A DNA stretch of 64,000 bases from Rikenellaceae bacterium (GCA_015059965.1 SUZM01000012.1:1-64000); one strand, 5' to 3'. Positions 1 to 64,000 are shown, counted from the first letter of the stretch. Program-made: numbers and translations. Notes: generated from the sequence alone by a model not told the origin.

Positions 1-14
1 TGAACGCTAATAGA

Positions 15-749
15 ATGAAAAACATAGTAATAGCAGCAGGGTATGCAACGAGGCTGGGTGAACTGACCAAGAATTTTCCCAAGCCCCTCTTGAAGATCGG
101 CCAGAGCACTATTCTGGGCCGTATGCTCGATGATATCGACCGCATCCCCCAGATCGACGAACATATCATTATTACGAACCATAAGTTCGCCCCGATCTTC
201 GAGCAGTGGGCCGCCGAACAGCACTACACCAAGCCGCTGACGATCGTCGATGACGGCACCGAGACCAACGAGACGCGCCTGGGGGCCGTCTGCGACCTGC
301 TCTATGCGATGGAAAAACTCTCGATCGACGACGATATGTTGGTCGTGGCGGCCGATAATATCCTCTTCTTCTCGTTCCAGGAGTTTGTCGATTTCGCCCT
401 TGCCAAGCAGACGAGCTGCATCATGTGCCACGAGCAGCCCTCAGTGGAGAAGCTGCAGAGAACGGGCGTGGTCGTCGTGGACGAGGAGTGGCGCGTGGAG
501 AATATGGAGGAGAAGCCTCAAGAGCCGAAGAGCCACTGGGCAGTACCTCCCTTCTATATCTACCTGAAAAAGGATCTGGACCTGGTGCGCCACGCGGTCC
601 AGAACGGCTGCGGCAAAGATGCCCCGGGCAACTTAGCCCACTACCTGGTGGACCGCACCCCGATCCACGCCTGGCCCATGTCCGCCGGCCGCTTCGACAT
701 CGGATCCCTCGACACCTACCGCGAAGCCTGCGAAAAGTTCGGAAAATAG
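15..749 (+). CDS. Sugar-phosphate nucleotidyltransferase family protein
   Basis: N-terminal MKNIVIAAGYATRLGELTKNFPKPLLKIG matches the nucleotidyltransferase signature (AAGxxTRL...PKPL); C-term FDIGSLDTY. Confidence 0.85.
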   Translation: MKNIVIAAGYATRLGELTKNFPKPLLKIGQSTILGRMLDDIDRIPQIDEHIIITNHKFAPIFEQWAAEQHYTKPLTIVDDGTETNETRLGAVCDLLYAMEKLSIDDDMLVVAADNILFFSFQEFVDFALAKQTSCIMCHEQPSVEKLQRTGVVVVDEEWRVENMEEKPQEPKSHWAVPPFYIYLKKDLDLVRHAVQNGCGKDAPGNLAHYLVDRTPIHAWPMSAGRFDIGSLDTYREACEKFGK

Positions 750-761
750 AAAAGATGCAAT

Positions 762-2216
762 ATGGCCTCTGATCTAAAAAAGAAGACTCTTTCGGGAATG
801 ATATGGAGCTTTGTGCAGCGTTTTGGCACAATGGCTATATCGTTCGTTTCGAATATTGTCCTTGCGCGACTCCTCACCCCCGATGACTATGGCACTATTG
901 GTATGCTTATGATCTTCATCGCAGTTGCCAATACGTTTGTTGATGGTGGTTTCGGCTCGGCTCTTATTCAGAAGAAAGAGCCTACCGAGGAGGACTACTC
1001 CACAATCTTTTGGTGGAATATGTTCTTATCGGTAGTCCTTTATGGTTTGCTCTTTATAGGAGCTCCTGCTGTAGCAAGATTTTATAATCTACCTCTCCTT
1101 TGTGATGTATTGAGGATACAGGGAGTTGTGCTAATTGTCAATGCTCTAAGCATCATTCAACAAAATCAACTTAGAAAGCAACTTAAGTTTAAACGATTAG
1201 CCACAGTAACCGTGATCTCTGCGACTTTCTCTGCCGGTATTGCAATTATATTGGCATATATGGGATGGGGTGTATGGGCACTTGTGGCACAACAGTTAAT
1301 GTTAAGTGCTTTTACTGCCATACAATTATGGGTATTAAATAAATGGAGCCCATTGCTTATTTTTTCAAAAGAGTCTTTCAAGCAGTTGTTCGGATTTGGG
1401 GGGTTTATATTACTTTCAAATTTAATAAATACATTTTGTAATAATGTGCAAACATTATTAATTGGTCGATATTTCACCCCATCAATATTAGGTCATTACA
1501 CGCAAGCTCGTAAACTCGAAGAGTTGGCATCTACTAGCGTTTCAAGTATTATAGATCAAGTGTCATATCCAGTGCTAGCAGAGTGTCAGAATAATATTGC
1601 TGAAATGCGAACCGTATTGAAGAAACTTTTACTGTGCATAGCATTTGTAACTATACCAGTAATGGCAGTTCTTGCACTTAATGCCCATTCATTAATTATA
1701 TTTCTCTATACTAATAAGTGGGTTGAATGTATTCCGTATTTTCAGATACTCTGTATCGCTGGTATAGCGATTAGCATGCAAGGAATATTGTATTATGCTG
1801 TCGCCTGTTTGGGTAAAAGTCGAGAATTATTCATTTGGACTATCATAAAGCGAGGTGTAGGCCTTTTATTGTTAGTAGTAGGAATTTTTTTTGGCGGCAT
1901 ATATGGATTATTAATAGGAACTGTTCTGAGTACATGGATTGTATATCTATCAAATGCATATTTATGTTCTAAGCATATTCATTACACACTTACGAAACAA
2001 CTGTTGGATTTATTGCCTATCGTAATAGTAAATTTAATATCGTATTTAATATCGTATTATATTGGATCTTGTATTGCCCTTCCAATGTATGTAGAGAGTT
2101 TTATCGTAACAGGATCGTATATGGTTGTATATTTATTCATATCATATCTTGTCAAGATTAAACCGCTAATAGATGTATATAATATTTTGAATAATCTAAT
2201 AAAACGATTGCTATGA
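762..2216 (+). CDS. Polysaccharide flippase / lipopolysaccharide biosynthesis protein (MOP superfamily, Wzx-like)
   Basis: Multi-TM protein, N-term SGMIWSFVQRFGTMAISFVSNIVLARLLTPDDYGTIGM typical of Wzx/PST flippases. Confidence 0.88.
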   Translation: MASDLKKKTLSGMIWSFVQRFGTMAISFVSNIVLARLLTPDDYGTIGMLMIFIAVANTFVDGGFGSALIQKKEPTEEDYSTIFWWNMFLSVVLYGLLFIGAPAVARFYNLPLLCDVLRIQGVVLIVNALSIIQQNQLRKQLKFKRLATVTVISATFSAGIAIILAYMGWGVWALVAQQLMLSAFTAIQLWVLNKWSPLLIFSKESFKQLFGFGGFILLSNLINTFCNNVQTLLIGRYFTPSILGHYTQARKLEELASTSVSSIIDQVSYPVLAECQNNIAEMRTVLKKLLLCIAFVTIPVMAVLALNAHSLIIFLYTNKWVECIPYFQILCIAGIAISMQGILYYAVACLGKSRELFIWTIIKRGVGLLLLVVGIFFGGIYGLLIGTVLSTWIVYLSNAYLCSKHIHYTLTKQLLDLLPIVIVNLISYLISYYIGSCIALPMYVESFIVTGSYMVVYLFISYLVKIKPLIDVYNILNNLIKRLL

Positions 2217-3433
2217 TTAGAATTAGTTGCCCCAAAATAGAGCGCCATAATGATCGGGTGCTTATGATATCCAATATTACAGATGAATATCAAAACATAA
2301 ATGAAGATATCTACTATACAACTACAGATGAATATGGAGAATACCTATGTCACGAAGTTGCTGATGCTTTCGTAGTCGGCGTGTTGCTACCGGCAGCGAG
2401 ATATGAACAAGATATTATAGTTGAAGGTGCTGTATCGGACCGATTATACTACAATATAAATAATTCAGTATTGTATACTCTTTCATTTGTATGGAGAAAA
2501 AAAAGAGTTAGGCTGTACGCGAAAGAGGTCGTAAACTCACAATTTAACGGTGATGCTGTGGGGTGTGGTTGTTCGCTCGGTATAGATTCTTTTGCTGCAA
2601 TGCTTTTACACCTAAATAATGTAGAACTTCCTAAATACAATATTACTCATCTCACATATTTCAATGTTGGTGCGATGGGGTATGCAAATCTTGAAAAAGC
2701 AAAAGCATCTTACAACAAAGATATAGAGTTAGTTAAAAAATTTGCAACAAAAGTTAACTTGCCAATTGTACAGTTAGAGTCGAATTTCTCTATACTATAT
2801 AAGGAGTTTGATTTTGACCAAAGTGGTGACATTCGCAATTTTAGCGCTGTACTGGCTCTACAAAAATTATTCGGCAAATATTTGTATGGTTCATCATATC
2901 CTATACAAGACTTTAAATTTGAAATATCTCAAACGGGATACTACGAAACTCTATTAGCACCGTTGTTATCGACAAACTCATGCGAAATCGTCATAGCCAA
3001 TCCCGACTTAACTCGTATAGAGAAAACAAAAATTATTTTAGATAACAAAATGGCGCAGCAGACACTATATGTTTGTTGGAAAGAGCTTTTAGCTAATAAA
3101 TTTCCCAATTCAGAAATTGCAAGAATAAAAGATAAGTTTCTTAATTGTAGTAGGTGTGATAAGTGTTTGCGAACTCTTTTGGCTATTGATGTCATGGGAT
3201 GTTTGGAAAAGTTTAAGGATATCTTTGATATAGAATATTATAAAACAGTAAAAGACAAGTATGTTGCTAAAGTGATATACGCCAATAAACATAATGCGTT
3301 TTATAAAGATTTATCTAATTTAATCAAGGAATATAATCACCCGATCTCCTTTAGATCAAGGATATATCTCGTTATGTACAGACTCAAAGTATACGGAATT
3401 GCTCAAAGATTAAAATCCCTATTAAAAAAATAA
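2213..3433 (+). CDS. PP-loop ATP pyrophosphatase-like protein of unknown function in the polysaccharide locus
   Basis: GCGCSLGIDSFAAM resembles an SxGxDS PP-loop; C-terminal CSRCDKCLRT Cys cluster; ATGA overlap with the flippase gene. Confidence 0.6.
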   Translation: MIRISCPKIERHNDRVLMISNITDEYQNINEDIYYTTTDEYGEYLCHEVADAFVVGVLLPAARYEQDIIVEGAVSDRLYYNINNSVLYTLSFVWRKKRVRLYAKEVVNSQFNGDAVGCGCSLGIDSFAAMLLHLNNVELPKYNITHLTYFNVGAMGYANLEKAKASYNKDIELVKKFATKVNLPIVQLESNFSILYKEFDFDQSGDIRNFSAVLALQKLFGKYLYGSSYPIQDFKFEISQTGYYETLLAPLLSTNSCEIVIANPDLTRIEKTKIILDNKMAQQTLYVCWKELLANKFPNSEIARIKDKFLNCSRCDKCLRTLLAIDVMGCLEKFKDIFDIEYYKTVKDKYVAKVIYANKHNAFYKDLSNLIKEYNHPISFRSRIYLVMYRLKVYGIAQRLKSLLKK

Positions 3434-3438
3434 AGACT

Positions 3439-4563
3439 ATGAAAATTATTTTCTGTGGAGATGTAATGCCAGGCGGCGTACTCCCATATCAAAAAGAATA
3501 TATTACCAAAGAAGTAAAAAACTATTTGAAGTTATTCGATCTTCGCATTGGCACCTTAGAGGCTGCTATTGGTACAGACATTCCATATGATGAGACCAAA
3601 ATGAATGGTCGAATGAATATTGTGTATGCAAGAAACGAAGATTTCTTCAGAGTGAAAGAATTGAATTTTGATATTGTTTCTTTGGCTAATAACCATGTAT
3701 TCGACTTAGGAGAGGAGGGCTTGCGTAATACGATTGATATATTAAAGAGAAATAATATTAAATATTGTGGTGCAGGCTTAAATTATGAAGAAGCATCTAA
3801 ACCTGCTGTTATAGAACGAAATGGCAAATCGATAGCCATACTTGCGTATTGTATGTATGGTAATAAATACTTGGGATATGTTGAATTGGCAGGCAAAGAT
3901 AAGGCGGGCGTTAATCCGTTGGACATAGACCAAGTCGTTACAGATATTCGTAAATACAAGAAAATATATGATTATGTAGTTGTGATGCCTCATTGGGGGC
4001 GTGAGTATCAGTATTTGCCAATGCTTGAGTGCAAAGATATGTCTCTGCAGATGATTGATGCTGGAGCAGATGCAATTATCGGTGGACATGCACACAATAT
4101 ACAGCCATGTATTAAATATAAGGGGAAGCCAATTTATTTCTGTTTGGCAAATTTCTTATTCCCTGATTATTACATGCATCCACCTCGTCCAATATGGTAT
4201 CCTGACTCTTCATACGATGTTAAATCGATAAGTAAGTCATACTGTTACCCAGATCATATAGATAACCCCACAACATCTGTATGGCGTAATAGTAGTAGAG
4301 TCGGGATGGTTGTGGAAATGGATGTAAACGATACCATCAAAACGCGATATAGATTTGTTTATCTATCGAAAAATAATATACTCCAGTTTTATAGCAAATG
4401 TAACAGCATCCTAAAGAGGTTAAAATTATATTTAATGGGAAAATTGATTAAATCTAACGCTTATCCATCTTTAAAAAATTGTTACGAATCGAAGTACAAC
4501 CTTCCAATTCGCGGCTGGCATTTTATATACAGAAAATTACGCTTAAATAATATCTTTGACTAA
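3439..4563 (+). CDS. CapA family protein (metallophosphatase-like, capsule / poly-gamma-glutamate type)
   Basis: FCGDVMPGG...NLEAAIG-like start, SLANNHVFDLGEEGLRNTID, VVMPHWGREYQ, ADAIIGGHAHNIQP motifs of the CapA family. Confidence 0.88.
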   Translation: MKIIFCGDVMPGGVLPYQKEYITKEVKNYLKLFDLRIGTLEAAIGTDIPYDETKMNGRMNIVYARNEDFFRVKELNFDIVSLANNHVFDLGEEGLRNTIDILKRNNIKYCGAGLNYEEASKPAVIERNGKSIAILAYCMYGNKYLGYVELAGKDKAGVNPLDIDQVVTDIRKYKKIYDYVVVMPHWGREYQYLPMLECKDMSLQMIDAGADAIIGGHAHNIQPCIKYKGKPIYFCLANFLFPDYYMHPPRPIWYPDSSYDVKSISKSYCYPDHIDNPTTSVWRNSSRVGMVVEMDVNDTIKTRYRFVYLSKNNILQFYSKCNSILKRLKLYLMGKLIKSNAYPSLKNCYESKYNLPIRGWHFIYRKLRLNNIFD

Positions 4564-4575
4564 AATCCATACACT

Positions 4576-5562
4576 ATGAAAACCATCGGATTAATTATTA
4601 GCCATAAGAACGGCGAGAGGCGCCGTGCTTTGCTTCCAAAAGATATAGAGAAAAATGTTAAGAATCCTCAGCAGTTGTTTTTCGAAGAGGGCTATGGCCT
4701 ATCTGTTGGCGTAAGCGATGATGAATATCGCGCTGTCGGTTGTAATATAGTATCTCGCGAGGAGGCTCTTGCTTGCGATGTTATTACCGATGTCAAGCTT
4801 GGTGATGCTGACTATCTCGATGAGATAGCCCCTAATAAGATACTCTTCGGTTGGGCCCATGCGGTGCAGAATATTCCATTCACGAGCAATATCCTGAAAA
4901 ACAACCATACCGTAGTAGCTTGGGAGGATATCTTCGAGAATGGTCGTTACATCTTCTATCGCAACCGTGAGGTAGCGGGCGAGGCAGCTATTATGCACGC
5001 CTACCGCTATTGTGGCAAGATGCCTTATGACACCAAGGTTGCAATCTTGGGTAATGGACAAACAGCAAAGGGCGCACTTAGAATATTGCACGGACTTGGT
5101 GCTGAGGTAGATGTATATAACCGTCGCTTGGAGAAACTATTCCGTGAAAAGATGTATGAGTACGATGTGTTGGTTAATTGCATTCTGTGGGATACAAACC
5201 GCACTGACCGCATAATTTACAAGGAGGACCTCAAGAAGATGAAACCAGGTACAATGATTATCGATGTCAGCTGTGACCCTTACCTTGAGATTGAGACTTC
5301 GCATCCTACACCCATTGATGATCCAGTATATGAGGTAGATGGCATAATCCACTATACCGTGGATAACACACCTGGTATGTTCCCTATTACAATTACAAAG
5401 GTATTAAGCGAGGGTATTTCTCGGTATATTGACTATATCATCGAGGGAAGTATCGAGTCATATCCCAAGAACCTTCAGACAGCCGTAGTAATAGAGAATG
5501 GTCATATCCGTGATGAAAGAATCACCACATTCCGAATGGCTCGTAATGAATTTTGCAAATAG
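4576..5562 (+). CDS. N(5)-(carboxyethyl)ornithine synthase-like / alanine dehydrogenase-like NAD(P)-dependent enzyme
   Basis: ERRRALLPKDI, VAILGNGQTAKGALRIL (Rossmann), GTMIIDVSCD, VDNTPGMFPIT; overall resembles Lactococcus CEOS. Confidence 0.7.
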   Translation: MKTIGLIISHKNGERRRALLPKDIEKNVKNPQQLFFEEGYGLSVGVSDDEYRAVGCNIVSREEALACDVITDVKLGDADYLDEIAPNKILFGWAHAVQNIPFTSNILKNNHTVVAWEDIFENGRYIFYRNREVAGEAAIMHAYRYCGKMPYDTKVAILGNGQTAKGALRILHGLGAEVDVYNRRLEKLFREKMYEYDVLVNCILWDTNRTDRIIYKEDLKKMKPGTMIIDVSCDPYLEIETSHPTPIDDPVYEVDGIIHYTVDNTPGMFPITITKVLSEGISRYIDYIIEGSIESYPKNLQTAVVIENGHIRDERITTFRMARNEFCK

Positions 5563-5567
5563 TTGTT

Positions 5568-6722
5568 ATGCACTCAGTTAAGCGATTTCTTGCATTCTGG
5601 TATAGGTTAATACCTTGGATTATTAGATATCCGGCTAAGTCATTTGGTCAGAAGGTGAAGATACTCTTTGACTATATACATCTATATCGCACAAAAGGAC
5701 TTACTTGTGATGAATATTACGACTATGAGTTTGAAAAGCGAGGTGAAGAGTTTAGAAAAGACTTCTTGGGTATTCACGAACAAAGAGTATACCTAGACCT
5801 TCTTAATCCAGTAAAGTATTGCGGTTTAAGCCGTAATAAATTCTTAGCGCATAAGATTTTGGAAAATACTGGTGTGCGCAAGTCAGAGCTCTATTGCTAC
5901 TATCAACCAGAAGGACGAGTGTTTGATAGCAACGAAATAGCAACCAATGTGGTGGATGTTTGCCGTATTCTTAAGCAAAAGGGAGTTAAGCAGTGTGTTA
6001 TTAAGGACACTGAAAATTCACACGGCGAAGGTGTAATGGTCGTTAAGTCTATAGAGTATCAGGATGAAGATTGCAAGCTTAACTACTTTGATGGCAATAG
6101 CGCAAAACTATCTGAGGTTCTTGGTAAACATCCCCTAATTTTCGAGGCACTTATCAAGCAGACTGAACAGTTTGCTAGTTTCAACTCATCGTCAGTAAAT
6201 ACAGTACGCTTTATGACTGTCCTTCACCCTAATGGCGAAGCAAAAGTAATTGCTACATTTATAAAGATAGGTCGAGCAGGTAGCTGTGTAGACAATGCGG
6301 GAGCTGGTGGGAATGTAGATGTTTGTGTTGATGTCGAGTCGGGTGAGATAAAATATGCTATTCAGTATGATGGTTGGCGTAAAATCAGTGAAATCGAAAA
6401 GCATCCCGATAGTGGCACACAACTTAATGGCGTGATTCTCGACAATTGGGAACAGATTAAGGCTGAGGTAGTCCGGTTCCAGCAGGCCATGCCTTGGTGC
6501 AAAGCTGCGGGTTGGGATATAGCTATTACAGATGATGGCCCGCTTGTGATTGAGGTAAATGACTTCTGGGATCGTACAGGTCAGTATTTCATCCGTCGAG
6601 GCTGGCGAAATGGTATTCGCGACTGTTACAAAGCGTGGAAGAAAGAGGGTTTGTCACATATTGACTGGAGGCAAACACAAAGATTATCTAACACTCATTT
6701 AAAAAGAATAACAAAAAAATAA
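5568..6722 (+). CDS. Sugar-transfer-associated ATP-grasp protein (PF14397-like), copy 1
   Basis: CVIKDTENSHGEGVMVV, SVNTVRFMTVL...IGRAGSCVDNAGAGGNV, GWDIAITDDGPLVIEVND; start chosen at ATG 5568 (ORF open from 5553). Confidence 0.75.
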   Translation: MHSVKRFLAFWYRLIPWIIRYPAKSFGQKVKILFDYIHLYRTKGLTCDEYYDYEFEKRGEEFRKDFLGIHEQRVYLDLLNPVKYCGLSRNKFLAHKILENTGVRKSELYCYYQPEGRVFDSNEIATNVVDVCRILKQKGVKQCVIKDTENSHGEGVMVVKSIEYQDEDCKLNYFDGNSAKLSEVLGKHPLIFEALIKQTEQFASFNSSSVNTVRFMTVLHPNGEAKVIATFIKIGRAGSCVDNAGAGGNVDVCVDVESGEIKYAIQYDGWRKISEIEKHPDSGTQLNGVILDNWEQIKAEVVRFQQAMPWCKAAGWDIAITDDGPLVIEVNDFWDRTGQYFIRRGWRNGIRDCYKAWKKEGLSHIDWRQTQRLSNTHLKRITKK

Positions 6723-6734
6723 AATAAAATAAAT

Positions 6735-7817
6735 ATGGGCATTGTATCTATCTTAAAGAAGGGAGAGAGTTTCGTAAAACGCAAAATGCTATATAGAATT
6801 CATTTCAACACAATAAATGAAATGAGAGAAGGCAGAACATTTACCAAACTATCAAAAGAGCAAAAAGAAGAAGTTCAAAAATTTTGGAACAAATATTTTG
6901 GAAAGAAAATCAGCCTAAAATGGCACGAATATTATCTAAAGGTTAATGGTATCTTCTCTCCTCAATATATTCCTACATATATCTACTATGCCGAGATATA
7001 TCCTAAACTAAACGACCCTCGCATAGCTGTAGTATATTCGGACAAGAATATGATTGACAAATTACTTGGAGATAGAGTGAAATTGCCAAAGACTTATATA
7101 AAGAATTACAATGGGAATTACTACATTGATAATAAAGTAGTATCTAAGAAAGAGGCCATAGAGAGTTGCCTAAATATTGACGATGCGGTAATTAAACATA
7201 GTCTAGATACTTGCCAAGGAAAGAGTATTCTTCGCTTTAAAAGTGTTAATGGTATAGTAACTGGCAAAGATTGCCCCAAAACGATAGAAGAACTCTTTGA
7301 TAGTTATACAACCGATTTTATAGTTCAAGCGGCTATTCGTCAGAATGCAACCATGGCCAAACTCAATCCAACATCGCTTAACACGGTTCGTATTATGACA
7401 TATTGGGGGAAGGATGGCATTGTCCCTGTATTTGCGGTTGTGAGGATGGGACGCTCTGGTGCTGTAATAGATAACGCTTCATCTGGCGGTATGTATTGCG
7501 GTGTTAATATGGATGGGACTCTCAAAGAGGAGGCATATACATTATACCCCTTTTCATCACATACAGAATCTGACAACGGCATCGTATTTAGGGAGTTTAA
7601 GATTCCATATTTTGAAGCGCTTAAAGATAAAGCGCGAGAGCTTCATGCTCAACTACCATATGCGAAGATTATTGGTTGGGATTTAAGTCTCAATGAGCAG
7701 GACGAGATCGAGCTTGTGGAGATTAATGCGAACTCTCCCGGATTATTCCAAGGAGCTACAGGCCCAGCTTTTGGAGAATATACAAGTGAAATTTTGGAAT
7801 ATTGTCGTAATAAATAG
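6735..7817 (+). CDS. Sugar-transfer-associated ATP-grasp protein (PF14397-like), copy 2
   Basis: AVIKHSLDTCQGKSIL, SLNTVRIMTYWG...RMGRSGAVIDNASSGGM, GWDLSLNEQDEIELVEINANSPG; shared motifs with the preceding gene. Confidence 0.78.
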   Translation: MGIVSILKKGESFVKRKMLYRIHFNTINEMREGRTFTKLSKEQKEEVQKFWNKYFGKKISLKWHEYYLKVNGIFSPQYIPTYIYYAEIYPKLNDPRIAVVYSDKNMIDKLLGDRVKLPKTYIKNYNGNYYIDNKVVSKKEAIESCLNIDDAVIKHSLDTCQGKSILRFKSVNGIVTGKDCPKTIEELFDSYTTDFIVQAAIRQNATMAKLNPTSLNTVRIMTYWGKDGIVPVFAVVRMGRSGAVIDNASSGGMYCGVNMDGTLKEEAYTLYPFSSHTESDNGIVFREFKIPYFEALKDKARELHAQLPYAKIIGWDLSLNEQDEIELVEINANSPGLFQGATGPAFGEYTSEILEYCRNK

Positions 7818-7819
7818 AT

Positions 7820-8707
7820 ATGAGTATGCGCACGAGTAGAAAGTTGAGGATAAAAGCTTATGTTATAAAGCATACACCTGCATTTTTGCAAAAAAGACTT
7901 AATAGTTTTCTATACAAACGAGCTATTGGCCGGAGTCTTAATTGGAAGAACTTAAATGCATACACAGAAAAGATGCAATGGGCCAAATTCTACGATCGCG
8001 ATCAAATGAAGACCCTCTTATCCGACAAATATTTAGTTAGGGAGTGGGTCTCAAAAAAAATTGGGAAAGAATTTTTAATACCGCTTATTGGAGTTTGGGA
8101 CAAATTCTCGGAGATAGATTTTAATTCTCTTCCCAATCAATTTGTTTTAAAGACCAATCATGGTAGCGGATCTGTACTTATAGTGAAGGATAAAGAGAAG
8201 TTTGATATAGCTAATGCTCGAAAGCTTTTTAATGACTGGATGAGTATAGATTATGCGTATGCAACTGGATTTGAGTTACAATATTCAAATATTAAACGTA
8301 AAATAATAGCAGAGAAATATCTTGAGACAGATCTTGGAGAACTTCAAGATTACAAATTCTTATGTTTCGATGGGAAACCATATTATTGTTGGGTAGATCT
8401 TGGTCGTTTTGGGAAGCATACAAGAAATGTATATAACCTCGATTGGGAGCTACAACCATGGAATCAATATACTTATGGAAATTCTAAAGATCCCATACCT
8501 AAACCCAAAAACTTTGAAAAAATGGTTGAGATCGCAACCTCTTTATGTCAAGGATTTTCGCATGTCAGAGTTGATTTATACAATATAGATGGTGTGATAT
8601 ATTTTGGAGAGATGACATTTACAAATGGTTGTGGATTTGACAAGATTATTCCTGATGAATACGATTATATTCTCGGGCAATTGTGGAATATAAACACCAA
8701 AGACTAA
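7820..8707 (+). CDS. TupA-like ATP-grasp protein (PF14305-like)
   Basis: FVLKTNHGSGSVLIVKDK, DLGELQDYKFLCFDGKPYYCWVD, VRVDLYNIDGVIYFGEMTFTNGCGF typical of TupA-like ATP-grasp proteins. Confidence 0.82.
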   Translation: MSMRTSRKLRIKAYVIKHTPAFLQKRLNSFLYKRAIGRSLNWKNLNAYTEKMQWAKFYDRDQMKTLLSDKYLVREWVSKKIGKEFLIPLIGVWDKFSEIDFNSLPNQFVLKTNHGSGSVLIVKDKEKFDIANARKLFNDWMSIDYAYATGFELQYSNIKRKIIAEKYLETDLGELQDYKFLCFDGKPYYCWVDLGRFGKHTRNVYNLDWELQPWNQYTYGNSKDPIPKPKNFEKMVEIATSLCQGFSHVRVDLYNIDGVIYFGEMTFTNGCGFDKIIPDEYDYILGQLWNINTKD

Positions 8708-8720
8708 TACAAAATGGTTA

Positions 8721-9878
8721 TTGTACTCTATGAGGAATAGGATTACTATAATTTGTATGGCAATACTAATTATTGCCTCAACTGTTTCATATACACCAGA
8801 AATATTTGCCAATGATGCTATTTATGGAAGGTTAGGTCTTATTATAATGCTATCAGTTGTGACTCTTTTAGCATTTACTAATAACCTCAAAGAGTTAGTG
8901 CGTAATCGCTTTTTCAATAAAATACTATTTCCATTGATAGCCTTTTCGCTCATAATAACCACTTTTTATGCCATCGGCTTTAGCCGAGTAACAACTGCCG
9001 ATATAATGCAAATAGGTATAATATATGTGTCAATGTGGATAGGTCATGAACTTATTATTTCACAAAAGATCATTACCTCTTTGATTATCATGTATGCTAT
9101 ATTGGCTATATATCTCTGTTATGCATCTGCTTCTACCTATTTGGGAGTAATATCCATGGATGAAAATCTATACATGATTGAGGCAAAAAATCAGATAGGT
9201 GTAATAGCGGCCTATGCTGCTATATATATGGTATATATTGCTCAAACAACAAATAATAGAAAGTTGTCAATACTTACCTATGGTATTTGCATTATACTGA
9301 TAGCTCTTATGCTTATTATACGCTGTCGTACTGCACTTTTAGCATTTATTATTGGAGCTGGGTATATCGTATTTAAAATGTCTGACGCAAAACGACTTTT
9401 CGTATTGTCTTTAGTCGGATTCTTTGTTGTGTTAATATTCTCTGAACAGATATTTAGCACTCTACAAGATGCCTTCATTGGCGATAGAAATGTTAGCAAC
9501 CTTGATGAGGTGAGTTCAAATCGTTTGGAACGCAATGAACAAGGAGTATTGTATCTGCAAAATAACCTATTCGTTGGAGAGATGCAACATCATTCAGGCA
9601 TAGCAATAATCCATAATTATGTAATCAATAGATTGGTCAGGTATGGAATATGGGGATTGCCACTAATCTTCATATATTTTGTGATAGTCACAAAGGTGGT
9701 CAGACAAATACTGCTACCATTAAAACTTACATTTGCTGACATTGGTTATATTGGACTTATAATACCTCTTTTTTGTAGTTTATTAGAGCCCGATGCTCCA
9801 TTCGGACCAGGTACGGTTCAGGCATTCGCATACATCATGTTTGGATACTCAATTAAAAATTCAATAAATAAATTATAG
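8721..9878 (+). CDS. O-antigen polymerase/ligase-like multi-TM protein (Wzy-like)
   Basis: Multi-spanning hydrophobic protein, central loop with VGEMQHHSGIAIIHNYVINRLVRYGIWGL, position in polysaccharide locus. Confidence 0.65.
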   Translation: MYSMRNRITIICMAILIIASTVSYTPEIFANDAIYGRLGLIIMLSVVTLLAFTNNLKELVRNRFFNKILFPLIAFSLIITTFYAIGFSRVTTADIMQIGIIYVSMWIGHELIISQKIITSLIIMYAILAIYLCYASASTYLGVISMDENLYMIEAKNQIGVIAAYAAIYMVYIAQTTNNRKLSILTYGICIILIALMLIIRCRTALLAFIIGAGYIVFKMSDAKRLFVLSLVGFFVVLIFSEQIFSTLQDAFIGDRNVSNLDEVSSNRLERNEQGVLYLQNNLFVGEMQHHSGIAIIHNYVINRLVRYGIWGLPLIFIYFVIVTKVVRQILLPLKLTFADIGYIGLIIPLFCSLLEPDAPFGPGTVQAFAYIMFGYSIKNSINKL

Positions 9879-9883
9879 AAGTA

Positions 9884-10981
9884 ATGAAAATAGTATTCTT
9901 AATTAATATACTTCGCCAAGCCCGATGTATAAGAAGGGTAGAGGATTTTATCGCGCATGGTTACAATGTAGAAGTTTGCGGTTTTGATAGAGAAGGAGAT
10001 AATAGGGCTCTGCCAAGTTTTAAGCATAAAATAATCGGACACATAAGTCGCACTACATCGTATTTCAAGCGTCTCCTTATGATGAAGAATGCCATTAAAG
10101 TAGAATTGGCAAAACATGATGGAGAAGTCGTTTATTACATATTCAGTTTAGATGTGGCTATTGCTTTCTTATTAGCTGGAGGGGTAAGAAGAGGATATAT
10201 GTATGAGGTGTCAGACTTAATGGAGTTGGAAGTTGGCAATAGGGTTGTCTCAATAGTTCTAACTTGGATAAATAAGTTTATTATTAAACATTCTATAGAA
10301 ACAGTTATAACATCGCCCGGATTTGAAGATTTTTTATTTCCGAACCAGAAACTCAACAACATAAGTATCGTTGCCAACAAACTAAATAAAAAGATATTAG
10401 ATCTACCAAAACCTCAAAATAGAATTTTTGACATTAATAACATAACTATTGGTTTTACTGGTGCAATAAGAAATGTTGCAATATATAACTTTATTGAGGT
10501 GGTTGGAGAGAGTTTTCCCAACATATCTCTTAAATTTCATGGGATATTTACTGATGACAAGGTATACTCTACTAAAATCCAAAATGCAATCGCAAAATAT
10601 GATAATGTAAGTTATCATGGCCCATTTAAAAATCCTAATGATTTCCCTGAGATATATTCTAATATAGACATGGTTTTATGTTTATATACTGCAAAAGGAA
10701 ACGACAAGGTATTAGAGCCAAATAAACTCTATGAAGCAATTTATTTTGAGAAACCAATTATTGTATCTAAAAACACATTTACAGGTGCGTATGTTGAAGA
10801 GCGACATATTGGTTACACTGTTAATGGCGAAGACAAGAAGTCTATTAAATTATTCTTGGAATCACTAAGGATGCATGGATACAATGAGCGAAAGAATAAT
10901 TGTGCAAAGATTCCCAAGAAAGACTTAATTGATGACACAACACCGTTATTTAATAAATTAGAATTGATCCTAAATAGTTAA
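9884..10981 (+). CDS. Glycosyltransferase (GT4-like)
   Basis: FTGAIRN, YHGPFKNPNDFPEIYSNIDMVLCLY, LEPNKLYEAIYFEKPIIVSKNTFTGAYVEE typical of GT-B glycosyltransferases. Confidence 0.75.
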   Translation: MKIVFLINILRQARCIRRVEDFIAHGYNVEVCGFDREGDNRALPSFKHKIIGHISRTTSYFKRLLMMKNAIKVELAKHDGEVVYYIFSLDVAIAFLLAGGVRRGYMYEVSDLMELEVGNRVVSIVLTWINKFIIKHSIETVITSPGFEDFLFPNQKLNNISIVANKLNKKILDLPKPQNRIFDINNITIGFTGAIRNVAIYNFIEVVGESFPNISLKFHGIFTDDKVYSTKIQNAIAKYDNVSYHGPFKNPNDFPEIYSNIDMVLCLYTAKGNDKVLEPNKLYEAIYFEKPIIVSKNTFTGAYVEERHIGYTVNGEDKKSIKLFLESLRMHGYNERKNNCAKIPKKDLIDDTTPLFNKLELILNS

Positions 10982-10985
10982 TCTT

Positions 10986-11735
10986 ATGAATGAGTTGGTA
11001 TCTATTATCACACCTTGTTATAATGCTGAAGAGTATATTAGAGAAACAATTGAATCTGTTATCGCTCAGACATATTCTGATTGGGAGATGATTATAGTGG
11101 ACGATTGTTCAAAAGATAGCTCAGTGCAAATAATAAAGGAGTATATTTCAAAGGATTCTCGAATTAAATATTTCAAGACCGAAAGGCCATCTGGTAGTCC
11201 GACCTTACCCCGAAACATTGGTATTCAAAGCGCAAAAGGTCGATACATTGCTTTCTTGGATGCAGATGATATGTATTGTCCAAGCAAGTTAGAGAATCAA
11301 TTAAAATGCTTTGGCGATAATGTCGGTATAGTATTTTCTAATTATGAGAAGATGGAATTTGATGGTACTCGCAATAATCGCATCATTACAGCCCCTAGGG
11401 TTATCTCATATCAGAAATTACTACAAAGTGGATACATTGGCTGTGGTACAATGATGTATGACTCATCAAAAACAGGGTTGATGCAGTTTAGGGATGTCGG
11501 TCAAGAAGATTATGTGTTTGCTCTTAATGTCCTAAAAAAAGGATATATTGCAGTTAATACTAATACCGTTGAAGCTCTATATAGAATTGTGGGAAACTCT
11601 CGTTCAGCTCAAAAGATAGAAATGGCAAAACGCCAATGGAAAGTCTTGCGAGATATTGAGAAATTATCGTTTATTAAAGCGTCATATTATTTCTGCCATT
11701 ACGCAATAAAGGGAGTCTTGAAGTTTATTAAATAG
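10986..11735 (+). CDS. Glycosyltransferase family 2
   Basis: VSIITPCYNAEEYIRETIESVIAQTYSDWEMIIVDDCSKDSS...AFLDADDM canonical GT2. Confidence 0.93.
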   Translation: MNELVSIITPCYNAEEYIRETIESVIAQTYSDWEMIIVDDCSKDSSVQIIKEYISKDSRIKYFKTERPSGSPTLPRNIGIQSAKGRYIAFLDADDMYCPSKLENQLKCFGDNVGIVFSNYEKMEFDGTRNNRIITAPRVISYQKLLQSGYIGCGTMMYDSSKTGLMQFRDVGQEDYVFALNVLKKGYIAVNTNTVEALYRIVGNSRSAQKIEMAKRQWKVLRDIEKLSFIKASYYFCHYAIKGVLKFIK

Positions 11736-11744
11736 TATATTACA

Positions 11745-12851
11745 TTGAAGAGTAAAGTTATTTCTCTTTTGCGATTTTCAATTGAGGACAACAAACAAAC
11801 TTTAGGGCCGATAAAGCAAAAAGATTGGCAAGAGATATATAAATATGTCAAGCAACAAGGCGTACTGGCAATCGCTTGGGATGCGATTGCCAGACTTGCA
11901 AAAGAGGGTAAACTAACACCTGAGCAATTACCTAACCAAGCACTAAAGTTGCAGTGGGCGCTAAGTGCGGAGAGGATTAGGAATCGCTACAACAAACAGA
12001 GGCAACTTGCTGATAAATTGGCAGAAGCCTTTGCTGAAGATGGGATCAACACCAATGTGCTTAAGGGTTTCGCGATTAGTGGATACTACCCTATTCCTGA
12101 ATATCGTGAATGTGGCGACCTTGATTGTTTCCTCTCGACAACCCAAGAGGATGGCGAGTTTGTTTGTCGTTACGATGACGGCAATGAGATTGCAGTAAAG
12201 ATAGGGGCAAAGGTTGAGATTGGGTTCTACAAGCACTCACACATCAAATACAAGGGTTTGATAGTCGAGAATCACGCATTCTGCACTGCTATTCGTGGCA
12301 GTCGTGACCGCAAGGCGTTGGAGAGACATCTACAACATCTTCTTGCCACGAGGCCATCTACACCTATAGATGGGACACATCTTCTGCGTCCGTGTGCCGA
12401 TTTCAATGCCTTGTTTTTGGCGGCTCATAGCTTCGGGCATTTCCTCACCGAAGGCGTCAAGTTGCGACACATCCTCGACTGGGCATTGTTCCTAAATGCC
12501 GAGCAGGAAAACATTGACTGGAAGAGTTTCTATGAGTGGTGTAACAGAATGCACTATACAAAGTTTGTGGATACTCTAACTGCCATATCTACAGAGTACT
12601 TTGGCCTTGAGGTAAAGAATACTTTGATTCACACGCAGAGTGATTTGCGTGATAAGGTATTGGAAGATGTGTTGTTTGGTGAACGGTCGATACACAACAC
12701 AAGCGCATCGAAGTTTAAGAAGCGTTTGATGATTATTCGCAATAGGTTGTTTGGAGGTTGGAAGTATAGAGAAGTATACGAAAAATCTGCTGTCATTGAT
12801 ACTGTGCAGATGGTATTGGCATTTTTTATTGAACGCAAACCAAAATTATAA
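11745..12851 (+). CDS. Nucleotidyltransferase-fold protein (NTP_transf_5 / PF14907-like)
   Basis: VLKGFAISGYYPIPEYRECGDLDCFL (GDxD); apparent TTG start. Confidence 0.7.
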   Translation: MKSKVISLLRFSIEDNKQTLGPIKQKDWQEIYKYVKQQGVLAIAWDAIARLAKEGKLTPEQLPNQALKLQWALSAERIRNRYNKQRQLADKLAEAFAEDGINTNVLKGFAISGYYPIPEYRECGDLDCFLSTTQEDGEFVCRYDDGNEIAVKIGAKVEIGFYKHSHIKYKGLIVENHAFCTAIRGSRDRKALERHLQHLLATRPSTPIDGTHLLRPCADFNALFLAAHSFGHFLTEGVKLRHILDWALFLNAEQENIDWKSFYEWCNRMHYTKFVDTLTAISTEYFGLEVKNTLIHTQSDLRDKVLEDVLFGERSIHNTSASKFKKRLMIIRNRLFGGWKYREVYEKSAVIDTVQMVLAFFIERKPKL

Positions 12852-12970
12852 ATTATTGTCATCTGACAAAAGTTGTGGTAGCTGTAAAGAGATTGCTCGA
12901 CAGCTGTTAGGCTGCTGAATACATCTTATAATATCACCGAAAATTTTATCGGACAGTAATAATAAATATT

Positions 12971-13120
12971 ATGAAAGGTATCATACTCGCTGGGGGGGGG
13001 CGGAACGAGGCCCTATCTGATTACCAGGAGATAGTGAGCAAGCAACTGTTGTCCGTCTATGACAAGCCGATGATATATTATCCCATTTCGGCGTTGATAG
13101 GTTGTTGTATCGATCTATAA
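12971..13120 (+). pseudogene. rfbA: Truncated, frameshifted glucose-1-phosphate thymidylyltransferase remnant
   Basis: Translates [49 protein letters not shown]. The +1 frame holds GGTRPYLIT where RfbA has GSGTRLYPIT; G9 homopolymer at the frameshift. Confidence 0.85.
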
Positions 13121-13142
13121 ATCTGAGAGTTGTTGTAATAAT

Positions 13143-13180
13143 AAAATGGGGGAGTTATTCTTTTGTAACTCCCTCATTTT
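13143..13180. terminator. Stem-loop (AAAATGGGGGAGTTA / TAACTCCCTCATTTT), probable terminator
   Basis: 15-bp inverted repeat with one mismatch followed by T-rich sequence. Confidence 0.6.
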
Positions 13181-13206
13181 CTGCAGAAGGAAGGATTGGC
13201 TACTCC

Positions 13207-13222
13207 GCAGACTGAAGTCTGC
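13207..13222. repeat. REP-like palindrome GCAGACTGAAGTCTGC
   Basis: Perfect palindrome, flanked by CTAC (GTAG on the - strand) on both sides. Confidence 0.5.
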
Positions 13223-13278
13223 TCTGCTACGCCTTTCCCCTCCGCTTGCCGCGGAGGCCCTTGCAAAAAAACACGATT

Positions 13279-13386
13279 CGAAGCGACTCCCTTCGGGTGT
13301 ACATTTTATTCTGCAGCCACCATTCGAATAAACTCGGTGGTGGCTGTAGAATAAAAAACTTCTGCCTTTCAGCATAAGTCGCTTCG
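13279..13386. repeat. Nested inverted repeat with 19-bp inner stem
   Basis: Outer CGAAGCGACT (13279-13288)/AGTCGCTTCG (13377-13386); inner TTTTATTCTGCAGCCACCA (13304-13322)/TGGTGGCTGTAGAATAAAA (13338-13356), one G:U. Confidence 0.75.
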
Positions 13387-13402
13387 GAAATTGTGTTCCT
13401 TT

Positions 13403-13425
13403 TTGCGGAGAGAAGGGGATTCGAA
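13403..13425. repeat. Direct repeat of tRNA-Ser 3' end (TTGCGGAGAGAAGGGGATTCGAA), copy 1
   Basis: 23 bp identical to 13656-13678, which covers the 3' part of tRNA-Ser. Confidence 0.85.
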
Positions 13426-13426
13426 G

Positions 13427-13483
13427 CGTAGGGCTTTAGCCCAAGCTCGCGGGGATGCCATATTGGCGCCGGACTTTAGTCCG
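13427..13483. repeat. REP-like pair: GTAGGGCTTTAGCCC and CGGACTTTAGTCCG
   Basis: GTAG followed by palindrome GGGCTTTAGCCC (13431-13442) and second TTTA-loop palindrome (13470-13483). Confidence 0.5.
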
Positions 13484-13619
13484 AGCCATCAAATCCACTA
13501 TCCCCGCAACCCCTATTTGAGAGAATCACCTCTCTTGGCCAAAGGGCAGGCCGGCATCGCCGGTTATTGTTTTGGTTTATGGCAGCTGGAGCTTGCTCAA
13601 CGCATGCCATAAAGCAAAA

Positions 13620-13646
13620 CAGGTGACTGATATTTTCAGTCACCTG
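13620..13646. terminator. Stem-loop CAGGTGACTGA-TATTT-TCAGTCACCTG downstream of tRNA-Ser
   Basis: 11-bp perfect inverted repeat immediately 3' of the - strand tRNA. Confidence 0.5.
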
Positions 13647-13658
13647 CCCTTGGTCTTG

Positions 13659-13746
13659 CGGAGAGAAGGGGATTCGAACCCCTGAAACGCTTTTGACGTT
13701 TACTCGCTTTCCAGGCGGGCCAGTTCAACCACTCCTGCACCTCTCC
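13659..13746 (-). tRNA. tRNA-Ser(GGA)
   Basis: Reverse complement GGAGAGGTGCAGGAGTGGTTGAACTGGCCCGCCTGGAAAGCGAG...GGGGTTCGAATCCCCTTCTCTCCG: acceptor stem, GGA anticodon, long variable arm, TTCGAAT T-loop. Confidence 0.95.
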
Positions 13747-13774
13747 TTAGGTTTCAGCGCACAAAGATACAAAT

Positions 13775-13809
13775 AAATTCAAAATTCAGAATTCAAAATT
13801 CAAAATTTT
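13775..13809. repeat. Short heptamer array (AAATTCA-type, 5 units)
   Basis: aaattca aaattca gaattca aaattca aaatttt. Confidence 0.7.
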
Positions 13810-13993
13810 TTCATCGTCTGCCATAAAATCCCGATTTCCCTTGCTTTTGTGGGCTTGTGCCTTTAGTTTGTTCGCTCAATTCCAAAGGTAAGAATCACCC
13901 CTGCCCATAAGCTCTTCGGCAGGGGTGACGAGGCGAAAGTCAGCCCTTTCGGCTTCTCATTCCCAATCCGCGCAGATCGCTCATTTCCTGGGG

Positions 13994-15682
13994 CTATTCG
14001 CGCGGGGTTATTTCATTCACGCGCAGGGGAATGGCTTTCTGAATAAACTCTTTTTGCCAGCGGTTTAGTTCGCTTAAGGAGCATTGGAAGCTGCGCTGAG
14101 CCAACTCTTCCCGCAACTCACCGTAGGCCTCTCGGATCACCTCCTCCACCTCATGGTGCTCTTTTGATGCGGTTTTGCGGTCTGTTCCGATGCTGATCAC
14201 CCCGTTGCTTACGGGATAGTGGCGCTCATATCCTGCCTCTGTGTCGGTCGGGATGGTCTGCCAGGTAAAGTCGGAGTAGTGGTCGTTTATCGTCTTTCGT
14301 CCGCTTGGGGTGTGTCTGCTGTTGTCGATAAATTCTTTGATGATCTGCTTCAACTCCTCTCTCTTGACTATGCCCATGTCGCCATCGGCCCTGCGTGTCA
14401 ATATTTTCCCTTGCGCATTGATAAGGATCGGCAGCAGGTTGCGCTCCGAGAGCCGAATCTCGGTGACCGTTGCAGCTTTGAGGCTATCTTCAGCATGGTT
14501 TTGCCTCTCGCTTATGGCCTCTTCCGGGGCTGCATATACGATTCGGTAGATTCCGGCCACCCGTGCAGCCTCTTTGATGTCGTGAATTTGGCCCATTTCA
14601 CACTCAGCCTCGGCCTGAATGTTGAGGGTTGAGGTTGCTCCATACGTTTCGCTTATCTTGCAGAGCTCTTCACGAAATTCCTCGAGGTTCATTTTACGAC
14701 CGTTCAGTCGGATTTCACCCTCTTTTGTGATCTCCACGGTGCAGGTCTCTTTCTTGGACCGCTCTTCGGTAGGAGCCGATATTGTCGTCTTTTGATCGTG
14801 TTGCCCCTTGGCACGCACGGCGCCGAACCCAAGAATCATTGCAGTGACGAGGGGTATTGCGGTGCATAACCGCATCAGGGATCTTCTCCCTGTACTCTTT
14901 GCTGTCATCATCATAAATCGTTTTTTTGAGGTTTTGCTTTTCAACCCGCAGACTATATCCGGATTATAGCCGAAGAGTTGTTGAAAAATGAGTTTGCGGT
15001 ATTCGTGTGGGTTGTATCCCTGCTTTAACACTTCGCGATCGGCCTCCCACTCCTGCACCTCGATCAACGCCGAGCTCATGGCCCTTAGGAGGGGGTTGAA
15101 CCAGAATAGGGCGCCTAGTACCTCCATGGTAAGGCGTTCAGCCGTGTGGTGATGGCGGACGTGGCAAACTTCGTGTGCGATGATCTGCTCTCGTTCGTGT
15201 GGCCGATATTGGTAATTCATGAAAATGGTTCGCCAGAACGAGAAGGGTTCCTTCACCTCTTCGCTTTCGGCCAGAGTATAGCTCTTGCAATCGGTCAGTT
15301 TTGCCCTCTTTCGCAGCCGCCGAATTCTCATCGATCGGTAGGCTATGCTCGTAAGATGTCCCGTCGCCACGATCGTGTAGAGGATGCCTGCTCCGCGATT
15401 GATTCTTTCCAGCCATCCTCCTGGTTCTGCTCCTGCCGTGCTCTCCGTGGCCTTCTGTGGCGGTGTGAGCTCTTCGTAGAGCGACACCGAAACGATCTTT
15501 TCGTCGTTTTCTACTGCCGGATAGATCGGTAGTTGCAGGTGTGGAATTCCTACGGCGAGTATAGCTCCTGTAATCAGGTATACTCGCGCGGCTCGGTGTG
15601 GTATGCGCCCTTCCAAAAGATATTTATAGAGCGCGTAGAATCCGGCACTGCACAGCAGTTGTTCGATCACTTGGGTCCACAT
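13994..15682 (-). CDS. BlaR1/MecR1-like M56 family metallopeptidase/sensor
   Basis: N-terminal TM segments, IIAHEVCHVRHHHTAERL (HExxH), FWFNPLLRAMSSALIEVQEWEADREVL. Confidence 0.85.
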   Translation of the reverse strand: MWTQVIEQLLCSAGFYALYKYLLEGRIPHRAARVYLITGAILAVGIPHLQLPIYPAVENDEKIVSVSLYEELTPPQKATESTAGAEPGGWLERINRGAGILYTIVATGHLTSIAYRSMRIRRLRKRAKLTDCKSYTLAESEEVKEPFSFWRTIFMNYQYRPHEREQIIAHEVCHVRHHHTAERLTMEVLGALFWFNPLLRAMSSALIEVQEWEADREVLKQGYNPHEYRKLIFQQLFGYNPDIVCGLKSKTSKKRFMMMTAKSTGRRSLMRLCTAIPLVTAMILGFGAVRAKGQHDQKTTISAPTEERSKKETCTVEITKEGEIRLNGRKMNLEEFREELCKISETYGATSTLNIQAEAECEMGQIHDIKEAARVAGIYRIVYAAPEEAISERQNHAEDSLKAATVTEIRLSERNLLPILINAQGKILTRRADGDMGIVKREELKQIIKEFIDNSRHTPSGRKTINDHYSDFTWQTIPTDTEAGYERHYPVSNGVISIGTDRKTASKEHHEVEEVIREAYGELREELAQRSFQCSLSELNRWQKEFIQKAIPLRVNEITPRE

Positions 15683-15694
15683 AATGGTTTCGTT

Positions 15695-16096
15695 TTATCG
15701 CTCTTCCTCTTCGCGCTTCAGCAGTTGCATGATCTCATCGGCCTCCTCCAGCGATATCTTCTTGTTTGATGAAAGGAATGAGACCAATCGACTTGCCGAG
15801 CCGCCGAAAAAGTTGTTTAGCACGGAGGTCATAAATCCCCGGGTGTAGCTCTCGCGGTCGGTCGTGGGGTAGTATTTGTGGCTCTTGCCGTAACTCTCGT
15901 GTCCCACAAATCCCTTCTTCTCCAAGATTCTGACCACAGTCGATACGGTGTTGTAGGCCGGTTTGGGTTCGGGTAAACGATTCAAAATATCGTTTACGAA
16001 GCATGCCTTGTTCTCCCAGAGAATCTGCATGATCTCCAGTTCGGCTCGCGTGAGCTCCTGAGAGCGGGGTTTCAGTCGTTCTGCCATAGGTTTCAA
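15695..16096 (-). CDS. BlaI/MecI/CopY family transcriptional regulator
   Basis: LTRAELEIMQILWENKACFVNDILNRLPEPKPAYNTVSTVVRILEKKGFVGHESYGKSHKYYP. Confidence 0.93.
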   Translation of the reverse strand: MKPMAERLKPRSQELTRAELEIMQILWENKACFVNDILNRLPEPKPAYNTVSTVVRILEKKGFVGHESYGKSHKYYPTTDRESYTRGFMTSVLNNFFGGSASRLVSFLSSNKKISLEEADEIMQLLKREEEER

Positions 16097-16160
16097 TTTT
16101 GGGGTCTCCTCTTCTGAGGGTTCTCTTTCGTATCCTTGTGGATCAACTCATTTCTCGCCA

Positions 16161-16205
16161 CAAAGATATAACTATTTTTTTAGTTAAACAACTATTTTTA
16201 TAGTT
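16161..16205 (-). promoter_or_regulatory. Promoter box (TATATCTTTG on - strand) plus two dyad operators for the blaI-like operon
   Basis: TAACTATTTTTTTAGTTA (16169-16186) and AACTATTTTTATAGTT (16190-16205), centres 20 bp apart, next to -7 box at 16161-16170. Confidence 0.65.
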
Positions 16206-16419
16206 ATTTCGGGATTTTATTTTGCGGAAGGGGAGTGATGAAGGGGTAAATCTGTAGCTAATGTGCTGATTGATAGAAAGGAATATAGCCTTTAATTTTT
16301 TATGCCCAATGTGTGATATTCAAGGAGCGCAGCGACAAGTCCCCCTTTGTCAAAGGGGGATTTAGGGGGCATGTAAATATTTTAGGTGGTTCACCACCGC
16401 TATATTAAGGGGTAAAAAG

Positions 16420-16446
16420 AAGGCCTTCCCGTTATGAGAAGGCCTT
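16420..16446 (-). terminator. Rho-independent terminator of the CoA-transferase gene
   Basis: AAGGCCTTC/GAAGGCCTT stem with T-run on the - strand. Confidence 0.75.
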
Positions 16447-16471
16447 GCATATAAGAAAGCACAAGAAAGAA

Positions 16472-17794
16472 TTACTTCTCCATATACCCCTTAATATAGT
16501 GGTGGTGCGAGCCGTAGCGCTCAAAGGCGGCGCGGTCGAGCTCCTCGCGGGCCGAAGGATCGGCCACCGAGATGATCAGGCGGGCGCGCTCCTGGAGGCT
16601 CTTGCCGTAGAGGTCTACGGCACCGTGCTCGGTTACGAACCAGTGGATGTGGTTACGGGTCGTCACGACACCGGCACCGGGCGTGAGGATCGGGGCGATC
16701 TTCGAGACACCCTTATTCGTAATCGAGGGCATGGCGATAATGGCCTTACCACCCTTCGAGAGCGAGGCACCATAGATGAAGTCAATCTGACCACCTACGC
16801 CCGAGTAGAACTTCGTACCCAGCGAGTCGGCGCAAACCTGACCCGTGAGGTCTACCTGCAGGGCCGAGTTGATGGCCGTTACGCGGTCGTTCTTGGCGAT
16901 GATGAAGGGATCGTTCGTATAGCCTACGTCCATCATCAGTACACCCGGGTTGTCGTCGATGAAGTCATACACGCGCTGCGAACCCATCAGGAAGGTCGAA
17001 ACCATCTTGCCCTTGTCGATGTTCTTGGCGGCACCGTTGATCACACCCTTCTCCACCAGGGGCAGTACGCCGTCGGCGAACATCTCGGTGTGGATACCGA
17101 GGTTCTTGTGGCCACCCAGCTGAGCCAGTACGGCGTTGGGAATGGCACCGATACCCATCTGCAGGGTGGCGCCATCCTCGATCAGGCCGGCGCAGAGCTT
17201 ACCGATTTTGGTCTCCACCTCGTTGGGCTCGGCGAAGTGAGCCTCCTCGAGCGGCGTGTCGTCCTCCACAAAGAGGTCGATCTGCGAAACGTGGATCATG
17301 GCATCACCGAACGAGCGGGGAACGTGGCGGTTTACCACAGCGATCACATGGTCGGCGGTCTCCACGGCAGCCAGCGTAGCATCTACCGAGGTACCCAGCG
17401 AAACGTAGCCGTGCTTGTCGGGGCGCGACACCTGGATCATGGCCACGTTACAGGGAACGGCACCCGAGCGATAGAGGCGCTGCGTCTCCGAGAGGAAGAT
17501 GGGGATGTAGTCGGCGTAGCCGGCCTGGGTGGTCTTGCGCACGTTGCCGCCCACGAAGAACGAGTCGAGCTGGAAGATTCCCTCGAACTCGGCCTCCGAG
17601 TAGGGTGCGGGACCCTCGGTGTGGAGGTGGTGGATGTGTACATCACGGAACTCCTTGTTACGACCGCGCTCGCACATGGCCTTGATCAGGCACTGAGGAG
17701 CCGATGCTACCGAACTCAGGTGAATGTGATCACCCGACTTGATTACCTTTACGGCCTCTTCGGGGGTCGTAAACTTGATCTGCATGTTCATCAT
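16472..17794 (-). CDS. Acetyl-CoA hydrolase/transferase (4-hydroxybutyrate CoA-transferase-like)
   Basis: DHIHLSSVASAPQCLIKAM, IGAIPNAVLAQLGGHKNLGIHTEMFADGV, FYSGVGGQIDFIYGA. Confidence 0.9.
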   Translation of the reverse strand: MMNMQIKFTTPEEAVKVIKSGDHIHLSSVASAPQCLIKAMCERGRNKEFRDVHIHHLHTEGPAPYSEAEFEGIFQLDSFFVGGNVRKTTQAGYADYIPIFLSETQRLYRSGAVPCNVAMIQVSRPDKHGYVSLGTSVDATLAAVETADHVIAVVNRHVPRSFGDAMIHVSQIDLFVEDDTPLEEAHFAEPNEVETKIGKLCAGLIEDGATLQMGIGAIPNAVLAQLGGHKNLGIHTEMFADGVLPLVEKGVINGAAKNIDKGKMVSTFLMGSQRVYDFIDDNPGVLMMDVGYTNDPFIIAKNDRVTAINSALQVDLTGQVCADSLGTKFYSGVGGQIDFIYGASLSKGGKAIIAMPSITNKGVSKIAPILTPGAGVVTTRNHIHWFVTEHGAVDLYGKSLQERARLIISVADPSAREELDRAAFERYGSHHHYIKGYMEK

Positions 17795-17843
17795 AACTCT
17801 TTCAGGTTAGTTTAATTATGCGTTATACGTTTGGTTTAAGTAC

Positions 17844-20606
17844 TTACTTCTGCTTGACGGCCACCTGCTCGTAGCCCTCGACAATGTCGCCCACCTTGAT
17901 ATCGTTGAACGACTCGATGTTCAGACCGCAGTCCATGCCGTTGGTTACCTCCTTCACGTCGTCTTTGAAGCGGCGCAACGAGCCTAACTTGCCGGTGTAG
18001 ATCACGATACCGTCGCGGATCACGCGGATCGGCGTGTTGCGCTGCAGCTTGCCTTCGCGCACCACGCAACCGGCCACCGTGCCCACCTTCGAGATCTTGA
18101 AGGTCTCCAGCACCTCGACCGAGCAGACGATCTCCTCCTTCATCACGGGCTCCAACATGCCCTCGATGGCATCCTTGATGTCGTTGATCGCATCGTAGAT
18201 GATCGAGTAGAGACGGATCTCGATCTCCTCCTTTTCGGCCAGCTTGCGTGCCGTGGCCGAGGGGCGCACCTGGAAGCCGACGATAATGGCGTTCGAGGCG
18301 GCGGCCAGCAGTACGTCGGACTCCGAGATCTGACCTACGGCCGAGTGGATCACGTTCACCTGTACGGTCTCCTTCGAGAGCTTGATCAGTGAGCCCGACA
18401 TGGCCTCAATCGAACCATCCACGTCACCCTTTACGATGATGTTGAGCTCCTTGAACGAACCGATGGCGATGCGGCGGCCGATCTCATCGAGCGTAACGTG
18501 CTTCTGGGTCATGATACCCTGCATACGCTGCAGCTGCTCGCGCTTGTTGGCGATCTCACGGGCCGAGCGGTCATCCTCCATTACGTTGAACGTATCACCG
18601 GCCTGGGGAGCACCATTCAGACCCAGTACCTGTACGGGGGTCGAGGGGCCGGCCTCGAGGACCTTCTTGCCGTTCTCATCGAACATCGCCTTTACGCGAC
18701 CCGTATAGATACCCGAGAGGATCACATCACCTACGCGCAGCGTTCCGTTCTGGACGATGATCGTAGCGACATAACCGCGACCCTTGTCCAGCGTCGACTC
18801 GATCACCGAACCCACGGCCTTGCGGTTGGGGTTGGCCTTCAGATCGAGCATCTCAGCCTCCAGAAGGACCTTCTCCAGGAGCTTGTCCAGGTTGATGCCC
18901 TGCTTGGCCGATACATCCTGCGACTGGAACTTGCCGCCCCAATCCTCCACCAGGTAGTTCATCTGGGCCAACTGCTCCTTGATGTGGTCGGGGTTGGCGG
19001 CGGGCTTATCGATCTTGTTGATGGCAAAAACCATCGGCACACCTGCCGCCTGGGCGTGGTTGATGGCCTCCGTGGTCTGGGGCATCACATGGTCGTCGGC
19101 GGCCACGATGATGATGGCTACGTCCGTGATCTTGGCACCGCGGGCACGCATGGCCGTAAAGGCCTCGTGACCCGGCGTGTCGAGGAAGGTGATCTTCTGA
19201 CCGTTGAGCTCCACGCTGTAGGCTCCGATGTGCTGCGTGATACCTCCGGCCTCACCCTCGATGACGTTCGTCTTGCGGATGTTGTCCAGCAGCGAGGTCT
19301 TACCGTGGTCAACGTGACCCATCACCGTAACGATCGGGGGACGGGCTACGAGCTCCTCCTCCGAATCCTCCTCATCGGAGATTGCCTCCTGGATCTCTAC
19401 TGATACGAACTCGACCTTGAAGCCGAACTCCTCGGCCACCACGACCAGCGCCTCGGCATCGAGTCGCTGGTTGATCGACACCATCAGACCCAGGTTCATG
19501 CAGGCGGTGATGACCTCGGTTACCGATACGTCCATCATGGTGGCCAACTCGCTCACCGTAACGAACTCCGTAACCTTCAGCACAGAGCGCTCCATCTCAT
19601 TACGCTCCATCTCCTCATTCATGCGCTCGGCCACCAGTTCGCGCTTCTCCTTGCGGTACTTCGCGCCCTTCGACTTCGCGCCCTTGGCCGTCAGACGGGC
19701 CAACGTATCCTTTACCTGCTTCGATACCTCCTCATCGCTCACCTCGGGGCGAACAACGGGTTTCGGCTGGTTCTTCTTCTTGTTCTTGCGACCCTCACCG
19801 GGTTTGGGCTGCTGCTGCGGCACGTTGCTCTTGGCCTGCTGCTGACCGCCCTTGCCGTTCTGCTGCTGGCCTCCCTGACCCTTCTGTTGCTGCTGGGCCT
19901 TGTTCAGATCCACCTTCTCCTTCTGCAGGCGCTTGCGCTTGTGCTTGCCACCGGGGATCATGCCCGTAACATCCATCGTACCCAATACCTTGGGACCTGT
20001 CAGCGTGGCAACCTCGGGGCGGAAGGTCGAATCCTTGCGCTCGGCAGTCGCCTGCTCGGCCTTCTCCTCGACTTTCGGCTGGGGAGCGGGCTGAGGGGCC
20101 GGAGCCGCCTTCTGGGGCTCCTCCTTCTTGGGCTCTGCCTTCTTCGGCTCCTCCTTCTTGGGCTGAGGAGTCGGAGCCGTCTTCTTGGGCTCCTCCTTTT
20201 TGGGTTGGGGGGCAGGGGCCGCTTTCTTGGGCTCCTCCTTCTTTTTCGGCTCCAGGTCAATCTTGCCTAAGATCTTGGGCTGCTGCAGTTGGTCGCGGTT
20301 GTCGATCGTGCGGCTCTTGATCACCAGCTCCTGCTCCTCCTTTTTGGGTGCGGGGGCGGGCTGCTCGATCGAGATCGTTCCCTGTTTCTGCGAGATGCGC
20401 TCACGCACCGAGTCGCGGGCTCCGGCGCTCGAACGGTTGCCTCCAAACTCCTTCTCCAAAAGTGCATAGACCTCGGGTTCGACCATGGCGTTGGGCGAAC
20501 CATCGCTCTTGATGCCCTTCTTCTGCAGGAAGTCGGTCAGGGTGTTTAAGCCCACCTTGAACTCCTTGGCAACCTGAATGAGCCTCAATTTTCTTTCGTT
20601 ACTCAT
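17844..20606 (-). CDS. infB: Translation initiation factor IF-2
   Basis: [59 protein letters not shown]. Confidence 0.98.
20080..20260 (-). repeat. Low-complexity tandem repeat in infB ([14 protein letters not shown] units)
   Basis: Encoded [55 protein letters not shown]. Confidence 0.8.
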
Positions 20607-20644
20607 ATAATTGTCTGTTTTTAATTCATTAGGGGGTTAAACCA

Positions 20645-21874
20645 TTATTCGAACTCGGCCTTCAGAATATCCACTACCTGCTGAGCCTGCTCCAGCTCCA
20701 GGTCGCCGCGGCGGGCCACCTCCTCGATCGGGAGCTCCAGAACGCTCTTGGCCGTGTCGCAACCGGCAGCCTTCAGGGCATCGATGATCCACTTCTCGAT
20801 CTCGTCCGAGAACTCGGTGAGGGCTACATCCTCCTCCTCGACCTCGCGGTAGACGTCGATGTCGTAGCCCGTCAGCAACTTCGAGAGGCGGATGTTCAAA
20901 CCACCCTTACCGATTGCCAGCGACACCTGGTCGGGCTTGAGGTAAACCGTGGCGGTCTTCGTCTCCTCGTCGATGGTGATGCTCGAGATCTTGGCGGGGT
21001 TGAGCGAGCGCTGGATCATCAGCTGGGTGTTGGTCGTGTAGTTCACCACGTCGATATTCTCGTTGCGCAGCTCCTTTACCACGGTGTAGATACGCGAACC
21101 CTTCATACCCACGCAGGCTCCTACGGGGTCGATGCGGTCGTCGTAACTCTCGACAGCCACTTTGGCACGCTCACCCGGGATGCGGGCAATCTTCTTGATT
21201 GTGATCAGACCATCGTAGATCTCGGGAACCTCCTGCTCGAAGAGGCGCTCCAGGAATTGATTGGCCGTGCGCGAGAGGATGATGCGGGGCTGGTTGTTGT
21301 TCATCTCCACCGACTTGACGATCGCCTTGATCGAGTCGCCCTTGCGGTAGAAGTCGTTGGGAATCTGCTCGGCCTTCGGCAGGATCAGCTCGTTCTCGTC
21401 GTCGTCCAGGATCAGCACTTCGCGTTTCCATACCTGGTAAACCTCACCGGTGATGATCTCGCCTACCTTCTGCGAGTACTTCTCGTAGAGGTTGGCCTTC
21501 TCCAGATCGAGGATACGCGAGGCGAGGTTCTGGCGCAGCGACAGCACGGCGCGGCGGCCGAACGAGGCCATCTTGATCTCGTCCGAATACTCGTCGCCCA
21601 CCTCATAGGTAGGGTCGATGAGTTTCACCTCCGAGACGGCGATCTCGGCGTTCTTGTCCACTACGGCGCCATCCTCTACTACGGTACGGTTGCGCCAAAT
21701 CTCCAAATCGCCCTTCTCGGGGTTGATGATCACGTCGAAGTTGTGGTCCGTGCCATACTGCTTCTCCAGCGCGTGGCGGAAGACATCCTCCAGTACACCG
21801 ATCATCGTCGATTTGTCGATGTTCTTCAGCTCTTTGAACTCGGCAAAGTTGCTGATCAAATTCAAATTGTCCAT
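20645..21874 (-). CDS. nusA: Transcription termination/antitermination factor NusA
   Basis: IARIPGERAKVAVESYDDRIDPVGACVGMKGSRI, ...DQVSLAIGKGGLNIRLSKLLTG. Confidence 0.97.
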   Translation of the reverse strand: MDNLNLISNFAEFKELKNIDKSTMIGVLEDVFRHALEKQYGTDHNFDVIINPEKGDLEIWRNRTVVEDGAVVDKNAEIAVSEVKLIDPTYEVGDEYSDEIKMASFGRRAVLSLRQNLASRILDLEKANLYEKYSQKVGEIITGEVYQVWKREVLILDDDENELILPKAEQIPNDFYRKGDSIKAIVKSVEMNNNQPRIILSRTANQFLERLFEQEVPEIYDGLITIKKIARIPGERAKVAVESYDDRIDPVGACVGMKGSRIYTVVKELRNENIDVVNYTTNTQLMIQRSLNPAKISSITIDEETKTATVYLKPDQVSLAIGKGGLNIRLSKLLTGYDIDVYREVEEEDVALTEFSDEIEKWIIDALKAAGCDTAKSVLELPIEEVARRGDLELEQAQQVVDILKAEFE

Positions 21875-21903
21875 CTCTATTCTATTTTTTTGTTGTTTTC
21901 TCT

Positions 21904-22386
21904 CTATTTGAAGTCGAGGTACTCTTTCGTGTACTTGATCTCCTCGAACCGATAGGTGCGCGTTACCTTTACGAGCTCTTTGCGCTTCTTGCCCTCCACG
22001 GCCTGCTTCTCCTCATAGCTCAGGGTGATCGACTCGTCGGTTACCTCATCGAGCAGGGCCAGCACCTTTGTGCCGCTCTTCAGGAGCACCTCCACCGATT
22101 TGCCCACCAGCTTGTGGTACTGGCGCATACACTTGAGCTCAGACCCGATGCCGGCCGAAGCCACCATCAGCTCGAAATCCTCTACATCGCGATCAAACTC
22201 GGCCTCAATGGCGCGACTCAGGGCTACGCACGCATCAATGGCCACCGACGTATCGCTGTCGATCAAAAGCTCCACTTCGTTTGCGGGGCTCACCGTGCAG
22301 CTCACCACAAACAGATCGGTGCCCTCCAAATGGCGGGCCGCGATCTCCTCTATTTTCCGGGTGTCAATCATACTCCTAAGGGTCAA
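21904..22386 (-). CDS. rimP: Ribosome maturation factor RimP
   Basis: Position upstream of nusA-infB; CVALSRAIEAEFDRDVEDFELMVASAGIGSELK matches the RimP pattern. Confidence 0.9.
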   Translation of the reverse strand: MTLRSMIDTRKIEEIAARHLEGTDLFVVSCTVSPANEVELLIDSDTSVAIDACVALSRAIEAEFDRDVEDFELMVASAGIGSELKCMRQYHKLVGKSVEVLLKSGTKVLALLDEVTDESITLSYEEKQAVEGKKRKELVKVTRTYRFEEIKYTKEYLDFK

Positions 22387-22513
22387 AAATACCTACAAGA
22401 AGAGGGGACTGAATCGTCCCCTCATCCTTTCGTTCTCGTTTACGGTGCAAAAATAGGCATAAAATCCCTATTTGCCAAATAAAATGGTGGAAAATTATGC
22501 AATTTTCACAATA

Positions 22514-22750
22514 TTACTCCTGCTTGGGAGTCGGCGTGTTGTTGCTTGCCGCGGCCCCTTCGGCCTTCTTCTCCTTGTTGCGTTTCATGAAGAAGGAGAT
22601 GATCCACCACAGAATGGCAATACCGACCACAAAGACAAGCGAAACAATGAAGATGGCAATACCGAATGCACGCGCAGCATCAACGCCCAAGCCAAAGCCC
22701 GACGAGCAGATACGCCACCAAGTTCCAATCAAACCTAATTTGTTGCTCAT
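22514..22750 (-). CDS. Small hypothetical membrane protein
   Basis: 78 aa with one or two hydrophobic segments and a charged/low-complexity tail; sits between rimP and the next - strand gene. Confidence 0.55.
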   Translation of the reverse strand: MSNKLGLIGTWWRICSSGFGLGVDAARAFGIAIFIVSLVFVVGIAILWWIISFFMKRNKEKKAEGAAASNNTPTPKQE

Positions 22751-22798
22751 AATATTCTCTTTTTAAGTTTATAGTTAGTTTTCTGTGTTAGTTCTCTG

Positions 22799-23878
22799 TT
22801 AGTACTCTTCATAGATGCGGCCGTCCGAGCCTCGGAAGCGACGCTTGGGGGCTACCATGGCCAGAACCAGCAGTGTTCCCAGCACCGCCAGAATCTGGAA
22901 GATAATTCTGAAAATCAGCACAACGAGGGCAATGGCGGCGATGACGCAACCGATGATGTAGACCGCCGAGAAGATGGTCATCATCAGTCCGTTCAAGGCT
23001 CCGAAGAGTTGCACATTCTTGCGGTAGGTCTTCAACATACCCCAGCCCAGCGAACCAAAGAAGACTACCAGGGTAATCGTATCCATTAAGAATCCTCGAA
23101 TGTTCAAGAAGGACAAGAGGATGGCAACAGCAATGGTCGCCGGCAGACAGAGAGCCAGGCTGAGGGCTGCCGGCTTGATGCTCAGTTTGAGCTCCGTGCC
23201 ATCCTCGCGCTCGGTCTGACCGTCGAACAGGAAGATTTCGTAGACCTTGATGCTGATAATCTGCACGAAGAGTACGATCATAAACGGAATTACGCGCAGG
23301 AGCGAACCGAAGAAGCCGTAGCGGTCGTAGTCGCACCACCAAAAGATGTCGCTACCGAAATTCAACTGACCATAGATAAGAATCAGCGAGTTGATAAGAA
23401 TCGCCGCAGGAATCACCTTCAGGACAAAGCCCTTGTTATTGATATAGTTCTTGAAGTAGAGGAACGAAATGATGACCCCGAATCCCATCACGATAAGCAT
23501 TGTGTAGACGGCTGCCATCGAGCTATAGAACCAGCCTCCGAGGGTAAATCTCTTCTGCTGTTTTTCGCTCAGGGGATTTTCTACCTCGTCGGGATTCTTC
23601 GAACTGAACTTCAAGTTGTTCTCATAGATGGAGTAAAACTTCCCTTCGTGGGCAAAGATGTAGTAATCCCCCTGTTTGTCCACGGACTGGAACTCGAAGC
23701 CCTTGTCGAAGCGGACCGCGTTGGTTGCATCGTGAACCCACTCTCCATTGCTGTTCTTCTGAGCCGGGAAGGCGAGCACGTCCCCCGATCCCCACTTGCT
23801 TACTTCAAAGATTTGTGCGCTGAGCGAGGCCATGCCGACAAATATGGCGACAAAGAGTGTGAATAATTCTTTCCTCAT
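22799..23878 (-). CDS. Hypothetical multi-TM membrane protein with signal peptide
   Basis: Signal-like N-term MRKELFTLFVAIFVGMASLSAQ, several TM helices in the C-terminal half. Confidence 0.65.
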   Translation of the reverse strand: MRKELFTLFVAIFVGMASLSAQIFEVSKWGSGDVLAFPAQKNSNGEWVHDATNAVRFDKGFEFQSVDKQGDYYIFAHEGKFYSIYENNLKFSSKNPDEVENPLSEKQQKRFTLGGWFYSSMAAVYTMLIVMGFGVIISFLYFKNYINNKGFVLKVIPAAILINSLILIYGQLNFGSDIFWWCDYDRYGFFGSLLRVIPFMIVLFVQIISIKVYEIFLFDGQTEREDGTELKLSIKPAALSLALCLPATIAVAILLSFLNIRGFLMDTITLVVFFGSLGWGMLKTYRKNVQLFGALNGLMMTIFSAVYIIGCVIAAIALVVLIFRIIFQILAVLGTLLVLAMVAPKRRFRGSDGRIYEEY

Positions 23879-24207
23879 ATACTTCTATTTTGGGTTTTCT
23901 ATTTTTTGGTTTTTGTTCTCTTTTTGGTTTTCTGTTCTCTTTGAGAGTTTCTGTTCTTGTCCGAGTTCGAGTGTTTTTATCTTGTCCGAGTTCGAGAGTT
24001 TGTGGCGGGCCTGCGTTGGAGCCCCCGCAAGGAGTGTTGCGATTTCATCAGATTTCCAACAAAAATCTCCGAGCAAAAAGCGCTTTAGAGGTAGCCTCTA
24101 TCTTAAGGCAAAGGTAGCAAAATCGGGCCTATTTTTGCTGTTCATTGCGTTAAAACCGCTGTTCAATGGGTAAAATTACCCTTTCAATGCGTAAAAACGG
24201 CCCGTTT

Positions 24208-25242
24208 TTACTGCTTGCTACGCCATTCGCTTACCGAACATCCGTGTTTGCGTTGGAAGACGCGGCGGAAGGTCGAAAGCGAATTGAATCCGCACCGTTC
24301 GGCAATTTCAATCATCGTTTCGTGGTGTGCCGGATCGGAGAGAAGCTCCATGGCGCGGCGCAGTCGGTATTCGTTGATGTAGTCGTAGAAGGTGGTCTTG
24401 AGTTCCGAGTTCAGGTAGTTCGACAAGTAGGTGCGGTTGGTCCCCACAGCCGAGGCCAGCTCCTGCAGGGTGAGGTGGGGATTGAGCCACAGCTCCTTCT
24501 CCTCGAGCTCTTGTTGCAGGCTCCGTTCGATCTGGCGCGAGATTGCCCCCTCGATCTCCACCGATTTTTGGGGCATATTCTCAGGAATCGAGATTTCGCG
24601 TTGGCGCACGGTGTGGTAGATCATCGGAGCCCAGAGCAGGATGAGCGAGAACTGGAAGAGGGCATCCATCAGCCAGGAGGTGAAGGCGTTACTTACAACC
24701 CACATGACCAGGCAGATAAAGAGGAAGAAGGCGGCCGTCGAGAGCCACTTGATGTTGATCTGTTCCGTATTCGAGTAGTTGTCGTCGATGTAGCGGTTGT
24801 AGCGGCGGGCTGCCCAAATCAGGTAGCTGCCTACGCTGATGGCGATCGCGGCCGTGGTGATAAAGTGCAGTGTCATCACCCAGCCGGCCCCCTGCGTGGC
24901 CACGAAGAGGAGGCTAAAGAAGAGAAAGGGGCCGAAGAGTCCCAGGGTGCTCTTCCACGATAGGCGTTGAGGTGCAACCAGAGCCAGCAGGTAGAGCAGG
25001 CCGGCAGCCACGGCCGATGAGTCGAGGATCACCAACAGGTCCGGCAGAAAGGCACGGCGCACCATATAGGAGGGGTAGAAGATCAGATCCTTCAGCTCCA
25101 GCAGCGACCAATAGGTCATCACTCCCATCAGCACCCGTTGCAGTCCGGTCTTGTTCTCCTTCAGCCACAACGATGCAGAGGTCATGATAAAAAACATGGT
25201 GCAGAGACCATGTACATAGTAGAAGAGTCGTTCGAGAATCAT
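24208..25242 (-). CDS. Membrane-anchored AraC family transcriptional regulator
   Basis: N-terminal TM region; C-term LTLQELASAVGTNRTYLSNYLNSELKTTFYDYINEYRLRRAMELL...IAERCGFNSLSTFRRVFQRKHGCS. Confidence 0.9.
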   Translation of the reverse strand: MILERLFYYVHGLCTMFFIMTSASLWLKENKTGLQRVLMGVMTYWSLLELKDLIFYPSYMVRRAFLPDLLVILDSSAVAAGLLYLLALVAPQRLSWKSTLGLFGPFLFFSLLFVATQGAGWVMTLHFITTAAIAISVGSYLIWAARRYNRYIDDNYSNTEQINIKWLSTAAFFLFICLVMWVVSNAFTSWLMDALFQFSLILLWAPMIYHTVRQREISIPENMPQKSVEIEGAISRQIERSLQQELEEKELWLNPHLTLQELASAVGTNRTYLSNYLNSELKTTFYDYINEYRLRRAMELLSDPAHHETMIEIAERCGFNSLSTFRRVFQRKHGCSVSEWRSKQ

Positions 25243-25470
25243 TTTGTGCCGTATTTTGGAGATTTTGGGTCTTCAAGTCTGCTTTGTGTCGGGCTATTTG
25301 CTTAATTTACCGAAAGATAGTAATAATTGTGGAGAAATGCAACCCCGATTCTCCCGCTTTGATCAAAACCGCACTTTTGATATAGTTTTTACGGCGTTTC
25401 GGACACTTTATTTTCAGCCTCTCGCCCGATATACCGAGGGCTCTTATCGCTATGCCGCTCCTGGCAAAAA

Positions 25471-25500
25471 GGGGGTGCCCAAAATCTATTGGGCACCCCC
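25471..25500 (-). terminator. Terminator downstream of lpxA
   Basis: GGGGGTGCCC/GGGCACCCCC stem, T5 on the - strand. Confidence 0.8.
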
Positions 25501-25523
25501 TCATGGGTTCGCTCGGTGGCGGA

Positions 25524-26312
25524 TTATTCGCGATCCGAGGCGTAAGGTTTGATTACACCGCGTTTCGATTCGCGGATGAAGCGCAGGAGGTAGTCGCGCT
25601 CCTCGCTTTGGGGAATCTGTTTCTCCACCTCATCGCAGCCGTTCAGGTAGTTCAGACCGCTCTGGAAGAGGATGCGGCAGGCCTCGTGGATCTCGGCTAT
25701 GCGCTCGTTCGAGAATCCGCGGCGGCTCAGTCCCACGCGGTTCACGCCGGCGTAGCGTAGCGTGTCGTTGCGTACAATGACGTAAGGGGGCACATCTTTG
25801 CCGAGCAGGGCACCGCCCTGGATCATTACATGGGCTCCGATATGGGTCCACTGGTGAATGGCAGCGTGGCCTCCGATCACGGCCCAGTCGTCCACATGTA
25901 CCTCTCCGGCGAACGATACGCGGTTGGCTACCACGCAGTGGCTGCCGATCACACAGTCGTGGCCCACATGCACATAGGCCATCAGCAGGTTGTGGCTGCC
26001 GATGATCGTTGTACCTGTGGAGGCGGTACCGCGGCTGATGGTGACGTATTCGCGGATGTCGTTGTAGTCGCCGATGACGGCCGTGGTCTTCTCGCCGGCA
26101 AATTTCAGGTCCTGCGGCAGACACGAAATCGAGGCTGCGGTGTGGATCTTGCAACACTTGCCGATGCGGGCGCCGTCGTGAATCACGGCTCCGGGACCGA
26201 TCCAACAGCCGTCGCCGATCTCTACATCGCCGGCGATGTAGGCGAAGGGCTCGACGGTTACGTTCTCACCCAACTTGGCATCGGGGTGAACAAAAGCTAA
26301 AGGACTAATCAT
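25524..26312 (-). CDS. lpxA: Acyl-ACP--UDP-N-acetylglucosamine O-acyltransferase
   Basis: Hexapeptide repeats: IGDGCWIGPGAVIHDGARIGKCCKIHTAASIS, HVGHDCVIGSHCVVANRVSFAGEVHVDDWAVIGGHAAIHQ. Confidence 0.95.
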   Translation of the reverse strand: MISPLAFVHPDAKLGENVTVEPFAYIAGDVEIGDGCWIGPGAVIHDGARIGKCCKIHTAASISCLPQDLKFAGEKTTAVIGDYNDIREYVTISRGTASTGTTIIGSHNLLMAYVHVGHDCVIGSHCVVANRVSFAGEVHVDDWAVIGGHAAIHQWTHIGAHVMIQGGALLGKDVPPYVIVRNDTLRYAGVNRVGLSRRGFSNERIAEIHEACRILFQSGLNYLNGCDEVEKQIPQSEERDYLLRFIRESKRGVIKPYASDRE

Positions 26313-26328
26313 CTCTTTTTCTTAAGGG

Positions 26329-27720
26329 TTACTTCTTATTTTTTACGATCTGGGCCATCATCACCGCCTCGCAGGCAAGTGTGCCACCCACGAATGCCTT
26401 GCCCTCGCAGAGGGCTACACCGCGGCGGATGGGCTCCAAGAGGTTGATCTCAAATTGCAGCGTATCGCCCGGCACGACCTTGCGCTTGAACTTCACGCCG
26501 TCGATCTTCATGAAGTAGGTCGAGTAGTTCTCGGGATCGGGCACCGTGCCCAACACCAGAATGCCCGAGCACTGAGCCATCGCCTCAACGATCAGCACGC
26601 CCGGCATTACGGGCTCCTCGGGGAAGTGGCCCACGAAGAAGGGCTCGTTCATCGTCACGTTCTTGATACCGGCCACCGAGGTCTGGTCGAGGTGGAAGAT
26701 GCGATCCACCAACAGGAAGGGCGGGCGGTGGGGCAGCATGCGACGAATGGCGTTGATGTCGTAGAGGGCGGGCTGGCGGCAGTCGTACTTGAAGCGGGGC
26801 TTCTCGCCGGCTTTGCGGATCGAGTTCTTCATCTGCTTCATGAACTCCGTGTTGGCGAAGTGGCCCGGACGGGTAGCCCATACGCGGCCCTTGATGCGGC
26901 GACCCAGCAGGGCGAAGTCGCCCAGCAGATCGAGGAGCTTGTGGCGGGCCAACTCGTTGTTGAAGCGCAGCTCCAGGTTGTTCAGATAGCCGCCCGTGAT
27001 TCGAATGTCGGGTTTGTTGAAGATTGTCTTCAGGTGCTCCAGTTGTTCGTCCGAAACGGGATTTTCTACCACGACGATTGCATTGTCCAGATCGCCGCCC
27101 TTGATCAGGTTCATCTTCATCAGCGGCTCCAGCTCGTGCAGGAAGACAAAGGTGCGGCAGGGCGAGATCTTGGCGGCGTAGTCGTCGCCGGGGTTGAAGG
27201 TGGCATACTGGTTGCCGATCACCTTTGAGTTGTAGTCCACATGCAGCGATACCGAGAACTCATCGTCGGGGTAGAGGATGATGGCCACGCCCTTTTCGGG
27301 GATCGTGTAGACCATCTTCTCGGTTACGCGGTAGTAGAGGCGTTCGGCGGGCTGCTCCTCCAATCCGGTCTCGCAGATTGCGGCGGCATACTCTCGGGCC
27401 GAGCCATCCATGATGGGGGTTTCGGGGGCGTTGATCTCGATTTCGGCATTATCGACACCCAATGTCCAAAGGGCCGACATGATGTGCTCGATCGTGGAGA
27501 CACGGGCACCGTTGTGCTCGATGGTCGTACCACGCGAGGTGTCGGTTACATAGTCGCACAATGCGGGGATGGAGGGGGCTCCCTCCAGGTCGATACGGCG
27601 GAAGACAATGCCGGTGTTGGCGGCTGCGGGCTTTACGGTCATCGTCACTTGGAGTCCCGTGTGCAGGCCCTTGCCCGAGAAGGTCAGCGGCGCTTTGAGA
27701 GTTTGTTGTTTCGAAGGCAT
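26329..27720 (-). CDS. lpxC/fabZ: Bifunctional UDP-3-O-acyl-GlcNAc deacetylase / 3-hydroxyacyl-ACP dehydratase (LpxC-FabZ fusion)
   Basis: N-term KQQTLKAPLTFSGKGLHTG (LpxC); C-term MLPHRPPFLLVDRI...FFVGHFPEEPVMPGVLIVEAMAQ (FabZ). Confidence 0.97.
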   Translation of the reverse strand: MPSKQQTLKAPLTFSGKGLHTGLQVTMTVKPAAANTGIVFRRIDLEGAPSIPALCDYVTDTSRGTTIEHNGARVSTIEHIMSALWTLGVDNAEIEINAPETPIMDGSAREYAAAICETGLEEQPAERLYYRVTEKMVYTIPEKGVAIILYPDDEFSVSLHVDYNSKVIGNQYATFNPGDDYAAKISPCRTFVFLHELEPLMKMNLIKGGDLDNAIVVVENPVSDEQLEHLKTIFNKPDIRITGGYLNNLELRFNNELARHKLLDLLGDFALLGRRIKGRVWATRPGHFANTEFMKQMKNSIRKAGEKPRFKYDCRQPALYDINAIRRMLPHRPPFLLVDRIFHLDQTSVAGIKNVTMNEPFFVGHFPEEPVMPGVLIVEAMAQCSGILVLGTVPDPENYSTYFMKIDGVKFKRKVVPGDTLQFEINLLEPIRRGVALCEGKAFVGGTLACEAVMMAQIVKNKK

Positions 27721-27813
27721 AGTCGTACTTTTTTATGTTTTATGGCGAACTGCCGAAATTTGTCTTGCAGGCCAAAACGTGCAAAAACGAAAATTTTTAG
27801 CAGTTTCTAACGT

Positions 27814-27852
27814 GCAAAGATAGTGATTTTCGCGGAAAAATCGTATTTTTGC
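27814..27852. promoter_or_regulatory. Divergent Bacteroidota-type -7 boxes between lpxC/fabZ and the TonB-family gene
   Basis: - strand TATCTTTGC (27814-27822) and + strand TATTTTTGC (27844-27852). Confidence 0.6.
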
Positions 27853-27871
27853 ACAAAATAGTAACACTTTC

Positions 27872-28672
27872 ATGGCAGAATCGCATCCCAATACCCCTCA
27901 GAGGCGCCCGCGCTTGCGTCTTCCGTTTGACAACAAACGCGAGGATGTGGGCGAATGGGCCTACGACCACCGTATTGGTCTGTGTGTCACGCTGATTGTT
28001 TACCTCATCGTGGCCATCGCCTTCGTGGGGTCAAAGATCGTGGTGGGCGGCCGTGCCGTGGAGACCACGGTCTATATCGACCTCAATACGCTGGCCGACC
28101 TTGAGGCCGAGCGCGACCGCTTGGAGCAGCAGGTGCGCGAGCGGCAGCAGCAGGAGAGTTTCGACTGGGATAAGGTGCAGAACACGGCCTCGAATGAGAA
28201 TGTGCTGAACGAGCATCTGCGTACCGATCGCGGCAACCAGGCCTCGGAGCTCAATGCCGATGCTGCGGCTGCCGCCGAGCGTATGCGGGCCAACCGGGCT
28301 GCCTATGAGCAGGGCCTGGCCGAGGCTGAGGCCATCCGCCATGCGGGCGAGAGTGGAAGCGGCAACGATGAAAAGCGCCAGGATACGAAGGTGGCGGGCT
28401 ACGTCACGGTACGCCTGGATCTGAAGGATCCCGTGCGCACGGCACGCCATTTGGTGACTCCGGCCTATCAGTGCGAAGGGGGCGGCGAGGTGGTCGTAGA
28501 GATCGAGGTGCGTTGCAACGGGCGGGTCTCCTCGGCCCGAGTCCTCTCGGGAGGCGACGAGTATATGCGTGAGGTGGCCCTGCGTGCCGCCCGCTCCTCG
28601 ACAGTCAATATCGACAACTCGGCTCCCGACCGCCAGAAGGGTACCATCACCTACATCTTTGTGCCGCAGTGA
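27872..28672 (+). CDS. Energy transducer TonB-family protein
   Basis: Single N-terminal TM, coiled-coil/charged middle, C-term EGGGEVVVEIEVRCNGRVSSARVLSGGDEYMREVALRAARSSTVN...GTITYIFVPQ. Confidence 0.75.
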   Translation: MAESHPNTPQRRPRLRLPFDNKREDVGEWAYDHRIGLCVTLIVYLIVAIAFVGSKIVVGGRAVETTVYIDLNTLADLEAERDRLEQQVRERQQQESFDWDKVQNTASNENVLNEHLRTDRGNQASELNADAAAAAERMRANRAAYEQGLAEAEAIRHAGESGSGNDEKRQDTKVAGYVTVRLDLKDPVRTARHLVTPAYQCEGGGEVVVEIEVRCNGRVSSARVLSGGDEYMREVALRAARSSTVNIDNSAPDRQKGTITYIFVPQ

Positions 28673-28791
28673 GCAGTGAGCAGTGAGCAGTGAGCAGTGA
28701 GCAGTGAGCAGTGAGCAGTGTGCAATGAGCAATGAGCAATGAGCAGTGAGCAGTAAGCAATGAGCAGTGAGCAATGAGCAGTGAGCAATTA
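28666..28791. repeat. Heptamer tandem array, 18 units of GCAGTGA/GCAATGA
   Basis: Direct unit count; mostly GCAGTGA then alternating GCAATGA; starts 4 nt before the stop codon of the upstream CDS. Confidence 0.95.
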
Positions 28792-28873
28792 GAAATGCGC
28801 TCTAATGGCCCTTGGATGAGGAATAAACAAAACGAAAATATACATAACACAACTTTACAGGTTTGACCAACTG

Positions 28874-29254
28874 ATGAAATTTTGGCGACTCATACTGCCG
28901 ATCCTCTTCTTCGGGGCTCTATTCCGAGTCTCGAGCGAGGAGTCGTTGCCTGAGCTTCCGATGCTGCAGCCATCGGCCTATGCCTCCAAAATGGAGGAGG
29001 CCTTTGTTGCGGTGTGTGAGCAGATCGGCAATATGGCGGGAGAGTTGCCCCTCATTCAGAACCATGCGACGCCCGTATGGCACCGGGCCCTCCGCAAGAG
29101 TGAGGTCCGCACGGTTAAGAGCCTCAGGCCCGAGGTTGGCGTGCGGTCGTGTGGCGGTTGGTCGGCTCTGGTAATTGAGTCGTATCGCCTTGCGTTCTTT
29201 GCCGAACCAAGGCCCGTCGAGCGACTTCGGGTCTTGCGACGGCTTCGTATTTAG
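28874..29254 (+). CDS. Hypothetical small exported protein
   Basis: 126 aa with signal-like N-term MKFWRLILPILFFGALFRVSS; no recognised domain. Confidence 0.45.
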   Translation: MKFWRLILPILFFGALFRVSSEESLPELPMLQPSAYASKMEEAFVAVCEQIGNMAGELPLIQNHATPVWHRALRKSEVRTVKSLRPEVGVRSCGGWSALVIESYRLAFFAEPRPVERLRVLRRLRI

Positions 29255-29376
29255 CGCTTTTGCCGATCTGGGAGAGACTCCCATCGGCCCCTTTCAGCAT
29301 CTCTGTTGCAGTGGCGGCAGAGCGGGTGAAAAACACCCCGAAAAGAGGATTAAAAAACGCTTTAAATACGAAAAAT

Positions 29377-29874
29377 ATGGATAAGAAAAAGATGGGGATG
29401 GCCATTTGTGCCCTCTCCAATGGTGAGATTGTGATTCGACGCAAACCCCTTACGGCTCCCCTGTTGCTCTTGGTTGCCGGTCTGCTTTTGCTGCTGCCTC
29501 CTCTCTTGGGTGCAGAGGCATGGCCCGAAAATCTCAGCTTCGGGATTACGGTTTTGGCCTGGATGGCTATCATCGTAGGGGCCGGGGTGGTACTTCGCCG
29601 TTGCTTGGGCGATGAGGGGTTGCCCTATTTGACCCGCTCGAAGGGCTATCTGCGCTATGAGGAGCTCTACTTTCCCAAGGAGCGCCTGTCGGAGGTGGTC
29701 GATTGGTGTGCATGTGGTGAGGTGCAGAAGTTGCGTGCGCATGCCGGAGGTGTTCCGGCCGTGGTGGCGGCCCTCTATTATTCGGAGGATGGTACGGTTT
29801 GCGCCTGCCAGCCCTTTGAATATGTGGAGTTGGAGTATCGGCCTTTGGCCGAGTTGAAGCTCTTCCACCGGTAG
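29377..29874 (+). CDS. Hypothetical membrane protein
   Basis: Start at ATG 29377 (MDKKKMGMAICALSNGEIVIRRKPL); two hydrophobic segments. Confidence 0.55.
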   Translation: MDKKKMGMAICALSNGEIVIRRKPLTAPLLLLVAGLLLLLPPLLGAEAWPENLSFGITVLAWMAIIVGAGVVLRRCLGDEGLPYLTRSKGYLRYEELYFPKERLSEVVDWCACGEVQKLRAHAGGVPAVVAALYYSEDGTVCACQPFEYVELEYRPLAELKLFHR

Positions 29875-29919
29875 CGAGCACCGACTCAAGATAACAGAAG
29901 GAGGCTGTCTAACCAGGTG

Positions 29920-30000
29920 ATTTCTGCGCTGTGCTTACCCTCAAAAAGCGCATTTACTTAAACGTAGATGTGCTTTTTGGGGCTGCGCAAGCCTTGAAAT
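29920..30000. repeat. Palindromic repeat-family member (diverged)
   Basis: TTTCTGCG ... AAAAAGCGCAT/ATGTGCTTTTT hairpin (29943-29978) ... CGCAAGCCTTGAAAT; ends shared with the 31.9-32.2 kb repeats. Confidence 0.6.
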
Positions 30001-30079
30001 ACCTCTTGTTAGCAACTTCTATTAAATAGAGGCTGTCGCAGCACGGGTTGTTGGACATCCTCCTAAAAACGAGTAACAG

Positions 30080-31579
30080 ATGATAGAGATCAGCAGTGAA
30101 AATTTTGTTCTGGTAGGAGCCGTGTTGCTCTTCGTGGCAGTGATGGCCGGTAAGGTGGCCTATCGATTCGGAGCCCCCTCGTTGCTCTTGTTCCTGGGGG
30201 TGGGTATGCTCTTCAGCGGCCTGGGTTTCATCTCTTTCAACTCCTTCGAGATGACTCAGTTTATCGGTATGATTGCTCTCTGTATCATCCTCTTCACAGG
30301 CGGTATGGAGACCAAGTATTCGCAAATACGACCCGTTGTCGCTCCCGGAGTGGTTCTCGCTACTGTCGGAGTTTTGCTCACGGCTTTGATTGTTGCCCTC
30401 TTCATCTGGCTGATCGCTCCCATTTGGGGGCGTCACCTGGCCTTCCCGGTGGCGATGCTCATGGCTTCGACCATGGCTTCGACCGACTCGGCCTCGGTAT
30501 TCTCTATCCTCAGAACCAAGAAGCAGGGGTTACAGCAAAACCTGCGACCGCTTCTTGAGTTGGAGAGTGGATCGAACGACCCGGTGGCCTACATGCTTAC
30601 GATCCTGCTGACCGGCATGGTTACCCAAGGTGAGTCCACCAGCATTCCCGGGGCATTGGTGATGTTCCTCGTGCAGATGGTGGTGGGTGTGATCTGTGGT
30701 TACCTGATCGGTCGTGCGGCCGTGTGGGTGATCAACCGCATGAAGTTTTCCAATAAGGCGCTCTATCCGGTTCTGCTCCTGGCTTTTGCCTTTTTCTCCT
30801 TCGCCTTCACCTCGCTGCTGCGCGGCAACGGCTACCTGGCCGTCTATCTATCTGGGCTTGTGGTGGGCAATATGCGCCTCGACAACAAGCATGAGATGGT
30901 CAATTTCTTTGACGGCTTCCAGTCCCTTTGGCAGATCGTGATGTTCCTCACGCTCGGTCTGTTGGTCAATCCCAAGGAGCTCCTGCAGCCCGACCTGCTC
31001 ATCATGGGATCCCTCGTGGCCCTCTTTATGATCTTCGTGGCTCGCCCGGCTGCGGTCTTCCTCTCCATGGCCCCCTTCCGCAAATTCACCACCAAGGCTC
31101 GTCTCTACATTTCGTGGGTGGGCCTGCGCGGTGCCGTCCCCATCATCTTTGCCACCTATCCCATGTTGGCCGGAGCTCCCGAGCACCAGGCCCGCCTGCT
31201 CTTCAACATCGTCTTCCTGGTTACGATCATCTCTCTGCTTGTGCAGGGTACCACTGTGAGCGGTATGGCCAACCTCCTGGGCCTGGCCTATGAGGAGCGC
31301 GAGAGCCCCTTCAAGGTCAATCTGCACGACAGCATCACCTCCGTACTCTCCGAAGTGGAGGTGAACCGTTCGATGCTTCTCAAGGGTGAGACCCTCAAGG
31401 AGATCTCTCTGCCCGACAATACGCTGGTGATGATGGTCTGCCGCGATGGCGACTACTTCGTGCCCCAGGGAAAGACGCGTCTGTTGCTGGGCGATAAGCT
31501 GCTGCTGATCTCCGATCGCCACGAAGAGTTGCAATCGGCCTATAGAGATCTTGGTGTTGAGTTCGATATCAAGCAGTAG
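30080..31579 (+). CDS. Potassium/proton antiporter (NhaP2/CPA1-type)
   Basis: Multi-TM CPA antiporter with STMASTDSASVFSILRT, LELESGSNDPVAYMLTI and C-terminal TrkA-C-like domain. Confidence 0.93.
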   Translation: MIEISSENFVLVGAVLLFVAVMAGKVAYRFGAPSLLLFLGVGMLFSGLGFISFNSFEMTQFIGMIALCIILFTGGMETKYSQIRPVVAPGVVLATVGVLLTALIVALFIWLIAPIWGRHLAFPVAMLMASTMASTDSASVFSILRTKKQGLQQNLRPLLELESGSNDPVAYMLTILLTGMVTQGESTSIPGALVMFLVQMVVGVICGYLIGRAAVWVINRMKFSNKALYPVLLLAFAFFSFAFTSLLRGNGYLAVYLSGLVVGNMRLDNKHEMVNFFDGFQSLWQIVMFLTLGLLVNPKELLQPDLLIMGSLVALFMIFVARPAAVFLSMAPFRKFTTKARLYISWVGLRGAVPIIFATYPMLAGAPEHQARLLFNIVFLVTIISLLVQGTTVSGMANLLGLAYEERESPFKVNLHDSITSVLSEVEVNRSMLLKGETLKEISLPDNTLVMMVCRDGDYFVPQGKTRLLLGDKLLLISDRHEELQSAYRDLGVEFDIKQ

Positions 31580-31669
31580 ATGCCTCTTTTTGCTGATCCT
31601 TTGCGGCGGGGGTAACCGAACCCTTCAGCCCCTCTATCATCACCTCTTCTCGGTGAGCAATTCACGATG

Positions 31670-31698
31670 GGGGTATCCGACAAATTGTCGGATACCCC
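31670..31698 (+). terminator. Terminator downstream of antiporter
   Basis: GGGGTATCCGACAA-A-TTGTCGGATACCCC then TGTCTTTT. Confidence 0.8.
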
Positions 31699-31755
31699 TG
31701 TCTTTTAGTGATCCGATTTTATCGTAATCCCCAATCTCCTGGTTGGCGCAAACAA

Positions 31756-31787
31756 AACACCCGAGAAGGAGAACCTTCTCGGGTGTT
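31756..31787. terminator. Strong hairpin AACACCCGAGAAGG...CCTTCTCGGGTGTT
   Basis: 14-bp perfect stem. Confidence 0.65.
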
Positions 31788-31890
31788 GGTGAGAAACAGG
31801 GAGGCCGAAAATTAGTGACGCCTCATTGAAAGATAGCCCTTGAGAGTAGGGCTAAGTGATAAGCCTCCCTGTCGATTGACGAAATTGCCT

Positions 31891-32205
31891 GATCGGTATT
31901 TTCTGCGTTACGCTCGGTTGCTAAATCCTCACATACTGGGGTATGCTCCGGTTTAGCCCCCTTCGCAAGCCTTGAAAATCCACGATCATCCAATTTCTTT
32001 ACATCTTCGTGATCGGTATTTTCTGCGTTACGCTCGGTTGCTAAATCCTCACATACTGGAGTATGCTCCGGTTTAGCCCCCTTCGCAAGCCTTGAAAATC
32101 CACGATCATCCAATTTCTTTACATCTTCGTGATCGGTATTTTCTGCGTTACGCTCGATTGCTAAATCCTCACATACTGGAGTATGCTCCGGTTTAGCCCC
32201 CCCCC
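31891..32205. repeat. 120-bp tandem repeat, 2 full + 1 partial copies
   Basis: GATCGGTATTTTCTGCG... restarts at 31891, 32011 and 32131; copies differ at few positions. Confidence 0.95.
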
Positions 32206-32207
32206 TG

Positions 32208-33944
32208 TTAGGCCTGCTGGCGGTTCAGACGGTCCAACAGCTGTGTATCGTAGAGGTAGCGCTTGATGCTTCGTTTCGGGGTTTTCTCAAACTCGTTGGG
32301 GTAGATCGTGACACTTGCAATGCGCTCATAGGCAGCCAGCTGCTTGTTCAGCTCCACAAGGTTCTCCTCCATGATCTTCTGCAGGTCGCGTTTATCCACC
32401 TTCTCGGCGTGCATCTGATCGTGGTCGGGTACAACCAAAGCGTGCAGGTGGCCGTTCGACTCGATGATCAGCGACTCCATCACCAGATACATGTTGTTGA
32501 GCTTGTCCTCGATCTCCTCGGGGTAGATGTTCTGTCCGTTCGAGGTGAGGATCATCGTCTTCGAGCGACCGCGGATGTAGATCGTGCCGTCGGCATCAAT
32601 CGTACCCATATCGCCCGTATGGAGCCAGCCATCACCCGGCAGGACGGACTTCGTATCCTTCTCGTTCTTGTAGTATCCCTTCATGACGTGGGCTCCCTTT
32701 ACGAGGATCTCTCCGGCGATCGTATGCGGATCGGGCGAGTCAATCTTTACCTCGAGGTGCTGTCCGTTCTCGGGCGACTTGACCGACAGATAGCTGCCGC
32801 ACGACGAGGGTTTGAACTCGTTATCGGGTGCAAAGCTGATCAGCGGGGCGCACTCGGTCATGCCGTAGCCCACCGTGATCGGGAAGTTGATCTTCATCAG
32901 GAAGGCCTCGGTCTCCTGGTTGAGCGGGGCACCGCCGACAATAAAGAGTTTCACGTTGCCGCCGAAGGCATCGATGAGCTTCTTGCGGATCACCGAGTAG
33001 AGGACGTTCGAGATCAGCGGAATCTTGGCCGCGATGCTCATCGGACCCTTCTCGAGCATGGGAAGCACCTGCTTGCGGTAGATCTTCTCGAGGATCATCG
33101 GCACGCAACAGATGATCGAGGGGCTCACCACCTGAACAGCCTCCAGCAGGATCTTCGGGGTGGGGATGCGACCCAGCAGGGTGATGTGGTGACCCACGGC
33201 GAGCGGAGCCAGGAAGTTGAACGTGCAGCCGTAGGCGTGTGCCAGGGGCAGGAACGAGAGGGTGCGACCTCCCTTATTGAAGTACTTCTCGCCGGTGCGC
33301 GTGTTGCCCACGGTCATGGCGAAGATTACGTTGCCCGTCAGGTTGTCCACCGTCAGCATTACCCCCTTCGAGTAGCCCGTGGTGCCCGATGTGTAGTTCA
33401 GCAGACACACCTCATCGTTGTTCACATCGGCATATTTGATATCCTTGGCGCTGAATCCGTTGGGATACTTCGCGCGGTAGTGCTTCGTGATGTTCTTCTG
33501 GAACTCCGAGAGCGACTTGCCGCTCTTCTCATAGATCACCGAGAAATCGGTGAGCGAGAAGACGCCCTCGATTTCGGGAATCTGATCCTCCTCGATGCCA
33601 TCCCAGTAGTTGTCGCCCAGGAAGAGCAGGCGGCTCTCCGAGTGGTTTACGATGTGGATGATATCGTTCGAGGTGAAGTCTTGCAGGATGGGGACAATCA
33701 CGGCTCCATAGGTGATTGTAGCGATGTAGGAGATGCACCAGCGGGGATTGTTACGACCCACCAATGCGATCTTGTCTCCCTTCTTGATGCCGACCTTCTT
33801 GAACAGAAGGTGCAACTTGGCAATCTCCTTGGCCACCTCATAGTAGGAGAAGCTCTCCTTTTTGAAATAGTCGGTCAGAGCCGACATCTCGCGGTTCTCC
33901 TGAAAACTGCGCTCGTAAATCTTAATCAGGTTCTCTTTTAACAT
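32208..33944 (-). CDS. AMP-dependent synthetase / long-chain fatty acid--CoA ligase
   Basis: LLNYTSGTTGYSKGVMLT, YGMTECAPLISF, GWLHTGDMGTID, RGRSKTMILTSNGQNIYPEEIE. Confidence 0.95.
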   Translation of the reverse strand: MLKENLIKIYERSFQENREMSALTDYFKKESFSYYEVAKEIAKLHLLFKKVGIKKGDKIALVGRNNPRWCISYIATITYGAVIVPILQDFTSNDIIHIVNHSESRLLFLGDNYWDGIEEDQIPEIEGVFSLTDFSVIYEKSGKSLSEFQKNITKHYRAKYPNGFSAKDIKYADVNNDEVCLLNYTSGTTGYSKGVMLTVDNLTGNVIFAMTVGNTRTGEKYFNKGGRTLSFLPLAHAYGCTFNFLAPLAVGHHITLLGRIPTPKILLEAVQVVSPSIICCVPMILEKIYRKQVLPMLEKGPMSIAAKIPLISNVLYSVIRKKLIDAFGGNVKLFIVGGAPLNQETEAFLMKINFPITVGYGMTECAPLISFAPDNEFKPSSCGSYLSVKSPENGQHLEVKIDSPDPHTIAGEILVKGAHVMKGYYKNEKDTKSVLPGDGWLHTGDMGTIDADGTIYIRGRSKTMILTSNGQNIYPEEIEDKLNNMYLVMESLIIESNGHLHALVVPDHDQMHAEKVDKRDLQKIMEENLVELNKQLAAYERIASVTIYPNEFEKTPKRSIKRYLYDTQLLDRLNRQQA

Positions 33945-33984
33945 AAAAAATCCAATTAGACAATACTTTGTTGTTTTTGGCGGC

Positions 33985-33993
33985 GCAAAGATA
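33985..33993 (-). promoter_or_regulatory. -7 box TATCTTTGC upstream of the acyl-CoA ligase
   Basis: TAnnTTTG-type motif about 40 bp upstream of the ATG. Confidence 0.5.
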
Positions 33994-34171
33994 CGAAATA
34001 AAAATGGATTAAACAAGCCTTTCGTGTCCTTTTTGTGCTAAAAAATAGGCGGTTTAGCACATTTGCCCCTTTGTCCAGGCGATTTTTGGACGAATCGGCC
34101 CATGTGAACGCATTTTTGAATCCGACGTTTCGCTTCGATCGGCCGGGCTCTTCGGCGCTTCCTCGGGTAGG

Positions 34172-35029
34172 CTATCGCCACTCGGCCTTCAGTGGCTCTT
34201 TGTCGATGTAGTTACCCCAGGTTGAGGCGGGCATACCGAGCGCCATGCCGGCGTGAATGGTTCCCCGGATTCCCAGCTTTCGGGCCAGCTTGCCCGATTT
34301 GTCGGCCTTGAGGGCTGTGATCAGGAAACCCGTATAGATCTGGCTTACGCCCAGTGCCTCGGCCATCAGCGAGCCGTTCTGATAGGCCAGCTGGGCATCG
34401 ATCGCCCCGAAGCGGTTCTTCGCGGGCGTGTGGATGAGCAGGAGGGCTGTGGCGCCGCGCAGGATACGGTCGCGCTGCTCCTCGTCCCATTCCTGCAGGA
34501 TACGCCGAAAGGTTGCAGCGTAGCGGTCGGCCCCCTTGACCAGCCTGCGGGCGAGCGACCCCACTATGGGCATCTCCAGAAGTTTGACCATCTGCCGCAT
34601 GTAGTCGAGGGTAAACTCAATCACTGCGCGCAGCTCGTCGGGGTTGCTGACGATCGTAAATTCCACCTGTTGCAGGTTGCTGGCTGTGGGGGCGCGGTGG
34701 GCCGCCTCGACGATCTGTTCGAGCAGCTCGCGGGGTACGGGTCGTCTGCTCAGGTCGCGATTCGAGCGGCGGGAGCGGATCAGCAGCATCAGGCTCTCGG
34801 GCGTGGGGAGCTGTGAGCGGTCGATCGGATGGACCTTCTCGGGCGGGAACACCTCATGCTCGACAGCGGCAGCGGGGCAGGCCGCCACGCAGTGGCCGCA
34901 GCGGATGCAGTTTTCGGGCTTTGAAACACTGACGGTTTCCCCCTTTTTCGCTTGTGTGAAGACCCCTGAGGGGCATACCCTCGCGCATCTTCCGCACGAG
35001 ATACAGTGTTCCAATATCTTTATATCCAT
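34172..35029 (-). CDS. Nitroreductase family protein with N-terminal 4Fe-4S ferredoxin domain
   Basis: CISCGRCARVCPSG, CIRCGHCVAACP clusters; RRSNRDLSRRPVPRELLEQIVEAAHRAPTASNLQ. Confidence 0.93.
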   Translation of the reverse strand: MDIKILEHCISCGRCARVCPSGVFTQAKKGETVSVSKPENCIRCGHCVAACPAAAVEHEVFPPEKVHPIDRSQLPTPESLMLLIRSRRSNRDLSRRPVPRELLEQIVEAAHRAPTASNLQQVEFTIVSNPDELRAVIEFTLDYMRQMVKLLEMPIVGSLARRLVKGADRYAATFRRILQEWDEEQRDRILRGATALLLIHTPAKNRFGAIDAQLAYQNGSLMAEALGVSQIYTGFLITALKADKSGKLARKLGIRGTIHAGMALGMPASTWGNYIDKEPLKAEWR

Positions 35030-35100
35030 CGTCTTGGTGCTTTTCTAAGGTTGCTGTGGGGTGTGTTCGGTCCAGCTGGAGAGGGAAGGCTCTTCCCGGT

Positions 35101-36114
35101 TTAGAAGAGAGAGCCGCTTTCGCCCTCCTTTGTAAAGCCCAGGTGTTGGTAGGCCAGTTCGGTTGCCTCGCGGCCTCGCGGCGTGCGCTTTAGGAATCCC
35201 TCTTTGATCAGGAAGGGCTCGTAGACCTCCTCGATCGTGCCGGGCTCCTCGCTTACCGATGTGGCGATGGTGTTGAGTCCCACGGGGCCGCCACCGAACT
35301 TTTCGATGATGGCTCCCAGGATCTTATTGTCCATCTGATCCAATCCGCGCGAGTCGATGTTCAGCGCCTTCAGACTGAAGCGGGTGATCTCGAGGTCGAT
35401 ATGTCCCTCGCCCTTGACCATCGCAAAGTCCCTCACGCGGCGCAACAGGGCATTGGCAATACGCGGCGTGCCGCGCGAGCGCAGGGCCACCTCCAAAGCC
35501 GCCTCATGGTCGATCGAGACGTCCAGGATCCGTGCCGAGCGCTTCACAATGCCGGCCAGCACCGGAGCATCGTAGTACTCCAGGTGGCAGGTGATGCCGA
35601 ATCGGGCTCTCAAGGGTGAGGTCAGAAGTCCGCTGCGGGTGGTGGCACCAATAAGCGTGAAGGGGGCCAGTTCGATCTGGATCGAGCGGGCTGAGGGGCC
35701 CTTGTCGAGCACGATGTCGATCTTATAATCCTCCATGGCCGAGTAGAGGTACTCCTCGACGATGGGGCTCAGGCGGTGAATCTCATCAATGAAGAGCACA
35801 TCGCCCGGGTTGAGGTTCGTCAGAAGCCCTGCCAGGTCGCCCGGCTTGTCCAGCACGGGACCCGAGGTGGTTTTCAGCTGGGCACCCATCTCGTTGGCGA
35901 TGATGTTGGCCAGGGTGGTCTTGCCCAGGCCCGGAGGTCCGTGCAACAGGACGTGGTCCAGCGAGTCCCCGCGCATGAGGGCCGCCTTGATGAAGATGCG
36001 CAGGTTTTCGACAATCTTCTCCTGTCCGGCGAAGTTTTCCAACTCCTGCGGGCGGATCTTGTTCTCGAACTCCAGGTCGCTTTCGATGTGGCGCATATTT
36101 CGATCTACTGCCAT
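35101..36114 (-). CDS. ruvB: Holliday junction branch migration helicase RuvB
   Basis: [64 protein letters not shown]. Confidence 0.98.
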
Positions 36115-36118
36115 TGTA

Positions 36119-36631
36119 TTATCTGTTCGAAGTTTCTATATTCGTCGTTTTCTCGGTTCGGAAGGTGAAATATTTGGCGGCCAGGAAGCTGTATACGGAG
36201 CTGACGGCGGTGGTCAGCAGCTTCGATGGCGTGGCCCAAATATGTAGTCCCTCGACAAAGCATTTCATGCAGAGGTAGTTCAGCAGGATGGCTCCGGCTA
36301 CACTTACCAGGTAGCGGCTCAACTGCGTGCCGGTCCTGAGCGTGGAGGAGCGGAAGGCGACGTGGCGATTCAGCCAAAAGCCGTTGAGGAAGGTGATCGG
36401 GAAGACCGCCATGAGCGAGGCGATGTGGGGGGAGATGACCACAAAACCCAGATCCACAAAGCGCTCGGCAACCAGGTAGTGGTAGATCAGGTAGTAATAG
36501 AGCGCATCGAGTGCCATGTTCATCCCTCCGCATGCCGCATAGCGGAAGAGCTCTCTTGGAAAGAGTCTCTTCAGGGGGCCCACATAGAAGAGGTCAATCC
36601 CCCGGCGAATCGTGTCGGCTGCGCGGTTCAT
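36119..36631 (-). CDS. GtrA family membrane protein
   Basis: [23 protein letters not shown]...[15 protein letters not shown]...KYFTFRTE. Confidence 0.85.
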
Positions 36632-36635
36632 CCCT

Positions 36636-37550
36636 CTATGGCTTGGAATAGACCCATACCTCCTTAGCCCCGTACTCTGTGCGGTAGCGGCGGGCAATCT
36701 CTTGTGCCTCAGCTCGTTTTTCTACCTCACCAAGCGATACCAGCCACTTCTTGCCATAGCGGAAGAGGCGGAAGTCGCTCTCGGGAATGGCATACTGTTT
36801 CGTGGCTTGCGCCACCGCGCGGCGGGCATTGCTCTCGGTGGAGTAGATCCCCATCACCACATAGCTCATTCCCGAGCGGGTGCGGGTGATCTCTTCGGGC
36901 CGATCGCCCGGCTTGGGCTCGCTTGTTGCCGGCATCGTTGTCGGGGTTGTCTCGATGGGCTGTGGGGTTGCCATCGTATCCCTCGTTTCGGGTGTAGACT
37001 CCTCTTGGACGACTTCCCGACTCTGTAGCTCGATGGCCGCCTTCGGGCGATTCCACCGCTGCCATAACTCCAGCGGGTTGATCAAGTAGGCCAGCAGGCC
37101 GAACAACAGGGCGATTATGCTGAGCGTAATCAGGGTCCAGATCCACCACGGCATCGGGCGGCGCTTTACGCGGATGGGGCCCCGCCCCTGCGGGTTGAGG
37201 CGCTTTTCAAAGGCCTCGTCGAGGCTCAGGCTCTTCAGGCAGAGGGTTCCCACCCCCTCGATGCGCAGGCGCCCCTCATCGCTCGACTTCGAGCGCCAAC
37301 GGGCGTAGGCATCTGCCGCCTGCTCCTCCGTGCAACGGGCTTCTCGCATGATCTCCTCCACGAGCGAGTGGCCCATCGGGCCATCGGAGAAGGCGATCAC
37401 GCGGTGAGGGGGGATCAGCTGTGTGGAGCTGATGCGTTGCGCGGGAAGGCGCTTGGTGTAGAGGGCACCCACCTCGGGGAGGGTTACAGCTTCGTCGGCC
37501 AAGAGTCGTCGGGCGATCAGCTTGCCGATCTCTTCATTGAGGGTTGCCAT
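36636..37550 (-). CDS. HU-like N-terminal / SPOR C-terminal domain membrane protein
   Basis: N-term LNEEIGKLIARRLLADEAVTLPEVGALY, central TM, C-term YVVMGIYSTESNARRAVAQATKQYAIPESDFRLFRYGKKWLVSLGEVEKRAEAQ. Confidence 0.8.
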   Translation of the reverse strand: MATLNEEIGKLIARRLLADEAVTLPEVGALYTKRLPAQRISSTQLIPPHRVIAFSDGPMGHSLVEEIMREARCTEEQAADAYARWRSKSSDEGRLRIEGVGTLCLKSLSLDEAFEKRLNPQGRGPIRVKRRPMPWWIWTLITLSIIALLFGLLAYLINPLELWQRWNRPKAAIELQSREVVQEESTPETRDTMATPQPIETTPTTMPATSEPKPGDRPEEITRTRSGMSYVVMGIYSTESNARRAVAQATKQYAIPESDFRLFRYGKKWLVSLGEVEKRAEAQEIARRYRTEYGAKEVWVYSKP

Positions 37551-37556
37551 AGGCGT

Positions 37557-38471
37557 TTATTTTTCTTGGTTGAGGCGTTTGGCCCGTCGGGCAGCCATCT
37601 TTTCGGCCTTGCTTTCGGGACGTGCGGGCTCTGAGAGGATCAGCCCCTCGGCCGGCTGCTCACCGCGCCGTGTGGCTCGCACGATCATCCATACTCCCAA
37701 GAGGATGAACGGAATACTCAACAGCTGTCCCATCTTCAGGAAGAGGCCCGTATCGGCGCCCCCCTGCTCCAACTTGACGTACTCGATGATAAAGCGTGTG
37801 AGGAAGACTCCGATCAATCCCACACCAAAGAGCATGCCCGGGCGTTTGCGCCCCACGTCATATTTATAGTACATCACCGCGAGGATGATAAAGGTGGCCA
37901 GGTAGCAGAGCGCCTCGTAGATCTGGGTGGGGTGGCAGGCTGCCGGAGCACAGCTCTGCTGCCATTCGCGCGAGAGCAGAAACCGAAAGCCCCAGGGCAG
38001 GGTGGTGGGGCCGCCGAAGATCTCCGAGTTGAAGAGGTTGCCCAGACGTACCAAGGCTCCTCCGATCCCCACGGCGATCATGATGCGATCCAGCCCCCAG
38101 ATGTAGCGCAGGTGGTTGCGGCGGGCAAAGAGCCAGAGGCCGATCAGCAGGCCGATGGCGGCACCGTGGCTGGCCAGGCCTCCATCGCGGAAGCCGGTGA
38201 TGATGGTCAGCGGTTGCGAGAGGTAGTAGGCCGGGTCGTAGAAGAGACAGTGGCCGAGGCGTGCGCCCAGGATCGTGCCCAGGGTGCCGTACCAGAAGAT
38301 CGATTCCGAGACCGACTCCGGGAGCCCCTCGCGCTTGACGAAATTTTCAAAGAGTTTGGCACCGATGAAGATTGTCAGCACCCACATCAGTCCGTAGTAG
38401 CGGATCTCGACACCGCCCAGGGAGAAGAGAACGGGGTCGAACGACCAGTCGATAAAGAGGAGTTGTGTCAT
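37557..38471 (-). CDS. lgt: Prolipoprotein diacylglyceryl transferase
   Basis: IRYYGLMW, GARLGHCLFYDPAYYL, RDGGLASHGAAIGLL, CHPTQIYEALCYL. Confidence 0.97.
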   Translation of the reverse strand: MTQLLFIDWSFDPVLFSLGGVEIRYYGLMWVLTIFIGAKLFENFVKREGLPESVSESIFWYGTLGTILGARLGHCLFYDPAYYLSQPLTIITGFRDGGLASHGAAIGLLIGLWLFARRNHLRYIWGLDRIMIAVGIGGALVRLGNLFNSEIFGGPTTLPWGFRFLLSREWQQSCAPAACHPTQIYEALCYLATFIILAVMYYKYDVGRKRPGMLFGVGLIGVFLTRFIIEYVKLEQGGADTGLFLKMGQLLSIPFILLGVWMIVRATRRGEQPAEGLILSEPARPESKAEKMAARRAKRLNQEK

Positions 38472-38538
38472 GGTTGTAGGGAGTTCAAAACAATTTCCCG
38501 GGCATCCGAAGGGTGCCCGAGAAATCGACTGAAATTCA

Positions 38539-39588
38539 TTATTTTACATCTTTGAGATTGACCTTTTTGAGCGTGAAGGAGAAGGTGGTGCCCACTCCCA
38601 ACTCGCTGCGTACCGAAACCCGTTCGCCGTGTGCCTCGACAATGTGCTTGACGATTGCCAGACCGAGTCCCGTGCCGCCCTGCTCGCGCGACCGCCCGCT
38701 GTCGGTGCGGTAGAAGCGCTCGAAGATGCGCGGCAGATCCTCCTTGGCGATGCCCACGCCATTGTCCTCGACCTCGATCAGTACGCGGTCGATCATGTCG
38801 CGGAAAGCCACCTTGGTCAGACCTCCCTCCTTGCCGTAGCGGATCGAGTTGCCCATCAGATTGACCATCACCTGGCCGATGTAGTGGCGGTCGCCGCGTA
38901 CCCAGAAGGCTGAGGGGATGTTTTCGGCCCCCTTGACGATGAATTTGATCTCCTTCTTTGCGGCCTCCATCTCCATCTGCTCGGCGATCTCCTTCGTCAG
39001 GGCCACCATGTCGAACTGCTCGTCGCGCAGCAGGGTCATATCGCTCTCGAGCTTTGAGATCGTGTCCAGATCATTGACAATGTTCGAGAGGCGCTCGATG
39101 CTGCGCTCGGCACGCTCCAGGTATTTGCGGTTGATCAGGTCGTCCTCCAGCCCGCCGTCCAGCAGGGTTGATATGTAGCCCTGCATGTTGAAGATCGGGG
39201 TCTTGAGCTCGTGTGCCACATTGCCCAAGTACTGTTTGCGGTAGCGCTCCAGCTCCTTGAGGCGGGCAATCTCCTGGTCGTTGGTATCGGCCCAGGCCAT
39301 CAGCTCCTGCGAGACATCCTCGCCGTGCTTGTCCTTGATTTCGGACATCACCTCCCGGGTGCGTACATTGCGCGAGAGGACGATCGAGTAGATCGGTTTG
39401 AGCTTGTAAGCCACATATTTGCTGATCAGCAGCAGGGTGAAGAGTGCTACAAGGATGTAGACTCCGACACTGATCGAGAGGTTGAGCCACCAGGTTACGC
39501 GAAAGATGGCCAACAGAATTGCTGTAAGTAGGGTGGCGAACGCTGCAATGCAGAGCGAAACTCCCTCTTTTGTCTTGATGGTTGCCAT
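38539..39588 (-). CDS. Sensor histidine kinase
   Basis: FLGNVAHELKTPIFNMQGYISTLLDGG, VEDNGVGIAKEDLPRIFERFYRTDSGRSREQGGTGLGLAIVK. Confidence 0.95.
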   Translation of the reverse strand: MATIKTKEGVSLCIAAFATLLTAILLAIFRVTWWLNLSISVGVYILVALFTLLLISKYVAYKLKPIYSIVLSRNVRTREVMSEIKDKHGEDVSQELMAWADTNDQEIARLKELERYRKQYLGNVAHELKTPIFNMQGYISTLLDGGLEDDLINRKYLERAERSIERLSNIVNDLDTISKLESDMTLLRDEQFDMVALTKEIAEQMEMEAAKKEIKFIVKGAENIPSAFWVRGDRHYIGQVMVNLMGNSIRYGKEGGLTKVAFRDMIDRVLIEVEDNGVGIAKEDLPRIFERFYRTDSGRSREQGGTGLGLAIVKHIVEAHGERVSVRSELGVGTTFSFTLKKVNLKDVK

Positions 39589-39630
39589 AGCCGTTCTAAG
39601 CCTCTTAAAGTTAATTTATGTTTTTTTAAT

Positions 39631-40269
39631 CTATTTGTTCGTGGATAAGTGGCCCGCAACCTTCCACACCTTGCCGATGAAGGAGGCCGGGATCTCCCAA
39701 TCGTCGAAATCCTCGTGGTTCGCCGGCTCCAGGCGCCAGGCATCGGGCTTCGATGAAGTGCGCACGGTACGCAGCATGGCCTGCTCACCGCAGAGGATCA
39801 TGTAGTCGTTGCCGGGGATGATCTGCTCGGGGTTTATCTCCTTGAGGAAGAGGATCGACCCCGAGGGGATGCGCGGGTGCATGGCCCGACTCATGTAGAT
39901 CAAGGCGATGTGCTGCTCGTCGAGCAGCGAGAGACAGATGTGCTCGTCGGGCATCAGCTCGTTCAGGCGGGGGAGCGCCTGCTCGGCATCCTGACGGTAG
40001 AAGGGGATCTTGCTGGCTGGCACCTGAGGCGGGGCGAACATCTCGCCGTTACCGGTCAGGAGCCACATCTCGCTGATCTCGGGGAACTTTTCGGCCACTT
40101 TGTGGGCCACATCCTTCGAGATGCCGTTGTTGCCCTTGCGAATCTGGTAGAGGTTCTCGCCTCGAGGCAACCCGATGAAGCGGGCAAAATAGTTGGTGGA
40201 CATCCCGGTCCATGCAATCACCTCTTCCAGGCGTTTCCATTCGTTATTATTTTCCGTTTTCTGTTTCAT
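39631..40269 (-). CDS. XRE/S24-like (LexA-fold) transcriptional regulator
   Basis: N-terminal HTH (FARFIGLPRGENLYQIRKGNNGISKDVAHKVAEKFPEISEMWLLTGNGEMF), C-terminal S24-like half. Confidence 0.75.
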   Translation of the reverse strand: MKQKTENNNEWKRLEEVIAWTGMSTNYFARFIGLPRGENLYQIRKGNNGISKDVAHKVAEKFPEISEMWLLTGNGEMFAPPQVPASKIPFYRQDAEQALPRLNELMPDEHICLSLLDEQHIALIYMSRAMHPRIPSGSILFLKEINPEQIIPGNDYMILCGEQAMLRTVRTSSKPDAWRLEPANHEDFDDWEIPASFIGKVWKVAGHLSTNK

Positions 40270-40301
40270 ATATAAAAAAAAATTTGCATCTTTGCACCGT
40301 C

Positions 40302-40373
40302 GGTCCCATAGTTCAATGGATAGAATATAAGATTCCGGTTCTTACGATGGAGGTTCGAATCCCCCTGGGATCA
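40302..40373 (+). tRNA. tRNA-Arg(CCG)
   Basis: GGTCCCATAGTTCAATGGATAGAATATAAGATTCCGGTTCTTACGATGGAGGTTCGAATCCCCCTGGGATCA; TAAGA/TCTTA anticodon stem with TTCCGGT loop. Confidence 0.95.
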
Positions 40374-40377
40374 CTTG

Positions 40378-40412
40378 AAAGACAGTTGCTTAGGCAGACT
40401 GTCTTTTTTGTT
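40378..40412 (+). terminator. Terminator downstream of tRNA-Arg
   Basis: AAAGACAGT/ACTGTCTTT stem then TTTTGTTTTT. Confidence 0.8.
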
Positions 40413-40435
40413 TTTACCACCTTGTTTCTCCTCTT

Positions 40436-40620
40436 TTGCAGCTGCCCGACCTGCCTTGTTGCCGGCCTCCTTTACCGCTGCCCGGCCCTCTTGCCACAGC
40501 CTCTCGATTCTCCTTTACAGCCATCCGGCCTTTGTCGCAGCCTCTCGACTCTCCTATATAGCCGTCCGACACCTTGTTGCAGCCCTCCGGCCCTTGGGTT
40601 GGGCGGGTGGACAAATATTT
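40436..40620. repeat. Degenerate GC-rich minisatellite-like repeat (CAGCCTCTCGAyTCTCC / CAGCC.TCCGGCC units)
   Basis: Recurring cAGCCtctCGAttCTCCtttacAGCCatCCGgCC...ttGt blocks by eye. Confidence 0.55.
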
Positions 40621-41170
40621 CATTTAACAAAATTACAAATTATTTTTGAAATAAACGCATTTTTCTTCGATTTTTTTGCTTCGTCGAGAATTTTTTTTGT
40701 CAATAATCGGCCTTTTGAATCGTATTAACAGGTGAAATTGTAGGCGAATCGGGTGATATGTATTTTGTTTATTGCCTGTTGTTGCCTCTTTTGGGGATCG
40801 TGAAGAGTGTTTCTGGTGAATAAATACAAGATAACAAAGCCGCAAGACCGGGAATTTTGTATTCGTGTGAAAAAACCTGCCCGTCTTTTATGAATTGCTA
40901 AAAATAATCTTTTAGTTTTTGTGCATCCCAGCCGACTTGCGCCGGCTGTCGAGCCTCCTGCTTTTGGGGGAGAGGGGCCGATCCAAACAGGCGATTTGCC
41001 TCGTCCGTCCGAATCGCTTTTCGTCATAAGTTCCCGAAATTTGCTCAAAAGAGGTCATGTTGATGCTTTAATCGGGCGAAAACAGGAGCCCCAAAGGGCG
41101 GAAAAGAGCGCCGGTGATAAATTTTAACCAGTTTCTCAAACACTTTTTTATCGAATTCTAATTATTTTGC

Positions 41171-41179
41171 TACCTTTGC
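41171..41179 (+). promoter_or_regulatory. -7 box TACCTTTGC upstream of panC
   Basis: TAnnTTTG-type motif about 25-30 bp upstream of the ATG. Confidence 0.55.
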
Positions 41180-41202
41180 GGCGTATAACCCGAAACAAAC
41201 AA

Positions 41203-42039
41203 ATGAAAACATTTCAAACGGTGAGTGAGCTCCGCGCGGAGCTTGCAAAGTTCTCCAAAGAGGAGATCGGCTTCGTGCCCACGATGGGCGCCCTGCACGC
41301 CGGACACCGTTCGCTGGTCGAACGCGCCCGCAAAGAGAACAAAGTGGTGGTGGTGAGCGTCTTCGTGAATCCCACCCAATTCAACGATAAGAACGACCTG
41401 AAGCACTATCCCCGTACCCCGGAGGCTGATGAGGCGATGCTCCGCGAGGTGGGCGTGGATTATGTGCTCATGCCTACGGTCGAGGAGATCTATCCCGAGC
41501 CCGATACCCGTCAGTTCGATTTCGGTCAAATCGACAAGGTGATGGAGGGCGCCACTCGTCCGGGACACTTCAACGGCGTGGCACAGGTCGTAAGCCGCCT
41601 GTTCGATATCGTAAAGCCCGCCCGAGCCTACTTCGGGGAGAAGGATTTTCAGCAGATTGCCGTTATCCGGGCGATGGTGCGTCAGCTCGGAATCGAGATC
41701 GAGCTTTGCCCTTGTCCGATCGTGCGCGGAGAGGACGGCCTCGCGCTCTCGTCGCGCAACCAGCTGCTGACCCCCGACCACCGTGCGGCTGCTCCTCACA
41801 TCTACGCCACCTTGAAGGGGGCTGTGGAGAAGAGTGCCGAGTTGGATCCCGAGGCCCTGAAGCGATGGGTGGTGGAGCAGGTGGAGCGCAATCCGCTGCT
41901 GAAGGTGATCTACTACCAGTCGGTCGATGCAGATTCGCTGCAGGAGGTGAGTTCGTGGCAGGAGTCGGCCCACATCCAGGGTTGTATTGCCGTGCAGGCC
42001 GGTGAGATCCGCCTGATTGATAACATTCGTATCCGTTAA
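41203..42039 (+). CDS. panC: Pantoate--beta-alanine ligase
   Basis: GFVPTMGALHAGHRSLVERARKEN, VVSVFVNPTQF, RPGHFNGVAQVVSRLFDIVKPARAYFGEKDFQQ. Confidence 0.97.
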   Translation: MKTFQTVSELRAELAKFSKEEIGFVPTMGALHAGHRSLVERARKENKVVVVSVFVNPTQFNDKNDLKHYPRTPEADEAMLREVGVDYVLMPTVEEIYPEPDTRQFDFGQIDKVMEGATRPGHFNGVAQVVSRLFDIVKPARAYFGEKDFQQIAVIRAMVRQLGIEIELCPCPIVRGEDGLALSSRNQLLTPDHRAAAPHIYATLKGAVEKSAELDPEALKRWVVEQVERNPLLKVIYYQSVDADSLQEVSSWQESAHIQGCIAVQAGEIRLIDNIRIR

Positions 42040-42051
42040 AAACCAGCGACC

Positions 42052-42408
42052 ATGAAGTTTCAGATAGAAGTCATCAAATCGAAGTTGCACCGTGTGACCG
42101 TCACACAGGCCAACTTGAATTATGTGGGCAGCATCACCATTGACGAGGCGTTGATGGAGGCCGCCAACCTGATCGAGGGCGAGAAGGTGCAGATTCTGGA
42201 TATTAACAACGGCGAGCGCTTCGAGACCTATATTATAAAGGGTGAGCGCAACAGCGGCTGCATCTGCCTCAATGGCGCAGCTGCCCGCAAGGTGCAGGTG
42301 GGCGATGTGGTGATCATCTGCTCCTATGCCCTGATGGATTTCGAGGAGGCCAAGGAGTTCAAACCCTGGATCGTCTTCCCCGACACGGCGACGAATCGGC
42401 TGGTGTAG
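42052..42408 (+). CDS. panD: Aspartate 1-decarboxylase
   Basis: [43 protein letters not shown]. Confidence 0.97.
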
Positions 42409-42440
42409 GGGATTCAAACAAAGCAAGGTATTGTTTAAGA

Positions 42441-42475
42441 AACTGTCTAACAAGTTTTTGTTAGGCAGTTTTTTA
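42441..42475 (+). terminator. Terminator downstream of panCD
   Basis: AACTGTCTAACAA/TTGTTAGGCAGTT stem then T-run. Confidence 0.8.
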
Positions 42476-42689
42476 TATATTTATATATAGACAAAGTTTG
42501 TGCCTTTGCCAACGAGTTGTTCGGCTTCATTTACAACCAAAATATAAGAATATGACTTTTAGCCAAGACCTCGCACGGGGGTGTAGATAGGACTACCCAT
42601 TTTGTTTTGTGAAAGGCTCTGAAATGCCAAAAGTTTGCCCGATGCCTAATATTCGCAAGGAAAAATAAAATAAATTTTGAATTATTTCG

Positions 42690-42711
42690 TATATTTGCTA
42701 TCGTAACGATA
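42690..42711 (+). promoter_or_regulatory. -7 box TATATTTGC immediately followed by palindrome TATCGTAACGATA
   Basis: TAnnTTTG-type box at 42690-42698; perfect 13-bp odd palindrome at 42699-42711. Confidence 0.5.
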
Positions 42712-42784
42712 GGTTTAATCCCTGCGACCTTTGGCGTAAAAGTTGGGTTGAGGGGGAACCTTGTGCTTTTTGTAATTTGTAAAC

Positions 42785-43276
42785 ATGGAGACTCTGCTTT
42801 TGATCTTGGCCGTGGTGCTGACCGTAGTCGGCATTGCGGGGTGTATTCTTCCGGGGCTGCCCGGAACGGTGCTCAGTTATGCCGCGCTGCTCTGCTGCTA
42901 TGGGTGCGATACGACCCTGCTGACCCCTACGCAGTTGTGGGTGTGGGCCGGAGTGAGTGTGGTGGTGATGGCGCTGGACTATGTGTTGCCGGCCTATATG
43001 ACCAAGCTCTTCGGCGGTTCGCGGGCCAGCGCCATCGGAGCCATCATCGGCCTCTTTGCCGGGATCTTCTTTACCCCCGTAGGGATGCTGATGGGCAGCT
43101 TCCTGGGGGCCGTGATCGGTGAGATGCTGCACGATAATAGCGACCCGGCACGCGCCCTGAAGGCCGGTGTGGGCTCCTTCATCGCCTTCATTACCGGTAC
43201 GGGAATCAAACTCTTCGCCTCGCTCTGGATGATGCTGATCGTCTTCCGAGAGTTGGCCGCCGCCCTCGGCGTATAG
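42785..43276 (+). CDS. DUF456 domain-containing membrane protein
   Basis: Hydrophobic Gly-rich GIAGCILPGLPGTVLSYAAL ... GASRASAIGAIIGLFAGIFF-type pattern. Confidence 0.82.
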   Translation: METLLLILAVVLTVVGIAGCILPGLPGTVLSYAALLCCYGCDTTLLTPTQLWVWAGVSVVVMALDYVLPAYMTKLFGGSRASAIGAIIGLFAGIFFTPVGMLMGSFLGAVIGEMLHDNSDPARALKAGVGSFIAFITGTGIKLFASLWMMLIVFRELAAALGV

Positions 43277-43315
43277 GCTGCTTAACGAATCCAACCAATT
43301 AAAAAATTTATACTT

Positions 43316-46219
43316 ATGAAAAGAAACCTGTTCATGCTGTTCGCTGCCGTGGCAATGCTCTTTGTCTCGTGTAGCAAGTACCGTTACGAGGAGGTAAAGG
43401 GCGACCCGATGCAGAGTCGCATCTATACCCTCGACAACGGCTTGAAGGTCTATATGACCGTAAACAAAGATCTGCCGCGCATCCAAACTTACATCGCTGT
43501 GCGCGTGGGAGCGAAGAATGACCCGATTGAGACGACGGGTCTGGCCCACTACTTCGAGCACCTGATGTTCAAGGGTAGCGAAAAGTTCGGCACGCAGAAC
43601 TACGCTGAGGAGAAGCCCCTCTTGGATGAGATCGAGCGCCTCTTCGAGATCTACCGCCTGACGGAGGACAATGCCGAGCGCAAGGCGCTCTACGCCCAGA
43701 TTGACTCGGTGTCGCAGCTCGCCTCGAAGTTCTCGATTCCCAACGAGTATGATAAACTGATGGCCTCGATCGGAGCCTCGGGCACCAATGCCTGGACCTC
43801 GCAGGACGAGACCGTCTATACGGAGGATATCCCCTCGAATCAGATTGAGAATTGGGCCAAGATTCAGTCTGACCGCTTCATGAACAACGTGATTCGCGGC
43901 TTCCACACCGAGTTGGAGACCGTCTATGAGGAGTACAACATGTCGCTTACGCGCGATGGCAACAAGGCTTACTATGGTCTACTGGAGCTCCTCTTCCCGA
44001 ACCACCCCTATGGTCAGCACACCGTTTTGGGCTTTGCCGACCACCTGAAGAACCCCTCGATCACCAACATCAAGAACTACTACCGCACCTACTATGTGCC
44101 CAACAATATGGCCATCTGTCTCTCGGGTGATTTCGATCCCGAAGAGATGATCGCCATTATTGACAAGTATTTTGGGGTTATGAAGCCAAATGAGAACCTG
44201 CCGAAGTTCGAGATTCCGGCCGAGGAGCCCATCACCAGCCCCAAACTCAAGGAGGTTTATGGCCTGGAGGCTCCGTTCCTCTACCTGGGCTGGCCCATTG
44301 AGGGCGATGCCAACTCGACTGATGCCGAGCTGTTGCAGCTGGTGGCTTCGCTGCTTTCGAATGGCAAGTGCGGCCTCATTGACGTGGATATTGATCAGCA
44401 GCAGAAGCTGCTCTACTCGGGCGCCTTTGAGGTGGTGAATGCCGACCACGGAGCCCTGGTGCTGGCCGGTTACCCGAAGCAGGGCCAGTCGCTTGAGGAG
44501 GTGAAGGCCCTGCTGATGGCCGAGGTCGAGAAGCTCTGCAAGGGCGAGTTCGACGAGTCGCTGCTCAAATCGACCATCTCGAACCTGAAGCGCAACGAGA
44601 TGGAGTCGATGGAGGAGAACGACGGTCGCGCCATGGCCTTTGTAAACTCCTTTATCAACGGCTCTGATTGGGCCGATGAGGTGACGGCCCTCGATCGTCT
44701 GAGCCGTATCACCAAGGAGCAGGTGGTGGCTTGGGCTGTGAAGACCCTCAAGCCCGAGGGCTATGTCGAGTTGCGCAAGCTGCAGGGCGAGGATCTCTCG
44801 CAGGTGAAGATCGAGAAACCCGAGATTACCCCCATCTCGGCCAACCGCGATGCCGTGAGCGACTTCCTTTCGGAGGTGAAGGCCTCGGAGGTGAAGCCCA
44901 TCGAGCCTCTCTTCTACGACTTTGAGCGCGATCTGCAGAAACTCTCGATGAAGCAGGATCTGGAGCTGCTCTATAAAGAGAATACCACCAACGAGCTCTT
45001 CGATCTGAACTATGTATACGACTTCGGTGTGTTGACCGATCCCGCATTGACCGTTGCAACCCGTTACTTCTCGCTGCTGGGTACCGATGAGAAGTCGCTT
45101 GAGGCGATTCAGCGTGCCTTCTACGACCTGGCCTGCGACTTCTCGCTCATGGCCACCGATACGCGCATCTATATGTCGATCTCGGGTCTGGCCGACAATA
45201 TGGAGGCAGCTGTGGCCCTGGCCGAGGAGTATCTGGCCAAGGTTGAGGGGAATGAGGCGGTGCTCGAGGAGCTGAAGCGCGATATCCTGAAGGAGCGTGC
45301 CGATGGTAAGTTCTCGCAGCAGGTGAACTACGCAGCCCTCTCGCAGTATGTATACTACGGCCCGGAGAAGATTCGTGCCACGACCCTCACCAACAAGCAG
45401 TTGGAGGCCCTTTCGTCGGAGGAACTGCTGGCAAAGATCAAGTCGCTGAAGGAGATTCGTCACCGGGTGATGTACTATGGCCCGCTGAGCGGAAATGAGG
45501 TGGTTGAGAAGCTCAACACGCTGCATCGCACCGGTGAGGAGCTTATGCAGGTGGAGCGCAAGGAGTACCCCTTCCGCAAGACCCCCGCGAGTGAGGTCTA
45601 TCTGGCCCAGTACGATGCCAAGCAGATCTACTACATGCAGTTTACCAATCTGGAGCGCCCGACCGACGTGAAGGACGATGCCATTATTCAGCTCTATAAC
45701 GACTACTTTGGTGGCGGCATGAATGCTATCGTCTTCCAGGAGATGCGTGAGGCGCGAGCCTTGGCCTACTCGTCGTATGCCTACCTGAGCGAGGGTCGCC
45801 ATGTGGGTGATCCCTACCTCTACTACGCCTTCATCGCCACCCAGAACGATAAGATGCGCACCGCCATTGAGGCCTTTGACGAGATCATCAACCGAATGCC
45901 CGAGTCGGAGGCCGCCTTCGAACTTGCCAAGCGTGCCATTCTGGGTAACATCGTCTCGACCCGCCCCATCAAGTCGGATATTCTGTGGCTCTACCTCAGC
46001 GCCTTGGATAAGGGTACTCTGGTAAATCGCCAAAAGTCCATCTATGAGCAGGTGCAGAACCTGACTCTCCAGGATGTCGTGGCCTTCCAGAAGGAGTGGA
46101 TCAAGGATCGTCCCTACGTCTACTGTGTATTGGGCGACAAGAACGATATCGACATGGCCTATCTGCGTACCCTGGGTCCCGTGAAGGAGCTTTCGCAGGA
46201 GGAGATCTTTGGCTACTAA
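43316..46219 (+). CDS. M16 family metallopeptidase lipoprotein
   Basis: Lipobox-like MLFVSCSK; GLAHYFEHLMFKGSEKFGT (HxxEH), duplicated M16 halves. Confidence 0.93.
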   Translation: MKRNLFMLFAAVAMLFVSCSKYRYEEVKGDPMQSRIYTLDNGLKVYMTVNKDLPRIQTYIAVRVGAKNDPIETTGLAHYFEHLMFKGSEKFGTQNYAEEKPLLDEIERLFEIYRLTEDNAERKALYAQIDSVSQLASKFSIPNEYDKLMASIGASGTNAWTSQDETVYTEDIPSNQIENWAKIQSDRFMNNVIRGFHTELETVYEEYNMSLTRDGNKAYYGLLELLFPNHPYGQHTVLGFADHLKNPSITNIKNYYRTYYVPNNMAICLSGDFDPEEMIAIIDKYFGVMKPNENLPKFEIPAEEPITSPKLKEVYGLEAPFLYLGWPIEGDANSTDAELLQLVASLLSNGKCGLIDVDIDQQQKLLYSGAFEVVNADHGALVLAGYPKQGQSLEEVKALLMAEVEKLCKGEFDESLLKSTISNLKRNEMESMEENDGRAMAFVNSFINGSDWADEVTALDRLSRITKEQVVAWAVKTLKPEGYVELRKLQGEDLSQVKIEKPEITPISANRDAVSDFLSEVKASEVKPIEPLFYDFERDLQKLSMKQDLELLYKENTTNELFDLNYVYDFGVLTDPALTVATRYFSLLGTDEKSLEAIQRAFYDLACDFSLMATDTRIYMSISGLADNMEAAVALAEEYLAKVEGNEAVLEELKRDILKERADGKFSQQVNYAALSQYVYYGPEKIRATTLTNKQLEALSSEELLAKIKSLKEIRHRVMYYGPLSGNEVVEKLNTLHRTGEELMQVERKEYPFRKTPASEVYLAQYDAKQIYYMQFTNLERPTDVKDDAIIQLYNDYFGGGMNAIVFQEMREARALAYSSYAYLSEGRHVGDPYLYYAFIATQNDKMRTAIEAFDEIINRMPESEAAFELAKRAILGNIVSTRPIKSDILWLYLSALDKGTLVNRQKSIYEQVQNLTLQDVVAFQKEWIKDRPYVYCVLGDKNDIDMAYLRTLGPVKELSQEEIFGY

Positions 46220-46248
46220 TGCAGAATCCGGGGAGAACCCTAATCCCC

Positions 46249-46289
46249 AAATGAAAAGAGCGAACTCAACCGGTTCGCTCTTTTCATTT
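46249..46289. terminator. Bidirectional terminator between M16 peptidase and uvrB
   Basis: AAATGAAAAGAGCGAAC/GTTCGCTCTTTTCATTT stem. Confidence 0.85.
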
Positions 46290-46301
46290 GTCGTATTTGG
46301 C

Positions 46302-48347
46302 TCAATGCTCCTTCTCGGTTCGGATGCGGATCAGGTCGTACATCCTGTCGCGCAGTTTGGCGGCGCGGATGAAGTCGAGCTCCTTGGCTGCGGCCTCCAT
46401 TTGGCGGCGGGTCTCGTCGATCTGGTTGTCCAGAGCCGTAATGGAGACAGCAGCGTAGCTCCCCTCGGTGTCGGCCACCCGGCCCGGAGAGACTGCAGGG
46501 CGCAGATCGTACTCCACGGCCTCGTTTTGCGGAGCCTTTGAGGCGAGCAGTTGGCTCTGGCCCGAACCGCTCTTCACGGCCTGGCGGGGCAGTTGCTCGT
46601 GTTCCATGTTGTATTGCAGCTGGATGGCGCGGCGGCGGTTGCTCTGCTCAATGGTGCGGCGCATCGAGTCGGTCATCACGTCGGCGTAGAGGATCACCCG
46701 TCCCTCGGGGTGGCGGGCCGCACGCCCGGCGATCTGAGTCAGCGAGCGTACATTGCGCAGAAAACCCTCCTTGTCGGCATCGAGGATTGCCACCAGGGCC
46801 ACCTCGGGAAGGTCCAACCCCTCGCGCAGGAGGTTTACGCCGATCAGCACATCGAACAGGCCGCCACGCAGATCCTCCAGAATCTGAATACGCTCCAGGG
46901 TATCGACATCCGAGTGGATATAGCGGTTGCGAATCCCCACGCGGTCGAAATATTTTGAGAGCTCCTCGGCCATGCGTTTGGTGATGGTCGTGACGAGTAC
47001 TTTGTCGTCGCGGCGGGCGCAGCGCTCAATCTCCTCGATCAGATTGTCGATCTGCCCTTCGGTGCGGCGCACCTCCATCGGAGGGTCGATGAGTCCCGTG
47101 GGGCGGATCAGCTGTTCGACCACCACCCCTTCGCTCTTCTCCAATTCGTAGTCGGCCGGTGTGGCGCTCACATAGATCGCGGGGCCCATCAGCTGCTCGA
47201 ACTCCTCGAAACGCAGCGGACGGTTGTCGCGGGCTGCCGGGAGGCGGAATCCATACTCCACCAGATTCTCCTTGCGGGCGCGGTCGCCTCCGAACATGGC
47301 ATGTACCTGCGGCAGGGTTACATGGCTCTCGTCGATCACCAGCAGGTAGTCCTCCGGGAAGTAGTCCAGCAGACAGAAGGGGCGTGATCCCTCGGCCCGC
47401 CCGTCGAAGTAGCGCGAATAGTTTTCGATACCGGGGCAGTAGCCCAACTCTTTGATCATCTCCACGTCGTACTCCACCCGCTGTTTGATGCGTCGGGCCT
47501 CCACAGGACGGTCGGCCTGCTCGAAAAATTCGATCTGACGTCCCAGGTCGAGGTAGATCTGCTGCACGGCGCGGTGGATGCGCTCCTTGGTGGTTACGAA
47601 GAGTGAGGTGGGGTAGAGGGTCAGCTCCTCCAAGGAGTGAAGCCGCTGGCCGCTCAGGGGGTCGATCACCTGAATCGACTCCACCTCGTCGTCGAAGAAC
47701 GAGACTCGGAAGCATTGGTTGCCAAACTCCCCGAAGGCGGCCATGATGTCGATCGTGTCGCCATTTACGCGGAAGGTGGCGGGCGTAAGTTCGCGCTCGG
47801 TGCGCGTATAGAGGGCCTCGACCAGGCGGTAGAGGAACTGTTTGTAGTTGATCGTCTCCCCCACGCGGATGCGCACGGCCGTGGCGTGGAAATCTTCGGG
47901 ATTTCCGCAACCGTAGAGGCACGACACGCTCGACACGACGATCACATCGCGGCGCCCCGAGAGGAGGGTGGCCGTGGTGCTCAGACGCATCTTTTCGATC
48001 TCGGAATTGATCGAGAGATCCTTCTCAATGTAGGTGTCGCTTGCGGGGAGGTAGGCCTCGGGCTGGTAGTAGTCGTAGTAGGAGACGAAGTACTCGACTG
48101 CATTTTCGGGGAAGAAGTTCTTGAACTCGCCGTAGAGCTGCGCCGCGAGGGTCTTGTTGTGGCTCAGGACCAGAGTCGGGCGGTTCAGATTTCGGATCAC
48201 ATTGGCTACGGTAAAGGTCTTTCCCGATCCGGTGATGCCAAGCAGGGTGTTGTGCATCGAGCCCCCCTTGATGGAGCGGGTAAGCTGCTCGATGGCCTGC
48301 GGCTGATCCCCCGTCGGGGCGTATTCCGAAACCAGTTTGAAATCCAT
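46302..48347 (-). CDS. uvrB: Excinuclease ABC subunit B
   Basis: YAPTGDQPQAIEQL, LLGITGSGKTFTVANVI, YYDYYQPEAYLPASDTYIEKD. Confidence 0.98.
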   Translation of the reverse strand: MDFKLVSEYAPTGDQPQAIEQLTRSIKGGSMHNTLLGITGSGKTFTVANVIRNLNRPTLVLSHNKTLAAQLYGEFKNFFPENAVEYFVSYYDYYQPEAYLPASDTYIEKDLSINSEIEKMRLSTTATLLSGRRDVIVVSSVSCLYGCGNPEDFHATAVRIRVGETINYKQFLYRLVEALYTRTERELTPATFRVNGDTIDIMAAFGEFGNQCFRVSFFDDEVESIQVIDPLSGQRLHSLEELTLYPTSLFVTTKERIHRAVQQIYLDLGRQIEFFEQADRPVEARRIKQRVEYDVEMIKELGYCPGIENYSRYFDGRAEGSRPFCLLDYFPEDYLLVIDESHVTLPQVHAMFGGDRARKENLVEYGFRLPAARDNRPLRFEEFEQLMGPAIYVSATPADYELEKSEGVVVEQLIRPTGLIDPPMEVRRTEGQIDNLIEEIERCARRDDKVLVTTITKRMAEELSKYFDRVGIRNRYIHSDVDTLERIQILEDLRGGLFDVLIGVNLLREGLDLPEVALVAILDADKEGFLRNVRSLTQIAGRAARHPEGRVILYADVMTDSMRRTIEQSNRRRAIQLQYNMEHEQLPRQAVKSGSGQSQLLASKAPQNEAVEYDLRPAVSPGRVADTEGSYAAVSITALDNQIDETRRQMEAAAKELDFIRAAKLRDRMYDLIRIRTEKEH

Positions 48348-48451
48348 AGTCTACAAAGATTCAAATCATTCAAAATAGGGCTTGTCTGCCATACGGTTCA
48401 AATCGAATATCCCAAGCGACAAGGAATTCATTTTGAATTTTGAATTCAGGT

Positions 48452-50281
48452 TTACTGTCCTATCTTCACCAATTGTTCGCGGTAGGCGTTCAGGATTCTC
48501 GATTTGGAGATGAATCCGCGGTAGTGGTTCTCCTTATCGACCACCGGAAGCATCCAGGTGTGGTTCTCCTCGAAGCGGGGCAGGACACTGCGAATCTGCT
48601 CATGCAGGAGGATCTTGTCGGCCGGCTGGATCATGTAGTTCAGGATCGAACGATCGTACTTCTCGGTCTTGAACATATCCTCGCGCAGATCGTCGAGCTG
48701 CACGACACCCAGCAGGTGCTCCTCCTCATCCAAAACCGGGAAGATGTTGCGACGGGCCGAGGAGATGATGCGGACCACATCGCCCAGGGTCTGTTGGGTG
48801 GTCAGGGGCAGGAAATCGGTCTCCATCAGCTCTTCGAGTTTCAGGAAGACCAGCACCGAGACATCCTTGTCGGTGGTGAGCAACTCGCCATTCATGCGCA
48901 GCTGCTTGGTGTAGATCGAGTCGGGATCGAAGTAATAGCCCACGGCAAAGGAGATGCAGGCGGTAATCATCAGCGGGATGAAGAGCCCATAGCCGTTCGA
49001 GAGCTCGGCAATCAGGAAGATCGAGGTGAGCGGTGCCTTCATTACGCTCGCCATCACGCCGGCCATGCCAACCAGCGTGAACGAGACTACCGAGATGGGC
49101 TGCCAGTCGAGCCATTGGACCAGCGTGGCGTTGTAGATCAGGGCCACGATGGCACCCAGGAAGGCTCCCACGAAGAGCGACGGCGCGAAGGTTCCGCCCA
49201 CACCGCCTGCGGCATTGGTCGTGGCCATCGTCACCACCTTGATGAACATGGTGGCGATCACGAAGAGGATCACCACCCATTCGATGGTCCGGAAACGGTA
49301 GAAGAGCGAGTTGTCGAACAGGGTCTCTGCCTTGCCGTGCATCAGGGCCATAAAGCCCTCGTAGCCTTCACCGTAGAGGGGCGGGAACATGAAGATCAAC
49401 ACTCCCAAGACTACGCCGGCCAGGGCCCAGCGCTTGTATTGGCTCTTGATTCCCTTGAAGAAGGTGCCCACCTTCGAGTTTACGGAGGTGAAGTAGTAGG
49501 ACATGGCGGCACACAGTACGCCCAGCAGGACGAAGAGCGGGATCTGATTCAGGGCAAAGGCGTCGGCGGCGGTGATCTGCACAGCCAGGATAGGCGAGAA
49601 TCCGCGGAAGACGAAGGCCACGGAGGCGGCCGATACCGAGGAGATCAGCAGCGGGGTGATGGAGCCTGCCGTGAGGTCCAGCATCAGGATCTCCAAAACG
49701 AAGACCACACCCGTGATCGGGGCCTTGAAGATGGCCGAGAGGGCGGCACCGGCGCCACAACAGAGCAGCAGGGTGGTCTGTCGGTAGTTCAGGCGGGTCA
49801 TCCGCGCGACATTCGATCCGATGGCAGCTCCCGTCAGTACGATCGGGGCCTCGGGACCCACCGAACCACCGAAGCCGATGGTCGTGGCACCTCCCACGAT
49901 CGAGGTCCAGCAGTTGTGGCGGGCGATGTGCGAGTTGCGGCTCGACATGGCGTAGAGCACGCGTGTGACTCCCTCCGAGATGTTGTCCTTGACGATGTAT
50001 TTCACGAAGAGGGTCGCCAGGATGATACCCATAGCGGGGAAGATCAGGAAGAGGAAGTTGGCTTTGTCAACCGGGAACCAATCGACCAACCCCTCCTTGA
50101 TGCCGTGCAGCAGCATCTCGAAGAGGATGGTGCCGAAGCCGGCCACCACACCCACGATAACGGCCAGCACCATCATCATCTGGCGCTCGCTCAGTCGCTT
50201 GCTCTGCTGCAGAAACCAGCTGTAGAACTCCTCGCCACTCACAAATTCTATGGCTCGCTTTATTTTGGCTTTTATGTTCAT
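48452..50281 (-). CDS. ClC-family chloride channel with C-terminal CBS domains
   Basis: GFGGSVGPEAPIVLTGAAIGS, GGVGGTFAPSLFVGAFLG; CBS-like C-term. Confidence 0.95.
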   Translation of the reverse strand: MNIKAKIKRAIEFVSGEEFYSWFLQQSKRLSERQMMMVLAVIVGVVAGFGTILFEMLLHGIKEGLVDWFPVDKANFLFLIFPAMGIILATLFVKYIVKDNISEGVTRVLYAMSSRNSHIARHNCWTSIVGGATTIGFGGSVGPEAPIVLTGAAIGSNVARMTRLNYRQTTLLLCCGAGAALSAIFKAPITGVVFVLEILMLDLTAGSITPLLISSVSAASVAFVFRGFSPILAVQITAADAFALNQIPLFVLLGVLCAAMSYYFTSVNSKVGTFFKGIKSQYKRWALAGVVLGVLIFMFPPLYGEGYEGFMALMHGKAETLFDNSLFYRFRTIEWVVILFVIATMFIKVVTMATTNAAGGVGGTFAPSLFVGAFLGAIVALIYNATLVQWLDWQPISVVSFTLVGMAGVMASVMKAPLTSIFLIAELSNGYGLFIPLMITACISFAVGYYFDPDSIYTKQLRMNGELLTTDKDVSVLVFLKLEELMETDFLPLTTQQTLGDVVRIISSARRNIFPVLDEEEHLLGVVQLDDLREDMFKTEKYDRSILNYMIQPADKILLHEQIRSVLPRFEENHTWMLPVVDKENHYRGFISKSRILNAYREQLVKIGQ

Positions 50282-50303
50282 AATCCTGCTCCGGACAATC
50301 GGG

Positions 50304-51536
<1,233 letters not shown>

Positions 51537-51798
51537 TTAATCTGCAAAAATAGAAATTTTCGTGTGATTCCGCCAATTTTGGTGGGATTATATCAGTTTT
51601 TTTTATAACTTTGCTGGACCAAGGATGAAAAACCGAATAGAAAGAGGGCGGAGAACCACATCGAAACCGATCCCGAAAGCGGAATAAAAACAGACAAAAC
51701 CCAGAATAGAAAACACTGATCAAAGGGCATGTTGCGGAGGGGGTGTTCCGACCTCTGCGGAGCCTGCCCGGATTCGTACTCTAAAATTCGATAACGAT

Positions 51799-52695
51799 AT
51801 GACTATCATTCAACTCGAATACCTCTTGGCTGTGGCCAATTGCGGCAGTTTTTCGCTGGCCGCCGAACACTGCTTCGTTACGCAGCCCTCGCTCTCGATG
51901 CAGATCAAATCGCTCGAGGAGGAGCTCGGAGTCATCCTGCTCGATCGCACCAAAAAACCGGTCATCGCCACCCAGGCCGGCGAGGTGGTCATTGAGAAGG
52001 CCCGTGAGGCTTTGAAGGCCTACCACAACATCAAGGAGTCGGTGGCCGAATTGAAGGGGGAGACGGCCGGTAAGTTGCGCCTGGGTGTCATCCCGACCAT
52101 CGCTCCCTATCTTTTGCACAAGTTTATCCCCACCTTTGTGCGCGACTATCCGAAGGTGGAGCTCGAGATCTCGGAGATGAAGACTCCCGATATCATCGAG
52201 GCCCTGAAGCGCGACAAGCTCGATGCCGCCATTGTGGCCGGCGGAACCTGCGGCGAGGGGATCTCGGAGCATGAACTCTTCAGCGATCGGTTCCACGTCT
52301 ACGTCTCGCAGCACAATCCGCTCTATGAGCGCACGAACATCCGCATCGAGGATATCGACATGAAGGACCTTATTCTGCTGAGTGCCGGCAACTGCCTGCG
52401 CGACCAGGTGATCGAGCTCTGCCAGGCCAAGCGTGCCGTCCCCTCGCACTACACCTTCGAGTCGGGCTCTTTGGAGACGCTGATGCGCATCGTGGACTCC
52501 ACGCGTTGCCTGACGATTGTCCCGGAGATGGCCGTGGAGTATATCCCCAAGGATCGCCGCAGTCAGCTCAAGCCCCTGCAGCGTGGGACCACCTTCCGCA
52601 AAATAGCCGTGGCAGTTCGTCGCACCTACGTCAAAAACTCGATCGTGAGGGCGCTGATGGAGTCGATCATGGAGTACGCAAAGCCTTTGTTCTGA
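51799..52695 (+). CDS. LysR-family regulator, OxyR-like
   Basis: TIIQLEYLLAVANCGSFSLAAEHCFVTQPSLSMQIKSLEEELGVILLDRTKKPV; LSAGNCLRDQVIELC (OxyR-like Cys). Confidence 0.9.
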   Translation: MTIIQLEYLLAVANCGSFSLAAEHCFVTQPSLSMQIKSLEEELGVILLDRTKKPVIATQAGEVVIEKAREALKAYHNIKESVAELKGETAGKLRLGVIPTIAPYLLHKFIPTFVRDYPKVELEISEMKTPDIIEALKRDKLDAAIVAGGTCGEGISEHELFSDRFHVYVSQHNPLYERTNIRIEDIDMKDLILLSAGNCLRDQVIELCQAKRAVPSHYTFESGSLETLMRIVDSTRCLTIVPEMAVEYIPKDRRSQLKPLQRGTTFRKIAVAVRRTYVKNSIVRALMESIMEYAKPLF

Positions 52696-52888
52696 TCCGC
52701 TACGCGCTTTTTTTGAAAATCTCGGCCGATTTTTTAGGATCGGCAGTTGTGCGGTGGCCGCCTTTTGGTGTGCCATCGCCTTTTCTTTTTTCTCTCTCCG
52801 TCGCTGCGTTCTGTCTTATTGTGGTAAAATTCGGAGGCTTTTGCGGGCGATTTCACCCTCGAAAATTGCTTTTTTCTGAGAATTTTAT

Positions 52889-52896
52889 TATCTTTG
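52889..52896 (+). promoter_or_regulatory. -7 box TATCTTTG upstream of rsfS-ftsH-cdsA cluster
   Basis: TAnnTTTG-type motif 38 bp upstream of the rsfS start. Confidence 0.5.
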
Positions 52897-52933
52897 TCGG
52901 GTTATAAAGATTGTTGTAAGAAGAATACCAAAA

Positions 52934-53293
52934 ATGGAAAATATGGAAAAACTCATAGAGACGATTGTTTCGGCAATTGATGATAAAAAAGGTAAGAATA
53001 TTGTATCGCTTGATTTGAGCGGCTTCGATGGGGCGATCTGCTCCCACTTTGTGGTCTGCAATGCCGACTCCACCACACAGGTGGCGGCGATTGCCGATTC
53101 GGTGGAGGAGAAGGTGCACGAGGTGCTGGGCGAGTGGCCCTGGCGCGTGGAGGGTAAGCAGACGGGCCTGTGGGTGGCCATGGATTATGTGGATGTGGTG
53201 GTACACATCTTCCAGTCCGAACTGCGTGACTTCTATAAACTCGAGGAGCTCTGGGCAGATGCCCCGATGGTGCGCTACGAGTGTGAGCAGTAG
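52934..53293 (+). CDS. rsfS: Ribosome silencing factor RsfS
   Basis: VSLDLSGFDGAICSHFVVCNADSTTQVAAIADSVEEKV, GWVAMDYVDVVVHIF-type pattern. Confidence 0.95.
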   Translation: MENMEKLIETIVSAIDDKKGKNIVSLDLSGFDGAICSHFVVCNADSTTQVAAIADSVEEKVHEVLGEWPWRVEGKQTGLWVAMDYVDVVVHIFQSELRDFYKLEELWADAPMVRYECEQ

Positions 53294-53358
53294 GTGCTCG
53301 GGCATAAGAAAAAGGGTCTAAAGACCGTTTTTCGTGTGAAATCATTTGAAACAAACGT

Positions 53359-55350
53359 ATGGCAACAAGACAAACAAGAAATACGAAGAGGAGGAACGGC
53401 GGATTTCCCCGTCCCTCGATGGGTTGGCTTTGGGCGAGCCTGGCAGTGTTGATCATCGCCTCATCGCTCTGGATGGAGCCGCGCAACGAACCCGTGAAGA
53501 GCAACTGGAACGAGGTGGAGCAGATGGTCCGCCAAGGGGATGTGGAGAAGATCGTGGTGCTGAATGGCGAGTTGGCAAAGGTTACCCTCAAGGAGGAGGC
53601 CGTGGAGCGCTATCGCCGCGAAGAGCAGTATGAGCACCTCCCCGAGCGCGGTGTGCAGTTCTTCTTCAATATCGGACCGGGCGACACCTTCGCCGAGAAT
53701 CTGAAGCAGGCACAGCCCGAGCAGGAGCCCGTGGTGCTGGAGTATGAGGTGGAGCGCGAGGGATGGATGGATCTGCTGATTTCGTTCCTTCCGTGGCTGA
53801 TCTTCATCGGCATCTGGATCTTCTGGATGCGCTCGATGAACCGTGGGGCGGGCGGTGGTGCCGGCATCATGAATGTAGGCAAGGCCAAGGCCCAGGTCTT
53901 TGACAAGGAGAACCACAAGCGCGTAACCTTTAAGGATGTGGCCGGATTGGAGGAGGCCAAGGTCGAGATTATGGAGATCGTAGACTTCCTCAAAAAGGCC
54001 GACAAGTACCGCGAACTGGGAGCCAAGATCCCGAAGGGAGCCCTGCTGGTGGGCCCTCCGGGAACGGGTAAGACCCTCTTGGCCAAGGCGGTGGCCGGTG
54101 AGGCCGACGTTCCCTTTCTCTCGATCTCGGGTTCGGACTTTGTGGAGATGTTCGTAGGTGTGGGAGCCTCGCGTGTGCGCGACCTCTTTGAGCAGGCCAA
54201 GCAGAAGGCCCCCTGCATCCTCTTTATCGATGAGATCGATGCCATCGGTCGTGCTCGCGGCAAGAATGCCGGTTTCTCGGGTAACGACGAGCGCGAAAAT
54301 ACGCTGAACCAGCTCCTGACGGAGATGGATGGCTTCCAGACCAATGCCGGAGTGATCGTCTTGGCGGCCACCAACCGTGCCGACATCCTGGATAAGGCGC
54401 TGATGCGTGCCGGCCGTTTCGATCGCCAGATCGAGGTGGGGCTGCCCGATGTGAAGGAGCGCGAGGAGATCTTTGAGGTGCATCTGCGTCCGCTGAAGCT
54501 CGATCCCGCCCTCGACCGTTCGTTCTTGGCGAAGCAGACCCCCGGATTCTCGGGTGCGGATATTGCCAACGTCTGCAACGAGGCGGCTCTGATTGCGGCC
54601 CGCCACAATAAGCCCTTTGTTGCGAAGGAGGATTTCCTGGCGGCCATCGACCGCATCATCGGCGGCCTGGAGCGCAAGAATAAGATCATCTCGCAGCAGG
54701 AGAAGCGCACGATTGCCTACCATGAGGCGGGCCATGCCACCGTGTCGTGGCTGCTGGAGCACGCTTCGCCGCTGATCAAGGTAACCATTATCCCGCGCGG
54801 CAAGGCGCTGGGAGCTGCCTGGTATCTGCCCGAGGAGCGCCAGATCACCACGCGAGAGCAGTTGATGGACGAGATGGCCTCGATCCTGGGCGGCCGTGTC
54901 TCGGAGCAGCTTACCTTCGGCCGTGTCTCGACCGGAGCCCTGAACGATCTGGAGCGTGTTACCAAGTTGGCCCACGCCATGGTTGCCTATTACGGCATGA
55001 GCCCCGAGGTGGGGACTTTGAGCTACTACGACTCCACGGGGCAGAGCGACATGGCCCTTACGAAACCCTATTCCGAGAAGACGGCCCAGCAGATTGATGC
55101 CGAGACCCGCCGCCTGATCGACGAGGCCTACCGCATGGCCGAAGAGACCCTTACTACCCATGCCGACGGGTTGCGCCAACTGGCCGAGCTGCTGCTGGAG
55201 CGTGAGGTGATCTTCACCGAGGATGTGGAGCGCATCTTAGGCAAACGCAAGACGAGCGGCGAGCCTGCGAAGCAGGAATCTGATCGCCCGGCTGAGGCGA
55301 TTGCCGAAGCGACCGGATCGGAATCCGACAACAAGAACCCCGAATGCTAA
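53359..55350 (+). CDS. ftsH: ATP-dependent zinc metalloprotease FtsH
   Basis: [54 protein letters not shown]. Confidence 0.98.
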
Positions 55351-55363
55351 ATCCAAATGCTGA

Positions 55364-56212
55364 GTGATGAACGATAAATTGAAGAACCTGATTGTAAGAA
55401 CCTTGAGCGGTGCGGTGATGCTGGCGCTCCTGTTGGGGGCCACGCTTGGCTCCTATGCTACCTTCTTGCTCCTTCTGCTGGCCATTCTGCTGGCCGGCAT
55501 GGTGGAGTTCTATCGCCTGGCACGCCTCGACGGAGCCCGTCCGCAGCGTTGGCTCGGCTTGACGATGGGCATTTTGATCTTTGTCTTTGCCATCGTCTTC
55601 TTCTCCGGGATGGCCGATCCCGGCAACTCGCTCTACTTCCTGCCCTTTATCCTATGCATCCCCTTCCTGATGCTGATCGTGGAGCTCTTCTCTACGGGTG
55701 GGGATCTGCTCAAGAATGTGGGCAGTTCGCTGCTGGGTGTGGGCTATGTCGCCCTCCCTATCTCGCTGCTGATCGGTATGCCGTTGCTCATTGCCAATGG
55801 GGAGTGGGAGCCCTGGTCATTGCTCTGGTTCATCTTCATCATCTGGGCCAACGACGTCTTTGCCTATCTCTTCGGCATCACGCTGGGTCGCCATAAGATG
55901 TGCCCCACAATCTCGCCCAAGAAGTCGTGGGAGGGCTTTGCCGGAGGTATTCTGGGAGCCCTTGTTGCCGGCTATGCCGCCTCGCAACTGCTGGAGCAGG
56001 ATCTTGTGATGTGGTGTGGTCTGGCCTTGGTTGCCGCCCCGACCGGAGTGCTGGGCGATTTGGTCGAGTCGCAGCTCAAGCGCAAGGTGGGCGTGAAGGA
56101 TTCGGGGAACCTGATCCCGGGACACGGCGGTCTGCTCGATCGTTTTGATGCCCTGCTCGTGGCCACCCCCTTCGCCTTTCTCTACCTGGTAATTTATCAA
56201 TCTGTATCCTAA
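55364..56212 (+). CDS. cdsA: Phosphatidate cytidylyltransferase
   Basis: WANDVFAYLFGITLGRHKMCPTISPKKSWEGFAGG, GDLVESQLKRKVGVKDSGNLIPGHGGLLDRFDAL. Confidence 0.97.
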   Translation: MMNDKLKNLIVRTLSGAVMLALLLGATLGSYATFLLLLLAILLAGMVEFYRLARLDGARPQRWLGLTMGILIFVFAIVFFSGMADPGNSLYFLPFILCIPFLMLIVELFSTGGDLLKNVGSSLLGVGYVALPISLLIGMPLLIANGEWEPWSLLWFIFIIWANDVFAYLFGITLGRHKMCPTISPKKSWEGFAGGILGALVAGYAASQLLEQDLVMWCGLALVAAPTGVLGDLVESQLKRKVGVKDSGNLIPGHGGLLDRFDALLVATPFAFLYLVIYQSVS

Positions 56213-56225
56213 ACTTTCCCGCTAT

Positions 56226-56903
56226 ATGAAAATCAATAAAGAAGGTTACCGCATTATTCTCACCTCGGGAGCTGTTTGCCTGCTCTGCTGGGGGTTGATC
56301 TACTACCTGATCGATCAGCATGCCAATGTGACACTGCTTTGGATCAGTGCCTTGTTGCTCCTCTTTTTCTGGTTCTTTATCGTGGCCTTTTTCCGTGAGC
56401 CGCGCCGCGTGAAGATTCATGATGCCGATCTGGTCTTCTCGCCCTGCGACGGCCGCGTGGTCGTTACGGAGGTGGTGATGGAGGAGGAGCACCTGAAGCG
56501 TGAGATGCTTCAGATCTCGATCTTCATGTCGATCACGAACGTACACATGAACTGGGTCCCCGTGGGCGGCGAAGTGACCTACTTCAAGTACCACCCGGGA
56601 CGTTTCCTGGTGGCCTGGCACCCCAAGTCTTCGACCGAGAACGAACGCACGACGACCGTGATCCGCACGCCGCAGGGTGAGGATGTTCTCTTCCGCCAGG
56701 TGGCCGGCCTGATCGCCCGCCGCATCGTTTCGTATATGAAAGTGGGCCACACGGCCGAGCAGAACTCCGTCTCGGGCTTTATCAAGTTTGGCTCGCGCAT
56801 TGATGTACTGATCCCCAAGGATAGTGAACTGCTCGTCGAGATCGGCGATCCCGTGATCGGTTCGCAAACCCCCATTGCCCGCTTCAAACGGGCCTCAGAG
56901 TAA
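56226..56903 (+). CDS. psd: Phosphatidylserine decarboxylase family protein
   Basis: FFREPRR, SPCDGRVV, FMSITNVHMNWVPVGG, FIKFGSRIDVLIP (Gly-Ser processing site). Confidence 0.93.
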   Translation: MKINKEGYRIILTSGAVCLLCWGLIYYLIDQHANVTLLWISALLLLFFWFFIVAFFREPRRVKIHDADLVFSPCDGRVVVTEVVMEEEHLKREMLQISIFMSITNVHMNWVPVGGEVTYFKYHPGRFLVAWHPKSSTENERTTTVIRTPQGEDVLFRQVAGLIARRIVSYMKVGHTAEQNSVSGFIKFGSRIDVLIPKDSELLVEIGDPVIGSQTPIARFKRASE

Positions 56904-56917
56904 AAATAGGTTAACAG

Positions 56918-58021
56918 ATGAATACAACCCCGCAAGCTGTTCTTCGCTTTTTGGTCGGTCTCTCGATTGCTGCCTTTGTCTGCTTTTTGCTCTGGTACTT
57001 CTCGTCGGTGGTCGTCTATATCCTCGTCTCGGCGGTATTGGCGCTGATGTGCCGTCCTTTGGTGGCGTGGATTACTAAGATCAAGATTCGCCAGAAGAAC
57101 CTACCTCGCTGGTTTGCAGCCTTGATGGCGCTACTCACCATCTGGATCGTTGTTGCCTCGCTTGGGATGCTTCTCATTCCGCTTATCGGCGACAAGATCC
57201 TGCTGCTCTCGAAGATCGACTATGCCGCGGTTTTGAGCAATATCGAGGAGCCCATTCAACATGTGCAGCGACTCTTGCAGCGCTTAGCTGTGCTGCAAGA
57301 GGGCACCTCGTTGCGTGAGGCGATCATCTCAGCCCTGCACTCGGTGGTCGATTTGAGCACCCTCAACTCGGCCGTTACGTCGGTAGTCGGTTTTCTGGGC
57401 TCGATGGTGATCACCTTCTTCTCGGTCTCGTTTATCACCTTCTTCTTTATGAAGGAGGACGACCTCTTCTTCTCGATGATTCGTGCCCTCTTCCCTGAGC
57501 ACCACAAAGAGCATGTGACCCGCGCGCTGAACTCCGTTACTCGCCTCCTGTCGCGCTATTTTGCCGGATTGTTGGCCGAAAGTGGTGTGCTGATGCTCAC
57601 CATTACCTTGGTGATGATGCTCTTCGGTATGAAGGCACAAGATGCCGCCTTTATCGGCCTGATTATGGGGGTGATGAATGTAATCCCCTACGCCGGTCCG
57701 CTCATTGGCGGTATGATGGCGGTCTTTATGGGGATAATCAATCCGATTGAGGGGGCTACGGTGGGACACACCGTTACGGTGATTATCTGCTCGATCCTCA
57801 CGATCAAGGGGATCGACGACTTCATCATCCAGCCGACGATCTACTCCGACCGCGTGAATGCCCATCCGCTGGAGGTCTTTATCGTGATCTTGCTTGCCGG
57901 TTCGTTGGCCGGAATCTGGGGCATGCTGCTGGCCATCCCTTCCTACACCGTGTTGCGAGTCTTTGCCAAGGAGTTCTTCTCACAGGTGTCGCTGGTCAGA
58001 AAGCTTACTCAACAAATTTAA
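56918..58021 (+). CDS. AI-2E family transporter (PerM-like)
   Basis: Multi-TM; MGVMNVIPYAGPLIGG, HPLEVFIVILLAGSLAGIWGMLLAIP. Confidence 0.9.
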   Translation: MNTTPQAVLRFLVGLSIAAFVCFLLWYFSSVVVYILVSAVLALMCRPLVAWITKIKIRQKNLPRWFAALMALLTIWIVVASLGMLLIPLIGDKILLLSKIDYAAVLSNIEEPIQHVQRLLQRLAVLQEGTSLREAIISALHSVVDLSTLNSAVTSVVGFLGSMVITFFSVSFITFFFMKEDDLFFSMIRALFPEHHKEHVTRALNSVTRLLSRYFAGLLAESGVLMLTITLVMMLFGMKAQDAAFIGLIMGVMNVIPYAGPLIGGMMAVFMGIINPIEGATVGHTVTVIICSILTIKGIDDFIIQPTIYSDRVNAHPLEVFIVILLAGSLAGIWGMLLAIPSYTVLRVFAKEFFSQVSLVRKLTQQI

Positions 58022-58034
58022 CCCCCCGTAGAAC

Positions 58035-58421
58035 GTGGAACTTACCATTGAAGGCGTTGTCGCACCCGGAAGGCAGTTGGGCCGCGAGTTGGGCTTTCCG
58101 ACCGCCAATATCACCCTTGAGCAGGAGGTGATGCTTCCGGACGGGGTCTACCTCTCGCGTGTGCAGTGGCAGGGGCGAGAGTATGATGCGATCTCCAACC
58201 TGGGCAGCAACCCCACCGTGGGGGGCAACCTCCGCCGCCTGGAGTGCCACCTGCTCGACTATGCGGGAGCGCCGCTCTATGGCTTTAGGCTGCGCGTTCG
58301 GCTGATCCGTCGCCTGCGTGCCGAGCTCCATTTTCAGAGCCTGGAACAGCTGCGTGCCCAAATCGAGTCGGATGTTCTCGAGGCTCGCCGATACTTCCAA
58401 TGCGAGGGTAATCGATCGTAA
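58035..58421 (+). CDS. Stand-alone riboflavin kinase domain protein
   Basis: GVVAPGRQLGRELGFPTANI, DGVYLSRV, NLGSNPTVGG, YGFRLRVRLIRRLRAELHFQSLEQLRAQIESDVLEAR. Confidence 0.87.
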   Translation: MELTIEGVVAPGRQLGRELGFPTANITLEQEVMLPDGVYLSRVQWQGREYDAISNLGSNPTVGGNLRRLECHLLDYAGAPLYGFRLRVRLIRRLRAELHFQSLEQLRAQIESDVLEARRYFQCEGNRS

Positions 58422-58492
58422 GATACCCGACCGCTTGGGTGGCATATATAATATATAAGGTATTCAAGAGTTAAAAGTAAAGATAAAAGCGT

Positions 58493-59905
58493 ATGAAATT
58501 TTTAGATTTGAACCTGCCCTACAAGGTGGCCGATCTGTCGCTGGCCGAGTGGGGGCGTAAGGAGATTGAGGTTTCGGAGCATGAGATGCCCGGTTTGATG
58601 GCGGTAAGACGTAAGTATGGCCCCCAGAAGCCCCTGAAGGGCGTTCGCGTGATGGGTTCGCTGCATATGACCATTCAGACGGCCATCCTGATCGAGACCC
58701 TTGTAGAGCTCGGTGCCGAGGTGCGCTGGTGCTCGTGCAACATCTTCTCCACCCAGGACCACGCTGCGGCAGCCATTGCAAAGGCGGGCGTTCCGGTCTT
58801 CGCCTGGAAGGGCGAGACCCTCGAGGAGTATTGGTGGTGTACGGCTATGGCCCTCAGCTTCCCCGGTGGCAAGGGCCCGAACCTTATCGTTGATGATGGT
58901 GGCGATGCCACGTTGCTGATCCACAAGGGATTCGATGCCGAGAACGATGCCAAGACCCTCGATGTGGCCGCCTCGTCGCATGAGGAGGCTGTGATCCTCG
59001 ATACGCTGCGTAAGCTCCTTGCCGAGGACCCCACGAAGTGGCACCGCACCGTCGAGGAGTGGAAGGGAGTGAGCGAGGAGACCACTACGGGTGTCCACCG
59101 CCTCTATCAGATGCAGGAGGCAGGCAAACTGCTTGTTCCGGCCATCAATGTCAATGACAGCTGCACGAAGTCGAAGTTCGACAACCTCTACGGTTGCCGC
59201 GAGTCGCTGGCCGATGGTATCAAGCGTGCCACAGATGTGATGATCGCCGGCAAGGTGGTCGTGGTCTGCGGCTATGGTGATGTGGGTAAGGGTTGTGCCC
59301 GCTCGATGCGCTCCTATGGTGCCCGCGTAATTGTTACCGAGATCGACCCCATCTGCGCCTTGCAGGCTGCTATGGAGGGTTTCGAGGTGAAGACCGTGGA
59401 GAGCGCCCTCGACGAGGGTAATATCTATGTTACCTGCACCGGAAACCGCGATATCATCACCCTGGAGCACATGCTCAAGATGCGTGACCAGGCCATCGTA
59501 TGCAACATCGGCCACTTCGATAATGAGATTCAGATGGCCCGCCTCGAGGCCTCCGATGCGGTGAAGACGACCATCAAACCTCAGGTTGATAAGTATACCT
59601 TTGCCGATGGCCACTCGATCTTCGTCCTGGCCGAAGGCCGTCTGGTGAACCTCGGATGCGCCACGGGTCACCCCTCGTTCGTGATGTCGAACTCCTTTAC
59701 GAACCAGTGCCTGGCCCAGCTCGAGCTGTGGCAGAAGGAGCTCGAAGTGGGGGTTTATCGTCTGCCCAAGCACCTCGATGAGGAGGTGGCACGTCTCCAC
59801 CTCGACAACCTGGGTGTGGAGCTCACGCACCTCACCCCCGAGCAGGCCGATTACATTGGTGTCAAGCCCGAGGGTCCCTTCAAGGCCGAGCATTACCGTT
59901 ACTAA
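58493..59905 (+). CDS. ahcY: Adenosylhomocysteinase
   Basis: [58 protein letters not shown]. Confidence 0.98.
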
Positions 59906-59958
59906 CTTGATCTGTCGGGGAAGGAAGCCCCCCCGAATCATATTGCATCCAATTTTTA

Positions 59959-59993
59959 AGGGTGTGTCCAACGAATTTGTCGGACACACCCTT
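59959..59993. terminator. Terminator downstream of ahcY
   Basis: AAGGGTGTGTCC...GGACACACCCTT stem-loop between converging genes. Confidence 0.8.
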
Positions 59994-60029
59994 AATGCTT
60001 TGTGCGCATGGCTTGTTGGTGCTCTCCTC

Positions 60030-61271
60030 TTATTCCTCCGCTTTCTTGAAGATCGTGTCGAGGATCGTGCGCGTGGCCCCCTGGTTTTGGGCTGTATAGT
60101 CGCGGGCGATGGTGGCAATGCGCAGGCGTTCGCTCTCGCTGTCGCGCAGGGGGGTGAACCAGTCGATGAGTTCGCTGTCGGTGGTAATCGAGGTGGCTGC
60201 TCCGAGCGAAATCATGTCGCGCGCCTCCTTGAACTTTTGGTAGTTGGGGCCGAAGGCGATCGGAAGACCGAAGGTGGCCGCCTCCAGGGTGTTGTGGATG
60301 CCCACACCGAATCCGCCGCCGATATAGGCCCAGTCGGCATAGCCATAGACCGAAGAGAGGATTCCTACCGTATCGAGCACCATCAGCTGGCAGTTGTCCA
60401 GGCGGGTCTTCTCGTCGCACTGCGTGTAGCAGATGGCCCCGCCGCGGCATGAGTTCAGGAGCTTTTCGATGCGCGGGCGCTCCATTTCATGGGGGGCAAT
60501 GATGAATTTGATCTCCGGATTCTGGTTGATAAGCTCCATCAGAAGCTCCTCATCGGGTCCCCAGGTCGAGCCCGCAACGAAGAGTCGGCTTTCGCCCTTG
60601 AAGCGTTCGATCAACTCGATCTTGCGGGCTGCGCGGGCAATGTCGGCAACGCGATCGAAGCGCGTGTCGCCCGCCACAACCACATTCTTGTGGCCCAGTT
60701 CGGCCAGCAGTTCGCGCGACTCCTCGTTCTGCACAAAGAGTGTCTCGAAACTCTTCAGGGCTCTGCGCCAGCGCCAGCCGTACCACTTGAAGAAGACGGA
60801 GTTGCGGCGGAAGATGGCCGAGACGATAAAGGTACGCGCCTGCATCTGCTCCAGCCCCGAGAGCAGATTGAGCCAATATTCGTACTTCACGAAGATGGCG
60901 ATCTCGGGTCTTACAATCTCCAAAAAGCGGTGGGCGTTGTTCGGGGTGTCGATCGGCAGGTAGAAGATGTAGTCGGCTCCTGGGTAATTCTTGCGAATCT
61001 CATAGCCCGAAGGGGAGAAGAAGGTCAGCAGGATCTTGTACTCGGGATGCTCGCGGCGCAGGGCCTCGATGATGGGGCGCCCCTGCTCGAACTCGCCGAG
61101 CGAGGAGGCGTGGATCCAGGCAATGCGCTCCCCGGGCCCAATGGCCGAAGCCATGCGCTTGAAGAGCTTTTTGCGCCCCGTCCGCCACTTGCCGGCCTTC
61201 TCGTGCCAGGGCGAGATGGCGGCGATAATGAACCGATAGAGGCGAAGCCCCGTATTGTAAAACCACATCAT
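60030..61271 (-). CDS. kdtA: 3-deoxy-D-manno-octulosonic acid (Kdo) transferase
   Basis: WIHASSLGEFEQGRPIIEALR, ILLTFFSPSGYEI, VKYEYWLNLL, GGGFGVGIHNTLEAATFGLPIAFGPNYQKF. Confidence 0.96.
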   Translation of the reverse strand: MMWFYNTGLRLYRFIIAAISPWHEKAGKWRTGRKKLFKRMASAIGPGERIAWIHASSLGEFEQGRPIIEALRREHPEYKILLTFFSPSGYEIRKNYPGADYIFYLPIDTPNNAHRFLEIVRPEIAIFVKYEYWLNLLSGLEQMQARTFIVSAIFRRNSVFFKWYGWRWRRALKSFETLFVQNEESRELLAELGHKNVVVAGDTRFDRVADIARAARKIELIERFKGESRLFVAGSTWGPDEELLMELINQNPEIKFIIAPHEMERPRIEKLLNSCRGGAICYTQCDEKTRLDNCQLMVLDTVGILSSVYGYADWAYIGGGFGVGIHNTLEAATFGLPIAFGPNYQKFKEARDMISLGAATSITTDSELIDWFTPLRDSESERLRIATIARDYTAQNQGATRTILDTIFKKAEE

Positions 61272-61407
61272 AACGTCTTCCCGAGTCTTTGTTACGGAGG
61301 ACAAAGATAGTGCTTTTTGTCGGATATGCAAAATTCTTGGTTTTTCAGCCTATCTTATTGGTAATATAGCACAATCCGAACGCCTATTTTGGCTGTTTTT
61401 TGCTCGC

Positions 61408-61773
61408 TTACCAACGATTCTGCATTGCATCCTCCAAAAAGCGCACCTCCTGTTCGCCGTTGGGGAGCATGTCGACGGCCATCACATCGAAGAAGGGCTC
61501 CTCGGGCGAGTGGTGCAGGGCGATGTAGAGTCGGGCGGCCTGCTTCAGGGCGCGGAACTTCTCGCTGTCGATCGCCTGCTCGGGGGTGGTCAGGCTTCCG
61601 AGCTTGCGGCTCTTCACCTCCACGAAGTGCAGCTCATCCCATCTGCGGGCGATGATGTCGATCTCGTAGCGGCCGTTGCGCCAGTTGCGCTCAAGGATTA
61701 AAAAGCCATGCCGCCGTAGATACTCCACGGCGGCATCTTCTCCTCGTTGGCCGATCTGTCGGGTGATTCCCAT
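61408..61773 (-). CDS. YraN family protein (UPF0102, endonuclease-like fold)
   Basis: GQRGEDAAVEYLRRHGFLILERNWRNGRYEIDIIARRWDELHFVEVKSR. Confidence 0.95.
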   Translation of the reverse strand: MGITRQIGQRGEDAAVEYLRRHGFLILERNWRNGRYEIDIIARRWDELHFVEVKSRKLGSLTTPEQAIDSEKFRALKQAARLYIALHHSPEEPFFDVMAVDMLPNGEQEVRFLEDAMQNRW

Positions 61774-61790
61774 CGAACGACACCTATTTA

Positions 61791-62492
61791 TTATAGGAGG
61801 AACGAGAGGTCGTCCTCTTTCGTAAGCTCAATGGTGGGCTGTCCCTTCTTGAAGAGGCGCATGGGCTTCTCGCCGATCAGGGTCAGCTTGCCATCCTGCA
61901 GGCGCAACATGCAACCCTCTCTGAGGCCGACCACATAGCGGCGCGGATTGGCCTCGATGTACTCCAGAATGCGCTGCTCACGGGTCTCACCGGCATGACC
62001 GGCGGGATTGGCGTCCAGATAGTGGGGGTTGATCTGGAACTTCACGGCACCGATGGCCGAGAAGGAGTCGGGCTCGACGATGGGCATGTCGTTCGTCGTG
62101 CAGATCGTGGGGGCGCAGACGTTGCTGCCGGCCGACCAGCCCACATAGGGAACACCGGCCTCGAGGCGGCGCATAATGGCGCTCAACAGCTTCTGATCCT
62201 GCATCTTCTTGAGCAGGGCAAAGGTGTTGCCGCCACCGATGCAGATTGCTTCGGCGTGGCGGATCATGATACGGGGATTGGGTGAGCGGTGGATCGAACG
62301 CACGCGGATACCCAGCGCCGAGAAGCGCTCCTGTACGCGTCGCTCATACTCGGCATAGGAGAAGGTTACGGCCGCGTAGGGGATGAAGACCACCTCCTTC
62401 ACACCTGCGAAGGTCTTGGCAATCTCAGCCATCGGATACTGCAGATAGGGTTCGCCGGCGTTCGTCGAGTTAGAAATTAGGAGTAAATTCAT
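61791..62492 (-). CDS. pepE: Dipeptidase E (S51 family)
   Basis: LLISNSTNAGEPYL, AICIGGGNTFALLKKM, YVGWSAGSNVCAPTICTTNDMPIVEP. Confidence 0.96.
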   Translation of the reverse strand: MNLLLISNSTNAGEPYLQYPMAEIAKTFAGVKEVVFIPYAAVTFSYAEYERRVQERFSALGIRVRSIHRSPNPRIMIRHAEAICIGGGNTFALLKKMQDQKLLSAIMRRLEAGVPYVGWSAGSNVCAPTICTTNDMPIVEPDSFSAIGAVKFQINPHYLDANPAGHAGETREQRILEYIEANPRRYVVGLREGCMLRLQDGKLTLIGEKPMRLFKKGQPTIELTKEDDLSFLL

Positions 62493-62716
62493 AATAAACT
62501 GATTGTTAGTAGGTTAGGTTGTTTTTTAAAAAATTTATCAATATTTTCTGCCATTGTTATGCCAAAAGTAAAAAAAAAAGTGTTACTTTTGCCCAAAATT
62601 AACGAAAAAATGCGAAGATCGGTAAAAAAAGTAATAAGTATCGTTTTCGCGCGTTGTTGAGAAAAAGAAAACAACTATTTTAATATAACATTTGTTTAAC
62701 TTAAAAAATTAAAGTT

Positions 62717-62953
62717 ATGTCAGAAGTACAGTCGAAAGTTGTCGAGATTATCGTTGACAAGTTGGGCGTTAAGGAGTCGGAGGTAGTGGCTGAGGCCAGC
62801 TTCACCAACCACCTGGGTGCTGATTCGTTGGATACCGTTGAGCTCATCATGGAGTTCGAGAAGGCATTCGACATCCAGATCCCCGATGAGGACGCTGAGA
62901 AGATTGCTACCGTAGGTGATGCCATCAACTACATCGAGGAGCACAAGAAATAA
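62717..62953 (+). CDS. acpP: Acyl carrier protein
   Basis: [33 protein letters not shown] phosphopantetheine site. Confidence 0.98.
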
Positions 62954-63002
62954 TTTTTTCACCGAAAAGATTTTTTGCAAGTAGAACCAAAGCTGAATTT
63001 TA

Positions 63003-64000
63003 TGGCAGAAAGAAGAGTCGTTGTAACGGGTATCGGAACGATCAACCCGCTCGGACACAACATTGAAGAGTACTTCTCCAATCTGGAAAAGGGCGTTAGC
63101 GGTGCCGCACCCATCACACACTTCGATACCGAAAAGTTTAAGACCAAGTTCGCTTGCGAAATTAAAAATTACGACCCGAGCCTCTATTTCGACCGCAAGG
63201 AGGTGCGTAAGTACGACCGCTTTACGCAGTATGCACTTATCGCCGCCGAGCAGGCCATGCAGGATGCCGGCTTCGATATGGAGCAGGTGGACAAGGAGCG
63301 TGCCGGTGTGATCTGGTGCTCGGGTATCGGAGGGCTTAAATCGCTCTTCGATGAGTGTGTGGGCTATGCCGAGGGTGGTAACACCCCTCGGTTTAGCCCC
63401 TTCTTTATCCCTCGCATGATCGCCGACATCGCTGCGGGCTACATCTCCATCAAGTATGGTTTCATGGGCCCCAACTACTGCACTGTGTCGGCTTGTGCCT
63501 CGTCGAACCACGGTTTGGTGGAGGCCTTCAACCAGATCCGTTACGGTAAGGCCGACATCATGATCACGGGAGGTTCGGAGGCTGCCGTCAATGAGCCTTC
63601 GGTAGGCGGTTTCGGCTCGATGCAGGCCATCTCGACCCGCAACGACGACCCCGAGCACGCTTCGCGCCCCTTTGATAAGGATCGCGACGGTTTCGTGATC
63701 GGTGAGGGTGCCGGTGCCTTCATCCTGGAGGAGTATGAGCACGCCAAGGCTCGTGGGGCAAAGATCTATTGCGAGTTTGCCGGTGGCGGCAATTCTGCCG
63801 ATGCCCACCACTTTACGGCCCCCCATCCCGAGGGTAAGGGTGCCATCATCGCCATGCGCGAAGCGTTGAAGGATGCCGGTCTGAAGACCGAGGACGTGGA
63901 CTACATCAATGTGCACGGCACCTCAACCCCGCTGGGCGATGTTGCCGAGTTGAAGGCTGTTCAGGGCCTCTTCGGCGACCATGCTTACAAGATGAACATC
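63003..64000 (+). CDS. fabF: Beta-ketoacyl-ACP synthase II (3'-truncated by window end)
   Basis: MAERRVVVTGIGTINPLGHNIEEYF...; NYCTVSACASSNHGLVEAFNQIRYGKADIMITGGSEA; VHGTSTPLGD; open to the window edge (not in the ORF list). Confidence 0.97.

Follow-up and report, generated by a model that had tools for sequence, protein, structure and literature searches.

A CEOS-like dehydrogenase paired with ATP-grasp ligases in a Rikenellaceae polysaccharide locus: candidate genes for opine-type amino-acid decoration of surface glycans

We analyzed a 64,000-nucleotide stretch of DNA from a gut bacterium of the Rikenellaceae (GCA_015059965.1 SUZM01000012.1:1-64000; hereafter, the window), in which a dehydrogenase resembling N5-(carboxyethyl)ornithine synthase (CEOS) is encoded beside three ATP-grasp ligases in a polysaccharide locus. 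The same pairing recurs in independent polysaccharide loci. In our view, the CEOS-like enzyme probably yields an N-(1-carboxyethyl) amino acid, which the ligases would amide-link to a sugar of a surface glycan; the acceptor is probably a uronic acid, in preference to an amino sugar. A broader reading, to which we give somewhat less than even credence, is that of a general, horizontally moving cassette: an opine-forming dehydrogenase and interchangeable ATP-grasp amidoligases would decorate the surface glycans of several phyla with N-(1-carboxyethyl) amino acids or with peptides that bear them as caps, with CEOS-like, saccharopine-dehydrogenase-like and ornithine-cyclodeaminase-like families recruited alike.

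The initial annotation had described six contiguous + strand genes, and all six ORFs lie where it had placed them, at 2213-8707, tightly packed and separated or overlapping by no more than 13 nt. Its calls of CapA, the dehydrogenase, two PF14397 ligases and one TupA ligase were all upheld by Pfam. The genes of the locus are as follows.

15..749, + strand: sugar-1-phosphate nucleotidyltransferase (PF00483, Pfam); first gene of the contig
762..2216, + strand: Wzx-type flippase (PF13440, profile match), upstream of the six-gene run
2213..3433, + strand: putative PP-loop protein with a C-terminal Cys cluster (motif; no Pfam match)
3439..4563, + strand: CapA/PGA_cap metal-dependent enzyme fold (PF09587; Pfam 4e-58, 197 bits)
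4576..5562, + strand: CEOS-like dehydrogenase (AlaDh_PNT_N 8.5e-18, AlaDh_PNT_C 6.8e-26)
5553..6722, + strand: ATP-grasp ligase, ATPgrasp_ST (PF14397; Pfam 4e-38)
6735..7817, + strand: ATP-grasp ligase, ATPgrasp_ST, divergent second copy (PF14397; 6e-40)
7820..8707, + strand: ATP-grasp ligase, ATPgrasp_TupA, predicted amidoligase (PF14305; Pfam 9e-62)
8721..9878, + strand: Wzy-like integral membrane protein, probable polymerase (from position and hydrophobic sequence; no Pfam match)
9884..10981, + strand: glycosyltransferase, GT4-like (sequence appearance; its profile ties it to a gene of a second polysaccharide locus)
10986..11735, + strand: glycosyltransferase family 2 (sequence; its profile matches the Pfam-confirmed GT2 at 4633-5409 of L085)

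The six-gene run is thus followed downstream by glycosyltransferase genes. The GC content of the polysaccharide locus is 33-40%, compared with about 55% across most of the window, and such low values are usual for exchanged polysaccharide loci. Because the window starts at the start of its contig (G000:C11), it lacks the upstream half of the locus; no upstream contig was found that could be joined to it by an exact end overlap.

The product of 4576-5562 adopts the two-domain AlaDh_PNT fold and has the size of CEOS-type proteins (about 310-330 aa). Against the alanine dehydrogenase equivalog TIGR00518 it scored 108.7 bits, below the cut-off of 391.85. We built a tree of 59 sequences, including 15 alanine dehydrogenases, rooted at the midpoint and read with no weight on the order of its deep splits, in which the alanine dehydrogenases fell on the other side from the CEOS-like clades. 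The window protein belonged to clade B (18 entries), together with proteins from Rikenellaceae, Paludibacteraceae, Lentisphaerota and Bacillota loci. Of the four lactococcal and related plasmid proteins in clade A, three are annotated as CEOS; this clade also holds three proteins from Bacteroidales. The window dehydrogenase was sister to the lactococcal CEOS-annotated clade (32% identity) and lay outside it; we therefore use the label CEOS-like rather than CEOS proper, and the amine substrate may differ. Clade C consisted of 370-aa proteins picked up by the same profile (L069-L081, L100-L103) and was set aside from the analysis. Its genes stand alone, except for an E. coli plasmid member paired with an ATP-grasp gene.

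The catalytic-type residues R16, K74 and H95 were common to all aligned sequences, and D234 was present in all but one of the window clade. Position 130 is Asn in all CEOS-like clades, versus the Met of the 'PMSEVAG' motif in alanine dehydrogenases, which we take to line the substrate pocket; the window protein shows nine more CEOS-type differences from alanine dehydrogenases. Its predicted structure (pLDDT 85.6) matched alanine dehydrogenase and transhydrogenase domain I, and the nearest solved structures were alanine dehydrogenases. A saccharopine dehydrogenase identity found no support, the PDB matches being alanine dehydrogenases and transhydrogenases. The initial annotation's view of the enzyme as CEOS-like holds, since the cut-off, the tree and the signature residues all speak against a plain alanine dehydrogenase; as far as the catalytic residues are concerned, the substrate-binding positions have not been lost. 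By sequence, then, the protein is CEOS-like and not a canonical alanine dehydrogenase.

All three ligases were clear members of their families. ATPgrasp_TupA matched 7820-8707 with 209 bits (gathering cut-off 25), with near-invariant K111, E165, D252 and E264 of active-site type. ATPgrasp_ST matched 5553-6722 and 6735-7817 with 132 and 138 bits (cut-off 31.4), and these two ligases are mutually 21% identical; K151, R219, D322, E334 and N336 of the former are near-invariant. The gene at 5553-6722 is listed with a TTG start and contains an in-frame ATG at 5568. Across loci, the ATP-grasp partners of CEOS came from three families, namely TupA, ST and a RimK/LysX-like family.

To follow the pairing, CEOS relatives were sampled from ten GTDB loci, 396 Bacteroidota genomes, 393 genomes of the order, 150 near relatives and 395 genomes of the class of locus L011. 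Within the 396 Bacteroidota genomes, a close CEOS member was found only in the window's own genome, and the other matches (28-35% identity) were alanine-dehydrogenase-like. CEOS adjoined an ATP-grasp gene in 12 sampled loci, from Rikenellaceae, other Bacteroidales, Lentisphaerota, Bacillota and E. coli plasmids. Its neighbours were ST, ST and TupA in the window, ST and TupA in L002, and TupA in L005; the gene order was ST, CEOS, ST, TupA in L003, CapA-TupA-CEOS in L085, and TupA-CEOS in L011 and L098. L008 carried the PP-loop gene, one further gene and then CEOS-TupA-TupA. CEOS was followed by an ATP-grasp gene of the third family in L066-L068, with CapA also in L067 and L068, and the 'hypothetical protein' beside CEOS on E. 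coli plasmids (L012, L111) proved to be of this RimK/LysX-like family. An ATP-grasp neighbour was absent from roughly half of the CEOS loci in the window clade (L004, L007, L009, L010, L064, L097 and L099), and the L006 gene lies at a contig edge. No CEOS gene was confirmed on a viral contig.

Among nine CEOS-bearing genomes with coordinates, 5 of 9 TupA, 5 of 10 ATPgrasp_ST and 4 of 22 CapA copies lay within 5 kb of CEOS. Random placement under a uniform model, which ignores the clustering of polysaccharide genes, predicts fewer than 0.1 copies of each (about 0.04 for TupA and ST), and the counts are no more than a guide, given this clustering and the kinship among the Rikenellaceae loci. CapA, TupA and ST genes also cluster elsewhere without CEOS. 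The co-occurrence expected from the initial annotation was thus observed. Its picture of six genes acting as one module is backed by recurrence for the CEOS/ATP-grasp pair but not for the whole run: CapA adjoins or lies near CEOS in only 4 sampled loci, and the PP-loop protein in only 2.

The 2213-3433 product had been called a PP-loop protein. An SGGxDS-type motif (S121-x-G-x-D125-S126) and a Cys cluster (C288...C312-x2-C315-x2-C318) were invariant in four homologues, so the call is plausible on the motif and the cluster, and the protein is possibly an ATP-dependent amide former. The call gained nothing from profiles or structures: searches of Pfam, NCBIfam, PADLOC and the PDB gave no meaningful match, none to a PP-loop domain among them, and a model built from a two-sequence alignment (pLDDT 37) was too poor for a fold search. 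A defence role, considered in view of QueC-like parts of such systems, was dropped in the face of no PADLOC match. The nearest solved chains to the CapA-like protein are annotated 'poly-gamma-glutamate synthesis protein' (8gq9, 1.9e-14). It scored 65.9 bits (2e-18) against the lasso-peptide epimerase MslH (NF038314), below the equivalog cut-off of 700, and its metal-ligand-type motif residues D8, N85, H86, H185, H217 and H219 are near-invariant. CapA and PP-loop genes adjoin without CEOS in L104, and CapA stands beside an ATP-grasp gene without CEOS in L107 and L108; because of these pairs, we assign neither protein a specific role.

Uronic-acid sugar genes accompany most CEOS/ATP-grasp loci. 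UDP-glucose dehydrogenase (Ugd) genes were present in L002, L003, L005, L011, L098 and L012, and UDP-GlcA-4-epimerase-type genes in L002, L003, L011, L012, L085 and L098. In the window genome, which is 98.8% complete, and in genome G816, no Ugd-type dehydrogenase scored above the cut-off. In L003, a transferase gene and an epimerase gene precede Ugd and lie upstream of CEOS. Contig C7 of the window genome ends with an initiating transferase and an epimerase, the latter cut by the contig end, that share 66% and 84% identity with these two L003 genes; the missing Ugd gene could therefore lie in an assembly gap between C7 and C11, if, as we infer, these contigs join. Alternatively, the nucleotidyltransferase at 15-749, which is 58% identical to a G816 gene adjoining a galactokinase-like kinase, would fit uronate salvage, judging by that neighbour.

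We propose the following route. By its family, its place in the tree and its catalytic residues, the enzyme encoded at 4576-5562 would reduce the imine formed between pyruvate and the amino group of an amino acid, most likely lysine or ornithine, giving an N-(1-carboxyethyl) amino acid. At least one of the three ligases would then convert a carboxylate into an acyl phosphate and form an amide, as their families and a characterised relative suggest. In the preferred wiring, the carboxyl would come from a sugar uronate and the amine from the amino acid, as with the TupA-like domain of Cj1438, and three ligases would permit several sites or a short peptide. More speculatively, CapA and the PP-loop protein might modify the substituent, with metal-dependent hydrolysis or epimerisation and ATP-dependent amidation as conceivable reactions. 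Finally, Wzx would flip the decorated repeat for polymerisation.

The opposite wiring would use the same opine: the ATP-grasp enzyme would activate the N-(carboxyethyl) amino acid at its carboxyl and acylate an amino sugar with it. Published precedents exist in the Providencia alcalifaciens O35 O-antigen, with its alanopine-bearing Qui4N (cited in PMC10609480), and in C. difficile flagellin, whose Fuc3N carries a taurinyl-Ala-Gly cap; G731, G665 and G816 have DegT aminotransferases no more than about 7 kb from CEOS, and Ugd was found neither in the window genome or G816 nor near CEOS in the g254 loci L066-L068. However, the characterised TupA-like ligase acts on a uronate carboxyl, Ugd and/or uronate-type epimerase genes are found in most CEOS/ATP-grasp loci, and the sequenced part of the window locus has no DegT gene, which makes this wiring unlikely. 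It is quite improbable that the dehydrogenase is an alanine dehydrogenase variant merely supplying alanine for ligases that attach plain amino acids. Such a variant would agree with the closest solved structures and with the four catalytic residues held in common, but the enzyme falls in a separate clade with a score well below the alanine dehydrogenase cut-off, the conserved Met is Asn in all CEOS-like clades, and cells are already rich in alanine.

Could CEOS instead be a mobile gene of metabolism that has nothing to do with the ligases and landed in a polysaccharide locus by chance? Its adjacency to three ATP-grasp families in 12 loci from three phyla and E. coli plasmids, and the number of copies near it, far above random placement, render this decidedly unlikely, even though the close relatives in L004, L007, L009 and L010 lack an ATP-grasp neighbour and the L004 gene is flanked by TilS-like and DNA polymerase III delta-like genes. 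Another possibility is that the ligases act with CapA to assemble a polymer of peptide or poly-amino-acid type, in teichuronopeptide or polyglutamate style, with an N-carboxyethyl residue at most as a cap. The presence of three ligases and a CapA protein, from families named after such polymers, is in keeping with this; the Wzx, Wzy-like and glycosyltransferase genes, by contrast, suit a polysaccharide, and by domain content no PgsB/CapB-like synthetase was found among the scanned locus genes, so we regard it as very improbable. The glycan-decoration reading, in which an opine is formed and amide-linked to the glycan, is carried by the CEOS-like enzyme, the ATP-grasp co-occurrence and published chemistry for both halves of the reaction; the single six-gene module of the initial annotation stays a tentative reading.

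Each proposed step has a precedent; the novelty appears to lie in the recurrence of the gene pair and in how widely it is distributed. In the open-access literature, we found no description of this gene combination or of genes for opine synthesis and attachment; subscription papers on Providencia and Proteus clusters may mention such genes. O-antigens and capsules are known from their chemistry to carry opine-type amino acids, and the recurrent dehydrogenase/ligase pair offers candidate genes for this decoration. It would make it possible to predict these substituents from genomes, those of gut Bacteroidales and E. coli plasmids among them. The pair also points to how enzymes might build zwitterionic glycans, a class that can influence immune recognition and phage adsorption.

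Several known systems resemble parts of the window locus. Lactococcal N5-(carboxyethyl)ornithine synthase (EC 1.5.1.24), reportedly studied by experiment and named for forming N5-(1-carboxyethyl)ornithine out of Orn, pyruvate and NADPH, shares with the window protein the AlaDh_PNT fold, a length of 310-330 aa, common signature residues and a sister-clade position, but the two are only 32% identical and the lactococcal plasmid genes have no ATP-grasp neighbour. The window ligases are clear profile members of PF14397 and PF14305 with conserved residues, paired here with an opine-type dehydrogenase. In the C. jejuni HS:2 capsule locus, the C-terminal TupA-like ATP-grasp domain of Cj1438, acting with Cj1435, amidates the C6 carboxylate of GlcA (PMC11800379), and the window likewise combines a TupA-like ATP-grasp with a proposed amide to a repeat sugar; unlike in the window, the amine is serinol-P or ethanolamine-P, the ligase is fused to a glycosyltransferase, and no dehydrogenase is reported. 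In C. difficile, CDR20291_0245 (ATP-grasp) and 0246 (ornithine cyclodeaminase/alanine dehydrogenase-like) form an adjoining pair like that of the window, and mutants of the ATP-grasp gene and of the amino-acid-dehydrogenase-family gene lose the taurinyl-Ala-Gly cap, with its N-alkylated Ala, of type B flagellin (PMC5207246, PMC5207245). That system differs in its dehydrogenase family, its ATP-grasp family (PF13535) and its acceptor, a flagellin amino sugar; by our own reading, the cap contains a tauropine-type opine. According to PMC10609480, which cites these structures, galacturonic acid in the Providencia rustigianii O14 O-antigen bears N-eps-[(S)-1-carboxyethyl]-L-lysine through an amide, and O14 and O35 both have glycan sugars to which N-(1-carboxyethyl) amino acids are joined by amide bonds, as in the proposed window product; unlike the window, they are known as chemical structures, with no gene assignment found in the open literature searched. 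Together, amidation by Cj1438, the opine amides of O-antigens and the C. difficile cap make opine synthesis followed by amide ligation the best explanation for the window locus.

The window begins at the start of its contig, and the upstream half of its polysaccharide locus likely lies at the end of another contig, C7, of the same genome. Two genes at that end and one at the far end of the locus are listed here.

L157:17572-19384 (end of C7): initiating transferase and epimerase, the latter running off the contig edge
Window 11745-12851 (far end of the polysaccharide locus): PF14907 'uncharacterised nucleotidyltransferase'

Homologues of the PF14907 gene were found in further polysaccharide loci, L003 and L108. 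L108 (C14:158000-176000) is another low-GC polysaccharide locus in the window's own genome, encoding a DegT aminotransferase, TupA, CapA and the PF14907-like gene; CEOS was not found within it.

A homologue of the putative PP-loop protein was located near CapA in another genome (L104:8314-11719, G421), with no CEOS found near the pair. This locus also holds genes resembling the AMP-binding and HpcH/HpaI aldolase families, and possibly represents a different tailoring pathway having the PP-loop protein in common. Three ATPgrasp_ST genes in L106:3-3964 (G513:C57) precede a saccharopine-dehydrogenase-like gene, whose closest PDB matches were alpha-aminoadipic semialdehyde synthase and saccharopine dehydrogenase. 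Here an opine-forming family other than CEOS adjoins the same ligase type.

A search of the viral structure library revealed a CEOS-like domain (identity 31%, TMq 0.79) in A0A5K0U889, an uncharacterised 1220-aa protein of the giant virus Yasminevirus, which was the top viral match, well ahead of all others. Additionally, two E. coli plasmids, L012 (NZ_AP027746.1) and L111 (NZ_JCAPTY010000003.1), carry an exopolysaccharide cluster containing CEOS, ATP-grasp, UDP-glucose dehydrogenase and epimerase genes, surrounded by IS91, IS26 and ISAs1 elements; the CEOS-bearing plasmid cluster occurs in 2 of 5426 complete E. coli genomes.
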